From: Candidatus Rifleibacteriota bacterium
Lineage (GTDB): Bacteria > Muiribacteriota > Ozemobacteria > Ozemobacterales > Ozemobacteraceae
DNA length: 48,048 bases
Assembly: GCA_012517355.1 (NCBI GenBank)
Contig: JAAYVD010000031.1
Location: 1-48,048 of the forward strand
Direction of reading: 5' to 3'
The notes below the pieces were generated by a model that saw only the letters and a list, made by a program, of their open reading frames with translations, ran no database searches and was not told the DNA's origin. Numbering within the stretch: the first letter of the stretch is position 1; each line of letters begins with the position of its first letter. The position numbers were made by a program, and so were the translations under genes. Positions 1-48,048 of this stretch are shown here, one piece after another.

Positions 1-2139
1 CTTGTCGATGACGTCGACGGCCACCCCGCCGATGATGTGGACGGGGTTCTGCACCTCGACCTCGCCTTTTTCATCCTGGCGCATGCAGACGAGGAATCCA
101 TGGAACTGGGGGAGGCCGCCGGAGGAGGAGGAGGAGCCTCCCGGGGGGTTCAGCTCGATGCGGGTGTCGGACACGAAGGTCAGGTACCCGAAGGCGTCGG
201 GGGTGGTGGGCGGGTTGGCGATGAACGGGTTGATGACCGAGTTGTTGATGCGGATGGTGCCCTTGGCGTAGATGACGCCGCCCTTCAACACCTCGAGGGG
301 GATGTCGATCTCGAGGTCGCCGTTGAACCCGACGATCTGGTTGAGGAAGACCTGGTTCTTGTTGTTGGATTTGTCGACGAAGCGGTCCATGAAGAACTTG
401 CAGGAGCTGAGTTTGAGGAACTTCCCCGGCTGGCATTCGGTGATGTAGTAGCTCATCTTGTCCTTGAGGTAGCCGGGCGTGACCCGCAGGTCCTGGAGCT
501 TGCCGGTGAAATGGATCTCAGGGTCGCTGGCGAAGGTGAAGTCCTGGGTGCAGACCTGGTCGGGTTTGTCGGGGCAGTACAGGTTGCGCGGGATGGCGGT
601 GGTCCAGGCCGCGCCGGGGTCGGTGGGCTTTGAGATGTTCTTCAGGCCGGCCATGTAGGGTTCCCAGTCGCGGAATTCGGGGGGAAGGCGGCACAACGGC
701 GGCGAGTTGGTGCGCTTGCCGTACCAGTAGGTGTCGTACGGCAGGATCGTTTTCGCGATGGAGTCGCGCAGGCCGTCCTGGAGGTCCTGTTCGATCCCGC
801 GGTTGGCAGCCCACGGACCGATCTCGTTGTTGAAGTAGAAATCCCATTCTCCGCTGGTCATGGCCCGGATGGGGTAGACACGCTGGGCCTTGGTGAAGTA
901 GAAGGCGAAGGTGCGCACGTAGCGCCGCTTCACCTGGCCGAAGACGAGGGTCGGGGTGCAGAGCGACGGGGTGCCGAACAGGTGGAGGGCGCTGCCCTTG
1001 GTCAGAAGGGTGTTGGCGCCGCGATAGGAAGCGATCGCCTGGCCGAAGATGGAGATCTGGCTCGGCCCGAAGGCCAGTCCGGCCAGCCCGGCGTAGATGC
1101 CGTAATCGACGAAGGTCACCATCACCCGGTGGTTCCCTCCGCCCAGGTCGTTGCCCGGAATCTTCGAGTCGAGCCAGGTGTTCCATTCCCGGGAGCCGAG
1201 CCAGCCCTTCGAGCCGGTATCGAAGTGGAAGTGGAAGAACTCGCCGAAGTAGCCGCGCGTGAAGTCCTTCTCCGCGCCGGCGCAGACGTTGAGCATCAGA
1301 TTGCCGGACTTGTTGGTCGCGTCGGTGCTTTTCCCGTTCCCGCCGAGGTAGACCCACCCGTTCTGGGTGAGGGAAGAGGCGTCTTTGATGATGTGGTCGG
1401 GCCGGTTCAAGGTGAAATCGAGCCCGTCCTTGCCCGGCCCTTTGGCCCGGAGAAGACGGTTGAACAGGACGAGCGGCGGGGGGCCGGTGACCTTGCCGTC
1501 CTCCTCGAGCTTTTCGATCCGGTTGACCTTGGCTTCGTCGACCTCCGCCCCCCGCCGGGCGAACAAGGTGAACTTGTGGAAGGGCGGGGCGAACAGCCGG
1601 GTCAGCAAAAACTCCTTGCGGATGCGGCAGGTCTTGCGTACCCCCCGGTGCTCGACCGAGACCCGGATGTCGATCGAACCGCGCCGCTCGAACGGCGACT
1701 TTTCGAGGCCACGGATCTCGGGGCTGAACGGGGAGTCGTTGCCGATCGTGGCGGCCGTCTCGACTTCGATGTCGAGCGGCCCCCACTTGCTCTTGAACTG
1801 GGTGATGATCTCCTTGATCACGTCCATGTCGACGATGTCGGAGGCTTTGTACAATCCGTCGATCGTCGCCTGGGGTTTGACGAACACGGCGTCGAGGATC
1901 TTCTTGGCGACGGCCGGATCGCGGGTCTCGATGTCGCGCTGGAGCTTGCGGATGGTCAGCCGGCCGATCGAGGCGGCGATCTGGTACAGCCGCTCGTTGA
2001 CCGAGGTGCGGTTGGTCAGCGAGTTCTCGTGCCGCAGCCGGGTCACCATGCTCTTGAAGATGAGCATGGTGAACACGAGGCACCCGATCACCAGGACCAG
2101 GACCATGCCCCGGCGACCCGGGCCGCCCCCTCCCCTCAT
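1..2139 (-). CDS. Exported PilX-like/pilin-like hypothetical protein (C-terminus cut by window edge)
   Basis: An uninterrupted frame of 713 codons runs from an ATG at 2139 to the window edge, so the C-terminus is missing. The start overlaps the TGA of the upstream TPR gene (ATGA), so the two are translationally coupled. After a short Arg/Gly-rich leader (residues 1-11, ending RRG) comes one hydrophobic segment (about 12-27, MVLVLVIGCLVF) and then a charged helical stretch. This is the layout of PilX/PulK-type minor pilin proteins, but the conserved Glu at +5 of classical prepilins is absent. The remaining 650 or so residues look extracytoplasmic, with beta-rich stretches and a Gly/Ser run near residues 675-685. 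I recognise no catalytic motif. A role as a pilus or secretion-associated surface protein is inference from the N-terminus only. Confidence 0.7.
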   Translation of the reverse strand, partial: MRGGGGPGRRGMVLVLVIGCLVFTMLIFKSMVTRLRHENSLTNRTSVNERLYQIAASIGRLTIRKLQRDIETRDPAVAKKILDAVFVKPQATIDGLYKASDIVDMDVIKEIITQFKSKWGPLDIEVETAATIGNDSPFSPEIRGLEKSPFERRGSIDIRVSVEHRGVRKTCRIRKEFLLTRLFAPPFHKFTLFARRGAEVDEAKVNRIEKLEEDGKVTGPPPLVLFNRLLRAKGPGKDGLDFTLNRPDHIIKDASSLTQNGWVYLGGNGKSTDATNKSGNLMLNVCAGAEKDFTRGYFGEFFHFHFDTGSKGWLGSREWNTWLDSKIPGNDLGGGNHRVMVTFVDYGIYAGLAGLAFGPSQISIFGQAIASYRGANTLLTKGSALHLFGTPSLCTPTLVFGQVKRRYVRTFAFYFTKAQRVYPIRAMTSGEWDFYFNNEIGPWAANRGIEQDLQDGLRDSIAKTILPYDTYWYGKRTNSPPLCRLPPEFRDWEPYMAGLKNISKPTDPGAAWTTAIPRNLYCPDKPDQVCTQDFTFASDPEIHFTGKLQDLRVTPGYLKDKMSYYITECQPGKFLKLSSCKFFMDRFVDKSNNKNQVFLNQIVGFNGDLEIDIPLEVLKGGVIYAKGTIRINNSVINPFIANPPTTPDAFGYLTFVSDTRIELNPPGGSSSSSGGLPQFHGFLVCMRQDEKGEVEVQNPVHIIGGVAVDVIDK

Positions 2140-2969
2140 CGCTTCTTCCCCAGCTGTTGCAGCAGGCGCCGGGTGCGGGGATTGTTCGGATCGAGATCCT
2201 GGGCGCGGTTCAGGTGCTCGGCGGCCGGTTCGGGCTCCCCCAGGACCAGGTGGCAGAGACCGAGCTGGAACTGGATGGTCGGGTTGAACGGGTAGTCGCG
2301 GGCGGCCTGCAGGAAGAAATCGCGGGCCGACATGTGGTCGCCGTCCTGGATGTACATGGTGCCCAGCACGACCTTGGCGGTCTTGGCGTCGTCGACGTCG
2401 GGATGCTCGCGGATCAGCGTCAGCAGATGTTCGCGGGCCTCGTCCCGGCGGCCGAGCTGGACGAGCACCTGGGACAGTTCGAGGAGGGCGTTGGTGTCGT
2501 GCGGGTCGAGACGCAGGGTTTCCTGGTAGTGTTCGAGCGCCTTCTGCAACTCGCCGGTCAGGCGGTAGGCGTCGGCCAGATCGTTGTGCGCGTTCGAATC
2601 GAGAGAATCGAGCTGGGTGGCGTGGCCGTACTCGCGGATGGCGTCCTCGAACCGGCCCTGGTCGAAGTAGGCGTCGGCCAGCCAGTTGTACAGAAGGGCG
2701 CAACCGGGGGCCAGGCGGATGGCCTCCTTCAGGTTGTAGACCGACTCGGTCACCCGGCCCTTCTTGCCGAAAACGATTCCCAGGCCTGCGAAGGCGGGGG
2801 CGAACTCGGGGTTCTGTTCGAGGGCCTTCTGGTAGTAGTAGATCGACTTGTCCAACAGGCCCTTGTCGAAATAGGCCATGCCCAGGGCGGTCATCGCACT
2901 CGGGGTGTTCTTGCCCTCCTTGAGGGCTTTCTGGGCTTTTTTGACGATCTCTTCCGGGGTGGGAATCAT
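2136..2969 (-). CDS. TPR-repeat protein
   Basis: A protein of about 277 residues made almost entirely of tetratricopeptide repeats (about seven; typical pieces are ALGMAYFDKGLLDKSIYYYQ and ALLELSQVLVQLGRRDEA). It has no signal peptide or membrane segment, so it is probably a cytoplasmic scaffold. I chose the ATG at 2969 (protein start MIPTPEEI) over the in-frame ATG at 2978 because the latter lies inside a perfect TATAAT box. The 2969 ATG is 7 nt downstream of that box, fitting a leaderless message. It overlaps the following PilX-like gene by ATGA, so it may assist assembly or export of that protein; TPR proteins often accompany pilus genes, but here that is inference. Confidence 0.85.
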   Translation of the reverse strand: MIPTPEEIVKKAQKALKEGKNTPSAMTALGMAYFDKGLLDKSIYYYQKALEQNPEFAPAFAGLGIVFGKKGRVTESVYNLKEAIRLAPGCALLYNWLADAYFDQGRFEDAIREYGHATQLDSLDSNAHNDLADAYRLTGELQKALEHYQETLRLDPHDTNALLELSQVLVQLGRRDEAREHLLTLIREHPDVDDAKTAKVVLGTMYIQDGDHMSARDFFLQAARDYPFNPTIQFQLGLCHLVLGEPEPAAEHLNRAQDLDPNNPRTRRLLQQLGKKR

Positions 2970-2976
2970 GGAATCC

Positions 2977-2982
2977 ATTATA
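2977..2982 (-). promoter_or_regulatory. Extended -10 promoter of the TPR/PilX-like operon
   Basis: Read on the minus strand this is TGGTATAAT, a perfect extended -10 box (TGnTATAAT). It ends 7 nt before the ATG at 2969. No good -35 box is visible in the G/C runs upstream, as expected for extended -10 promoters. The position predicts a leaderless mRNA. Confidence 0.6.
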
Positions 2983-3014
2983 CCACAATGCCCCCCCTGG
3001 GGGGGGCCCCGGGC

Positions 3015-4052
3015 CTAGCGTCTCCCCCAGGAACGGACCAGCCCGTAGGCCCGGGCCAGGGTCGGCGAAGACCGCAGCCAGATGCCGAGCGCGAACCGGG
3101 CCAGGTCGCCCTTCTTCACGGGATACCGGCAGATGCGGAAGGGGTCGCCACCCGGCAGGGTGGGCCCGGCGGCCGTGGACAGGGCGCCCTGGTAGCCTTC
3201 CTCGCGGGCCAGACGGCGCAGATCGTCGCTGCTGGCCCCCCACGGCCAGCAGACGAGGTGGGGGCCTGGGGGGTGAAGGTCGGCAAACACTTCCCGCGAG
3301 GCCCGCAGGTCGTCGCGGACCCGGCGTTCGAACTGTGGCGGCGATTCGATGCGGAACCAGTCGCGGGGAACCGTGACCGCCGCCCGGCCTCTTCCCCGGG
3401 CTTCGGCCACCCAGTCGCGGCCTGCCGCGGCGATCCGGGCGAAGTCGGGTTCCCAGGCGGGGTTGACCAGACCCGGACCGCGGGGGAACACGGGCCAGGA
3501 GCCGGTGGGAAGAGGCTGCCCGTAGGCCGACAGGATGCCCCAGTGGGCATCGGTGTCGGGATAGGCCCCTTCCAACCGGTTTCCCGTGAAGACCTGGCGA
3601 TGCGAGAACCCGTGGGAATGGAACTCGACCAGGCCACTGTTTTGCATCTCCCGCATCTCGGCGCGCGACAGGAAATCGCCCCGGTCACCCTGGCGGGCGG
3701 CCTGGTGGGCGGCGTTGAAGTCGCGGGGGGGAACCTGCGGCGGTGCGTCGTCGGGCCGGACGAGGCTGCCCACGGGGAAGACGGCGGCCCGGCAGCCGTG
3801 CTTGCGCAGGACGGGGAAGGCCTCGGTCAGGTTGTCGCGGAACCCGTCGTCGAAGGTGACCGCGAAGGCGGGGAAGGAAATGGGGTCGTCGCTGGTGACG
3901 TGCCGCAACAGCTGGGTCATCGTGATGCTGCGCAGGCCCCGGCGGTGGAGGAAGGCGAGCTGGCGGTCGAACAGGTCGGTGGGGGTGCTGAGATGGATCG
4001 GGTCGGGAGCGCCGATGCGGTGGAAGTAGAGGACCGGGATGGAGACGCTCAT
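3015..4052 (-). CDS. Polysaccharide deacetylase family protein
   Basis: A 345-residue protein beginning MSVSIPVLYFHRIG. It carries the NodB-type carbohydrate esterase 4 signatures: VTFDDGF (catalytic and metal Asp pair) and HSHGFSH (metal-binding His pair in the H-x3-H pattern). These enzymes remove N-acetyl groups from cell-surface or exopolysaccharides using a divalent metal. No signal peptide is evident, so it probably acts on a cytoplasmic or membrane-bound intermediate. The start ATG overlaps the stop of the upstream glycosyltransferase (ATGA). The frame stays open upstream, but that extension is Pro/Arg-rich and lies over the glycosyltransferase gene, so it is not coding. Confidence 0.88.
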   Translation of the reverse strand: MSVSIPVLYFHRIGAPDPIHLSTPTDLFDRQLAFLHRRGLRSITMTQLLRHVTSDDPISFPAFAVTFDDGFRDNLTEAFPVLRKHGCRAAVFPVGSLVRPDDAPPQVPPRDFNAAHQAARQGDRGDFLSRAEMREMQNSGLVEFHSHGFSHRQVFTGNRLEGAYPDTDAHWGILSAYGQPLPTGSWPVFPRGPGLVNPAWEPDFARIAAAGRDWVAEARGRGRAAVTVPRDWFRIESPPQFERRVRDDLRASREVFADLHPPGPHLVCWPWGASSDDLRRLAREEGYQGALSTAAGPTLPGGDPFRICRYPVKKGDLARFALGIWLRSSPTLARAYGLVRSWGRR

Positions 4053-5140
4053 GCCGGCTGAGGGCCCAGGGTACGGTAGGCTTCCAGGGTGGCGGCCACC
4101 ATGGCCGGCACGGAGAAGGACCGCACGGCGGCTTCGCGCAGGGCGGCGCGTTCCGTTGGGGTGATGGAGCGGGTGCGGAAGGACAGCAAGCCGCGGGCGA
4201 GGTCGTCGGCGGAACCGGTCCGGAAGAAGGCGAGCGGAAGGAACCGCCCCAGTTCCCGGTTCGAGTCGTTGTCGGCGGCGAGAACGGGGACTCCCATCGC
4301 GGCGGATTCCCGGACGGTGCCGGGCAGGCCTTCCTCGTAGGAGGCGTTGAGCGAGAAGGTGCTGGCGGCGAGCAGGGCGGGGACGTCTTCCCGGAAGCCC
4401 AGAAGGTGGACGCGGTCGGCGGCGCCGGTCGCCGCGGCCAGGCCGCGCAGGCGGGGGCTGTCGGTGCCGGTTCCGGCCAGCGCCAGGTGCAGGTCGGGCC
4501 ACTGGGTGGCGGCCTGCCGAAAGGCCTCGAGGAGGACGAGGTGCCCCTTGTTCGGATGGAAATTGGCCACCATCAGGGCGAGGGGGGCGCCGGGCGGCAC
4601 GGGAAGGGGCCCGTGCCGGGGGTGGGCGGCCGCGGGGTCGAAGCGATCGGTATCGGTGGCCGGGTGCACCACGCACAACCGGCGGTCGGGGATGCCCAGG
4701 GAGCGCAGGCGGCCGGCCACCGCCCCGCTGACGGCGATGTACCCCCGGACCGCCCGCGTGCGGTATTTCACCAGGCTGATCGGGTTGAAGTCGGGCCGGA
4801 ACAGCACCCGGCGGGTGACGATCAGGCCCCGGAACCGCTGCAGCAGGGCGACGAGGCCCCACATGGTGTGGGCCCAGGCGCGGTGCACGTTGACCACCTC
4901 GGGCCGGAAATCCCGGAAGGCCCCGAGCAGCACGCGGAGCGTGGCCGGGTCGAGTTCGCGCCGGAAGGGGGCGGTTCGCAGCGCCAGGCCGGCCTCGGCC
5001 GCCCGGTGGGCGAGGACGCTGCCCGCCTGGCAGACCAGCAGCACCTCGTGGCCGGCGCGGGCCATTTCCCGGGCCAGGAAAAAGGCCTGCTGCTGCCCGC
5101 CGCTCCAGGATCCGCCTTCCAGGGATTGGATGATGCGCAT
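4049..5140 (-). CDS. GT4-type glycosyltransferase
   Basis: A 363-residue GT-B fold glycosyltransferase. The N-terminus MRIIQSLEGGSWSGGQQQAF has the Gly-rich acceptor-domain loop of the family. The C-terminal half contains ALMVANFHPNKGH and the E-x7-E nucleotide-sugar motif in YEEGLPGTVRESAAMGVPVL. It probably transfers a sugar from a nucleotide donor to a lipid-linked or surface glycan precursor. It overlaps the polysaccharide deacetylase by 4 bp, so the pair probably builds and then deacetylates the same glycan. A near-consensus promoter ends 6 nt upstream of the ATG, so the message is predicted to be leaderless. Confidence 0.88.
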   Translation of the reverse strand: MRIIQSLEGGSWSGGQQQAFFLAREMARAGHEVLLVCQAGSVLAHRAAEAGLALRTAPFRRELDPATLRVLLGAFRDFRPEVVNVHRAWAHTMWGLVALLQRFRGLIVTRRVLFRPDFNPISLVKYRTRAVRGYIAVSGAVAGRLRSLGIPDRRLCVVHPATDTDRFDPAAAHPRHGPLPVPPGAPLALMVANFHPNKGHLVLLEAFRQAATQWPDLHLALAGTGTDSPRLRGLAAATGAADRVHLLGFREDVPALLAASTFSLNASYEEGLPGTVRESAAMGVPVLAADNDSNRELGRFLPLAFFRTGSADDLARGLLSFRTRSITPTERAALREAAVRSFSVPAMVAATLEAYRTLGPQPA

Positions 5141-5146
5141 GCCGGA

Positions 5147-5175
5147 ACTCTACCGGCCGGTCCGCTTCCTGTCAA
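5147..5175 (-). promoter_or_regulatory. Sigma70-type promoter of the glycosyltransferase operon
   Basis: On the minus strand a perfect -35 TTGACA (5170-5175) is followed after 17 bp by TAGAGT (5147-5152). Transcription would begin within a few bases of the ATG at 5140, leaving no room for a ribosome binding site. Confidence 0.7.
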
Positions 5176-5405
5176 GATCCGGAATCCGGGAGGAGGCCAG
5201 GGAAAAGCCTTCCCAGGCGGATTTTGCCCTCCTTGCCAACCGATCTTCCGCACGGCTGTGGTCCGCCCTTGCGCCTGCATCGCTTCCTCGCGGCGGGATG
5301 GGCCCGTGGCTCATGCGCCCGCCGCCCCCGTCGGCGACGTCTGGGAACATTTCCCTTCCGGCGACCTCCTTCGTGAAGGTCCCCACTCGTTGGCGCAGGA
5401 CTGTA

Positions 5406-5429
5406 GGGGCGGCCCTCCGTGGCCGCCCC
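5406..5429. repeat. Perfect 9-bp palindromic hairpin, possible REP-type element
   Basis: GGGGCGGCC, a 6-nt spacer, then GGCCGCCCC. It lies inside the 440-bp divergent spacer between the glycosyltransferase and the lipoprotein gene. A less regular GGCGGCCCC...GGGGCGGCC pair follows at about 5501-5530, perhaps a decayed second copy. There is no T-run, so it is not a typical terminator. Apart from this and the two promoters I see nothing else in 5176-5511. Confidence 0.5.
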
Positions 5430-5511
5430 GTCCCCCCGTGGCCCCCCCGGCCGGGGTGTGGCCACGGGTTTCCCCGGAATCTTTGCGGATCTTCTGTGGC
5501 GGCGGCCCCGT

Positions 5512-5540
5512 TTGCGCCTCAGGGGCGGCCGTGATAGCAT
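5512..5540 (+). promoter_or_regulatory. Probable promoter of the lipoprotein gene
   Basis: TTGCGC (5512-5517), 17 bp, then TAGCAT (5535-5540) preceded by TG two bases earlier (extended -10). It predicts a leader of about 35 nt containing GGGAG about 8 nt before the ATG at 5583. Confidence 0.5.
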
Positions 5541-5582
5541 CGGCGTGCCATTCCGCCGCCGGCGTCTCTCCGGGAGTTCCCG

Positions 5583-6272
5583 ATGGGCATCCGTCACCCT
5601 TCCGTGCTGTTGTGCTGCCTGGGGCTCGCCCTGCTGGCGGGCGTGCTCGCCCTCCTTGGCTGTGGCGGTGGCGGCAGCGGGGGCTCCGGAGCGACCTCGG
5701 GGGTGTTCGAGGGGGTCCTGGTTCCCGTCAAGATGAGCCAGGAAGGCTCTTCCGACATGGACGGCCTGTTCGCCACGGTCAAGGGCGACAAGGTGTCGGG
5801 CGGCTGGATCGAGAACCAGCAGGGGACGAAGCTCATGGGTTCCGATCTGCTGCTCAACAGCGTGACCGGCAAATACGAGGTGCTCCTCACCAAGAATCCC
5901 GACACCTTCCCGGCGGGCACCTACGTGCTCAAATACATGGTGAACGGGGAAACCCGGGAATACAAGCCAAACCCCCTGTCCTGGACCCCACTGACCCGCT
6001 TCCAGTCGGTCACCAAGGACTGGGACCCGGTGACCCGCTACCTGCGTGTGCAGTTCAACGCCCTGGTCGGGGCTTCGGTGCGGTATTACCTCCGGATGTA
6101 CAACCCCAACTCCGGGTTGTTGCGCAAGGAGACCTTCGAAACCACCGCCACCGAGATCCGCGAGTTCGTGCCTGACTCGGGAACCATGCAGGTGATGCTG
6201 GTGGCCGACATCCTGGAGGGGAACGCCGTGGTCGGCAAGGTGCTGCACTTCTTCCAGGAATCGACCTTCTAG
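5583..6272 (+). CDS. Putative lipoprotein of unknown function
   Basis: A 229-residue protein with a lipoprotein signal peptide: a hydrophobic stretch from about residue 8 ending in the lipobox LLGC with the acylated Cys at 27, followed by a Gly/Ser-rich tether (GGGGSGGSGATSG). The mature part is beta-rich with no motif I recognise; pieces such as TFPAGTYVLKYMVNGETREY suggest an Ig-like or beta-sandwich fold. It stands alone between its own promoter and a convergent gene. The stop codon TAG is the first three bases of the palindrome-ended repeat that follows. Confidence 0.8.
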   Translation: MGIRHPSVLLCCLGLALLAGVLALLGCGGGGSGGSGATSGVFEGVLVPVKMSQEGSSDMDGLFATVKGDKVSGGWIENQQGTKLMGSDLLLNSVTGKYEVLLTKNPDTFPAGTYVLKYMVNGETREYKPNPLSWTPLTRFQSVTKDWDPVTRYLRVQFNALVGASVRYYLRMYNPNSGLLRKETFETTATEIREFVPDSGTMQVMLVADILEGNAVVGKVLHFFQESTF

Positions 6273-6482
6273 TCCAGCGTCGCGGTTGACTTTTGGGGGA
6301 AATCCCCGCAGGATCCCCGTGCCCGCCAAACGAGGCCGGCAGGACCAACCCCCAACTTCGACCGTGACGGAGGACTAGTCCAGCGTCACCGTCGAGTTTG
6401 GAGGTTCGCGATTCGACGGAGGGGAGGAGCCCGGCCGTGGTATGTGGATCGAGCCTGCAAGTTCGATCGTGATGGAGGACTA
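6270..6482. repeat. Two tandem copies of a ~108-bp palindrome-ended repeat
   Basis: Copy 1 spans 6270-6377 and copy 2 spans 6376-6482. Each begins TAGTCCAGCGTC and ends with its imperfect inverse (GACGGAGGACTA in copy 1, GATGGAGGACTA in copy 2). The inverted arms are about 25-30 bp with a few mismatches, and the internal sequence differs between copies. The copies share the junction palindrome GGACTAGTCC (6372-6381). The block fills the spacer between two convergent genes and starts at the stop codon of the upstream one, so it could act as a bidirectional terminator, a REP/BIME-like mobile element, or both. Confidence 0.75.
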
Positions 6483-6491
6483 GATCTCCCG

Positions 6492-7325
6492 TCAGTCCTG
6501 CTTTTGCCAGTACCAGGCGAAATACAGGTCGTCGGTCGCCTGGTAGGACGAGGACAACTCGGAAAAAGCCGCGGCGGCTTCCTCCCGGGAGGCCAGGGTC
6601 AGCCGCCAGCCCCCGCGATGGGTGAGGGCCGCCTCCCCGCGCAGAACGGCCGTGCGGGTCAGCAGGGGAACCACCTTGATGACGACGATGCCGTCGGGGA
6701 TCTCTATCCCTACGTGCGGGGTGGCCACCCTGACCAGCCGCCGCACCCCGGCCGGAGGTTTCAACCAGCCCAGGCATCCCCGTTCGACCCGCCACCCCTG
6801 CGGTTCCCCGAAATACCAGGCCCCACCGTCCTCCTTCATCCGGACCTGCAGGCCGTCCGCGCCCTCGAGCCGCACCTGCCCGTCCTCCCCGGTCCGGAGG
6901 CCGGCCCCCGGGGGCAGGAGTGACCCCGTGGCGAGTGGCTCCAGGCGGCCGCCGTCGAGGATCTTCCAGACCGTTCCTTCCAGACGGGTCACCCGGAAGG
7001 ACGTGGGAAAAGGGGCGGGGGCGGGAGCCGCGGCGGAAGGGGCGGCGGGAGCGTCGGATGAAGCGCCGGTTGGAGCGGCGGCGGGAGGGCCAGTGCGAGG
7101 GGCGGTGCGAGTGGCGGCGGCGGCCAGAGCGTTGGATGGAGCGCCGGATGGAGCGGCGTCGGGAGCCGCGACGGGAGCAGCGTCGGGAGCAGCGACGGGA
7201 GCAGCGGCAGCCGGGGGTTCAGCCCCAAAAACCGCCTCTGGAAAGATCGCTCCGGCCGCAGCGACCAGGAGCAGGCACAGGCACAGGAGCCGCCGCACAG
7301 GGGGGCCGGACAACCGCTTCACCAC
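6492..7325 (-). CDS. Exported FecR-domain protein with Ala/Pro-rich linker
   Basis: A 277-residue protein starting at GTG 7325. It has a signal peptide (about residues 1-35, ending AVFGAEPP), a long low-complexity Ala/Pro linker (about 36-105, repeats such as APVAAPDAAP), then a FecR-like beta domain. The signature includes LEGTVWKILDGG, LLPPGAGLRTGEDGQVRL and VATPHVGIEI, matching the FecR pattern in which a threshold or property sequence follows GxxLxxGAxLxTG. Such periplasmic domains sense or bind partners. It follows the NHL-repeat gene by 19 bp and is the last gene of the lon-engB-led run. The ribosome binding site is weak. An adjacent in-frame GTG is the second codon, so the start is uncertain by one residue. 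Confidence 0.75.
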   Translation of the reverse strand: MVKRLSGPPVRRLLCLCLLLVAAAGAIFPEAVFGAEPPAAAAPVAAPDAAPVAAPDAAPSGAPSNALAAAATRTAPRTGPPAAAPTGASSDAPAAPSAAAPAPAPFPTSFRVTRLEGTVWKILDGGRLEPLATGSLLPPGAGLRTGEDGQVRLEGADGLQVRMKEDGGAWYFGEPQGWRVERGCLGWLKPPAGVRRLVRVATPHVGIEIPDGIVVIKVVPLLTRTAVLRGEAALTHRGGWRLTLASREEAAAAFSELSSSYQATDDLYFAWYWQKQD

Positions 7326-7344
7326 GTTTCTCGTGACCCGTCGG

Positions 7345-9762
7345 TCAGGGAGCGGTCAGCCGGAACAACCGGATGAGCTTCCCCTCCCCGTCGCCGATGG
7401 CCACCAGCCCGTCGGAGCGGACGGCCACCGCCGTCGGGATCCAGGGTTTCGCCGTCTCGGCCGATTCCAGGGCCAGCAGGCTGGTGCCGCGGGCATCGAT
7501 CCGCATGACCCGGTTGGCGCCGGGGTCGGGTATCCACAGGTAGCCCCAGGGGTCGATCTCCAGGCCGGCGGGTTCCTTGGCGCCTGCCCCCACCTGGCCG
7601 AGGTACTTCCCGTCGTAGGAGAAACGCTGCAGACGGCCCCGATCCTCGATGACGAACAGTTCGGCGGCCGTCGCCTCAACGGCGATGGGGTTGCGCAGGG
7701 AGCCGGGGAGTTCGCCCCTGGTGCCGAAGCCGCCGCGGTAGGTGCCGTCCAGGCCGAACCGCATGATGCGGCAGTTGCCCCGGTCGGCCAGGATGAGCTG
7801 GCCGGAGGCCACGCAGAGGCCGTGGGGGAGGTCGGTCTGGCCGGGGCGGGTGCCCCAGGTGCCGATGGTGCGGAGCGGGGTGCCGTCGACGGAGAAGACG
7901 GCCACGGTGTGGGCGGCGGTGTCGGAGACGAACACCTGCTGGCCGGCGATGGCCAGGTCGATGGGAAGGCCGAGCTGGCCGGGGCCCTTCCCCTTCTTGC
8001 CGAAGGCCTGCATCAGGCGGCCTTCCTCGGTGAACTGCAGGATCCGGCGGTTCTGGCTGTCGGTCACCCAGAGGCTGCCGTCAGGAGCCCAGGTGAGGCC
8101 CTTGGGCCAGGCCATGTAATCGGTGGCCGACCCTTCGGCGACCCGGAAGGAGCCGACTTTCTGGAGGGTGGCGCGCGGCCCGGGGTCGGCGATGGGCACG
8201 ACCGGCTTCAGCACGATGGGCTCGGGCGGTGGGGCCGGGGGCGGCGCGACCAGGGCCGGAGGAGTGGCCGGCACCGGGGTGGCAGGGGCGGTGGTCGGGG
8301 TTGCCGCATCGACCGCGGCGACGTCGGCCAGGGGGTCGGTTCCGGTGGCCGGGCCGGGAGGGACCGTCGCGATGGGCGCGGCCGGCCCGTCGGGCGAGGC
8401 CAGGGTGACCCGCAGGACCTCGAGAGGTTGCGGGATCTGGGTGATGCGCGCCTGGAGGCTGACCGCCACGGGGTTTTCCTTCCCCTGGATGCGGCCGGGG
8501 GGAATCAACAGGGAGAGTCGGAACGGCTGACCCTGGAAGCTGACGCCGTCCTGGTTGCCGAAGGGGGGCAGGCCGGCGGTGACCGGAAACGCCGCGAGGC
8601 GTCCGGACGGGCCGTGGACGATGATCTCGACGCCGTCGAGCTGGACCACCTGCCCTTCGGCGGAGGGCAGCAGGTCCTTGTTCTCTGACCAGCTCAGGTC
8701 GATCCCGAGGCCTTCGGGGGAAATCCGGGTTTTCACCAGGATTTCCGGGAGGGTCTGGAACCGGAAACTCGCGAGGGGCTGGCGGGTCGCGGGATGGAGG
8801 GCGCGGACGTGGAAGACCGCGCCCCGCACCAGGCTGGTCGCCAGGAAGCGGGCCAAACCCGGCCCCGCGGCGAGGACGGTTCCCGGGACGGGCCGCTCCC
8901 GGCCGGCGGCATCCAGGTGGAAGACCTGGACGAGGTCCTCGAGGCGGGTTCCGGCCGGCAGGTCGGGCTGGAAGCGGACCTCCACCGGCTGGTAGGGGTT
9001 GGCATACCCCGGGCCGGCGGGGGAGACCAGTTCCGCGGTGACGGTGACGTCCGCCGGAACGGGACTGACCGGCGCGACCCCGGCCGCCGAGGGGACGGGA
9101 ATCGTCACGGTGGCCGGGGGGACGATCGGGTCCGGAGCCGCGGCGGGGGCAGAAGCGACGACCGTGACCGCCGGGGTGGCGGCGGGAAGCGCCGCGGCGG
9201 ACGGGGAGGCGGCCGCGGCGGGGATGAGGCCGGTTGAGGGAAGGGCGGCGGGGGAAGCGAGGGTGGGAGGCGCGATCCCGACGGGGGGCAGGTTGAGAAC
9301 CGGCGGGGCGTCGGCGGCGGAACCCACCACTGGGGCCGGAGCCGGTCCTGGGGCGGGGGTGGCGGCGGGCGTGCCCGCCCCTTCGTCACCGACCTTGAGC
9401 TGGAAGCCGATCTCCTTGCCGGCCGGCTCGGTGGTCGTCACCTTGACCTCGTAGATGCCCGAAGTGCCCAGATCGACCATCTTCAGGCCGTCGGGGCTTT
9501 TCTGGCCGACCGCGGGGTCGGAGGTCAGGACCACCTCGGTCACCCGGACGGAAGGCAGGGGCGTTCCCGCGGCGTCGAGCAGGTGGAAGGACAGCTTCTT
9601 GGGGCCGTCCACCAGAAGGTAATTCGAGACGGACTGATCGGGGGCCCGGTCGGCCGGGAACAGGCCACTGTATTCGGACAGCCACGGCGGTCCGGCGAAC
9701 GCGGCCGGGGAGTTCAGGCACAGACACAGGCACAGGCTCAGAACCATCAGGAATCGCTTCAT
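7345..9762 (-). CDS. Exported NHL-repeat (six-bladed beta-propeller) protein
   Basis: An 805-residue secreted protein. It has a signal peptide (residues 1-23, ending AAFAG), an Ig-like N-terminal domain (about 40-130), an Ala/Pro linker (about 130-250), a central beta-rich domain (about 255-470), another Pro-rich linker (about 475-535), and a C-terminal NHL propeller (about 545-805) with about six repeats. Typical repeats are GLTWAPDGSLWVTDSQNRRI and GLCVASGQLILADRGNCRIM. NHL propellers bind proteins, ligands or cell-surface polymers and are non-catalytic here as far as I can see. GGAGGT lies 5 nt before the ATG. It sits between a TPR protein and a FecR-domain protein, which suggests a periplasmic or surface complex. 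Confidence 0.85.
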   Translation of the reverse strand: MKRFLMVLSLCLCLCLNSPAAFAGPPWLSEYSGLFPADRAPDQSVSNYLLVDGPKKLSFHLLDAAGTPLPSVRVTEVVLTSDPAVGQKSPDGLKMVDLGTSGIYEVKVTTTEPAGKEIGFQLKVGDEGAGTPAATPAPGPAPAPVVGSAADAPPVLNLPPVGIAPPTLASPAALPSTGLIPAAAASPSAAALPAATPAVTVVASAPAAAPDPIVPPATVTIPVPSAAGVAPVSPVPADVTVTAELVSPAGPGYANPYQPVEVRFQPDLPAGTRLEDLVQVFHLDAAGRERPVPGTVLAAGPGLARFLATSLVRGAVFHVRALHPATRQPLASFRFQTLPEILVKTRISPEGLGIDLSWSENKDLLPSAEGQVVQLDGVEIIVHGPSGRLAAFPVTAGLPPFGNQDGVSFQGQPFRLSLLIPPGRIQGKENPVAVSLQARITQIPQPLEVLRVTLASPDGPAAPIATVPPGPATGTDPLADVAAVDAATPTTAPATPVPATPPALVAPPPAPPPEPIVLKPVVPIADPGPRATLQKVGSFRVAEGSATDYMAWPKGLTWAPDGSLWVTDSQNRRILQFTEEGRLMQAFGKKGKGPGQLGLPIDLAIAGQQVFVSDTAAHTVAVFSVDGTPLRTIGTWGTRPGQTDLPHGLCVASGQLILADRGNCRIMRFGLDGTYRGGFGTRGELPGSLRNPIAVEATAAELFVIEDRGRLQRFSYDGKYLGQVGAGAKEPAGLEIDPWGYLWIPDPGANRVMRIDARGTSLLALESAETAKPWIPTAVAVRSDGLVAIGDGEGKLIRLFRLTAP

Positions 9763-9812
9763 GGGGGACCTCCGCTCCCGGATGGGATCACTCCGGGAAA
9801 CGCACGAACCGG

Positions 9813-11408
9813 TCAGCGGATCCAGACACTCGACGGGTACAGGTTCCGCAACGTCGCCCAGACCGACTGGGCCTCGATGTAGTCGCGGTTCTTCTGATAC
9901 AGTTCGGCCAGGAGCGCCAGGGCGTGGTTGACCTGGACGGGCCGGGCGGGCGGCAGGAGGGCCAGCGTGGCCAGCAGCCGGTCGATGGCCAGGTGGGGGA
10001 ACTTCTCGGCGGCGGCGAACGCGGCGAGCAGCTGCCGCTCGTTCGGAGTGGTCGGCCGGTACAGGGGGAACAGGAAATCCTTGGCCAGGCGCCGATCACG
10101 GGCCGCCATGGCGGGCAGGGCGTCCTTGTAGGCCCGCCAGGCCTCGAGGCGCCGGTCGACGGCCACCTGGTAGAAGAGGTCGACGGGGATGGTGTGGAAC
10201 TTCCAGGTCGAGGTGAACCGGCCCAGCCGCTCGCCCAGCCGGTCGGTGTTCCCGGCCAGCAGTTCGGTGAGCAGGCGCAGTTCGTTGGTGAAATCGGGGG
10301 TGATGACGGGCAACAGGTCGTTGTCGTAGGGGAACAGCGCCTTGTGTTCGTCGATCTTCCGGACCAGGGCCTGGCCTTCATCCGAGGTCAGGGGGGTGAC
10401 GGTCAGTTCGTAGAGGGCCTTCTCGAGACGGGCGATGCCCTCGAAGGAGGGGACCTCGGCCAGGCGGGCGAGGCAACGGTCGGCCTCGGTGGGGCGGTCC
10501 AGTTCGTAGCGGTTGACCAGCCACAGTTTCAGCAGCACGTTTCCGCGCAGCACCGGGTCGGCCTCGGGGAAGTCGGCCAGCAGCCTCCGGTATTTCTCCG
10601 CCCGGACGAAGGCGGGAAGGGAGTGCCAGGCGGTGCGGGTCATTCCCAGCCAGGTGACATCCTGCCCGTGGTGCCGGGGCGCCTGGGCGTCCTTCGCCTG
10701 GATCTCACCCAGAGCGGCTTCGGGAGCCTGCCTGGTGAAATACCCGGTCTCGACGGCTTCGCGAAGGTGGCGGGCCGCTCCGAACGCGTCGAGGTCGCCT
10801 TCCTGCGACTTGGCAAGGGCGGTCACCACCTGCTTGTCTTCCCGGGCCCACCTCTTGACGTTGCGGCGGGTGGTGCGGTTGGCCTGCTGGGTATGCCACT
10901 GGTCGAGGACGGCCCCGCCCGACTGATACTTCCCAACCTGGAACAGGCCGTTCATCTGGAGGGTCCGGAGCTTGTTCAGCTCCTGGCCCTTGAACAGCGG
11001 TGCCGCCGCGGTCAGGAGCTGTTCGGCCTCTTGGGTCCGGCCTTCGGCGTATTCCAGCAGGGCCTTCTGCACCATCACCTGCTTGCGGAAGCGGCCCTGG
11101 GGATACTTCTCGAGGTAGGCGTCCGCCACCACCCGCACTTCCGGGAACAGGCTGGGATGGAGGCACTTGCAGGCCAAGGCCAGGCTCAGTTCCTGCGTGT
11201 ATTTTGAGGCCTTGGGCCGGCCCAGGTCGAGGGCCTGCCGGAGGGAGGCCTCGAACAGGCGGGCCGACTCGTCGGGATGGGAAAAGGTCATCTCCACGGC
11301 CTTGCGGATGTTCCTTTCGATCTGCCCGGCGGAGGGGCCGCCCCACACGGCGGCAGGCAGAAGACCGGTGAGCAATACGATCAACAGACGGGTGGACCAC
11401 TTGTTCAT
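9813..11408 (-). CDS. Exported TPR-like/helical repeat protein
   Basis: A 531-residue protein with a signal peptide (about residues 1-23, LLIVLLTGLLPAAVWG) followed by alpha-helical repeats resembling degenerate TPRs (ESARLFEASLRQALDLG, ALLEYAEGRTQEAEQLLTAA, ALALLAELYQKNRDYIEAQS). No catalytic motif is seen. The ATG overlaps the stop of the engB gene (ATGA), so translation is coupled to that GTPase although this product is exported. It ends 50 bp before the NHL-repeat gene, probably its functional partner. Function unknown. Confidence 0.8.
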   Translation of the reverse strand: MNKWSTRLLIVLLTGLLPAAVWGGPSAGQIERNIRKAVEMTFSHPDESARLFEASLRQALDLGRPKASKYTQELSLALACKCLHPSLFPEVRVVADAYLEKYPQGRFRKQVMVQKALLEYAEGRTQEAEQLLTAAAPLFKGQELNKLRTLQMNGLFQVGKYQSGGAVLDQWHTQQANRTTRRNVKRWAREDKQVVTALAKSQEGDLDAFGAARHLREAVETGYFTRQAPEAALGEIQAKDAQAPRHHGQDVTWLGMTRTAWHSLPAFVRAEKYRRLLADFPEADPVLRGNVLLKLWLVNRYELDRPTEADRCLARLAEVPSFEGIARLEKALYELTVTPLTSDEGQALVRKIDEHKALFPYDNDLLPVITPDFTNELRLLTELLAGNTDRLGERLGRFTSTWKFHTIPVDLFYQVAVDRRLEAWRAYKDALPAMAARDRRLAKDFLFPLYRPTTPNERQLLAAFAAAEKFPHLAIDRLLATLALLPPARPVQVNHALALLAELYQKNRDYIEAQSVWATLRNLYPSSVWIR

Positions 11409-12571
11409 GACGGATTCTCTCCCTTAACTGGATTGTTCTTCTCTGGCGAGGGATTGCCTGGTGAGGACGGTGTTGAAGGGGAACCGGAATCGGGGGCCGG
11501 GGAGGCCGGGCGCGGGCCCGGGGTGCCGCCGCCGCCCTCGGGACGACGGGACGGTCGACCACCCGACGGACGCGGTCCGCCCGGTTCCTCGCCGCGCGGG
11601 CCCCCTCCCCCACCCCGGCGCCGGTTGCGACGACGCCCCTGGCCTTGCCGCTGGCCATCCGGGCCTGGCCGGCCGCCTTTCTGATCGGCGGGCCGGCCAG
11701 GGTGGACCGGGGCGGCCGGGGCCACGTCGGGGGCGCCGTCGGCCGGGGCCGGGCCGGCCCCATCGGTGGTCTTGGGTGAGGCCGCCGGGGCGGGCCGGGA
11801 ACCGGGCTGCCCCTCGGGGCGGTGCTGGCCGGGCTGGCCGGCGGGTCGGGGGGGGCGCCCTCCTTCCCGTCGGGAACCGGGCTCGCCGCCGCGCGGCCTC
11901 TTTTGGCGGGTGCGGCCTTCGCCGCCCTCGCGGGCACCGCTGCCACCCCCGCCACCCCCGCCTCCGCCTCCGCCTCCGCGCACGCGGAAGGAGCCGTCCT
12001 GGAGGAGGCCCCCGAAGGCGTCGAGCAGGTCTTCCCGGCCCTGTCGCGACTTGGCCGAGAACAGCAGGCCCTGCGACACGCCCAGGTCGTTGAGGATCTG
12101 GCGCTTCATCTTCTGGACCTGCTGCTGGGTCAGTTTGTCCACCTTGGTCATGACGACCATGGTGGGCAGGCCCCGTTCCCGGATCCACTTCTGCATCTGT
12201 TGGTCGAGGGTCGAGGGGGCATGCCGGCTGTCGAGGATCTGGACGATCCCCTTGAGTTCGGCGCACCCTTCGAAGAACTCGTCCATCATCGTCTGGATGC
12301 GCTGACGCGTGGTGCGCGAGGCCTTGGCGTAGCCGTAGCCTGGCAGGTCGACGAGGAAGAACTGGTCGTTGATGAGGTAGAAGTTGATGGTCAGGGTCTT
12401 GCCGGGGGTCGAACTGGTCTTGGCCATCTCCCGGCGCCCGACCAGCGTGTTGATCAGCGAGGACTTGCCCACGTTGCTGCGGCCGACGAGGGCGATGACC
12501 GGCAGTTTCTCCTTGGGCATGGCCTCCAGGCTGGTGACGCAGGCATGGAAGGCGGCGGCGGTGATTTTCAT
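11405..12571 (-). CDS. engB: EngB/YihA/YsxC-family ribosome-biogenesis GTPase with a long RG/PG-rich tail
   Basis: Residues 1-197 are a complete EngB GTPase: G1 GRSNVGKSS (30-38), the conserved SSTPGKT (53-59), G3 DLPGYGYAK (75-83), G4 TKVD (142-145) and G5 SAKS (171-174). EngB proteins are essential for assembly of the large ribosomal subunit. Residues 198-388 are an extra tail of about 190 residues, mostly Gly, Arg, Pro and Lys, with a poly-Gly run and repeats like RRRNRRRGGGGG. Normal family length is about 195-210 residues, so the tail nearly doubles it. Such basic RG-rich tails commonly bind RNA; that role here is inference. The gene follows lon by 16 bp, the same order seen in Bacillus (lonA-ysxC), and overlaps the next gene by 4 bp. 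Confidence 0.93.
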   Translation of the reverse strand: MKITAAAFHACVTSLEAMPKEKLPVIALVGRSNVGKSSLINTLVGRREMAKTSSTPGKTLTINFYLINDQFFLVDLPGYGYAKASRTTRQRIQTMMDEFFEGCAELKGIVQILDSRHAPSTLDQQMQKWIRERGLPTMVVMTKVDKLTQQQVQKMKRQILNDLGVSQGLLFSAKSRQGREDLLDAFGGLLQDGSFRVRGGGGGGGGGGGGSGAREGGEGRTRQKRPRGGEPGSRREGGRPPRPAGQPGQHRPEGQPGSRPAPAASPKTTDGAGPAPADGAPDVAPAAPVHPGRPADQKGGRPGPDGQRQGQGRRRNRRRGGGGGPRGEEPGGPRPSGGRPSRRPEGGGGTPGPRPASPAPDSGSPSTPSSPGNPSPEKNNPVKGENPS

Positions 12572-12587
12572 GGTCGGTCCGGCCGGC

Positions 12588-15083
12588 TCAGGATTTGGAT
12601 TTGCGGCGGGTTTTCTTGGCCCCGGCCGTGTCGAACGGGTAGTGCGGGAACCGGAGAGGGGTGGACTTGGGCTCGCCCTTCAGGGCGAGCTTGAGCACCT
12701 GTTCCCAGTTCTTCACCCGGTGGATGGTCAGTCCCTTGCGGATCTCGTCGGGGATCTCGGACAGCTCCTTCTCGTTCTCTTCCGAGACGATGATGGTCAG
12801 GATGCCGTTGCGGTGCGCCGCCAGCAGCTTCTCCTTGATGCCGCCGACGGGCAGGACCTTGCCGCGCAGGGTGATCTCGCCGGTCATGGCCACGTCGCGG
12901 CTGATGGGCACCTCGTTCAGGGCCGAGTAGATCGCGGTGGTGATGGCGATGCCGGCCGAGGGGCCGTCCTTGGGCACGCCGCCCTCGGGGAAGTGGATGT
13001 GCAGGTCGATCTTGTCGTAGTCGATCGGCCGCATGCGGAGCTGCCCGGCCCGGGCCCGCAGGTAGGACAGGCTGGCGTGGGCCGACTCCTTCATCACGTT
13101 GCCCAGCGACCCGGTCAGGATGATCTTGCCGCGGCCGGGCATGACGGCCGCCTCGATCGGCAGGATGGTGCCGCCGACTTCGGTCCAGGCCAGGCCGGTG
13201 GCCACGCCGATCTCGTCCCGCTCTTCCTTCTTGTCGCCGTGGAAGGTCGGCACCCCCAGATAGCTCTCGACCTTCTCGTCGGTCACCTTGACCGGCTCGG
13301 ACTCGAGCTTCTTCTTGAGTTCGTCTTCCGTCGAGGTCTTCGACTGGGTGACGATCTGGCGGGCGATCTTGCGGCAGATCGAGGCCAGTTCGCGCTCGAG
13401 ACTGCGGACTCCCGACTCCCGGGTGTACTCCCGGATGACCTTGCGGATGGCCGTCTCCTCGATGGCCACCTTGTACTTCTTGACCCCGTTCGACTCGAGC
13501 TGCTTGGGGATCAGGTATTTCTTGGCGATCTCGACCTTCTCGTCCTCGGTATAGCCCGGAAGGTAGACGATCTCCAGGCGGTCCTTGAGGGCGGGGGGGA
13601 TGGTGTGGGGGACGTTCGCCGTGGTCAGGAACAGCACCTTCGACAGGTCGAAGGGGGTCGAGATGTAGTGGTCGGAGAACGAGTGGTTCTGCTCGGGGTC
13701 GAGGGCTTCCAGGAGGGCGGCGCTGGGGTCGCCCCGGAAATCCATGCCCATCTTGTCGATCTCGTCGAGCAGGATGACGGGGTTCTTGGTGCCCGTGTCG
13801 CGCAGGGACTGGATGATGCGGCCCGGCATCGCCCCGATGTAGGTGCGCCGGTGCCCACGGATCTCGGCCTCGTCACGCATGCCGCCCAGCGAGATGCGGG
13901 CGAACTTGCGGTTGAGGGAACGGGCGATCGATTTGCCCAGGCTGGTCTTGCCCACGCCCGGCGGGCCGATCAGGCACAGGATGGGGCCCTTGATCGACTT
14001 CTTCAGGCGGCAGACGGCCAGGTATTCCAGGATCCGTTCCTTGACCTTCTTCAATCCGAAGTGGTCCTTTTCGAGGATTTCCTCGGACTTTTCGAGCTCG
14101 ATGCGGTCTTTCGACGACTTCGACCACGGCAGCGAGACGAGCCAGTCGATATAGTTGCGGGAAACGGTGGCTTCCGCCGATCCGGGGGGCATCTTGGTCA
14201 GCTTGTTGATCTCTTTTTCGGCCTTGGTGCGGGCTTCCTCGGGCATCTTGGCCTTGGCGATGGCCTCCTTCAGCTCCTCGATCTCCTCGCCCCGCTCTTC
14301 GCCCTCGCCCAGCTCCTTCTGGATGGCCTTCATCTGCTCGCGAAGGTAGTATTCCTTCTGGATCTGCTCCATCTGCTTGCGGACCTGGCCGCGGATCTTC
14401 TTCTCCACCATCATGATCTCGAGTTCGCGGTTCAGGATGGTGGCGATCTTCTCCAGGCGGGCCTTGGGCTCGAAGGCTTCCAGGATCTCCTGTTTCTCCT
14501 CGACCTTGAGGGTCAGGTGGGCGGTGATGATGTCGGCCAGCCGCCCGGGCTCGTCGACGTTGTTCGCCACCATGATCACCTCGAGGGGGATCTTCTTGTT
14601 GATCTTCACATACTGTTCGAACAGGCTGATGACGTTGCGCATCAGGGCCTGCATCTCGATCGTCTTCTGGTCTTCGGTGACGACTTCGGCCACCTCGACC
14701 TCGAAGTATTCGTCGCTCTTGGTGAACGACTTGATCTTCACCCGGGTGGTCCCCTCGACGAGGATCTTCAGGATGCCGTCGGGGAGTTTCAGCAGTTGCA
14801 GGATCTCGGCGATCGTGCCCGTCTCGTAGAGGTCGGCCATGGCCGGGTCGTCGGTCTTGGCCTGCTTCTGCGAGCACAGGATGATCTTGCGTTCCTTCAA
14901 CATCGCCTCCTCGATCGCCCGGATCGACTTCTTCCGGCCGACGAACAGGGGGACGACCATGTAGGGGAAGACGACCACATCCCGCAGTGGGAGCAGCGGA
15001 TGGACCATGACCCGGGCCGGGTCAGAGGGCGACTTGGAGGATGGATTGGAGGGTGGGTTGGTGCGGGATTCGTTGGTATCCAT
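12588..15083 (-). CDS. lon: ATP-dependent protease Lon
   Basis: A full-length LonA of 831 residues. It has an N-terminal substrate-recognition (LAN) domain (about 28-230, HPLLPLRDVVVFPYMVVPL), a coiled helical region, and an AAA+ domain with Walker A GPPGVGKT (373-380) and Walker B VILLDEID (about 435-442). The C-terminal Ser/Lys-dyad protease domain has PKDGPSAG with catalytic Ser709 and GGIKEKLLAA with Lys752. The Ser-Lys distance of 43 matches E. coli Lon (679/722). It degrades misfolded and regulatory proteins in the cytoplasm. AGGAAG lies 5 nt before the ATG. The first 24 residues are a Ser/Pro/Asn-rich extension, and the tail ends in a basic KKTRRKSKS segment. It leads the lon-engB run. 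Confidence 0.97.
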   Translation of the reverse strand: MDTNESRTNPPSNPSSKSPSDPARVMVHPLLPLRDVVVFPYMVVPLFVGRKKSIRAIEEAMLKERKIILCSQKQAKTDDPAMADLYETGTIAEILQLLKLPDGILKILVEGTTRVKIKSFTKSDEYFEVEVAEVVTEDQKTIEMQALMRNVISLFEQYVKINKKIPLEVIMVANNVDEPGRLADIITAHLTLKVEEKQEILEAFEPKARLEKIATILNRELEIMMVEKKIRGQVRKQMEQIQKEYYLREQMKAIQKELGEGEERGEEIEELKEAIAKAKMPEEARTKAEKEINKLTKMPPGSAEATVSRNYIDWLVSLPWSKSSKDRIELEKSEEILEKDHFGLKKVKERILEYLAVCRLKKSIKGPILCLIGPPGVGKTSLGKSIARSLNRKFARISLGGMRDEAEIRGHRRTYIGAMPGRIIQSLRDTGTKNPVILLDEIDKMGMDFRGDPSAALLEALDPEQNHSFSDHYISTPFDLSKVLFLTTANVPHTIPPALKDRLEIVYLPGYTEDEKVEIAKKYLIPKQLESNGVKKYKVAIEETAIRKVIREYTRESGVRSLERELASICRKIARQIVTQSKTSTEDELKKKLESEPVKVTDEKVESYLGVPTFHGDKKEERDEIGVATGLAWTEVGGTILPIEAAVMPGRGKIILTGSLGNVMKESAHASLSYLRARAGQLRMRPIDYDKIDLHIHFPEGGVPKDGPSAGIAITTAIYSALNEVPISRDVAMTGEITLRGKVLPVGGIKEKLLAAHRNGILTIIVSEENEKELSEIPDEIRKGLTIHRVKNWEQVLKLALKGEPKSTPLRFPHYPFDTAGAKKTRRKSKS

Positions 15084-15129
15084 TGATCTTCCTCATGAGC
15101 AAAGTTGGACTAGGTTACCTCTTTTCCCC

Positions 15130-15148
15130 GGAAAAATGAAGCTTTTCC
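15130..15148 (-). terminator. Weak hairpin downstream of the GlyS-like gene
   Basis: On the minus strand GGAAAA, a 7-nt loop, then TTTTCC. It lies 10 bp past the GlyS-like stop and 47 bp before the lon ATG. The stem is A/U-rich and no clear T-run follows, so it may be a poor terminator or part of the lon leader. Confidence 0.25.
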
Positions 15149-15157
15149 AGGGAGGGG

Positions 15158-17212
15158 TCAGGATGGGTGGGGGTTCTCCCCAGGTGGGGGAGGTCGGTTG
15201 TCGGATCGTTCGGGAGAGGTTGGAGTGTTGGGGTTGGGGACCCGGGAACGGCCAGAGCCGGGGAAGGGGAAACGGGCCAGTTGTGCCTCCACCCGCTGGA
15301 GCAGCCGGAGCAGGCCGGCGAGGGAGGAAGAGTGGTCGTCGAGGACCGGTGGCAGGCTGGCCAGGGCCGCCTCGATTTCGCCTTCCGCCTCGAGCAGACG
15401 GGCGAACAGGGCGGGGTGGTCACCCGGCGGGACGGCTTCCATGGCCTGAACGCGGGCATCCAGGGTCGGGAAGGTCTCGGCGGCGGCGCCCAGCTTGAGC
15501 GCCCCGATCTTCACCTGCTGGAGGCGGAACCCCAGGCGGCGGGCCAAATCGGCCATCGCCTCCGAACGGGGGGGCGGGCCTCCGGGCCAGGTCCGGAGCG
15601 CTCCGGCGATCGCCACGGGGTCGCACTCGCCTGGCCGCAGGATCCATTCCCCCTTTTCGCGGGTGATCCCTTCCTTCTGGAGCCGGCGGAACGTCAGGGC
15701 CAGCCAGGGCGTCGGGTCGAAGCCCCCGGAATCCTCGGGCAGGGAGAAGACCTTGCCCAGGTCGAGCCGGATCTGGCGGGTCCAGAGCAGGTGAAGGGCC
15801 CGTTCGGTGGCCGCCTCGCGCGCCCCGTTCCCGGACAGGGTGCGGTTCAGCAGATCGGCCAGCAGGATCAGGACGGCCCCGGGCAGCGTGGGCAGGGGGG
15901 CCTTGGGGTCGCAGGCGGGGCCGAGATCCTTCAGGATGGTGACCAGATCGGGATCCAGGCCCTGGGCTTCGGCGATCAGGGGGATCAACTGGCCCTCCAG
16001 CCCCGGGAAACAGGTCTGCAGCTGCAACGCCTTGCCGGCGGAGAAGAACATGACCCCCTTCTCGATCGTTGGTTCGGGCACCTTCCAGTCGAGAAGCCGG
16101 TTGAGGTGGGCGGCGCGCCGGGCCACCCGCAAGGCATGGTCATACAGGGAACCGATGCCGTCGGGCGCGGGCAAGGCCTTCAACTCGGTCACCCTCTCGG
16201 ACAGAGGCTTCTGCATATCGGCGGCCCACCCCTTCTGCATGCGGGCCAGCCGCTTCTGGATCTCGGTGGCCCGCACCGCCAGTTCGGCCGTTCCGGGAAC
16301 GAGGCCGGGCGCGATGCCGATGAGCAGGTCGGGAACCAGCTCCCCCTTGGCGCTTTCCAGGGGCAGGTATTCGGGTTCGAGCCCGAGCATCTCGAGCGCG
16401 AGAGGCTTGGGGACCGAGGCCAGGTCGGCTTTGATCGGCAGCAGGAAGGCCACCGGGTTTTCCAGGGTGAACGCGACACGGTCGAACAGTTCCCGGTCCT
16501 TGCGCACGGTGGCCGGCGGGGGCGACAGGGCCTGAAGCTGCGTTTCGAGCAGTTTCAGCCGGTCGGCCGGCAGGCTCTGGCCACCCCATTCCGCCACCTG
16601 TTTCGGGAAGTCCTCCGCCCGGGCCAACGGCACCTTCCGGAAGGTCAGTCCCTCCCTCCACCCGGTCTCCCGGCCGACCGTCACTCCCTCGACGGCCAAG
16701 GGGGGCAACTTGTCGTCGAGGAGCAGGCAGACATAGGCGGGGGGCTGGGGCAGGATCCCGTCGGGAAGCCAGGGCGGAGCCTTCCAGGCGGGAGCTCCGA
16801 GCAGCATCGGGATCAGGCGTGGAAGCAGGCCTGCCAGTGGGGCCCCGGGCACCAGTTTGCGGGCGAAGACATACGGCTCGCCGTCGACGTCCTTGATCAG
16901 CAGGTCTTTCACAGCCACCCCCTGAGAGGCGGCAAAACCCGCCGCGGCAGGGGTGGGAACCTTGTTGAAGTCATAGGCCTGGGCCGCCTTGGGGCCCCGG
17001 ATCTCTCCCGTCATCTCCGCCTGGGTGGCCGGAACCCCTTCCAAAAGAATGCCGAACCGCGAGGCGCTGAGCCAGATGCGGATGCGGGAAGCCCCGAGCC
17101 TCTCCTTTTCGAGCAGGTCGGCGAGGAACGGGGGGATGTCACGGGGATCACGGCCGACACTGTCGGGTGGCAGACCCCAGAAACCTGCTTCCAGCAAGAG
17201 ATTGGACGGCAA
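15158..17212 (-). CDS. Divergent glycyl-tRNA synthetase beta subunit-like protein
   Basis: A 684-residue protein that aligns by eye along the whole GlyS (glycine-tRNA ligase beta) layout. It has an N-terminal NLLLEAGFWGLPP (family LLLEIGTEELP), ASRFGILLEGVP (family ATPRRLAxLVEGL), GFAASQGVAVKDL, EPYVFARKLVPG, IGSLYDHALRVARRAAHL (family GSLYDKxERI) and a C-terminal anticodon-binding-like segment (TLDARVQAMEAV). Several signatures are eroded: GTEE is AGFWG, the HD-domain KADL is GKAL, and I cannot find the TGSxDPFALRR block. I place the start at TTG 17212, which has AGGAGG 4 nt upstream; the farther TTG at 17251 lies inside the promoter -10 box. No alpha subunit gene is in the window. It may be the only GlyS or a decayed paralogue. 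Confidence 0.65.
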   Translation of the reverse strand: MPSNLLLEAGFWGLPPDSVGRDPRDIPPFLADLLEKERLGASRIRIWLSASRFGILLEGVPATQAEMTGEIRGPKAAQAYDFNKVPTPAAAGFAASQGVAVKDLLIKDVDGEPYVFARKLVPGAPLAGLLPRLIPMLLGAPAWKAPPWLPDGILPQPPAYVCLLLDDKLPPLAVEGVTVGRETGWREGLTFRKVPLARAEDFPKQVAEWGGQSLPADRLKLLETQLQALSPPPATVRKDRELFDRVAFTLENPVAFLLPIKADLASVPKPLALEMLGLEPEYLPLESAKGELVPDLLIGIAPGLVPGTAELAVRATEIQKRLARMQKGWAADMQKPLSERVTELKALPAPDGIGSLYDHALRVARRAAHLNRLLDWKVPEPTIEKGVMFFSAGKALQLQTCFPGLEGQLIPLIAEAQGLDPDLVTILKDLGPACDPKAPLPTLPGAVLILLADLLNRTLSGNGAREAATERALHLLWTRQIRLDLGKVFSLPEDSGGFDPTPWLALTFRRLQKEGITREKGEWILRPGECDPVAIAGALRTWPGGPPPRSEAMADLARRLGFRLQQVKIGALKLGAAAETFPTLDARVQAMEAVPPGDHPALFARLLEAEGEIEAALASLPPVLDDHSSSLAGLLRLLQRVEAQLARFPFPGSGRSRVPNPNTPTSPERSDNRPPPPGENPHPS

Positions 17213-17250
17213 ACAGCCTCCTGGCCCCAGGGGGGCGGAAAGTTCGGGCA

Positions 17251-17279
17251 ATTATAGATGCAGAGGGCAAGTTTTGCAA
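17251..17279 (-). promoter_or_regulatory. Sigma70-type promoter of the GlyS-like gene
   Basis: On the minus strand TTGCAA (17274-17279), 17 bp, then a perfect TATAAT (17251-17256). Transcription would begin near 17244, giving a leader of about 30 nt that contains AGGAGG (17217-17222). This excludes the TTG at 17251 as start codon. Confidence 0.7.
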
Positions 17280-17368
17280 GGAAGTGGGCGAGGCCGCCGG
17301 GCCATTGGTGTGCCCAGTCCGATTGGCCGGGAACCACCATCCCCTGCCCCTGCCGGATCGTCGCCGGG

Positions 17369-19804
17369 TCAGGGGTTGGCGGGGGGAATCCCGAACCTTC
17401 CGATGTCCACTGGATCGCCGCCGCCCATCCAGGGGGCCAAAACCTGCAGGAAGGTCGACCAGTCGCGGGAAGCCCTCACCAGGGGCCGGTCCCCCACCCC
17501 GTATTGGAGCCGGAAGACCTCGGTGGCCCCCTCCAGGTTGAGGAGGTTCTCGTGCGGCAGGAAGGGCCGCAGGACCCCTGCCTCGGGCGGAGGTTCCGGC
17601 CTGAGGGCCAGGAGGTGGACCGACCAGGTACCCGGGGCCAGACCTTCGGGAAGCACGAACTCACGGTGGATCGGCGGGACCAACTCCCCGGAGCCCCCTT
17701 CCCCACCCGCGGGCAGAAGGTCGCCAAGACGATGGACGTCATACCCCACGAGCACGCCGTGCCTTTCGGGGAGCAGGCCGTCGTCGCGGTGCAGGAAGGC
17801 CCCCACCACGGTATTTCGCTCCCCGGAAGCGGTGCCCACCACCTGGTATTCGTAGGAGAACACCACGGGGGCGAAGGGCCCCGCGCCTTCGATCCGCAGG
17901 CGGCCAGGGAGGGGCTGTAAAAAAGAGCCGACCGACACGACGTCGGAAGTGCCCCCTTGCCGCCAAGGATGGCGGCTCGAAACGTGAGTTTCGGGCATCG
18001 CAAGGGGGCCGGTCGATGCCAGGCCGGCTCCTCCCCCAGGGGACCCGGGAAGGTCGGCCGCCCACGCCGGTTTGCCTCCCGGCAGGTGGTTGTCGTCGAG
18101 GGGAATGACCGGCAGGGACGGGGTGGCGGGGCTGGCCGTGCCCTGGCTTCCCGTCGGCTGGCCGGCCGGGGGCACCCATAGCCGGGTCAGGAACCCGGCG
18201 GGTTCGAGCCGGAAGAACGGTCGCAGTTTTTCGCGCAGGTCAGGTGGGTAGATGAGGCTGCCGAGAACCGGGCGGCGAGCGGCTTCCTGGCGCAGGACCT
18301 CGATCTCCTCGGGGCCGACCGCGTCGATCAGCCGGAAGGTCAGATCGGGCCGGAAGGTGTGGGCCAGGCGCAAATACCACAGGGGCCGGAATTCGACATC
18401 GTTGCTGACCAGCAGGGTCGATCCGTGCGGCACCCCGGCCGTCATCCGCAGCGCCCACCGGTTAGCCTCCTGGTCGCGCGGCGACAGGCGACTGGCGCCC
18501 AACAGGACCCCGCACACCGCCACGACCGCCAGCAGTCCGGTCCCCCACCCCGGCCGCCCCCGGGTCCAGCGTGCCACACCGGCGGCGGCAAGGGTGCACA
18601 GGGCCAGGACGCTCGGCAAGAGCATGGTGTGGGCCTCGAAGGCGTTGTAATTCAGCACGAAACCCGAGTTCACCAGCAGGATCCAGGCGCCGGCCGGGAC
18701 GATACAGGGCAGGGCCCGGTCGGTCCCGTCGTTCTGAGAAACCGCTGCTGTCCGGGAACTGGGGAAAAAGGCCAGGAAGGGAAGGAGGAGGAGGGCCGGA
18801 CCCCCCTCACCCGCCATGAATCGCACCCAGTCGACGAACCGGCGGAACAGTTCGTCGGGGGGAAACACCAGCAGGGCCTTGCGAAAGTCGGCGGCGGTGA
18901 AGACCCGCCAGAACCCGTCGAACCCCTGGCCGACGAGGGGATCCATCAACACCCGGTCGGGGTTCTGCAGGCGCAGGAAGAGATCGAGCGTCGGCAGGGC
19001 TCCGAGCACGAGCCCCAGCAGCAGCCCGAACCGGGCCTCCCGCCCGAACCGGCCGGGGAGGCCCGTGTTCCAGACGGCCGGCACCGCCGCCAAAGCCAAC
19101 CCGGCAAACGTCGGGCGGTTCCCCACGCCCAGGGCGAAACACAGGCCCACAGCCAGTCCCTTCCCGGCCCCGACCGGCCCCGACCGGCAGGCCAGGCTGG
19201 CGCACAGCCATCCTGCCAGCAGCAGGATCTCGAGCGTGTAGACCTCCGCGTTGGTGGCCTGTTCCCAGAAGGTGGCGAACCCCATCATCCAGACCGCGGC
19301 CGCGCCCGCCATCACCGCTCCGAGGCCTGCCAGCCACAACCAGAGCGCGAAACAGGCCGCCCCCAGCGCGCCCAGGACGGCCGCCAGGGCGTTCACCCGC
19401 CACGCGGGCTCCCCGGCGAGCGGCACCTGGAGCGCCAGGTTCGCCAACCGCGTGAACAGCGGATACCCCGGGGGATGCGGCACGTCGAGGGTCATGGCGG
19501 CGGCGGCCAGTTCCCCCGAGTTGTACCAGGTGATCCCTGGGTTGAGGGTGGGCAGGAAGAGGGCCAGCCCGATCAGGACGACCACCAGCCAGAGGGCGAC
19601 GGCCACCCGACCGGCCTGAGGGCGGCAAGATCCTCTGGCCTCCCCGGAGGGCGGCTCGAAGTGGTCGTTGGGTGCCTCCACCGGGGGCGGTCGCCCAGGG
19701 CTTGGTGGAACCGGGGGGCCGGCGATCGGTCCCGGGCCCGGACAGGGGTCTGGGGAGTGGGGCTCGCCGGCGGCGGGGCCATCCATCGCCGGGGCCGGGG
19801 TCAA
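17369..19804 (-). CDS. DUF2723 membrane protein (GT-C-like glycosyltransferase family)
   Basis: About 811 residues. A Pro/Gly-rich cytoplasmic N-terminus (1-65) precedes about ten membrane segments (about 68-430) and a soluble C-terminal half. The first extracytoplasmic loop has the DUF2723 signature: ITWYNSGELAAAAMTLDVPHP followed by PGYPLFTRLANLAL. The acidic residue (Glu here, in SGEL) sits where GT-C enzymes such as protein O-mannosyltransferases have their catalytic acid. It probably transfers a sugar from a lipid-linked donor. The TTG start at 19804 overlaps the TGA of the upstream cNMP gene; an in-frame ATG at 19786 is the alternative. It is the last gene of the operon with the NTT-like carrier. 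The C-terminal 300 residues are unassigned. Confidence 0.8.
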   Translation of the reverse strand: MTPAPAMDGPAAGEPHSPDPCPGPGPIAGPPVPPSPGRPPPVEAPNDHFEPPSGEARGSCRPQAGRVAVALWLVVVLIGLALFLPTLNPGITWYNSGELAAAAMTLDVPHPPGYPLFTRLANLALQVPLAGEPAWRVNALAAVLGALGAACFALWLWLAGLGAVMAGAAAVWMMGFATFWEQATNAEVYTLEILLLAGWLCASLACRSGPVGAGKGLAVGLCFALGVGNRPTFAGLALAAVPAVWNTGLPGRFGREARFGLLLGLVLGALPTLDLFLRLQNPDRVLMDPLVGQGFDGFWRVFTAADFRKALLVFPPDELFRRFVDWVRFMAGEGGPALLLLPFLAFFPSSRTAAVSQNDGTDRALPCIVPAGAWILLVNSGFVLNYNAFEAHTMLLPSVLALCTLAAAGVARWTRGRPGWGTGLLAVVAVCGVLLGASRLSPRDQEANRWALRMTAGVPHGSTLLVSNDVEFRPLWYLRLAHTFRPDLTFRLIDAVGPEEIEVLRQEAARRPVLGSLIYPPDLREKLRPFFRLEPAGFLTRLWVPPAGQPTGSQGTASPATPSLPVIPLDDNHLPGGKPAWAADLPGSPGGGAGLASTGPLAMPETHVSSRHPWRQGGTSDVVSVGSFLQPLPGRLRIEGAGPFAPVVFSYEYQVVGTASGERNTVVGAFLHRDDGLLPERHGVLVGYDVHRLGDLLPAGGEGGSGELVPPIHREFVLPEGLAPGTWSVHLLALRPEPPPEAGVLRPFLPHENLLNLEGATEVFRLQYGVGDRPLVRASRDWSTFLQVLAPWMGGGDPVDIGRFGIPPANP

Positions 19805-20691
19805 CCCTTGTCCAGGAAGCTCAGCATGGCGTCGCGTTCCTGGGTATCTTCGGGAAAGTTCCGGATGGTGAATTCGGTCTGCACCTCCAGGCCACGCGTT
19901 TCGGCGAAGATGACCTGGTGCTTGTCGATGTCCTTCTTCACCCGGCGCAGGAAGGCGTCGGCGCCGGTCCGGGCCGCTTCGGCCAGCAGGACGACCACCT
20001 TGTCACGGGACAGCCGCGCCACCAGGTCGGTGGGGCGCTGGTGCAGGGTCAGGATCCGGCCGACGTCGCACATCAGCTGGTCGAGCAGGAAATCGACGGG
20101 CGGATCGGCCTCCTTGGGCTGCCCGACCGCGAGCCGCACCGACAAAAACGACAACGGCAGGGTATTCTTCTTGGCTTTCAGAAACTCGTTGGCCATGCAG
20201 TCCACGAAGTATTCCCGGGTGTAGAGCTGGGTGGCCTTGTCGATGAACTTGCCCTCGAACGAGGTCAGCTTCAGGTTCGTGGCCCGCAGACGCTGGTTGA
20301 GTTCCTTCATGATGCCGAGGGCAACGGGGGGGTATTCCGCGATCAGGTCGCAGAAATCCGTCTTGTGCAGCACCAGCACCCGCGAACTTTCCCGGGCCAT
20401 GGCCGAGGCGGCGCGTGGCTTGTCGTCGTACAGTCCCATCTCCCCGAAGAAGTCCCCTGGCTCGAAGATCGCCAGCGTCTTGGTCTTGGGCGGGGCCCCC
20501 GTGAAGATGGCCACCTTCCCCTCGACGAGCAGGTACATGCATTCGCCCAGTTCCCCTTCGTTGAACAGCACCTCGCCGGAGGCGAACTCCTCGTCGCTGA
20601 GGACCTCGGCGATCATCCGCAGTTCCTGGCTGTTGAGGCTCTGAAAGATGCTGATTTTCTTGAGGAAGAGGATCTTCTCGATGAGAATCAT
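19801..20691 (-). CDS. Cyclic-nucleotide-binding domain fused to a degenerate GGDEF-like domain
   Basis: A 296-residue cytoplasmic protein. Residues about 5-125 are a CRP/cNMP-type beta-roll, with MYLLVEGKVAIF, FEPGDFFGEMGLYDDKPRAAS (the phosphate-binding cassette, with the conserved FGE and PR-A) and VLHKTDF. The second half resembles a GGDEF domain in layout (DKATQLYTREYFVDCMANEF; DLVARLSRDKVVVLLAEA), but the GG[DE]EF signature is replaced by LSRDKV. Diguanylate cyclase activity is therefore unlikely. I chose ATG 20691 (MILIEKIL) because the longer frame would run back into the upstream carrier gene. It lies 19 bp after the NTT-like/HEAT gene; related carriers often carry such a cNMP domain at their own C-terminus, so the two may work as one unit. 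Confidence 0.8.
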   Translation of the reverse strand: MILIEKILFLKKISIFQSLNSQELRMIAEVLSDEEFASGEVLFNEGELGECMYLLVEGKVAIFTGAPPKTKTLAIFEPGDFFGEMGLYDDKPRAASAMARESSRVLVLHKTDFCDLIAEYPPVALGIMKELNQRLRATNLKLTSFEGKFIDKATQLYTREYFVDCMANEFLKAKKNTLPLSFLSVRLAVGQPKEADPPVDFLLDQLMCDVGRILTLHQRPTDLVARLSRDKVVVLLAEAARTGADAFLRRVKKDIDKHQVIFAETRGLEVQTEFTIRNFPEDTQERDAMLSFLDKG

Positions 20692-20710
20692 GGGCGAAGG
20701 GGGCTTCCTG

Positions 20711-23527
20711 TCATGGGGAGTCGGCCGTGACCGCGTTGGAGAATAGTCCGGCCCTGGCCAGTTGGTCAAGGGCCCAGCGGCAGATCTCGCCCACCGATTC
20801 GATGTGGCCCTCGCTGGCCTGGATCTTCTTGATGGCCGGGGCCAGTTCGGTCATGCCGAGGGTCCCGATCGTGTAGATGGTGGCCTCCTTCAGTTCGAGG
20901 TCGAGGCAGAGCAGGTGCCGGCCGAGGACCTGCCGTGAGGAAGGCCGCGGGAGGGAGAAGACCCGCATGCCGTACTCCCCGATCTGCTTGAGAGAGAGGC
21001 CTTCCAGAACGGGCAACAGGTGATAGATCAGCGTGCTCTCCCCCATGGTCTGCAGGATCTCGATGGCGTTGCTCATCGTCTCCTGGTTCGGGGAATAGAG
21101 GCTCTTGAACAGGGTGCGGGCGGCCTGGTTCTGGTCGGGGGCGACCAGGGCCAGGACGATCTTGGTCAGCCCCTGCACCTTCTCGCCCAGAACCATCGCC
21201 AGGAAATCGGCCTGGGCGGGGGGAAGTTCGTCGCGCACCACCCATTCGTCGATCTTCATTTCGAAGATGGCCCGGATCTTCTGGAACCCGAAACTGGTCA
21301 GCCGTTCGCGGATCTGCTGGTCCTGGGAAAGGCTCAGCAGGCGCACCGCCCCCAGTTGTCCGTGGACCGTGGCGCGCGGGTCGTCGAGCACCATCAGCAG
21401 GTCGGGGATGATCTCGACCCCGTAGCTCGAGAGGGCTTCCAGGGCCAGGCGTCGGTTGCGGGGACTGGGGTCGGACAAGGCATCGATGAGGTGCGGGATG
21501 TTCTGGGGGCTGTGGACCCGGCCGATGATGCGGATGGCCAGGGACCGGATCTCGCGAACCTCGTCCTTCAGCAGGTGTTGCAGTAGCTCGAGATGCTCCA
21601 TCACCTCCCCGGCCTGGATCATCAGGTTCATCGACCGCATGGCGGCCAGCCGCAGTTCGGGCTGGTCGCTGGAAAGGTAGGTGCGCAGGTTGACCCAGAA
21701 CCGCTCGTCGCGCGTTTCTCCCAGGCTCTGGATGCCGAGAACGATCTCTTCGGCATTCTTGCCGAAGATGAGCTTCTGCAGGATCAGCAGCGCCTTCATC
21801 ATCTGGACCAGGTCGCCTCCCCGGATCACCGCGGCGGCGGCCGCCGCCTGCTGCCGGACGTCGGGCGATTCGAGGAACTCGCCCACCCGCAACCGGATCT
21901 CCTCGTCGTGCGGGTAGCGGATCAACGTCTGGAGGGTGGCCAGCCGCACGCTCTCGTCGGGGCTGGCCAGGCACTTCAGCAAAAAGCCCTTGGTGTCGGG
22001 GCTGGGGAACAGCGACAGTTTCCGCAGCAGGATCTTCTGCAGCGAGGAACGGGCGGTGGCCGCCTGCCGCAGCAGCGCCAGGCGGGCGGTGGTGCTGCCG
22101 AACTTGATCAGCAGGTCGGCGGCCAGTTCGGCCACCTCGTCGTTCGGGTCTTTCATGGCCTCGATGACCAGCACCTGGGTCTGGGCGTCGAGGGTGCCCA
22201 GGTCCTTTTCCTCTTGGGTGAACCGCTCGATCAAGGAGCGTTTCAGCAGTTCGAGCAGGCTCTTGCTGTAGACCTCGCGCTGGCCCCAGGTCAGGGCCAT
22301 CCAGAGGGCGCAGATGAAGAGGGAAAGGGCGGAAAAGGCCCAGGGCCGGTCTTTCACGCCCATCAGGAAGGCTCCGGCCAGCACCGATCCGAGAGGGATG
22401 ACGATGCTCTCGTTGAAGGCGATGGAGCGGGCCCGCCGCTTCGAGGGGATGGCGTTGTAGAACAGGTTGCTGACCGGCTGGAACACGGCGCGGCGGAAGC
22501 CTTCCTGGTTGAAACGCGCATAGATGCCGGGGATGAGCGAATAGGAGAGGGTGGTGCCGAAGAAGGCCAGGAAGGTGGAAACCGGGTAGAACAGGTTGGC
22601 GTTGCTGACGCCGAGCCACTGGATCATCCGGACGGTGACCAGGCTCTGGAAGGCCAGGGCGACAATGTTGGACAGGATCGTGAACCGGCCGAAGAAGGAG
22701 GCCAGTTCGGCCTCGTCATGGAAATGGGCCCCGAAGATGTCGGAATACTGGTACTCGATGAAGAACCGGCTGATGGTCATGAACAGGGTGGAGCCCGCCA
22801 GCAGCAGGAGCAGCGGGGAACCGAAGACCGCCCGGGTCTCGTAGCCAAACTGTTCGAGCCAGGATTCGACGGCATACTTGGGGGCCGCCTCGCGCTCCTC
22901 GACCCCGACCGGCGAGGTGAACCGCTTGCGGCAGAACACCAAAAACCAGATCAGCGACACGGCCAGCAGCAGGATCCACACCAGGACGAGGTTGACCACC
23001 CCGAACCGGTGGGCGGTGAGGCTCAGGATCAGGCCGCCGACGATCGACCCGGCGATCGAACCAGACAGGATCAACGGAACCAGCCGCTTGGCGTCGAGCG
23101 TGGTGAACTGGTGGGCGATCAGGATCGAGAAGTGCGCCCCCAACAGGGTGGCGAGCGCACTCTGGACCACGTAGAGCAGGGGGAACCCGACCGGCAGGCC
23201 GGACGCCTCCCAGCCCTGGGCGACCAGGATCAGGCAGCCGCTCAGCGCGGCGATGGCACTTCCCACCAGCACCATCGACAGCTTGATCTTGCCGAACCGC
23301 TGCTGCAGGGAGCTGAACACCAGGCTGAGCGGGATGGACACCAGGGAGCACAGGATGAACATGTGGGGCAGGAAATCGACCCCGACCCGCTTCAGAAAGA
23401 GGGTTTCCGCCACCGATTCGCCCAGGGCGAGGCCGGTCCAGATCAGGGTGTGGAAGACCCAGAGGGCCAGCAGGTCCCCCCACTCCCCCGGCCGGACGTT
23501 GAGTAGGCGCTCCAGGCGTTCCTTCAT
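20711..23527 (-). CDS. NTT (ATP/ADP translocase-like) carrier fused to HEAT repeats
   Basis: A 938-residue fusion. Residues about 1-420 hold about 12 membrane helices with the N-terminal pattern NVRPGEWGDLLALWVFHTLI, typical of the Npt1/Npt2 ATP:ADP antiporter-like family (PF03219). Residues about 440-910 are HEAT repeats (EVAELAADLLIKFGSTTARL; NIPHLIDALSDPSPRNRRLA). Parasite NTTs exchange nucleotides, but free-living bacteria carry HEAT-fused relatives whose substrate is unknown, so I do not claim ATP transport. The start is ATG 23527 (MKERLERLL), 15 nt after a -10 box; the longer frame to 23596 would extend upstream of that box. It leads the operon with the cNMP/degenerate GGDEF protein and the DUF2723 protein. 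Confidence 0.82.
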   Translation of the reverse strand: MKERLERLLNVRPGEWGDLLALWVFHTLIWTGLALGESVAETLFLKRVGVDFLPHMFILCSLVSIPLSLVFSSLQQRFGKIKLSMVLVGSAIAALSGCLILVAQGWEASGLPVGFPLLYVVQSALATLLGAHFSILIAHQFTTLDAKRLVPLILSGSIAGSIVGGLILSLTAHRFGVVNLVLVWILLLAVSLIWFLVFCRKRFTSPVGVEEREAAPKYAVESWLEQFGYETRAVFGSPLLLLLAGSTLFMTISRFFIEYQYSDIFGAHFHDEAELASFFGRFTILSNIVALAFQSLVTVRMIQWLGVSNANLFYPVSTFLAFFGTTLSYSLIPGIYARFNQEGFRRAVFQPVSNLFYNAIPSKRRARSIAFNESIVIPLGSVLAGAFLMGVKDRPWAFSALSLFICALWMALTWGQREVYSKSLLELLKRSLIERFTQEEKDLGTLDAQTQVLVIEAMKDPNDEVAELAADLLIKFGSTTARLALLRQAATARSSLQKILLRKLSLFPSPDTKGFLLKCLASPDESVRLATLQTLIRYPHDEEIRLRVGEFLESPDVRQQAAAAAAVIRGGDLVQMMKALLILQKLIFGKNAEEIVLGIQSLGETRDERFWVNLRTYLSSDQPELRLAAMRSMNLMIQAGEVMEHLELLQHLLKDEVREIRSLAIRIIGRVHSPQNIPHLIDALSDPSPRNRRLALEALSSYGVEIIPDLLMVLDDPRATVHGQLGAVRLLSLSQDQQIRERLTSFGFQKIRAIFEMKIDEWVVRDELPPAQADFLAMVLGEKVQGLTKIVLALVAPDQNQAARTLFKSLYSPNQETMSNAIEILQTMGESTLIYHLLPVLEGLSLKQIGEYGMRVFSLPRPSSRQVLGRHLLCLDLELKEATIYTIGTLGMTELAPAIKKIQASEGHIESVGEICRWALDQLARAGLFSNAVTADSP

Positions 23528-23542
23528 GGCTCGGTGACGGTC

Positions 23543-23548
23543 ATCATA
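23543..23548 (-). promoter_or_regulatory. Probable -10 box of the NTT-like operon
   Basis: Minus strand TATGAT preceded by TACGG, in the 112-bp gap after the TamB stop. The leader would be under 10 nt. No convincing -35 box is visible. Confidence 0.4.
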
Positions 23549-23639
23549 CCGTACCCGAACGCGTTTGGCACCTGCGGATTCCCCCGCCGGGGCCATCCCG
23601 GGAATCGGGATGGGGTCGTGACGAGAGGCCTCCGGGTGG

Positions 23640-26600
23640 TCAGAACTTCCAGTCGTACTGCACGCCGATGCGGGTGCGGTTGATGGGCTTCTCGAACTCG
23701 AGGTTGAGCAGGAACCCGCGCGGCAGGCGATATTCGATGATGTAGATCTTCTGCCCTTCGTTGGACATGGTTCCTTCGTAGGCCACGAAGAAATTGTGCC
23801 CGAGGTATTTCCCGATGCGCAGGAAGGAACGGGTGATGCCGGTGGAACGGTCGAACAGGGAACCGAGGTACAGCTCGTCGAGATTCAGGGCCGTGGAGAG
23901 GGTCGACCCGAGAAGGCCAGACAGGTAGGTGTTCTTCAGCCCTTCGAGGATCTCCTTCTCGAACAGCTGGCGGGGGTCGCTCTGCTGGGCCTGTTCGAGG
24001 CTGCGCCCCAGGGTCAGGAGGGCGAACAGGTCTCCTTCCGACATGGGAGGGCTCGAATACAGCCGGGGGGTGAATGACGACATCTGGCCCTCGAGCGTCA
24101 GGAAGATCTGCGTGTTCTGCACGTTGGTCGATGACTTCAAAAACAGGTGCGGGTCGATCGTGCCTTCGCGGGCACCGAACCGCAGTTCCCCCGTCTCCAC
24201 TTGGAATTTTCGCCGCTGGAAGAACAGCCACCCCTGCACGCATTGCACCCCGCCGTCGATCCGGAAGGTGTCGAGAGTGCCGGCCAGCCCGACCTTCCCC
24301 CGCATTTCGGCATTGATGAAGGAGTTGCGCACCCAGACGTTCCGCGGGATCTCGAAATCGATCCGGTAGTCGAGGGTCTGCAGGGGAAGGGGCAACCGGG
24401 TGACGGGCAGGTCCAGCAGGCTTTCCGAAATCAGCACCTTCCCTCTGGGGATCTTGACGACCGCCCGCACCACCGGGTTGTACAGATCACCCCGCGCGGA
24501 AACCGTGATGCCCACCGAACGGGCATCCACCCCGCCCCAGGAGAAATCCAGGTTCTCGCCGCGCAGGTCGGCCGTCAGGGAGCCGAGGCCACCCTGGAAA
24601 TCGATCCTGCCCAGCCCGGTCAGAAGGCCCCGCCCGAGCTTCGCCGAAACCGGCGACACCTCGACCACCCCGTCACGGGTGCGGGCTTCCACCGCCACGT
24701 CCTTCAGCGGGGTGCGCATCCCGCGGAACGCCAGACTCTGGGCCGCCAGGTGCAGATCCCCGGCCAGGGCCGGATGCCGGGGGTTGCCGGTCAGGTGGAA
24801 GGAGGCGGCGACGGTGCCGCTCGCCTGGTGGAACAATTCCGGCAGGTAGACCGGCAGGTCGACCAGGGGTCCGGAAGCGATCGCCAGGCGGAGATCCATG
24901 CTGCGGCTGTCGGTGGCGGGCCCCAGGGGAACGGTCCCCGCAGCCTGGAGCCGGTTGTGGGGCAGCGCGATCAGGAACTCCTCCAGGCGGAGATCCTGCG
25001 GGGTCAGGGCGCACACCGCCTTCACTTCGGGGATCACCCGTCCCGCGAAGGCCAGGTCGCGGATGGCCACCGTGCCCTTGAGCTGGGGTCGGGCGGGAGT
25101 GCCATGCAGGGATCCCTGCAGGGAAAGGGTGCCGTCCACCAGCCAGTTGCGCAGCTCGAGCAGGTTGCCCAGGGCTTTCAGCGAGAAGTCCGAACCGGCG
25201 ATGGTCAAGGCCATCGGACCGCCCGGCTCATAGGTGCCCTGCAGGCCGATCAACCCTTTCTGGAAACCCAGTTCGAACTGTCGCAGCTCGAAGATCCCGT
25301 TCTGGAAGAGGATCTCCATCGGCCGGGCAGCGGTGATGAGGTCCTTGCCACGGCGAATTTCCACGCGGGCCAGCTCGGCGTGCACGACATCCGGGCGGCC
25401 CGAGGCGAGGTCGCCCGTCACCCGGCACTGCCCGTCGACGATCAGGTCGTCCTTGCCGAAGGCCGACCAGCCATGGGCCAGGGGGATGAACGACAGGTCG
25501 GTGGACTTCAGGGTGAGGGTTCCCTGGTATGGCTTGCGGCCGGCCCAGGCCAGGGTGCCGGTGCCCGACACCCCGATGCGGTCGAAACTGGCCTGGGTGA
25601 TCCGCATCCCATCGGGGTCGATGACCACCTCCGCCCCGAGGTTGCCGAGTTCCCGCTCCTTGATCCAGAGGTCGTTGCCGAACAGGGAGAACCGGCCGGT
25701 CCGGTGCGCGGCCGACCAGTTGAGGCTGCCATCGAGGGTGATCTCGCCCCGGATCTGGGGAAGCCAGGCTTGCAACACGGCCACTTTCTGCACCTGCAGC
25801 CGGTTGGCCCGCAGCGACCCGACGAACGTCCCGGGGTCCAGGAACCTTCCGGAACCGTCGATCGTTCCACCGAACGCCTCCACCCGCAGCTTCCGGATCT
25901 CCCCCTGACCGCCCTGGATGGTCCCTTCCACCTGGCAGGCGTCGAGCGTTTCCGAGGCCACGACGAGGTTCCGCGAGGACAGGTTGAACTCGAAGCCGCC
26001 GGGTCCCGTGAGAGCCCCGAAATGGACCGTCCCGGAGATCCGGCCGGCCAGGTGCCCCGATTTCCCGATCGCTCCGAGGTGGGGGCCGAGTTCGACCAGG
26101 TCCAGGTCCTGGAACGCCAGGCGGCAGTTGGCCAGGCGCTTCTGGCGCAGGTCGAAGGCCAGGAACCCGTCCAGGGCCCCCGAGGTCCGGCTGGTGGCGA
26201 GGAGGGGGTCAAGGACGACGCGGTCCGGGGTGATCTCCAGGCCGCCCTTGTAGGAATCGAGGGCCAGGCCGAACAGGCCCACTCCGGTTGCCCACAGGTT
26301 TCCTTGCAGGAGGGGCTTTCCCAGCGGGCCGGCCAGGCGGCCGGCGAAGTTGACCAGCCCCGACGCGATATCGGGGGCCAGTCCGAACACCGACAGATCG
26401 ACCCGTTGGCAGGTGACCCCGGCGTCGAATCCGGCCGCCCCGATGCGGCCCTGGAGGGCGATCTCCCCGCCGTTGGCGAAGATGGCGCGCGGGTCCCGCA
26501 GCTCCCAGTCGCTTCCGGAGCCGGCCAGGGTGCCCTCGAGATACCCCGCCTCGAGGTCCATGACCCGGGGCTCTTTGACCTGGAGATCGGCCTGGTAGGC

Positions 26601-28013
26601 CATCTTCCCTCCATCGGTGGGGAAGGAGAGATGGAAAGGCCCCCGGCAGATGCCGGCGAACCGGCCGTCGTGCCAGGGCCGGAACACCTCCAGATCGAGG
26701 TTCTCCGCCGTTCCGGAAACGTCCCCGGCGAGCGTCCCATCGGCTCGCCTGGCCAGGGAACCGCTTCCCCGCAGGCTGGTGCCCAGCAGGTCGGCGGTGA
26801 AGGTGGCCTCGGCGGTTTCCCCGCGTTGGTTCCAGGCGCATCCCAGGAGGTCGATGGGCTTCCCTTCCCAGGCCCAACCCGTGGCCGTGGCCATTCCCGC
26901 GGTCTCGAGATGGGTGCCGTCCGACCAGCCGCTGACGGCCAGGTCGATCAACCCTGGATCGATGCCCGTTTCCTGACCACCATGGGCGGCGGTCAGCCAG
27001 GGGGTCTGCACCTGGAGCCCCACCGCGGTGACCTGGAAGCCGAGGCGGCCGGGCCAGCCGGCGGCGCCGTCCCACGCCCCCCGCACCGCCAAGGTTCCGG
27101 TGGCCGCGGCGAGGCTGGCGGAAAAGCTCGCCGCATCGACGGTGGGCCGGTCCAGGTCGAGGCTCAGGACCCCCGCCAGGTCGCGCCAGGCGAAATCGGT
27201 GCCCCGCCAGGCCACCCGGCCGGTCAGCTCCTGCCGGAGGAGCGTCTTCAGATCGATCGACCCTGAACCCAGCCAGCGCGACAGGGGCCCTGACCAGGTG
27301 AGATCGGCGTCCATGGTGCCCGAGGCGAGGCGGACGCCGTACAGGAACTGGAGCCACATCAGGCCGGGCAGGGTGCCGGCGTTCAGGCCCCGCACCCGCA
27401 TCTCGAGGGTGGCGGGCTGGCTTCCCAGGCCGATGGAACCCGTGGCGTGGAGTTCCCCGCCGAAGGGGTTCCGCACGACGTGGACGGCGAACCGGCCGGT
27501 GCCCTGCGCGGGGTCGAAGGTCCCGTCGAAGGACTCGATGCCGAATTCCCCGGCCCAGGAGACGAGGGTGAGGTCGGTGAGACCGATCCGCCGGATCGTC
27601 GGTCGGGCCGAGCCGGCGCCGCCGGGGGCCATGGTCAGGTCCGGGTGGGGGACCTTGAGATCGACCACCGCGCCCTCGGCCCGGATCTCCTCGAGGCCGG
27701 CGCGACCGAGCACCAGGTCGGCCAGGCCGGTTCCCGAGGCGAACCCCAGGTCGGCCTGGCGGGCCCGGAGGAAGGGCGGCTCCCCGGGCATCGACAGGCT
27801 GACGCTGCCGATTTCGGCCCGTCCCTGGGCATGGTCGATGACGAGGCGGTCGGTGCGGAGATCGACTCCCGCCTTTTCCCGGATCTTTCCGGCCAGGTGG
27901 TCGCGGACCGAGGGCGGGAGGTTGAGCGAGGGGGGAAAGAAAAACCACCCCAGCAGCAGACCCAGGAGGCCCAACGCCAGGGCCCACCACAGGCACCCTT
28001 TCAGCCGTTTCAT
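23640..28013 (-). CDS. tamB: TamB-type translocation/assembly module protein (DUF490)
   Basis: A 1457-residue protein. A single N-terminal membrane anchor (about residues 8-27, WWALALGLLGLLLGWFFF) is followed by a very long repetitive beta-rich region of AsmA/TamB character (for example GTLAGSGSDWELRDPRAIFA). The C-terminal DUF490 domain (about 1120-1457) ends in an outer-membrane-barrel-like tail GVQYDWKF with a terminal Phe. Length and layout match TamB and related bridge-like proteins that span the periplasm and move lipid or assist barrel assembly. No tamA or bamA gene is adjacent. Its start overlaps the stop of the small membrane protein upstream (ATGA). Confidence 0.88.
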   Translation of the reverse strand: MKRLKGCLWWALALGLLGLLLGWFFFPPSLNLPPSVRDHLAGKIREKAGVDLRTDRLVIDHAQGRAEIGSVSLSMPGEPPFLRARQADLGFASGTGLADLVLGRAGLEEIRAEGAVVDLKVPHPDLTMAPGGAGSARPTIRRIGLTDLTLVSWAGEFGIESFDGTFDPAQGTGRFAVHVVRNPFGGELHATGSIGLGSQPATLEMRVRGLNAGTLPGLMWLQFLYGVRLASGTMDADLTWSGPLSRWLGSGSIDLKTLLRQELTGRVAWRGTDFAWRDLAGVLSLDLDRPTVDAASFSASLAAATGTLAVRGAWDGAAGWPGRLGFQVTAVGLQVQTPWLTAAHGGQETGIDPGLIDLAVSGWSDGTHLETAGMATATGWAWEGKPIDLLGCAWNQRGETAEATFTADLLGTSLRGSGSLARRADGTLAGDVSGTAENLDLEVFRPWHDGRFAGICRGPFHLSFPTDGGKMAYQADLQVKEPRVMDLEAGYLEGTLAGSGSDWELRDPRAIFANGGEIALQGRIGAAGFDAGVTCQRVDLSVFGLAPDIASGLVNFAGRLAGPLGKPLLQGNLWATGVGLFGLALDSYKGGLEITPDRVVLDPLLATSRTSGALDGFLAFDLRQKRLANCRLAFQDLDLVELGPHLGAIGKSGHLAGRISGTVHFGALTGPGGFEFNLSSRNLVVASETLDACQVEGTIQGGQGEIRKLRVEAFGGTIDGSGRFLDPGTFVGSLRANRLQVQKVAVLQAWLPQIRGEITLDGSLNWSAAHRTGRFSLFGNDLWIKERELGNLGAEVVIDPDGMRITQASFDRIGVSGTGTLAWAGRKPYQGTLTLKSTDLSFIPLAHGWSAFGKDDLIVDGQCRVTGDLASGRPDVVHAELARVEIRRGKDLITAARPMEILFQNGIFELRQFELGFQKGLIGLQGTYEPGGPMALTIAGSDFSLKALGNLLELRNWLVDGTLSLQGSLHGTPARPQLKGTVAIRDLAFAGRVIPEVKAVCALTPQDLRLEEFLIALPHNRLQAAGTVPLGPATDSRSMDLRLAIASGPLVDLPVYLPELFHQASGTVAASFHLTGNPRHPALAGDLHLAAQSLAFRGMRTPLKDVAVEARTRDGVVEVSPVSAKLGRGLLTGLGRIDFQGGLGSLTADLRGENLDFSWGGVDARSVGITVSARGDLYNPVVRAVVKIPRGKVLISESLLDLPVTRLPLPLQTLDYRIDFEIPRNVWVRNSFINAEMRGKVGLAGTLDTFRIDGGVQCVQGWLFFQRRKFQVETGELRFGAREGTIDPHLFLKSSTNVQNTQIFLTLEGQMSSFTPRLYSSPPMSEGDLFALLTLGRSLEQAQQSDPRQLFEKEILEGLKNTYLSGLLGSTLSTALNLDELYLGSLFDRSTGITRSFLRIGKYLGHNFFVAYEGTMSNEGQKIYIIEYRLPRGFLLNLEFEKPINRTRIGVQYDWKF

Positions 28014-28477
28014 CGCCGGCTGCCGTCATTCCTTTCGAGGGCTTCGAGGTGGGCGAGCATCTCCTGGTGCCGGTTTTCGGCCAGGGCTTCGAGCCCGGCC
28101 CGGTCACGCGCCAGGCGCCTGGGCGTGAAGACCTGGATCAGGAGATAATAGATGGCCGCCCCCGCCATGCCGAAGGTGAAGGGATCGGCGGCCGTCCGGC
28201 CCCAGATGCCCAGGCAGACGATGGCGCCGCCCAGGCTGCCCCACATGAAGAGGCGGGCGAGATACCAGCCCAGGGAATCGAACCACCCCTGCTGGGCTTC
28301 GAGGACCTCCCGGGCTTTCTGCATCCGGGCCTTCTCGCGAATGATCTCCAAGAGTGCGGCATCGGGGCCGGCGGCCGCAGCCAGACGCTCGAGGAAGGCG
28401 TCGAGGGACTGCGGCGTCTTCCCGTCGTCTCTGATGCAGGTGGCGAGGGAAGCGACGACGTCAGGCGGAAAGGGCAT
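28010..28477 (-). CDS. Small membrane protein of unknown function, coupled to tamB
   Basis: A 155-residue protein. The N-terminal 80 residues are soluble and helical (DGKTPQSLDAFLERLAAAAG), then two membrane segments (about 85-102 and 106-122), then a charged helical tail (LEALAENRHQEMLAHLEALE) that may form a coiled coil. I do not recognise a family. The stop overlaps the tamB start by 4 bp, suggesting a role alongside it. It starts 26 bp after the symporter stop and has no clear ribosome binding site. Confidence 0.7.
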   Translation of the reverse strand: MPFPPDVVASLATCIRDDGKTPQSLDAFLERLAAAAGPDAALLEIIREKARMQKAREVLEAQQGWFDSLGWYLARLFMWGSLGGAIVCLGIWGRTAADPFTFGMAGAAIYYLLIQVFTPRRLARDRAGLEALAENRHQEMLAHLEALERNDGSRR

Positions 28478-28503
28478 GGGCGCTCATGGACGTGGCTCCG
28501 TGA

Positions 28504-30486
28504 TCATCGTTCTTCCCGCTCCGTGGCCAGTTCTTCGGGGAAATCGTCGTGGCGTTTGGGGGGCACGTTGAGGAGGCGGTTCATGCAGTAGCTCGCCAGG
28601 CCGATGACGAAGATCCAGGAGCAGACCACGAACAACAGGGCATTGGTGTGGATCGACAACAGGCCGGGGTAGGCAGCGACATGGACCAGGAGGGGGGCGA
28701 TCCACAGGACGGCCGGCACCCAGGGTGATTCTTCGGGGTCGTCATCCCGGAACCGGTAGTAGATGAGGTGCAGAAAGACCCCCGTCACGAGCATCATGAC
28801 CAGGCGGGTGGCCCAGATGTAGGGCCGGTTGGCGATCGGAACGCCGTCCATGATCAGCGTGCTCCAGCCGTTCTGGAAGGCCCAGGCCAGCAGGATCGCG
28901 AAGATGTAGGTCGGGGTGATGAACTTCCCGATGAACTGGAAAACGCGGGGGATCTTCATGTCGGCGCCGTAGTGCATTTCCTTCCAGGAAGCGGCGGGGC
29001 CGAGGATCCAGATGAAGACGACGATCTCCAGCAGGGCGAAGACCACCAGCAGGAAGGTGCCGGCCCAGTAGTCCATCTCGTCGAGGACACCCTGGCCCAG
29101 GTACAGCACGGGACCGTGCGCCAGGATGAAATAGACCAGGCCGATCCCCAGAACCGCCTTTTGGTGCGAGATCTTGAGTTCGTCCTTGAGGAAGGCGATG
29201 GGGGGCATCAGCAGGGCCACCGAGCTGGTGATGCCGGCGATGAACAGCAGGCCGAACCAGATGAACCCGAAGAACCCGCCCAGCGAGATCTGCGAGAAGA
29301 TCATCGGCAGAGCCTGGAACCCGAGATTGAAGGAGCCGCTCCTGGCGATGCCCATCGTCGCCTCCTTGCCGAAGAAGGCCACGGCGGCCGGGATGGCGAT
29401 CGTGCCGCCGAGGATGACCTCGGCGAACTCGTTGAGGGCGGAGGTGGCCAGGCCGGTCAGGACGATGTCGTCCTTCTTCGACAGGTAGCTGGCGTAGGTC
29501 TGGATGGCGCCGGTGCCAAGCGACAGGGTGAAGAAGATCTGTCCGGCGGCCGCGAGCCAGACCGCCGACCTGCCCAGTTGGCTGAAGTCGGGGGTCCAGA
29601 GGAAGTTGAACCCGTCAGCCACGCTCCAGGCCGATCCGGCCGGGGTGCCGAAGGTGAGCACCCGGAAAGCGAGCACGACGGCGAACCCGAACAAAATGGG
29701 CATGCCGATCTTGCCGAGTTGCTCAATGCCCGCCGACAACCCGCGGTAGAGGAAGTAGAAGTTGGCGGCGCTGGCCACCAGGAAGAAGAAGTAGGTGAGG
29801 CTGAAGTCGGGGAAATACTTGGCCTTCAGGCTCACCTCGGTGTAGGGGCACTTCTCCTGGTCGAGGGAGGGGTCGGCGGGGTTCCAGGTCCCGTGGCGGT
29901 CGGCGTCGTAGACGAAACTGGCGGGAACCTGCGTGGCTTCGGTCATCGACCGCACCGCGGCGAGGTCGTCACGCGGGGTGTCGCGCAGCAGCTTCACCTT
30001 GGGGGGGATGCCCTGGAACTCACTCAGGAAGCGGCCCATCTCCTTGCTGCGGGCCTCGTAGGTCTCCCCCTCGAGATGGGCATATCGACCGGTGGCGGAG
30101 AAGTAGGCGAAGGAGAGGGTCCAGGATTCGATGAACACGTAGTACACGGCGATGAAGAACGAGAGCACCAGGCCGAACACGCCCAGATACTTCGCCCACC
30201 GGTTCTTGACGATCTTGTGGAAGGTCCCCGGCATGGTGCCGTGCCCGAGTGCCCCGCCGAAACGCCCGATTCCCCATTCCACCCACATCAGCGGAATCCC
30301 TAGGAAAATGAGGGCGATGAAATAGGGGATCATGAAGGCGCCGCCGCCATTGCTGGCGGCCTGGGTGGGGAACCGCAGGAAATTCCCGAGACCCACGGCA
30401 TTGCCTGCCATGGCCAGGATGAGCCCGATGCGCGAACCCCAGTGCTCGCGGGCTGGTGGTTGTTGGGCGGCTTTCTTGTCAGGCAT
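28504..30486 (-). CDS. Neurotransmitter:sodium symporter (NSS/SNF) family transporter with enlarged loop
   Basis: A 660-residue inner-membrane transporter. Helix 1 has the family signature GNAVGLGNFLRFP (28-40), containing the unwound Na+/substrate-binding segment, followed by NGGGAFMIPYF. About 12 membrane helices follow. NSS proteins import amino acids or related solutes with Na+; the substrate cannot be read from the sequence. A loop of about 100 residues between helices 3 and 4 (about 125-230) is much larger than in compact bacterial LeuT-type members (about 500-510 residues in total) and contains two charged blocks. The start is ATG 30486 (MPDKKAAQQ) with GAGGAGG 4-5 nt upstream. The leader contains a poly-U terminator. 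Confidence 0.9.
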   Translation of the reverse strand: MPDKKAAQQPPAREHWGSRIGLILAMAGNAVGLGNFLRFPTQAASNGGGAFMIPYFIALIFLGIPLMWVEWGIGRFGGALGHGTMPGTFHKIVKNRWAKYLGVFGLVLSFFIAVYYVFIESWTLSFAYFSATGRYAHLEGETYEARSKEMGRFLSEFQGIPPKVKLLRDTPRDDLAAVRSMTEATQVPASFVYDADRHGTWNPADPSLDQEKCPYTEVSLKAKYFPDFSLTYFFFLVASAANFYFLYRGLSAGIEQLGKIGMPILFGFAVVLAFRVLTFGTPAGSAWSVADGFNFLWTPDFSQLGRSAVWLAAAGQIFFTLSLGTGAIQTYASYLSKKDDIVLTGLATSALNEFAEVILGGTIAIPAAVAFFGKEATMGIARSGSFNLGFQALPMIFSQISLGGFFGFIWFGLLFIAGITSSVALLMPPIAFLKDELKISHQKAVLGIGLVYFILAHGPVLYLGQGVLDEMDYWAGTFLLVVFALLEIVVFIWILGPAASWKEMHYGADMKIPRVFQFIGKFITPTYIFAILLAWAFQNGWSTLIMDGVPIANRPYIWATRLVMMLVTGVFLHLIYYRFRDDDPEESPWVPAVLWIAPLLVHVAAYPGLLSIHTNALLFVVCSWIFVIGLASYCMNRLLNVPPKRHDDFPEELATEREER

Positions 30487-30552
30487 GGGTCCTCCTCGCA
30501 AGATCCTGTAGGGGGGGGGTAGGGCCTATGGTCAAACGCCTTTCTCTACCAC

Positions 30553-30575
30553 AAAAAAAAAAGCCCGTAAAGGGC
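30553..30575 (-). terminator. Poly-U terminator in the symporter leader region
   Basis: On the minus strand a short G/C stem (GCCC, loop TTTAC, GGGC; 30563-30575) is followed by ten T residues (30562 down to 30553). It ends 66 nt before the symporter ATG. It would stop any transcript entering from 30900-30576, so it acts either as a leader attenuator or as the end of a small RNA. Confidence 0.55.
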
Positions 30576-30896
30576 GCATTTCCGCCCGCGCCGCCGTGCC
30601 GAAACCGGTCGGATGCTCCAGCCCAACCTCCAGCAGCCCTGGGCAACCGGAGGGACGGAATTTCCTGGTGCGCAATGACTCCGGCCTGCCCAGCAGACCG
30701 CGCACAGGTCGGGAGTGGCCCCATTTCCGCACCAGGGTGCATGGCCAAAGGCCTTCCTGGGTCATCGCGGAGACGGAGGTGCCATTCGACCAGGCCGGGC
30801 CGCCGGGCCGCGAAAACGGCGTGTACCCTTTCTGGCTCTTCGGGGCATCGGGGCCCTGAAACGCTGGTCGGCCGGTTGGGCATCCAAACTCCGGGT
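30576..30896 (-). other. Gene-free spacer with nested inverted repeats; candidate leader or small RNA
   Basis: There is no credible protein in this stretch between the HU terminator and the poly-U terminator. It contains nested pairings: CCTGGTGCG (30664-30672) with CGCACCAGG (30728-30736). Inside these are ACTCC with GGAGT and then GACC with GGTC. I could not match it to a riboswitch, T-box, 6S RNA, SRP RNA or RNase P consensus. Confidence 0.3.
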
Positions 30897-30930
30897 ACAA
30901 CGAAACACGCCCCGGAGGGCCGGGGCGTGT
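30897..30930 (-). terminator. Rho-independent terminator of HU
   Basis: Perfect 11-bp stem ACACGCCCCGG / CCGGGGCGTGT (30905-30915 and 30920-30930) with a 4-nt loop, followed on the minus strand by TTCGTTGT. It starts 15 bp after the HU stop codon. Confidence 0.85.
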
Positions 30931-30944
30931 GGTGGTCGAAAGGC

Positions 30945-31226
30945 TTACTTGCCCTTGGAGACCATTTCCTTCAGCTCTTTGCCGGGCTTGAACTTCACAA
31001 CCTTCTTGGCGCTGATGCTGATGGGCTTCTTGGTCTGGGGGTTGACACCCTTGCGGGCGGCGCGCTTGGCGACTTCAAAGGAGCCAAAGCCGATCAGCTG
31101 GATCTTGTTGCCCTTCTTCAGGGTGTCCTTGAAGGTGTCGAGCATGACTTCGAGGGCCTTCTGGGCGGTGGTCTGGTTGAGCTTCGCCTTGTTGCTGATG
31201 GTCTTCACGAGTTCGGCTTTGTTCAT
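30945..31226 (-). CDS. hup: HU-family nucleoid DNA-binding protein
   Basis: A 93-residue HU/IHF protein of normal length: MNKAELVKTISNKAKLNQTT at the N-terminus, GNKIQLIGFGSFEV in the core, and the DNA-binding arm RKGVNPQTKKPISI ending in VVKFKPGKELKE. It forms dimers that bend and compact DNA. It is monocistronic, with a consensus promoter, an AAGGAG ribosome binding site (31239-31244, 12 nt before the ATG) and a strong terminator, as expected for a highly expressed gene. HU and IHF cannot be told apart with certainty by eye, but the PQTKKP arm favours HU. Confidence 0.96.
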   Translation of the reverse strand: MNKAELVKTISNKAKLNQTTAQKALEVMLDTFKDTLKKGNKIQLIGFGSFEVAKRAARKGVNPQTKKPISISAKKVVKFKPGKELKEMVSKGK

Positions 31227-31272
31227 TTTGGGTACTTTCTCCTTGAAAATTTTGATTCAGGACGATGAGGAG

Positions 31273-31302
31273 ATTATAAGAAGCCCGGGGTGCAAATGTC
31301 AA
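31273..31302 (-). promoter_or_regulatory. Consensus sigma70 promoter of HU
   Basis: Both boxes are perfect on the minus strand: TTGACA (31297-31302), 18 bp, TATAAT (31273-31278). An A-run upstream (minus-strand AAAAAAAA, about 31315-31323) resembles an UP element. The start codon is about 46 nt below the -10. Confidence 0.88.
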
Positions 31303-31943
31303 CCCCCCCAACAAATTTTTTTTCTTTGGCGGCGCGGATCTCCCAATGCACCGATCAGCAGACGATTTCCGCCGGCTTTTTCCCCGAATTTCGACCCCGC
31401 TGACGAGCCCGGCCTGTCAATTTCCCGGGTGGTGCATCGCAAAAAGCGCCCGGCATGCTTTTGGCAAAGTTACGACCCCCGGGGACCGCGAAATGGCGTC
31501 AGTGAGCCAGGGAGTGGGATTTGCGTACGCCCGGTCGCTCTGATCGGCCAGGGGAAGGCGGTGGCCGTTTCGTCGGAACCCTCTCCAAAAGTACCGTTTC
31601 AGAGGTGGCCCGGAATCGTCCACACGCCGACCTGCCCCTGATTCACGTTCCTGGCCCGAAGACCCCTCATCTCTCTTGCCGGACCACGATTCCTGGCTTG
31701 GGGCACTTGCCACGCCAGCGGGGTTCCCTGGGCAAAGCTCTGCGCAGGCCCAACGGCGACGACAAGGGCAGGCAACACGACATCCCATGCTTTTCCCAAG
31801 GTGGTACCGAGGTGCGGCCTGAAGGGAAAAGTTCCCGGGGCCTCGCATTCCCGCCGGGAGTTCCTGGGCCCTCGGGTTCCTGTAAGCAATCCATCACCCC
31901 GTGCCGATAGGTAGACCAGCCATTTTGTCTCAAGGGGGAATCC
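31303..31943 (+). other. Long divergent intergenic region with hairpins before the lipoprotein gene
   Basis: About 640 bp between the HU promoter and the lipoprotein start. No supported protein is seen; the open frames here are compositional shadows. CTTTTCCC (31790-31797) pairs with GGGAAAAG (31824-31831), and TCCCGG (31833-31838) pairs with CCGGGA (31854-31859), giving two consecutive hairpins 85-155 nt before the ATG. No known riboswitch consensus was recognised. Confidence 0.35.
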
Positions 31944-32390
31944 ATGCCTGTCAACCAGCAGAACCTCGCCCGGTTCCTCATCGGCCTGCTCGTGGTCGCC
32001 TCGTTCGCGGGAATCCTGATCGGATGCAAGGAAACCAACAACGCCTTGCCGGTCGCCGTGATCACTTCGGGAGAGGATTTCGTGCAGCACTCCGCCACCA
32101 TCGGGTCCTTCACGCTGAAGGGAAACGTGTTTGCCTCTCCGACCAGCTCCCTGGTCGGGCTGGGCGGCATGATGGTCTCCCTCTTTGAAGAGGGAAGCCG
32201 GCTGAAAACCACCCGGACCTCGAGTGGGGAAGGATTGTTCGTCTTCTATGATGTGGGGGCGTCGGTCTACACGATCAAGGTCGAGGACGAGGCGAAGAAA
32301 TACGCCTCGGCAACGGCCTATGTGACCGTTCTTGGCAGTGGCACCACCTCCCCCGCCTCCATCGCCATCGCCCTGGACAAACTGCCTTGA
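31944..32390 (+). CDS. Putative lipoprotein with a carboxypeptidase-regulatory-like/Ig fold
   Basis: A 148-residue protein with a lipoprotein signal (about residues 8-28) and the lipobox ending LIGC before KETNN. The mature domain has the pattern of CarboxypepD_reg-like beta sandwiches: FTLKGNVFAS, GGMMVSLFEEG, GLFVFYDVGASVYTIKVE, ending in ATAYVTVLG. Such domains serve as small surface or periplasmic binding modules. AAGGGGGAA lies just upstream of the ATG. It ends 53 bp before the beta-barrel gene, with which it is probably co-transcribed. Confidence 0.8.
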   Translation: MPVNQQNLARFLIGLLVVASFAGILIGCKETNNALPVAVITSGEDFVQHSATIGSFTLKGNVFASPTSSLVGLGGMMVSLFEEGSRLKTTRTSSGEGLFVFYDVGASVYTIKVEDEAKKYASATAYVTVLGSGTTSPASIAIALDKLP

Positions 32391-32443
32391 CCCGATCGGG
32401 CAGTCGGTGGCGGCAAGCCACGGTCCCACGAGAGGAGCACTCT

Positions 32444-33325
32444 ATGTCGAAAACCTCCTGGCGCATGATCCTCCTGGTGGTATTCCTGGCCATGTCTGTT
32501 TGCCCAGCTCCCGGTCAGATCTTGACGGTCGACCCGGAGGCGGATCCGTTGCCGGTGCACAAGGTCAGGCATCTGGGTACCACCCTGTCGGGGACTTCCG
32601 GGCTCATTACCATTCCCACTCCGGATTTCCAGGACGAGCGGAAGGTCTCGGCCACCTATAAAGGCGGCCTGACCAAGCGGGACGTGACCTTCAACAACAC
32701 CCGGTACCGGACCACCAAGGCCGAGCATTTCACCGGGGCGGCGTGGAACGTGAAGGAGAACCTCGAACTGTCTGTTCTCAACCTGCGCTACGACCGGTCG
32801 AGTTCCCCAAATCTGCCCGGGCTCAACTACTACGAGGATGCGACCACCTTCGGGTTGAAATACTCCGCCCACAACAATGAGCAAGACCTGTGCATGGGCG
32901 TCTCCTTCGCCCCGATGGACGCCCTCGAAATGAACCGGGCCGACCTGTTCCAGATCGAGCATCTCCGCAATGTCTATCTTACGGTCTCCGAGGAGATCGC
33001 CAGCTCCTGCTACGGGTACCTGAGCCTCAAGGACTGCTTCACCGACAAGCAGAAGGTCGACCTCGGCCGCGGCCAGATCGTGGAGATGTCGCCCAAACAG
33101 TTCCTGGTCAGCGGGGTCGGCCTGGAGTACTGTTGGAACGAGAGCGTGTCGCTGTTCTGCGAGGGAAAGTTCTCCAACTATCGGGATCTGTTCAACGAGG
33201 ACGCGACCAGGTTCTCCCTCAACGCCGGGCTGCGGTTCGGGTTCAAGAATGCCCAGGCCGAAATCCTGGGGATGTCGCTCGATAGCGATCCGTTCACCTA
33301 TTTCGGAGGAAGCATCGGCTTCTGA
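32444..33325 (+). CDS. Exported beta-barrel-like outer membrane protein (YjbH-like)
   Basis: A 293-residue protein starting MSKTSWRMILLVVFLAMSV with a signal peptide ending about APGQ. The body alternates polar and hydrophobic residues in strands (ENLELSVLNLRYDR; TTFGLKYSAHNNEQDLCMGV; FSLNAGLRFGFKNAQAEIL), and the protein ends YFGGSIGF with a C-terminal Phe, as in outer-membrane barrels. The start of the mature part (SGLITIPTPDFQDERKVSATY) resembles YjbH-type proteins of exopolysaccharide loci. The start has AGAGGAG 6 nt upstream; the longer frame from 32387 has no such site. A terminator follows the stop. Confidence 0.72.
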   Translation: MSKTSWRMILLVVFLAMSVCPAPGQILTVDPEADPLPVHKVRHLGTTLSGTSGLITIPTPDFQDERKVSATYKGGLTKRDVTFNNTRYRTTKAEHFTGAAWNVKENLELSVLNLRYDRSSSPNLPGLNYYEDATTFGLKYSAHNNEQDLCMGVSFAPMDALEMNRADLFQIEHLRNVYLTVSEEIASSCYGYLSLKDCFTDKQKVDLGRGQIVEMSPKQFLVSGVGLEYCWNESVSLFCEGKFSNYRDLFNEDATRFSLNAGLRFGFKNAQAEILGMSLDSDPFTYFGGSIGF

Positions 33326-33341
33326 CCGCCCCCTCCCGATG

Positions 33342-33384
33342 ACGACCGCCAGGATTTCCCCCTTCCCGGCGGTCGTTTCCTTTT
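33342..33384 (+). terminator. Rho-independent terminator after the beta-barrel gene
   Basis: ACGACCGCC (33342-33350), 17-nt loop, GGCGGTCGT (33368-33376), then TTCCTTTT. It lies 17 bp past the stop and only 10 bp before the next promoter element. Confidence 0.75.
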
Positions 33385-33393
33385 GGATGGTTG

Positions 33394-33402
33394 TGCTACC
33401 AT
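33394..33402 (+). promoter_or_regulatory. Extended -10 promoter of the HEAT-repeat gene
   Basis: TGCTACCAT (TG plus -10 TACCAT at 33397-33402) ends 6 nt before the GTG at 33409, with no ribosome binding site. This predicts a leaderless mRNA. Confidence 0.5.
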
Positions 33403-33408
33403 AACCCC

Positions 33409-35598
33409 GTGGCCACCCCGAAGACCCAACTCAGCATCAACCAGATCTCCACGGGCCTGTCGAGCCCCGACGGGACCATCATCCTGTCGACCCTTCAGGA
33501 GATCGAGTCCCAGCCGCCAGCCAAGAACATCCCACCCCTGCTGGAATCCGCCCTGGCCAAGGTCCAGGATCCCATCCTGATCTTCCAGATCCGCAAGACC
33601 TGGCGCCGGATCGGCCTGGCCTTGCGGGGAAAGCCGGTGGCGGTGAATGCCGAACACCTCGAAAAGCTCCTGCCCAACAAGGCCAAGCTGGAAGACCTGG
33701 CGCTCGCCGTCTCCTGCCTCGAATTCACCGAGGCCATCCTGGCCGTCGACCTGCTGCGGGCGGCCAAGTGGCACGAGTACCCGCCCCTGATCCTGCCCAC
33801 CTTCTGCCTGTTCTTCAAGAAATACGGCAACATCCAGGATTCGGAAAACCTCGTCCAGTTGTCGCGCCACCCCGACGTCACCGTCATGACCACTGCGCTG
33901 GAAGCCCTCGAGGTGGTCGACCCCGGCAACCTGCAGAGCCTGATCACCCCGCTGTTGACCAGCCCGACCCCGGCCATCCGTGGGCAGGCGATCCGCGCCC
34001 TGTTCCGCTGGGACAAACCCGCCGCCCTCAAGCAGTTCGGCCAGATGCTCCACGACGGCAACCCCCACGAGCAGCAGCTGGCCCTGCACTACGCGGGCAT
34101 CTTCCCCTACCCCGACGTCGAATCGCACCTGCTGCGCTTCGTCGCCCAGAACGACGAACCCCGCCTGTTGATGCGCGTCAGCCAGATCATGAAGGTGAAC
34201 GCCCACCCCGACCTCCCCTTCCGCCTCTACTGGATCTGCCGCAAGCTGAAAGACCAGCACCAGAACCTGATCAAGGGCATCCTGATGGGAGTGGCCCGCG
34301 CTCTATGCGAGGCCGGCATCTTCCAGGGGACCGTCCAGGAATACCTCGACAAGCTCAAGGAGCGGGTCCGTTCGGAAGAGGAACGCCTGGCCAAGGAGTC
34401 GTTCGGCAGTCCGGAACCCGCCGTCGCCGCCCCGGCCCCCGCCTCGCCTTCTGCCCCCGCGCCCGCTCCGGTCGGGGCGCCTCCCCCGCCCGCCGGCGCC
34501 CGGGGGCTCACCGCCCCCACCACCCCTCCGCCGGCCTCCGCCCCTTCAGAACAAACCGCCCTGCCCGATCTCGAACCTCCCTCGCTCCGCCGGCAAGCCC
34601 CTTCCCCTCGGGCCCCCTCCGTCTCGCTCGACGAATACGACACGCTCGACATGGTCAAGCGGGTGCAGTTCCTGGGGAAACTGGCCGCCGAGGACTATTC
34701 CCTGTTCCGCTCCCGCATTCCTCTCCTCATGCGGGAAGCCAAGGGCAAGGAACTCGCCGCCCTGGTGAAGGCCATCGGCCGGTTCGGCACCAGCGAGGAC
34801 GCGGGCATGATCCGCCGGTTCATCAACGTGGAGGGGGCCGACGAGGTGTGTGCCGCCATCGATGCCCTGTCCAAGCTCGATTCCGAGTATCTGGCCCTCT
34901 ACCTGCCCCAGTTGATGCAGAACAAGAACGGCAAGATCCGGGTGACCGCCACCCGGATCTTCAGCACCATCGACCGGGAGCGCATCAGGAGCCTTCTGGA
35001 CGGCCTCCTGCGCTCCCCCAGCTCGCGTCAGCGGCAACTGGCCATGCCGGCCACCGTGCTGGTCGACTTCCCGCTGATCCGCGAAACGCTGATGGCGGCC
35101 TTCGCCAAGGAGTCGGTGCCCGAGCTCATCGAGAAGATGGGGATAGTGCTCGCCGCCAACCCCGATCGCGAGATCCTCCGCACGATGTTCCGGGCCGCCA
35201 AGAATGCCGGCAAACTGTTGGGGGCCACCAAGATGGCCGTGGTCACCCAGGTTGCCGAAAAGCTCGCCGTGGCCCTGGAAAAGACCGTCACCCCGGAACA
35301 ACTGCTCGAGGACGAGGAGAAGGCCTTCCAGGACGACCTGCAGTCCCAGGCCGCCCAGCAGGCCCGGGAGCCCAGGGAAAAGCCGTCCGCCTCAGGTGCG
35401 GCGGGGCGCGGGACGGGGGCTGCGCCCGCCTCCTCCGAGCCCGAGCCGATGGACGTCCAGAAAGTGCTCACCGGCGAAGACGAGGAATCCAAGAGCCAGC
35501 GGGCCCGGATGACCATGATCGTCTGGATCCTGGTCATCCTCGTGTGGGGTTTCCTGCTGGCCAGTTTCGTGGTCAACCTGCTGTTCGGGGGGCGCTGA
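33409..35598 (+). CDS. HEAT-repeat protein with C-terminal membrane anchor
   Basis: A 729-residue protein. Residues about 1-335 are HEAT-type helical repeats (TALEALEVVDPGNLQSLITP; AIRGQAIRALFRWDKPAAL). About 336-405 is a Pro/Ala low-complexity linker, and 406-620 is a second HEAT block (AGMIRRFINVEGADEVCAAI). A charged region follows, then one membrane helix at the extreme C-terminus (IVWILVILVWGFLLASFVV). There is no signal peptide, so it should be tail-anchored with the repeats in the cytoplasm. I chose the GTG at 33409 because it lies 6 nt after an extended -10 box; the in-frame TTG at 33391 lies upstream of that box. Function is unknown; a membrane-tethered scaffold is likely. Confidence 0.82.
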   Translation: MATPKTQLSINQISTGLSSPDGTIILSTLQEIESQPPAKNIPPLLESALAKVQDPILIFQIRKTWRRIGLALRGKPVAVNAEHLEKLLPNKAKLEDLALAVSCLEFTEAILAVDLLRAAKWHEYPPLILPTFCLFFKKYGNIQDSENLVQLSRHPDVTVMTTALEALEVVDPGNLQSLITPLLTSPTPAIRGQAIRALFRWDKPAALKQFGQMLHDGNPHEQQLALHYAGIFPYPDVESHLLRFVAQNDEPRLLMRVSQIMKVNAHPDLPFRLYWICRKLKDQHQNLIKGILMGVARALCEAGIFQGTVQEYLDKLKERVRSEEERLAKESFGSPEPAVAAPAPASPSAPAPAPVGAPPPPAGARGLTAPTTPPPASAPSEQTALPDLEPPSLRRQAPSPRAPSVSLDEYDTLDMVKRVQFLGKLAAEDYSLFRSRIPLLMREAKGKELAALVKAIGRFGTSEDAGMIRRFINVEGADEVCAAIDALSKLDSEYLALYLPQLMQNKNGKIRVTATRIFSTIDRERIRSLLDGLLRSPSSRQRQLAMPATVLVDFPLIRETLMAAFAKESVPELIEKMGIVLAANPDREILRTMFRAAKNAGKLLGATKMAVVTQVAEKLAVALEKTVTPEQLLEDEEKAFQDDLQSQAAQQAREPREKPSASGAAGRGTGAAPASSEPEPMDVQKVLTGEDEESKSQRARMTMIVWILVILVWGFLLASFVVNLLFGGR

Positions 35599-35640
35599 AG
35601 CCTCCCGCCGGCCGGTCGCCCCGGACGCGGGTGGGCCGGA

Positions 35641-36174
35641 TCACCAGCCCCGCGGCACGTAGTAGTTCATCCACCCGTTCCAGGAGCCCGACCAGGCGTT
35701 CCCTCGCAGGTAGGCGGCATAGGCGTACCCGCGCTTGTAGGGGTTGGACATCGACTGCACCAGGCACCAGTTCCCGTACCGGCCGTAGATCCAGACGGGT
35801 TCGCCGGCGTCGAGGGAGCCGATCGCGTTGCGGGACTTCGACGGCGAGGACCGCAGATTGAGGGAACGGTCGGCCGCGGCGTACCCGCCGCCCCCGTACA
35901 CCCACTGGGAGCCGGTCCAGTGGGGCGTGCCGGCGTAGCCGTAGGGGTAGTACCCCGACAGGTAGTAGTGGTTGTACGCCCCGTAATAGGGGGTGTAATA
36001 GCCGCCGTAGGCCGGATGGACCACGTAGGGGTAGACCCACCCGCCATAATGCGACACGACCCCGTACCCGTACTGGGTGGGAATCACGACATTCTTGGCC
36101 GAGGCGGTGAGGGCGACCAGCAGGGCCAGGCCCAGGAGCATCCCCGTCAGATAGAACGTTCTCTTCCTTGCCAT
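35641..36174 (-). CDS. Exported Tyr/Gly-rich protein with SH3b domain
   Basis: A 177-residue protein with a signal peptide (residues 1-26, ending LTASAK). It then has a Tyr/Gly/Pro-rich region (about 30-95, for example AYGGYYTPYYGAYNHYYLSG) and a bacterial SH3 domain (about 100-165) with the start signature LNLRSSPS, then VWIYGRYGNWCLVQ. SH3b domains bind peptidoglycan or proteins in the envelope. A strong ribosome binding site (AAGGAGGT, 36183-36190) lies 8 nt before the ATG. It converges with the HEAT gene (42 bp apart), with no clear terminator between, and is divergent from the D-threonine aldolase-like gene. Confidence 0.85.
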   Translation of the reverse strand: MARKRTFYLTGMLLGLALLVALTASAKNVVIPTQYGYGVVSHYGGWVYPYVVHPAYGGYYTPYYGAYNHYYLSGYYPYGYAGTPHWTGSQWVYGGGGYAAADRSLNLRSSPSKSRNAIGSLDAGEPVWIYGRYGNWCLVQSMSNPYKRGYAYAAYLRGNAWSGSWNGWMNYYVPRGW

Positions 36175-36205
36175 GACTCAGTACCTCCTTGTACCATGTA
36201 CCATC

Positions 36206-36211
36206 ATTTTA
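36206..36211 (-). promoter_or_regulatory. Probable -10 box of the SH3b gene
   Basis: Minus strand TGTGATAAAAT, with TAAAAT at 36206-36211. The spacer also holds a direct repeat GTACCATGTACCAT (36191-36204) between this box and the ribosome binding site. Confidence 0.4.
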
Positions 36212-36305
36212 TCACAGCATTTCCGGGGTCCCGGGGGATCCAGACCCCGACGGACACCGCCGGACAAACATCAACAAACTCCAACATCCAGGAAGTGGCC
36301 CCGCC

Positions 36306-37409
36306 ATGTTTCCCACCCTTTCGACCCCCTGCCTCCTCGTCGAAGAACCCGTTCTGCAGAGGAACCTGGCCCGGGCGGCGGCGGTCGCCACCCGCGCCGG
36401 GTGCCTGTTGCGTCCCCACATCAAGACCCACAAGTCCCCCGAGCTGGCTCTCCGTCAGGCGAAGGCCGGGGCCGCGGGGTTCACCTGTGCCACGATCGCC
36501 GAGGCGGCCGCCTTGTTCGAGGCGGGCCTGACCGATGTCTTCCTGGCCTACCCGGTGGTCGGGGAGCCTGCCGTGGCCGCCTTTCTCGAGCTGAGGCGCC
36601 GCGGCCGGCTGGCCTGCGCGGTCGATCATGCCGATCAGGTTTTGTCCCTGGCCCGGGCCGCCCGCGACGCGGGGCTGACCGTTCCTGTCCGCCTCGAGAT
36701 CGACTGCGGCCACCACCGGTGCGGGCTGCCTCCCGGCCCCGCCCTGCTGGAACTCGCCCGCCTGGTCGCCGCGACCCCCGGGTTGGCGCTGGAAGGGGTG
36801 TTCACCCATGCCGGTCACGCCTACGGGGCCCGCACCCCCGAAGCCCTCGCCGCCGCCGGCCGGCAGGAGGGGGAGGCGGTGGTCGCCGCCGCCGCCCTTC
36901 TGCGGGAAAAGGCCGGCCTCGAAGTGGCGGTGGTCAGCGTCGGTTCCACCCCCACCATGACCGTCAGCCCCTTCGTGGCCGGCGTCACCGAGATGCGGCC
37001 GGGCAACTACGTGTTCCACGACGGCATCCAGGTGCAGCTTGGGGTCTGCGGGTGGGAAGACGCCGCCCTGTCGGTGCTCGCCACGGTCATCGCGGTCTTT
37101 CCCGACCGGGTGGTCATCGATGCCGGCAGCAAGGCGGCGGGGCTTGACAAGGGCGCCCACGGCCTCAGCCTGATGCCGGGGTACGGCCATTTTCCCGACC
37201 ACCCGGAGTGGGTGCTGGGCCGGCTGTCCGAGGAGCACGGGGTGATCGATCTTCCCGAGCCGCACGAGGCCGGCCGCCCCGTCCGGATCGGGGACCGTGT
37301 CCGGTTCGTTCCCAACCATGCCTGCGCCGTGGTGAACCTCCATCCGGCGCTGCACCTGGTCGCCGGGGACAGTCTGCTGGCCTCCTGGAAGGTCACCGCC
37401 CGCCGCTGA
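36306..37409 (+). CDS. D-threonine aldolase/D-serine dehydratase-like PLP enzyme
   Basis: A 367-residue fold-III (alanine racemase-type) PLP enzyme. Near the N-terminus, RPHIKTHKSPELA (36-48) is the family motif with the PLP Schiff-base lysine. EIDCGHHRCG and GVFTHAGHAY follow the barrel strands, SVGSTPTM is the phosphate-binding loop, and the C-terminal PNHACAVVNLHP is the His/Cys metal site of the DSD1/D-TA family. It cleaves D-threonine to glycine and acetaldehyde or deaminates D-serine; the sequence alone does not separate these. The ATG at 36306 has GGAAG about 10 nt upstream. The longer frame from 36189 lies over the SH3b promoter region and is unlikely. It looks monocistronic. Confidence 0.87.
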   Translation: MFPTLSTPCLLVEEPVLQRNLARAAAVATRAGCLLRPHIKTHKSPELALRQAKAGAAGFTCATIAEAAALFEAGLTDVFLAYPVVGEPAVAAFLELRRRGRLACAVDHADQVLSLARAARDAGLTVPVRLEIDCGHHRCGLPPGPALLELARLVAATPGLALEGVFTHAGHAYGARTPEALAAAGRQEGEAVVAAAALLREKAGLEVAVVSVGSTPTMTVSPFVAGVTEMRPGNYVFHDGIQVQLGVCGWEDAALSVLATVIAVFPDRVVIDAGSKAAGLDKGAHGLSLMPGYGHFPDHPEWVLGRLSEEHGVIDLPEPHEAGRPVRIGDRVRFVPNHACAVVNLHPALHLVAGDSLLASWKVTARR

Positions 37410-37720
37410 CTTCCGACGGAAGACCTGCCCGCGAGTCTGAGGGGGAGCAGGATGAGGGGCGCCCCCCCGTCCGGGGCAATTCCGTCCTCCGGCCGGAGTC
37501 GGGATCCGGGCGGGCCGGTCACCCGGTGCCTCCTGGCGCCCCCCCCTTGGGACTGGCTTTGCAGGCGCCTGAGTAGCCGGCGGCCGTCTTCTGGTGATCC
37601 CCCCTGGATCCTCCTGGCCGCCCGGGAGAAGTTGGCTGCCGGACCGCCGGGAGCGAGAGCAGATCCGGCCGGACCGCCGGGTCCGCCCCCCCCCGTTGTC
37701 GGAGGGGCCGTGGTTCCGCC
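37410..37720 (+). other. Gene-free spacer
   Basis: About 310 bp of very C/G-rich sequence between the aldolase-like gene and the next promoter. It begins with a small hairpin (CTTCCGACGGAAG, 37410-37422) and contains GGACCGCCGGG twice (about 37640 and 37671). An open frame reads through into the next gene but is Pro/Arg-rich and lies upstream of that gene's promoter. No gene is supported. Confidence 0.4.
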
Positions 37721-37749
37721 TTTACAGGGATGGCCTTCCCGCCTATACT
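37721..37749 (+). promoter_or_regulatory. Sigma70-type promoter of the zinc-ribbon/SpoIIM pair
   Basis: TTTACA (37721-37726), 17 bp, TATACT (37744-37749). The start codon is 14 nt below the -10 box, with GGGAGAG between, so the leader is about 8 nt. Confidence 0.7.
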
Positions 37750-37763
37750 GGGCGGGAGAGCGC

Positions 37764-38273
37764 ATGCCACTGACCGATCCGGAAATCGATCCCTTCTGCC
37801 CGCAATGCGGGGAACCGACCGTTCCCGGCACCCGGTTCTGCCGGCCCTGCGGGTTCGACCTGCAGGCCGACGACGAGGTCACCGGGGTCGGGCAGGTGGT
37901 CCTGCTCAAGCTTCCGGACGAGCCGTTCATCGACCTCTCGGGCTGCCTGGGCAAGATCGGCCTGGGGTTCCTGTTTCTCCTGCTGGTGGGGATTGCCACC
38001 CCCAGCGGCACCAGGAGTGCCCGACCCCTCGCCCGGGAGAAAGCCTGCTACGCCAACATGCGGGTCCTGCTCGGGGCCATCGAGATGTACAACATGGACC
38101 ACCCGGTGCTGCTGACCACCGTCGACGACGGGGTCATCGAAACCCTGCGGCGGGAGAACTATCTGAAGAGCCAGCTGTCGAAGCCCGAGACCGCCTGTTC
38201 CTACAGCAACGACGGGGATCTCAGCACGGACCAGGGACGGATCTCCTGCGCCATGCACGGGACGGTGGAGTGA
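37764..38273 (+). CDS. Zinc-ribbon, membrane helix and pilin-like C-terminal domain protein
   Basis: A 169-residue protein with three parts. A zinc ribbon has C12-x2-C15 and C26-x2-C29 (FCPQCGEP, FCRPCGFD). One membrane helix spans about 63-78 (GKIGLGFLFLLLVGIA). The C-terminal domain (about 90-169) begins REKACYANMRVLLGAIEMYN, the pattern of the helical spine in type II/IV pseudopilin-like proteins, and ends GRISCAMHGTVE. True prepilins have only a short cleaved leader before the helix, so a cytoplasmic zinc ribbon there implies the protein is not processed as a pilin. It precedes the SpoIIM-family gene by 4 bp and faces the MoxR cluster. The start is set by the promoter; the frame is open upstream. 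Confidence 0.78.
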   Translation: MPLTDPEIDPFCPQCGEPTVPGTRFCRPCGFDLQADDEVTGVGQVVLLKLPDEPFIDLSGCLGKIGLGFLFLLLVGIATPSGTRSARPLAREKACYANMRVLLGAIEMYNMDHPVLLTTVDDGVIETLRRENYLKSQLSKPETACSYSNDGDLSTDQGRISCAMHGTVE

Positions 38274-38277
38274 GCCG

Positions 38278-39498
38278 ATGAGCCAGCCGTCCGCCGGGCC
38301 CAAGACGTCAGGCGTCACCACGCCTTCCGCCATTCCCTCGCCGGCTGCCATTCCCACGCCGTCCGCCGTTCCCACGCCGGCTGTCGCTTCCCCCACCCCC
38401 GCGCGCGAGCGCCGGAGGGCGGTTCGCCAACCTTCCGAACGCCGGGTGGGGATGACCGACCGGTGGCGGGACCTGGAGCAGGTCACGGGCCAGGTGGCCG
38501 CCGGGGCGGCACCGGCCGGGGCCGACATCCTGAAGTTCGGGCGGCTCTACCACGGGACGCTGTCCGACCTGGGGTACGTGCAGAAGCATGACGAGACGGG
38601 ACATACCACCTCCCATCTCAACCGCCTGCTGGGCAAGGCCTACCTGACGATCTACCGGCGGTCGCAGGTGCAGTTGATGGATTTCGTCTGGTTCTTCCTG
38701 CACCGGTTTCCCGCCCTGGTCTGGCGCCGCATCCATTTCGTGGCGGTGGCGGCCCTCATCTTCCTGTTCTCGAGCCTGATCGGCTTTTTGTGCATCACCA
38801 ACGAATCGAAACTGGTGAACCTGGTGGTGCCCGAGTCGATGCAGGAGCGCGCCAAGGACGACCTCGCCCAGGGCCGCATCGGGCGGAACGACCCGGCCAA
38901 CCTGCGGTTGACGATCTCCAGCGAGATCATGTTCAACAACATCCGCGTCTCGTTCCTGGCCTTCGCCCTCGGCATCGTGTTCGGGCTGGGCACCGTCTAC
39001 GTGGTGATCACCAACGGACTGCTGCTGGGCGGCCTGGCCTCGCTCTACCATGCCGGCGGGTATCCGGCCCATTTCTGGTCGCTGATCCTGCCCCACGGCG
39101 GCATCGAACTGTCGTGCTGTTTCATCGCGGCAGGGGCGGGGCTGATGATCGGGTATTCGATCTTCCGCCAGACCCCCTACCGGCGCGGGGCGCTGATGGC
39201 CCGCGAAGCGCTCGACGCCGTGCGGCTGGTGGCCGGGACCATCCCCTGGTTCGTGGTCGCCGGGCTGATCGAGAGCTACATCACCCCCAGCGGGCTGCCG
39301 ATCCCCGCCAAGTTCCTGATCTCGGCGGTCTTCATGGCCGGGTTCCTGGCCTATCTCGGCTTTGGCGCGGCCGCCGGGAGCCTGATCAAAATCGTCCCGC
39401 CGGCCGCCCGGCCTCCCGGGGGGCCGGTGGCCCGGCCGCCGGTCAGAGCCGGGACCGCATCTTCGTCTTCAGGTAGGCGGTCAGCAGCGACGAGTTGA
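38278..39498 (+). CDS. SpoIIM (stage II sporulation protein M) family membrane protein
   Basis: A 406-residue protein. Residues 1-45 are a Pro/Ala/Thr repeat (PSAIPSPAAIPTPSAVPTPA). After a soluble helical stretch come membrane segments at about 158-178, 222-252, 262-300 and 315-365. The SpoIIM signature is the segment around LILPHGGIELSCCFIAAGAG. In sporulating Firmicutes SpoIIM belongs to the engulfment machinery, but the family also occurs in non-sporulating bacteria next to MoxR, DUF58, DUF4129 and RDD genes, exactly as here. Its last 56 bp overlap, tail to tail, the 3' end of the DUF58 gene on the other strand. The overlapped tail is Pro/Ser-rich and dispensable-looking. Confidence 0.87.
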   Translation: MSQPSAGPKTSGVTTPSAIPSPAAIPTPSAVPTPAVASPTPARERRRAVRQPSERRVGMTDRWRDLEQVTGQVAAGAAPAGADILKFGRLYHGTLSDLGYVQKHDETGHTTSHLNRLLGKAYLTIYRRSQVQLMDFVWFFLHRFPALVWRRIHFVAVAALIFLFSSLIGFLCITNESKLVNLVVPESMQERAKDDLAQGRIGRNDPANLRLTISSEIMFNNIRVSFLAFALGIVFGLGTVYVVITNGLLLGGLASLYHAGGYPAHFWSLILPHGGIELSCCFIAAGAGLMIGYSIFRQTPYRRGALMAREALDAVRLVAGTIPWFVVAGLIESYITPSGLPIPAKFLISAVFMAGFLAYLGFGAAAGSLIKIVPPAARPPGGPVARPPVRAGTASSSSGRRSAATS

Positions 39499-40921
39499 CC
39501 TCGTTCGGCTGCAGGCTCAACGCCACCACCCCCAGGCCCTCCACGGCCTTGTTGGCGGTCCGGACGCGGTCGAGGATGTCGAGCGCGACTACCTTCTCCC
39601 AGGCCTGCTGCATCTCCCCCACCGCCCCGGTGGCGGCCTGCCGCACCGCGGGGTCGAGGATGGACACCACCACGGGCAGGTGCTTGCGCGCGACCATCCA
39701 GATGTCCTGTTGCAGGCGGGCGGCGGCGTCGCCGGCGGCCAGGTCGGTCAGGATGAACAGCAGCGAGCGGCGGACCCGGCTGCGCAGGAGCCAGCTGAAG
39801 GCGGCCTGGAAGTCGGCTTCGGCGCGGCGCGGTTGCAGGTTGTAGAGGGCTTTCAGGTAGTTGGTGAAATGGCCCTTGCCGCGGTTGGGGGGCAGGAACT
39901 GGTGGACCTGGTCGGAGAAGGCCAGCAGGCCGATCTTGTCGCCCTTGCGGGTGACCTGGTGGCCGAGCAGGAGGGCGGCGTTCACGGCGGAGTCGAGCAG
40001 CATGTAGTCGTCGATCCTGGCGCCCATGGGGCGGCTGCAGTCGATGGCGACGACGACCGACTGGTTGACCTCGAGCTGGTACTCGCGGGCGATGGGCTTG
40101 TTGCGCCGGGCGGTGGCCTTCCAGTCGATCTTGCGGAACTCGTCGCCGCGGACGTATTCCTTCAGGCTCTCGAACTCGGTGCCGCTGCCCCGGCGCCGTT
40201 CGGTGATGAGGCCGGTCTCCATCAGGTGGCTGCGGCGCATCGACAGGTCGAACCGCGAGATGTTGCGGAGGTTGGGGTAGACATCGACCTTGGCCGCGCA
40301 GGGAACGTCCTCCTGGATGACGACGAGTTCCAGCACGCCGCGGTAGCGGACGGCGATGTTGCCGAAATGGTAGACCCCGCGTCGCTTCGGCAACACGGAA
40401 TATTTGAGGGTGGCCATCGTCCGCTTCTGGAGGGTGAATTCGAACTCGGTGCGGTCGGGGGTGAACTCGGTGGGGTATTCGTCGACGACGGACACCTCGA
40501 GGGTGCGGAAGGAATGGTTCTCGACGGTGAGGACGACCAGGTTGTTCTCGGCGATCGACAGCTTGGCGGCCACGTCGCGGGAGACCACGATCTGGTGCGG
40601 TTTGGGGGTCAGCCGGAGGTCCATCAGGATGAGCAGGACGAGGCCGAGGTTGTAGAGCAGGAACACCACCACGGCCGAGGCGTGGGAGCCGATCACCATC
40701 AGGGGCAGGGTGCCGCACATGGCCAGCAGGACGACGCGGGTGGTGACGACCACCTTGCGGAAGGGGACGGGGAGGTGGAAGGAAATCTTGAACAGGTCGG
40801 CGAGCTTGAGGCAGATGGCGATGGCGATGGCGGCCGGGACGGTGTATTCCGGCCAGGCGATGGCCAGCATGGTGCCGCCGAGGAAGATGACCAGTTTGCC
40901 GACGACCTGCAGCAGGCCCAT
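39443..40921 (-). CDS. DUF58 domain protein (vWA-like)
   Basis: A 492-residue protein. Three or four N-terminal membrane segments (about 5-25, 27-42, 63-78 and 83-103) are followed by a cytoplasmic region with the DUF58 signature EYVRGDEFRKIDWKATARR and then VVVAIDCSRPM, a degenerate MIDAS-like DxSxS (the last Ser is Pro). A vWA-like C-terminal domain completes it. DUF58 proteins are regular partners of MoxR AAA+ ATPases. The gene starts one base after the MoxR stop codon, so it is in the same operon. It is the last gene of the operon and overlaps the SpoIIM gene convergently. Confidence 0.92.
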   Translation of the reverse strand: MGLLQVVGKLVIFLGGTMLAIAWPEYTVPAAIAIAICLKLADLFKISFHLPVPFRKVVVTTRVVLLAMCGTLPLMVIGSHASAVVVFLLYNLGLVLLILMDLRLTPKPHQIVVSRDVAAKLSIAENNLVVLTVENHSFRTLEVSVVDEYPTEFTPDRTEFEFTLQKRTMATLKYSVLPKRRGVYHFGNIAVRYRGVLELVVIQEDVPCAAKVDVYPNLRNISRFDLSMRRSHLMETGLITERRRGSGTEFESLKEYVRGDEFRKIDWKATARRNKPIAREYQLEVNQSVVVAIDCSRPMGARIDDYMLLDSAVNAALLLGHQVTRKGDKIGLLAFSDQVHQFLPPNRGKGHFTNYLKALYNLQPRRAEADFQAAFSWLLRSRVRRSLLFILTDLAAGDAAARLQQDIWMVARKHLPVVVSILDPAVRQAATGAVGEMQQAWEKVVALDILDRVRTANKAVEGLGVVALSLQPNEVNSSLLTAYLKTKMRSRL

Positions 40922-40922
40922 C

Positions 40923-41882
40923 TCAGCGGGGGACCTTCACCTGGTTGACGATGGCGGTGAGGGTGTCGTCGGGGGTCACCCCCTCGATCTCGGCCTCGGG
41001 CTTGAGGATGATGCGGTGGCGCAGGACGGGGCAGACCATCTTCTTCACGTCGTCGGGGGTGGTGAAGTCGCGGCCGTCGATGAGCGCGACCGCCTTGCTG
41101 GCCAGAAACAGCCCGATCGAGGAGCGGACCCCGCCGCCGACCTGGATGTCGGGGGCGCCGCGCGTGGCGCGGGTGATCGCGGTGATGTACTCGATGATGG
41201 CGGGCTTTGTCTTGACCTGCTTGACGATCTCCTGGCACTCGGCGATCTCCTGGGGGTTGGTCACCGTGGTGAGGCCGGCATCGCCCAGCTTGTCGGACCG
41301 GAAGCCGGCCTCGAACTTCTCGAGGACCTTGTTTTCCTCGCCGGCGGCGGGGTAGTCGATGAGGATCTTGAAGATGAACCGGTCGAGCTGGGCCTCGGGC
41401 AGGGGGTAGGTGCCCTCGTATTCGAGGGGGTTCTGGGTGGCCAGCACGGTGAAGATGGGCGACAGGGGGAACCGGTTGCCCTCGATGGTGACCTGCTTCT
41501 CTTCCATGCATTCGAGCAGGGCGGACTGGGTCTTGGCGGGGGCGCGGTTGATCTCGTCGACCAGCACGAGATCGCTGAAGATGGGCCCCTTGTGGACCTG
41601 GAAGGTGCCGGTGCGGGCGTCGAACATGTTGGTGCCGAGCACGTCGGAGGGCATCAGGTCGGGGGTCATCTGGATGCGCTGGAACCCGCTCTGGATGCTC
41701 TGTGCCAGGGTCTTGACGGTCAGGGTCTTGGCGGTGCCCGGCACGCCTTCCAGCAGCACGTGGCCGCGGATCAGGATGGCGGACAGGATCAGGTCGATGG
41801 CGCCCTCCTGGCCGACGATGACCTTCTGGATCTCCTTCTTGAGGGCGGCGAAGATGTCGCGGACACGGGTAACGTCAACCAT
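40923..41882 (-). CDS. MoxR-family AAA+ ATPase
   Basis: A 319-residue MoxR ATPase of normal length. It has Walker A GVPGTAKT (46-53, with the family's Ala in place of Gly before Lys), Walker B LVLVDEIN (105-112), sensor 1 in FTVLATQNPLEYEGTYPLPE and the arginine-finger region AQLDRF. The C-terminal lid carries GGVRSSIGLFLASKA. MoxR ATPases act as chaperones that mature or insert metal or cofactor into vWA-domain partners, here presumably the DUF58 protein. It overlaps the DUF4350 gene by 8 bp upstream and abuts DUF58 downstream. Confidence 0.95.
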   Translation of the reverse strand: MVDVTRVRDIFAALKKEIQKVIVGQEGAIDLILSAILIRGHVLLEGVPGTAKTLTVKTLAQSIQSGFQRIQMTPDLMPSDVLGTNMFDARTGTFQVHKGPIFSDLVLVDEINRAPAKTQSALLECMEEKQVTIEGNRFPLSPIFTVLATQNPLEYEGTYPLPEAQLDRFIFKILIDYPAAGEENKVLEKFEAGFRSDKLGDAGLTTVTNPQEIAECQEIVKQVKTKPAIIEYITAITRATRGAPDIQVGGGVRSSIGLFLASKAVALIDGRDFTTPDDVKKMVCPVLRHRIILKPEAEIEGVTPDDTLTAIVNQVKVPR

Positions 41883-43131
41883 GGATTCTGAGTTCCTTTC
41901 GGACGAAGTCGAGGGAATTGAGGTGCGCCAGCAGGCGCGCGTCGGCGAGGGGGAAGCCGGTCTCGGTGCGCTGCAGGTCGCGCAGGGCCGGCTCGAGGCG
42001 CGGCAGGAGGGCGGGGGCTTCGGCCTTCACCCGGTCCAGCAGGTCGGGGATCCGTTCCCGCTCCGGGGCCAGCCCGAACCGGCGGCCGACGACGGCCAGG
42101 AATTCGTCGAGGATGCGGCGGGCGAGGAAGGCGCGGTCGTCCCGTTCGCGCAGGAGACGCCCCATTCCCTGGATGAAGGTCGGCAGGGGTTCGGCCTCGC
42201 CTTCGGGCAGTGGCAGGGGCCGGGCGAACCGGCGGCCGCGGGAGTAGAAATACAGGCACAGGGCGAAGGCGAGCTGGGGCAGGGCCCACGAGATCGGGTT
42301 GGCCTTGATCAGGCTCCAGAGCGACAGGTGGGGAACCTTCTTCTTGCGGGTGATCGTCCGCGTGGGGGCGGCGCCGCTGGAGCGGACCCGGGCACGGTAG
42401 AGGACGTTCGGCTCGGGGTCGAAGAAGCTGGCGCGGCGGTGGGGGGAGAGGTGCTCGAACAACCGCGTCAGGTAGACCAGGTTGTCGGCCCGGCCGAGCC
42501 CGTCGGGGGTCAGGAAATCGGGGTTGGTGACGAGAACGATCTGGCCCTCCCCGCGGAAGGTGGTCAGCACCGTGGGGCGGGCCAGGTCGTTGGCGAACGG
42601 GCGCAGGAAGGCCATGCCGGGGCTGACATTGGCCCAGTTCCCGCTTTCGGAGAGGCTGCGCACCTCCTCGATGTACGGCAGGCGCATGGACAGTTGTTCG
42701 TAGATCGGCCCCTGGCGGGTTTCGACGGTGGCCCCGAGGTAGGCCCCGACCGGGTGGGGCCGGGGCAGGAAGACCACCAGGTTGCCGCCCCGCCCGACCC
42801 AGTCGACGATCCGGCGCGACTGCTGGGCCGGCAGGCGGTCGGGGGGGGCGACCAGGACCAGGAGGGCCTCTCCCGGGAGGGGCAGGTTGTCGTCGATCTC
42901 GACCCGGAACCCGATCTCCTGGAGGTAGAAGCTCAGGAAGGGCCGGGGCTTGAAGGTCACCGTCGAGACGCCGCCCCCCGACGGGGCCATGCCGGGGTCG
43001 CGCTGGCCGGTGACCGTCTCGGTGACCTCTATGTCGGACAGGCTGAACAGGTTCACCCCCCACATGGTGAAGATGAACAGGGCCAGCACGAGGATGAAGT
43101 ATCCCTTGGGAATCTCGAAGCGGTCGTTCAT
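41875..43131 (-). CDS. DUF4350-type membrane protein
   Basis: A 418-residue protein. A short cytoplasmic N-terminus precedes one membrane helix (about 10-28, GYFILVLALFIFTMWGVNLF). An extracytoplasmic domain (about 30-270) contains the DUF4350 pattern LLVLVAPPDRLPAQQSRRIVDWVGRGGNLVVFLPR and VLTTFRGEGQIVLVTNPDFL. A second helix lies at about 285-305 (NPISWALPQLAFALCLYFYS), followed by a cytoplasmic helical tail. DUF4350 proteins sit beside MoxR and DUF58 genes in many phyla, with function unknown. The domain resembles a glutamine-amidotransferase/ThuA-like fold, but I see no catalytic Cys. It is 7 bp after the DUF4129-like gene. Confidence 0.85.
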   Translation of the reverse strand: MNDRFEIPKGYFILVLALFIFTMWGVNLFSLSDIEVTETVTGQRDPGMAPSGGGVSTVTFKPRPFLSFYLQEIGFRVEIDDNLPLPGEALLVLVAPPDRLPAQQSRRIVDWVGRGGNLVVFLPRPHPVGAYLGATVETRQGPIYEQLSMRLPYIEEVRSLSESGNWANVSPGMAFLRPFANDLARPTVLTTFRGEGQIVLVTNPDFLTPDGLGRADNLVYLTRLFEHLSPHRRASFFDPEPNVLYRARVRSSGAAPTRTITRKKKVPHLSLWSLIKANPISWALPQLAFALCLYFYSRGRRFARPLPLPEGEAEPLPTFIQGMGRLLRERDDRAFLARRILDEFLAVVGRRFGLAPERERIPDLLDRVKAEAPALLPRLEPALRDLQRTETGFPLADARLLAHLNSLDFVRKELRIHG

Positions 43132-43138
43132 GGCGTCG

Positions 43139-44599
43139 TCAACCGGTCCCCCCGCCGGAAAGCAGGCGTTCGTAGAGGACCCGGAAGACCTCGAAATCCT
43201 GGCGGGTCGGGCGGGAGAAGCCGTAGACGGTGCGGTCGAAGAGGGAAAGGGGGGCGCGGAACAGGTCGTGGAGTTTCTTGCGCTGGACGAGCAGGGAAAG
43301 ATACTCGCCGTTGGTGTAGTGGTCCTGGTAGGCCAGGACCGCCCGCTCCTCGAGGAGGAGGAGGCAGCCGGTGGTCAGCAGCCGGATGGCCTCCTCGACG
43401 TTGCCGGCGTTGGCCAGGGCGACCGCCCGGTCATAGAGGGACTTCGCCTCGCGTTTCTCGTCGGAGACGTGCAGGTTCCCCAGCAAGACCTGGCCCTCCT
43501 GGAGGGTGATCGTCTTCTTGAACGAGCGGACGATGAAGACCACCAGGGCCACGAAGGCGACGACCGACAGGCCGACGATGAACCAGTACAGGAGGCGCAG
43601 CAGGCCGCCGACGCCGCCGCCGTCGGGCTTGGGGGGTGGTGGGGGTGGCGGTGGCGGCTTGGGAGGCTGCGGCGGGGGGCGGGGCGGTTCGATGGGCCGC
43701 GGCGCGGGGGGGCGGGGCTGCTCGCCGGCGGGGGGCGGTGTCGGGGGGCGGGTGACGGGTGGGGGTTGGGGGGAAGAGGGCGGCGGGCGGCCGATGACGG
43801 TCGTCTGGCCCGTGGTGCCCGTGCGGCCGCCGGACGAGGTGGTGCCGCCCGACGATCCGCCGCCCGAAGGGCTTCCGGACGGGGTTCCGCCCGGGCTGCC
43901 GCCCGACGAACCGCCGGACCAGGAGCCGCCCGAGGAATACCCGCCGGAGGAGCCACCTGACGAGGAGCCGCCCGAGGAGTATCCGCCGGAGGACCCCCCC
44001 GAGGAATACCCGCCCGAAGAGCCGCCGGAGGAAAATCCGCCACCCGACACGAACCCGTCGCCGGACGTCGATTCGGCCCGCACGGCGACCACCTCGCCGT
44101 CGAGGCCGGTGCAGTAGGTGTCGAAGCTCGTCGGGGAAAGGTCGTTCTGGTCGGAGGGGCCGCGGGCGCCGCGCAGGTCGATGGTCTTGTCCCGGGCCCG
44201 GCGCAGGGCGGCGAGCATCTCGGGGCGGGGCAGCGCGGCGGGGTCGGGCGGACGTTCCAGCTCCCGGGCGAGGCCGGACAGGGTGTCGGACAAGGCCTCG
44301 ACGGCGGCGCGACGCTGGCGGGGGTTCTTCTCGCGGTCGATGGCCTCGAGGGTGGGGTCGATCCAGGAGAGGTCGACGGTCACCGGGCCGCGCGCGGTTT
44401 CGACGGACCCGACGCTGGCGAGGCGCCGGACCCGGCCCCGGAACTCCATGTCGGGTTTGTAGCCCCTTTCCGACAACCGGGCCCGGTCGGCGCGGATCTC
44501 GTCGGTCCAGTTCCGGAACTGGCCGAGGTCAAGCGGCCAGGCGGGCAGGGCGGCCAGGAGGCAGGTCAGGGTCAGCAGGAGGCCGGCGGCGCGTCTCAT
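43139..44599 (-). CDS. DUF4129-like membrane protein with Gly/Ser and Pro-rich low-complexity regions
   Basis: A 486-residue protein. It has a signal peptide or anchor (1-20, LLLTLTCLLAALPAWP), a helical extracytoplasmic domain (about 21-185), a Gly/Ser/Tyr repeat region (about 190-265, units SSGGYSSGG), and a Pro-rich region (about 275-330). A membrane helix (about 332-352, LLYWFIVGLSVVAFVALVVF) leads to a C-terminal cytoplasmic domain with SLYDRAVALANAGNVEEAIR and TRQDFEVFRVLYERL, matching the tail of DUF4129 proteins. The start is ATG 44599, which overlaps the stop of the HEAT/membrane gene (ATGA). The open frame upstream to 45325 is a shadow. Confidence 0.82.
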   Translation of the reverse strand: MRRAAGLLLTLTCLLAALPAWPLDLGQFRNWTDEIRADRARLSERGYKPDMEFRGRVRRLASVGSVETARGPVTVDLSWIDPTLEAIDREKNPRQRRAAVEALSDTLSGLARELERPPDPAALPRPEMLAALRRARDKTIDLRGARGPSDQNDLSPTSFDTYCTGLDGEVVAVRAESTSGDGFVSGGGFSSGGSSGGYSSGGSSGGYSSGGSSSGGSSGGYSSGGSWSGGSSGGSPGGTPSGSPSGGGSSGGTTSSGGRTGTTGQTTVIGRPPPSSPQPPPVTRPPTPPPAGEQPRPPAPRPIEPPRPPPQPPKPPPPPPPPPKPDGGGVGGLLRLLYWFIVGLSVVAFVALVVFIVRSFKKTITLQEGQVLLGNLHVSDEKREAKSLYDRAVALANAGNVEEAIRLLTTGCLLLLEERAVLAYQDHYTNGEYLSLLVQRKKLHDLFRAPLSLFDRTVYGFSRPTRQDFEVFRVLYERLLSGGGTG

Positions 44600-45606
44600 G
44601 CTTCCCTTTCCCCCACCAGGCGGGTGACCAGGATGCGGAAGCCGATCCAGAACGGGTCGAGCAGGACATCCGCGACCAGGATGCAGCCGATGCTCTGGAT
44701 CACCGTGAAGGACAGGTCGATCGGCCAGAACATCCGGAAGTTGAGGAACAGCAGGAGGTAGAGCAGGCCGAGGTACAGGAGGAAGGTCGGCATGAGGCTG
44801 CGGACCGCCTTTCCCCGCGACCAGTAGAACCGGAGGGCGTGGCCCACCGCCTCGGCGCTGCGGCCGGAGTGGACCAGTTGCATGGGGAGCAGGGCGATGC
44901 TGGCATAGGCGAACCAGGCCAGGAAGATGAGGGCGGCGGTGCGCAGCAGGATCAGGTCGTCGGGGCGGCCGGGCATGAGCATGACGACGGCGGCGGCGCA
45001 GACGGGGATCGCCTGCACGAGGTTGGCGGGCAGGAAGGCCCAGTATTCCCACGATTGCCAGACCACCCGCGACTGCTGCCGGACGGCCGGGTCGGGGAAC
45101 CCGGCCATGAAGGCCCGGCCCACGGTCAGCCAGGCGAAGGGCCGGAAGACGAGCTGGTGGATGATGACCAGGAAGGGCCCCATGCCAGTCAGGCTGTCTT
45201 CCAGGGGGCGGACCGAGTCGAACAGGAAGGGCGAGAGCAGGAAGATGCCGCCGACCAGCAGTTTCACGGTGCCGGCGAGGAGGGCGGCAGCCATGATGGC
45301 GGCGGCGTTGCGGCGGAAGATGCAAAAGACCTCGTCGGCCACTTCGAGGGGGGATTCGAGGCTGACCACTTCGCGCAGGGGTTCCTCGGCGGCGCGGCGC
45401 AGGCGGACCCCGGCCCGGGCCAGGCCGCTGGCCCCTTCCGCGGCGAAATCCCGGACGACGGGGTCGGCGTCGTTCGCGAGGGACTGGAGGACGGCCAGGG
45501 CCCGGGGTTCAGGGAACCGCCGCAGGTCGAGTACCGCCTCCTGGCGCGCCGTGGGATCGGCGCTCTCGATCTTCAGAAGGCAGGATTCAAACTCGTTGAC
45601 GGCCAT
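44596..45606 (-). CDS. HEAT-like N-terminus plus multi-span membrane protein
   Basis: A 336-residue protein starting MAVNEFESCLL. Residues about 1-75 look like one or two HEAT repeats (DPTARQEAVLDLRRFPEPRA; DADPVVRDFAAEGASGLARA). From about 110 there are six or so membrane segments (AAALLAGTVKLLVGGIFLLS; VCAAAVVMLMP; LMPTFLLYLGLLYLLLFLNF). The layout resembles the uncharacterised membrane proteins (DUF-type, glycerophosphoryl-diester-phosphodiesterase-membrane-domain-like) that accompany DUF4129 genes, but I cannot name the family. Its 5' end overlaps the RDD gene by 20 bp. No strong ribosome binding site is seen, suggesting coupled translation. Confidence 0.78.
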   Translation of the reverse strand: MAVNEFESCLLKIESADPTARQEAVLDLRRFPEPRALAVLQSLANDADPVVRDFAAEGASGLARAGVRLRRAAEEPLREVVSLESPLEVADEVFCIFRRNAAAIMAAALLAGTVKLLVGGIFLLSPFLFDSVRPLEDSLTGMGPFLVIIHQLVFRPFAWLTVGRAFMAGFPDPAVRQQSRVVWQSWEYWAFLPANLVQAIPVCAAAVVMLMPGRPDDLILLRTAALIFLAWFAYASIALLPMQLVHSGRSAEAVGHALRFYWSRGKAVRSLMPTFLLYLGLLYLLLFLNFRMFWPIDLSFTVIQSIGCILVADVLLDPFWIGFRILVTRLVGEREA

Positions 45607-46150
45607 GGATGGTGAATCTCTTGCCGAAGACGTCGGGGAGGCCGGCGGCCTTCGGGGCGGCGGGGGGGTCGGCCCCGAGGGGAGCGCGGTCACGGATGAC
45701 CATGGTGCGGGAGAACAGGTCGCCGATCCGCTGGTGGTGGCGGGAAGACAGCATCGCGACCGCCCCGGCGACGAACCCGAACGGTAGGAAATCGACGATG
45801 CGGGCGAGGTTGCGGACCATCGAGGGGAAGAATTCGATGCGTTGGCCGTCGAGGGTGACCACACGGATGCCGAAGTGCCGCTTGCCCGGGGTCTGGCCGT
45901 CGAGGAAGATCTCGAACAGGATGTGATAGCCCCAGACCACCAGGAAGGTGAGGGCTATGGACAGCGGGGCCGCGAGGAAGGAGAGCGGGGTGTGGGCCAA
46001 CCATTCGACGCCGATATAGACGACGCCGATCGACAGCAGGAACTGGTAGAGGCAGTCGTAGAAGAACGCCTTGCCGCGGGTGCAGAACCCCGCGAGGGGG
46101 AACCGGATCTCGATGTTTTCCGGGGTGGTGAGCCGGACGTCTTCGGGCAC
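45587..46150 (-). CDS. RDD-family membrane protein
   Basis: A 187-residue protein from GTG 46150 (GAGG 7 nt upstream). RDD hallmarks are present: RGKAFFYDCLYQFLLSIG near the first helix, LDGQTPGKRHFGIRVVTLDG between helices, and the later RNLARIVDFLPFGF with the Arg-x-x-D pair. Three membrane helices and a disordered tail complete it. RDD proteins are membrane components of unknown or ion-transport role. It is the first gene of the six-gene MoxR operon and has the operon's promoter. Confidence 0.9.
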   Translation of the reverse strand: MPEDVRLTTPENIEIRFPLAGFCTRGKAFFYDCLYQFLLSIGVVYIGVEWLAHTPLSFLAAPLSIALTFLVVWGYHILFEIFLDGQTPGKRHFGIRVVTLDGQRIEFFPSMVRNLARIVDFLPFGFVAGAVAMLSSRHHQRIGDLFSRTMVIRDRAPLGADPPAAPKAAGLPDVFGKRFTIHGRQRV

Positions 46151-46198
46151 CTGGCATCCTCGGCGTGGAGTCGGCGGCCCTGGTGGGCCACCGGTTCC

Positions 46199-46227
46199 AT
46201 CATACAGGAATGCCCAGCCGCTGCCAA
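46199..46227 (-). promoter_or_regulatory. Sigma70-type promoter of the MoxR operon
   Basis: Minus strand TTGGCA (46222-46227), 17 bp, TATGAT (46199-46204), about 48 nt upstream of the RDD start. It probably drives all six genes down to 39443, as no internal gaps exceed 7 bp. Confidence 0.72.
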
Positions 46228-46304
46228 CCCGCGCCGCGCCCCGCCATTCCCCCGGCCCCCGGGCGGGGGCGGTGAGGCGACACGGGAAACGCGGTCACGG
46301 GCTG

Positions 46305-46313
46305 TGGTATCAT
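46305..46313 (+). promoter_or_regulatory. Extended -10 promoter of the dynamin-like gene
   Basis: TGGTATCAT (-10 TATCAT at 46308-46313) lies 46 nt before the GTG start. It is back-to-back with the MoxR operon promoter (about 80 bp between the two -10 boxes). Confidence 0.5.
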
Positions 46314-46359
46314 GCCCGGGACGAGGATCCGGGCAGGCGGAGCGAGGAGGGGTTCGCGG

Positions 46360-48048
46360 GTGAATCTGGCTTCCTACAGGGCGTTCCAGGGGCGGCTGCG
46401 GCAGTTGATCGGGGAGACCCGGACACTGGCCGACGACCTGGGGTTCTCCGGGCTCGTCCAGGTCTGCCAGGAGCTCGACCGCCGGCTGGCCGAGGAGCGT
46501 TTCTTCGTCTCGGTGCTGGGCGAGATCAAGCGGGGGAAATCGACCCTGATCAACGCTCTGCTGGGGGCGGACCTCCTGCCCAAGGCCGCCCTGGTCTGCA
46601 CCGCCACCCTGTGCATCGTGCGGTACGGGCCCGCCCCGCGGGCGGTCATCCATTATCGCGAGGGCGGCAGCCGCGAGGTGCCCCCGGAGGACCTCCGGCA
46701 GATCGCCACCAAGAAGAACCCCGAGGCGGCGAAGATCGCCCACCTGGAGATCGAGTATCCCCTGCCCCTGCTCCAGGACGGGGTGGTCCTGGTCGACACC
46801 CCCGGCGTCAACGACACCGACGAGGTCCGGCGGCGGCTGACCGAGGAGTTCATCCCGCGGTCGGACGGGGTGTTGTTCGTGCTCAACGCCGGCCAGCCCT
46901 TCTCCGACTCGGAGATGCGGTTCCTGACCAGCGGCATCCTGAAATACCACATCCGGAAGCTGTGGTTCGTGGTCAACGCCCTCGACCGGCTCGCCTCCGA
47001 TGAACAGCGCGAGGAGGCACTGGCCTACTGCCAGGAACAGCTCGACCAGGTGCTGCCCGACGCCCGCCTGCACGGCGTCTCGGCCCGGGTCTTCCTGGAG
47101 GCGCGACAGGCCGGCGATGCGGCGCGGGCGGCCGCCTCCGGTATCCCAGACTTCCTCGACGCCCTGGCGCGCGACCTCGTGGAAGGGCGGTGGGCCGGGC
47201 TGATCGACGTTCCGCTCGGCCTGTTCGGGTCCTACCTGGCCGAACTCGAGCGCGGGATCGCCTGGGAGGCCTCCCTGCTGGAAAAGACCTCTTCCCAGCG
47301 GTCGGACATGGCGGCCGGCCTCGAGCAGGAGTGCCAGGCGGTGCTTGCCGAGAAGGTCCGGCTGGAGAAACGGTTCTCCCTCGAGGCGGAAAGCCTCGTC
47401 TTCGAGATCGCCCGCGGTACCGCCCAGCCCGCCCTCGACGGGCTTCCCCAGGCGATCTGCCTGGTGCTGCAGATGGACGAGACGGACGAACGCAAGCAGA
47501 AGGAGCTCGGCCACCTCTTCCGGGACCGCCTGCAGTCGTTCGTGCAGGGCCTGGTCGACGAACTCGCCCGGCGGCTGGCTCCTCTGGCCGGCCAGCTGTC
47601 CGCCGAACTGGCCCGGGCGGTGGCGCGCCTCGACTCACGGGCCGACCCGTCGGGGGCGGCGGGAACGGCGGGGGGGCGGGCCCCGGTGGCGTTGCCGCGG
47701 CTGCCGGCGCTGGTCGAACCCGACCTGGGCGGCTCGTCCCTGCTGGCCCGGCTGGCCCCGCTGGTCTCCCTCGGCTTCCTGCTGCACGGCAACATCCTGC
47801 TGGCCGCCGCCGCCCTCACCCCCTCGTTCTTCCGCCGGCTGGGAGCGGATGCGGCCCCCGAGGTGATCAAGTCCTTTCGCGAGCAGTTGACCGAGGGCGC
47901 GGCGCAGGCCAAGGCCCAGTTCCTGGCGAGGAAGACCGAGGTGGCGCGGGAACTCGCCGCCCACCTGCTGCAGGGGTTCGGGCCCCTGATGCGCCTGGTC
48001 GAGGATGCCACGGCGCGGGCCCGGCGGCTCGCCGGCGAGGCCGATGCC
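46360..48048 (+). CDS. Dynamin-like GTPase (C-terminus cut by window edge)
   Basis: An uninterrupted 563-codon frame from GTG 46360 (AGGAGGGG about 8 nt upstream) to the window end. The GTPase domain has G1 GEIKRGKST (54-62), G3 DTPGVND (about 147-153) and G4-like NALD (about 206-209). A long helical region follows (LAELERGIAWEASLLEKTSS), then a hydrophobic pair of helices (about 465-500, APLVSLGFLLHGNILLAAAA) and more helix. This is the bacterial dynamin-like protein layout, in which the hydrophobic part inserts into membrane. Such proteins remodel or repair membranes. It is divergent from the MoxR operon, sharing a 209-bp promoter region. Confidence 0.87.
   Translation, partial: MNLASYRAFQGRLRQLIGETRTLADDLGFSGLVQVCQELDRRLAEERFFVSVLGEIKRGKSTLINALLGADLLPKAALVCTATLCIVRYGPAPRAVIHYREGGSREVPPEDLRQIATKKNPEAAKIAHLEIEYPLPLLQDGVVLVDTPGVNDTDEVRRRLTEEFIPRSDGVLFVLNAGQPFSDSEMRFLTSGILKYHIRKLWFVVNALDRLASDEQREEALAYCQEQLDQVLPDARLHGVSARVFLEARQAGDAARAAASGIPDFLDALARDLVEGRWAGLIDVPLGLFGSYLAELERGIAWEASLLEKTSSQRSDMAAGLEQECQAVLAEKVRLEKRFSLEAESLVFEIARGTAQPALDGLPQAICLVLQMDETDERKQKELGHLFRDRLQSFVQGLVDELARRLAPLAGQLSAELARAVARLDSRADPSGAAGTAGGRAPVALPRLPALVEPDLGGSSLLARLAPLVSLGFLLHGNILLAAAALTPSFFRRLGADAAPEVIKSFREQLTEGAAQAKAQFLARKTEVARELAAHLLQGFGPLMRLVEDATARARRLAGEADA

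Follow-up and report, generated by a model that had tools for sequence, protein, structure and literature searches.

The locus and its product

The DNA analysed here (the window, 48,048 nucleotides) carries on its minus strand a gene for an orphan GlyS-like protein, named GlySL, which is followed by lon and a gene for an EngB/YsxC-type GTPase (Table 1). The host is related to Candidatus Ozemobacter sibiricus (Riflebacteria), and from reading of the sequence the start codon of glySL is the TTG at position 17212. TTG and GTG starts are common for glySL across the family (loci L084-L097), most with a Shine-Dalgarno-like box, and this frequency may reflect low translation. An antisense open frame of 696 aa (15167-17257, plus strand) lies opposite glySL and is probably a by-product of the high GC content.

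Table 1. Features of the glySL locus, in coordinates of the window.
Feature	Position	Strand	Remarks
Orphan GlyS-like protein, GlySL	15158..17212	minus	684 aa, TTG start, stop codon included
Ribosome binding site AGGAGG	17217..17222	minus	4 bases before the TTG; similar layout in relatives
B1 domain, first part, residues 1-64	17021..17212	minus	from alignment to E. coli GlyS
AGFWGLPP replacing canonical GTEELPP	17165..17188	minus	E13/E14 lost in 15/15
B2 domain, residues 65-122	16847..17020	minus	proposed tRNA-elbow domain; best-conserved part of orphans
B1 domain, second part, residues 123-212	16577..16846	minus	W148, equivalent to E. coli W150, retained; Q in place of R159
B3 domain, residues 213-335	16208..16576	minus	3/21 near-invariants kept; D329 lost
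HD domain, residues 336-515	15668..16207	minus	1/34 near-invariants kept; HD fold retained in model
SAGKAL at canonical KADL site	16025..16042	minus	K394 kept in 2/15, D396 in 0/15
Site of deleted Loop H18-19 (TGSxDPFALRR)	15803..15862	minus	R481 kept in 0/15, D476 in 1/15
Anticodon-binding-type domain (ABD), residues 516-653	15254..15667	minus	R585 in 14/15, V657 in 13/15; ArgRS anticodon domain Z 8.9
lon protease	12588..15083	minus	directly downstream of glySL; ancestral glyS neighbour
EngB/YsxC-type GTPase	11405..12571	minus	Pfam MMR_HSR1; next in ancestral glyS-lon-engB order

The initial annotation described the protein as a full-length homologue of GlyS, the beta subunit of glycyl-tRNA synthetase (GlyRS), and this was confirmed. 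The Pfam family PF02092 (GlyS) matched residues 18-470 of a longer reading of the gene at 3e-36 (126 bits, cut-off 29.2), which is about two thirds of the length; the rest of the likeness comes from alignment and predicted fold. PF02092 was also matched by all 15 aligned family members, none of which matched any other Pfam family at E≤0.01. The NCBIfam model TIGR00211 gave 116.7 bits, and since its cut-off for functional GlyS is 300, GlySL is not an equivalog of that family. Searching with the family alignment yielded 14 named loci, the majority under Riflebacteria or Ozemobacter titles and the closest being 57-58% identical to GlySL; a search of genome contigs with the single protein gave no match.

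Glycylation enzymes in the genome, family and phylum

The absence of an adjacent glyQ, already noted in the initial annotation, extends to the whole genome (7.1 Mb, 96% complete), in which a profile search found no GlyQ. No second GlyS was detected either, and of the enzymes that had been proposed for a genome search only the single-chain one was present: one alpha2 GlyRS on a different contig (474.6 bits), which is complete and shows the class II motifs in the alignment. The GlyRS of the window's family (L002; G000:C153:78758-80128) carries about 30 extra residues as an insertion, which the f5 and f7 rows displayed lack and genus g10 shares; one row of this alignment (G016) was a wrong-strand reading and was disregarded by eye.

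The survey covered 39 genomes of the phylum in eight families (f1-f8), f1 being the window's own (Riflebacteria/Ozemobacteraceae). Divergent GlyS was found in 17 of 24 f1 genomes, GlyQ in none and alpha2 GlyRS over the cut-off in 22. Families f2, f3 and f8 have true GlyS in all six genomes (498-617 bits), GlyQ in five and alpha2 GlyRS over the cut-off in none; the nine genomes of f4-f7 all have alpha2 GlyRS, with GlyS and GlyQ absent. A phylum-specific GlyQ profile, searched at E≤1 against 13 f1 genomes, gave only one match, of 34 residues and chance-like (E 0.23), and the positive control, a 14th genome, was found at 1.4e-183. On the absence of glySL, G005 (lon at the contig end) and G009, G015 and G018 (no full lon assembled) are uninformative; the informative f1 genomes are the 17 with the gene and three without it, all three belonging to genus g10.

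These data do not support the proposal in the initial annotation of a strongly divergent essential enzyme. That GlySL is a highly divergent yet active beta subunit of GlyRS is suggested by homology and fold alone, and is extremely improbable given that GlyQ is missing in 24 of 24 genomes, that an alpha2 GlyRS is present in 22 of them, that g10 lacks the gene, and that the active-site and tRNA-reading residues described below are lost.

A special tRNA-Gly tied to the orphan was also considered and rejected. The 3'-half pattern for U73 tRNA-Gly gave tRNA-like matches, judged by eye, in all genomes but G005 (67% complete), including families without GlyS, and the 12 matches listed for the A73 pattern were by eye not tRNAs. 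The discriminator therefore does not separate the groups, and tRNA-Gly is ordinary, with U73 in all families.

Gene order and descent

In 16 of the 17 f1 genomes with glySL, lon is the next gene downstream, and in the 17th the contig stops within glySL; an engB-type GTPase gene follows lon in 14 of these genomes. True glyS likewise stands directly before lon in all six genomes of the sister families (f2, f3 and f8), with glyQ directly upstream of glyS in f2 and f8 (four genomes) but not in f3 (two genomes). Because the glyS-lon order is common to both groups, glySL is the old beta subunit gene in its ancestral place. The alternative suggestion of the initial annotation, a repurposed paralogue, is thus upheld for the repurposing and rejected for the paralogy, as there is no second GlyS and the gene is by position the orthologue of glyS.

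The window's GTPase is 388 aa long, compared with 190-194 aa in f2 and f3; its Pfam match is limited to residues 26-143, and the family version continues in a long C-terminal extension that no Pfam family matches. The region upstream of glySL (17369-23596) is partly conserved and encodes a TMEM260-type O-mannosyltransferase homologue, a protein with cNMP-binding and GGDEF domains, and a HEAT/MFS protein.

GlySL distances track those of lon (Mantel r 0.87, 14 genomes, 0 of 5000 permutations as high). The GlyS tree was too weak to add to this, a grouping of the orphans with the true GlyS of the phylum being neither recovered nor rejected (AU p 0.35 and 0.24), so that the case for vertical descent is made by gene order and by the agreement with lon. 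In the lon tree, where long branches were flagged, f1 clusters with f5-f7, which are the remaining alpha2 families in it, and genus g10 falls inside f1 beside gene-bearing relatives. The three g10 genomes, in which the locus is assembled, have kept lon-engB without glySL. Their nesting among gene-bearing relatives indicates secondary loss, and the gene is therefore dispensable there.

Selection on glySL

The frames of all 15 complete aligned copies are open from end to end. Eight pairs were compared by the Nei-Gojobori method, of which G006/G007 was saturated and yielded no ratio; dN/dS was 0.06-0.13 in five closer pairs and 0.33-0.34 in two wider pairs that include the window's gene (dS > 1), values that are rough because dS was often near or above 1. 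For lon, three pairs gave 0.02-0.07. Purifying selection on glySL persists. A decaying relic without function might explain both the loss in g10 and the fast evolution of the protein, whose distance is about three times that of Lon (0.67 versus 0.23), but the full-length frames, the low ratios in close pairs and the presence of clade-specific invariant residues already disfavour this explanation, which is regarded as very improbable.

Signature residues lost and kept

Residues were mapped on an alignment of 15 orphans, a set that excludes the fragments G007 and G027, and 13 hand-chosen canonical GlyS sequences; owing to low identity, the HD and ABD parts of this alignment are uncertain. Contacts of E. 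coli GlyS were taken from PMC9908026 and PMC8464048 and domain limits from PMC8464048.

Three motif changes had been reported in the initial annotation. The replacement of GTEELP by AGFWGLPP is real, and in the alignment all 15 orphans carry F at the position of E. coli residue 12. The change of KADL to GKAL is correct as a loss but not as to its exact site, as the counterpart of E. coli KADL (K394-L397) is S-A-G-K, which lies two residues ahead of GKAL; from this alignment K394 and D396 are gone in the window's GlySL. The TGSxDPFALRR block is deleted or unrecognisable, as had been claimed. It corresponds to Loop H18-19, which in the E. coli enzyme reads the acceptor stem and U73 of tRNA-Gly (PMC9908026, PMC8464048), and the missing block is thus the tRNA-Gly-reading loop itself. 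Of the residues that serve the U73 and acceptor contacts, D476 and R482 are each kept in one of 15 orphans, and R481 and R531 in none. The outcomes that could have overturned these observations were also looked for: the motifs are not present in shifted form, and relatives of the same family share the same losses, which rules out sequencing error as their cause.

The losses extend to the other functional sites. In B3 of E. coli GlyS, R326 contacts the gamma-phosphate and D329 assists with ATP, and Q409 touches the CCA end (PMC9908026, PMC8464048); D329 and Q409 are kept in none of the 15 orphans and R326 in seven, the window's GlySL included. The tRNA-facing basic residues of B1 are largely gone (K146 kept in 3/15, R149 in 0/15), and R159 is replaced by Q in 14 and by H in one. 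For the anticodon, R585 of the E. coli protein is described as contacting C36 and a loop as holding C35 (PMC9908026, PMC8464048); this loop is changed in the orphans (F652 0/15, V655 0/15). Retained residues are W150 (15/15), R585 (14/15) and V657 (13/15). The His-Asp doublet of HD phosphohydrolases was found at the E. coli 393-394 site in none of the orphans, and PMC8464048 describes canonical GlyS as likewise lacking it.

A shift of constraint to B2

Near-invariant residues of canonical GlyS are kept by the orphans very unevenly: 4/8 in the first part of B1, 4/4 in B2, 1/7 in the second part of B1, 3/21 in B3, 1/34 in HD and 3/12 in ABD. Identity among the orphans peaks in B2 (0.56) and reaches its minimum in HD (0.24); the corresponding values in canonical GlyS are 0.30 and 0.39. 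In sliding windows, the KADL and TGSxDPFALRR blocks, which are the two best-conserved canonical blocks when the gapped C-terminal tail is left out, have entropies of 0.90 and 0.88 in canonical GlyS versus 2.23 and 2.36 in the orphans, where they are among the least conserved. B2 shows the opposite, with 0.94-1.15 in orphans versus 1.72-2.37 in canonical GlyS, and holds the orphan minimum outside the gapped tail. Constraint has moved from the tRNA-Gly-reading HD domain to B2. The net charge of the domains in the orphans is not above that of canonical GlyS, except in B3 and, partly, in ABD.

An AlphaFold2 model built on 15 sequences (mean pLDDT 86.5, pTM 0.65) predicts that all five domains, B1-B2-B3-HD-ABD, are retained. 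The best eight PDB matches to the model were all GlyRS beta or fused GlyRS chains (Z 18-25). Seven of them aligned over 521-649 residues with Z 24-25 and the eighth had Z 18.4; the three best GlyRS beta chains aligned over 647-649 residues (Z 24-25). The rmsd of 7-9 angstrom for the seven indicates that domain orientation differs from that in GlyRS beta. The HD part of the model also resembles HD hydrolases. AlphaFold may in such a case lean on remembered GlyS structures.

Proposed role of GlySL

As an evolutionary statement, it is almost certain that GlySL is a genuine orphan beta subunit, shared across the family and repurposed. The explanation judged best as a whole, with a probability of about 0.5, is that the orphan of a replaced enzyme now serves as a non-catalytic tRNA factor that binds the elbow. 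In an ancestor of the family, glycylation passed to an alpha2 GlyRS and glyQ disappeared; the leftover beta subunit retained its five-domain architecture, and the strongest constraint came to lie on B2. According to PMC8464048, deletion of B2 abolishes the complex of the E. coli enzyme with tRNA in gel filtration, and B2 is modelled there at the tRNA elbow, where its role is only indirectly demonstrated. As selection keeps the domain that the E. coli complex needs, GlySL probably grips tRNA, or a fold resembling it, without charging it. It may still grasp such a molecule at the elbow, the former anticodon-binding domain perhaps providing another point of contact, and serve as a non-catalytic cofactor, chaperone or regulator that binds tRNA. 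The chances that GlySL is a non-catalytic tRNA-binding protein appear about even, the tRNA part being deduced from residue patterns; loss of the basic tRNA-facing residues of B1 and remodelling of the C35 loop count against a tRNA grip.

The same loss in B1 would fit a role outside RNA, in which GlySL would scaffold or regulate some other process and B2 would be conserved for a protein contact. A protein-binding role is possible, and the partly conserved upstream neighbours (cNMP/GGDEF, TMEM260-type glycosyltransferase and HEAT/MFS) are not translation genes. However, the conserved pattern of B2 is the canonical one (4/4), and the lon neighbourhood is the ancestral place of the gene, so that a new link cannot be argued from its position. 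This alternative is considered unlikely.

Slightly less likely still is that GlySL has stayed in the glycylation machinery, helping the alpha2 GlyRS in trans by binding tRNA-Gly. The retention of R585 and W150 and the insertion in the family's GlyRS agree with such a helper. Against it, g10 lacks GlySL and its GlyRS is the same, insertion included; families devoid of GlyS use U73 tRNA-Gly too; and the contacts to the acceptor stem and U73 have been lost.

Relation to known systems

The nearest known protein is GlyS of the bacterial (alpha beta)2 GlyRS (PF02092; PDB 7yse, 7eiv, 8ie2 and 7lu4), with which the GlySL model shares five domains at Z 18-25; GlyS of the same phylum also shares the place before lon. 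In contrast to GlyS, GlySL has no alpha subunit, lacks Loop H18-19, D329 and Q409, and has its constraint moved to B2. B1-B2 of E. coli GlyS are reported to resemble the class I CCA-adding enzymes (PMC8464048), and the body and tail of these enzymes gave weak Foldseek matches to GlySL (about 125-146 columns, E at least 0.09, probability at most 0.92); GlySL differs from them in the Pfam result, which was confined to GlyS.

HisZ, YadB and the amino acid:carrier protein ligases resemble GlySL in being synthetase parts that work outside aminoacylation, and the synthetase-like proteins named in one review derive from catalytic synthetases (PMC9437257). GlySL differs from the HisZ/YadB type in being a non-catalytic subunit that was retained after the whole enzyme had been replaced. 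Known proteins of this kind come mostly from catalytic synthetases; here the sole survivor is the non-catalytic subunit, still in place.

In its way of working GlySL may be comparable, by analogy, to Arc1p and Trbp111. These are non-catalytic tRNA-binding cofactors whose fold is not known to be related to that of GlySL. At somewhat less than even odds, the non-catalytic subunit of a displaced essential synthetase became a new tRNA-elbow-binding factor, with complete beta architecture, which one family has kept in the former operon location. If true, this would define a class of RNA-binding protein with full beta-subunit architecture and no synthetase.

GlySL offers a natural test of what B2 does by itself, and illustrates how a component of an essential complex can become available for other use. 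It also calls for caution in annotation, as homology to GlyS by itself does not equal GlyRS. A literature search for an orphan GlyS or for the Riflebacteria/Ozemobacteraceae family found no title or opening of an abstract that describes GlySL, which is not proof of absence. A plasmid of Streptomyces sp. NBC_01727 carries a 3-kb gene named "glycine--tRNA ligase" (L184:2068-5076), whose C-terminal part matches GlyS and which apparently encodes a fused alpha-beta enzyme.
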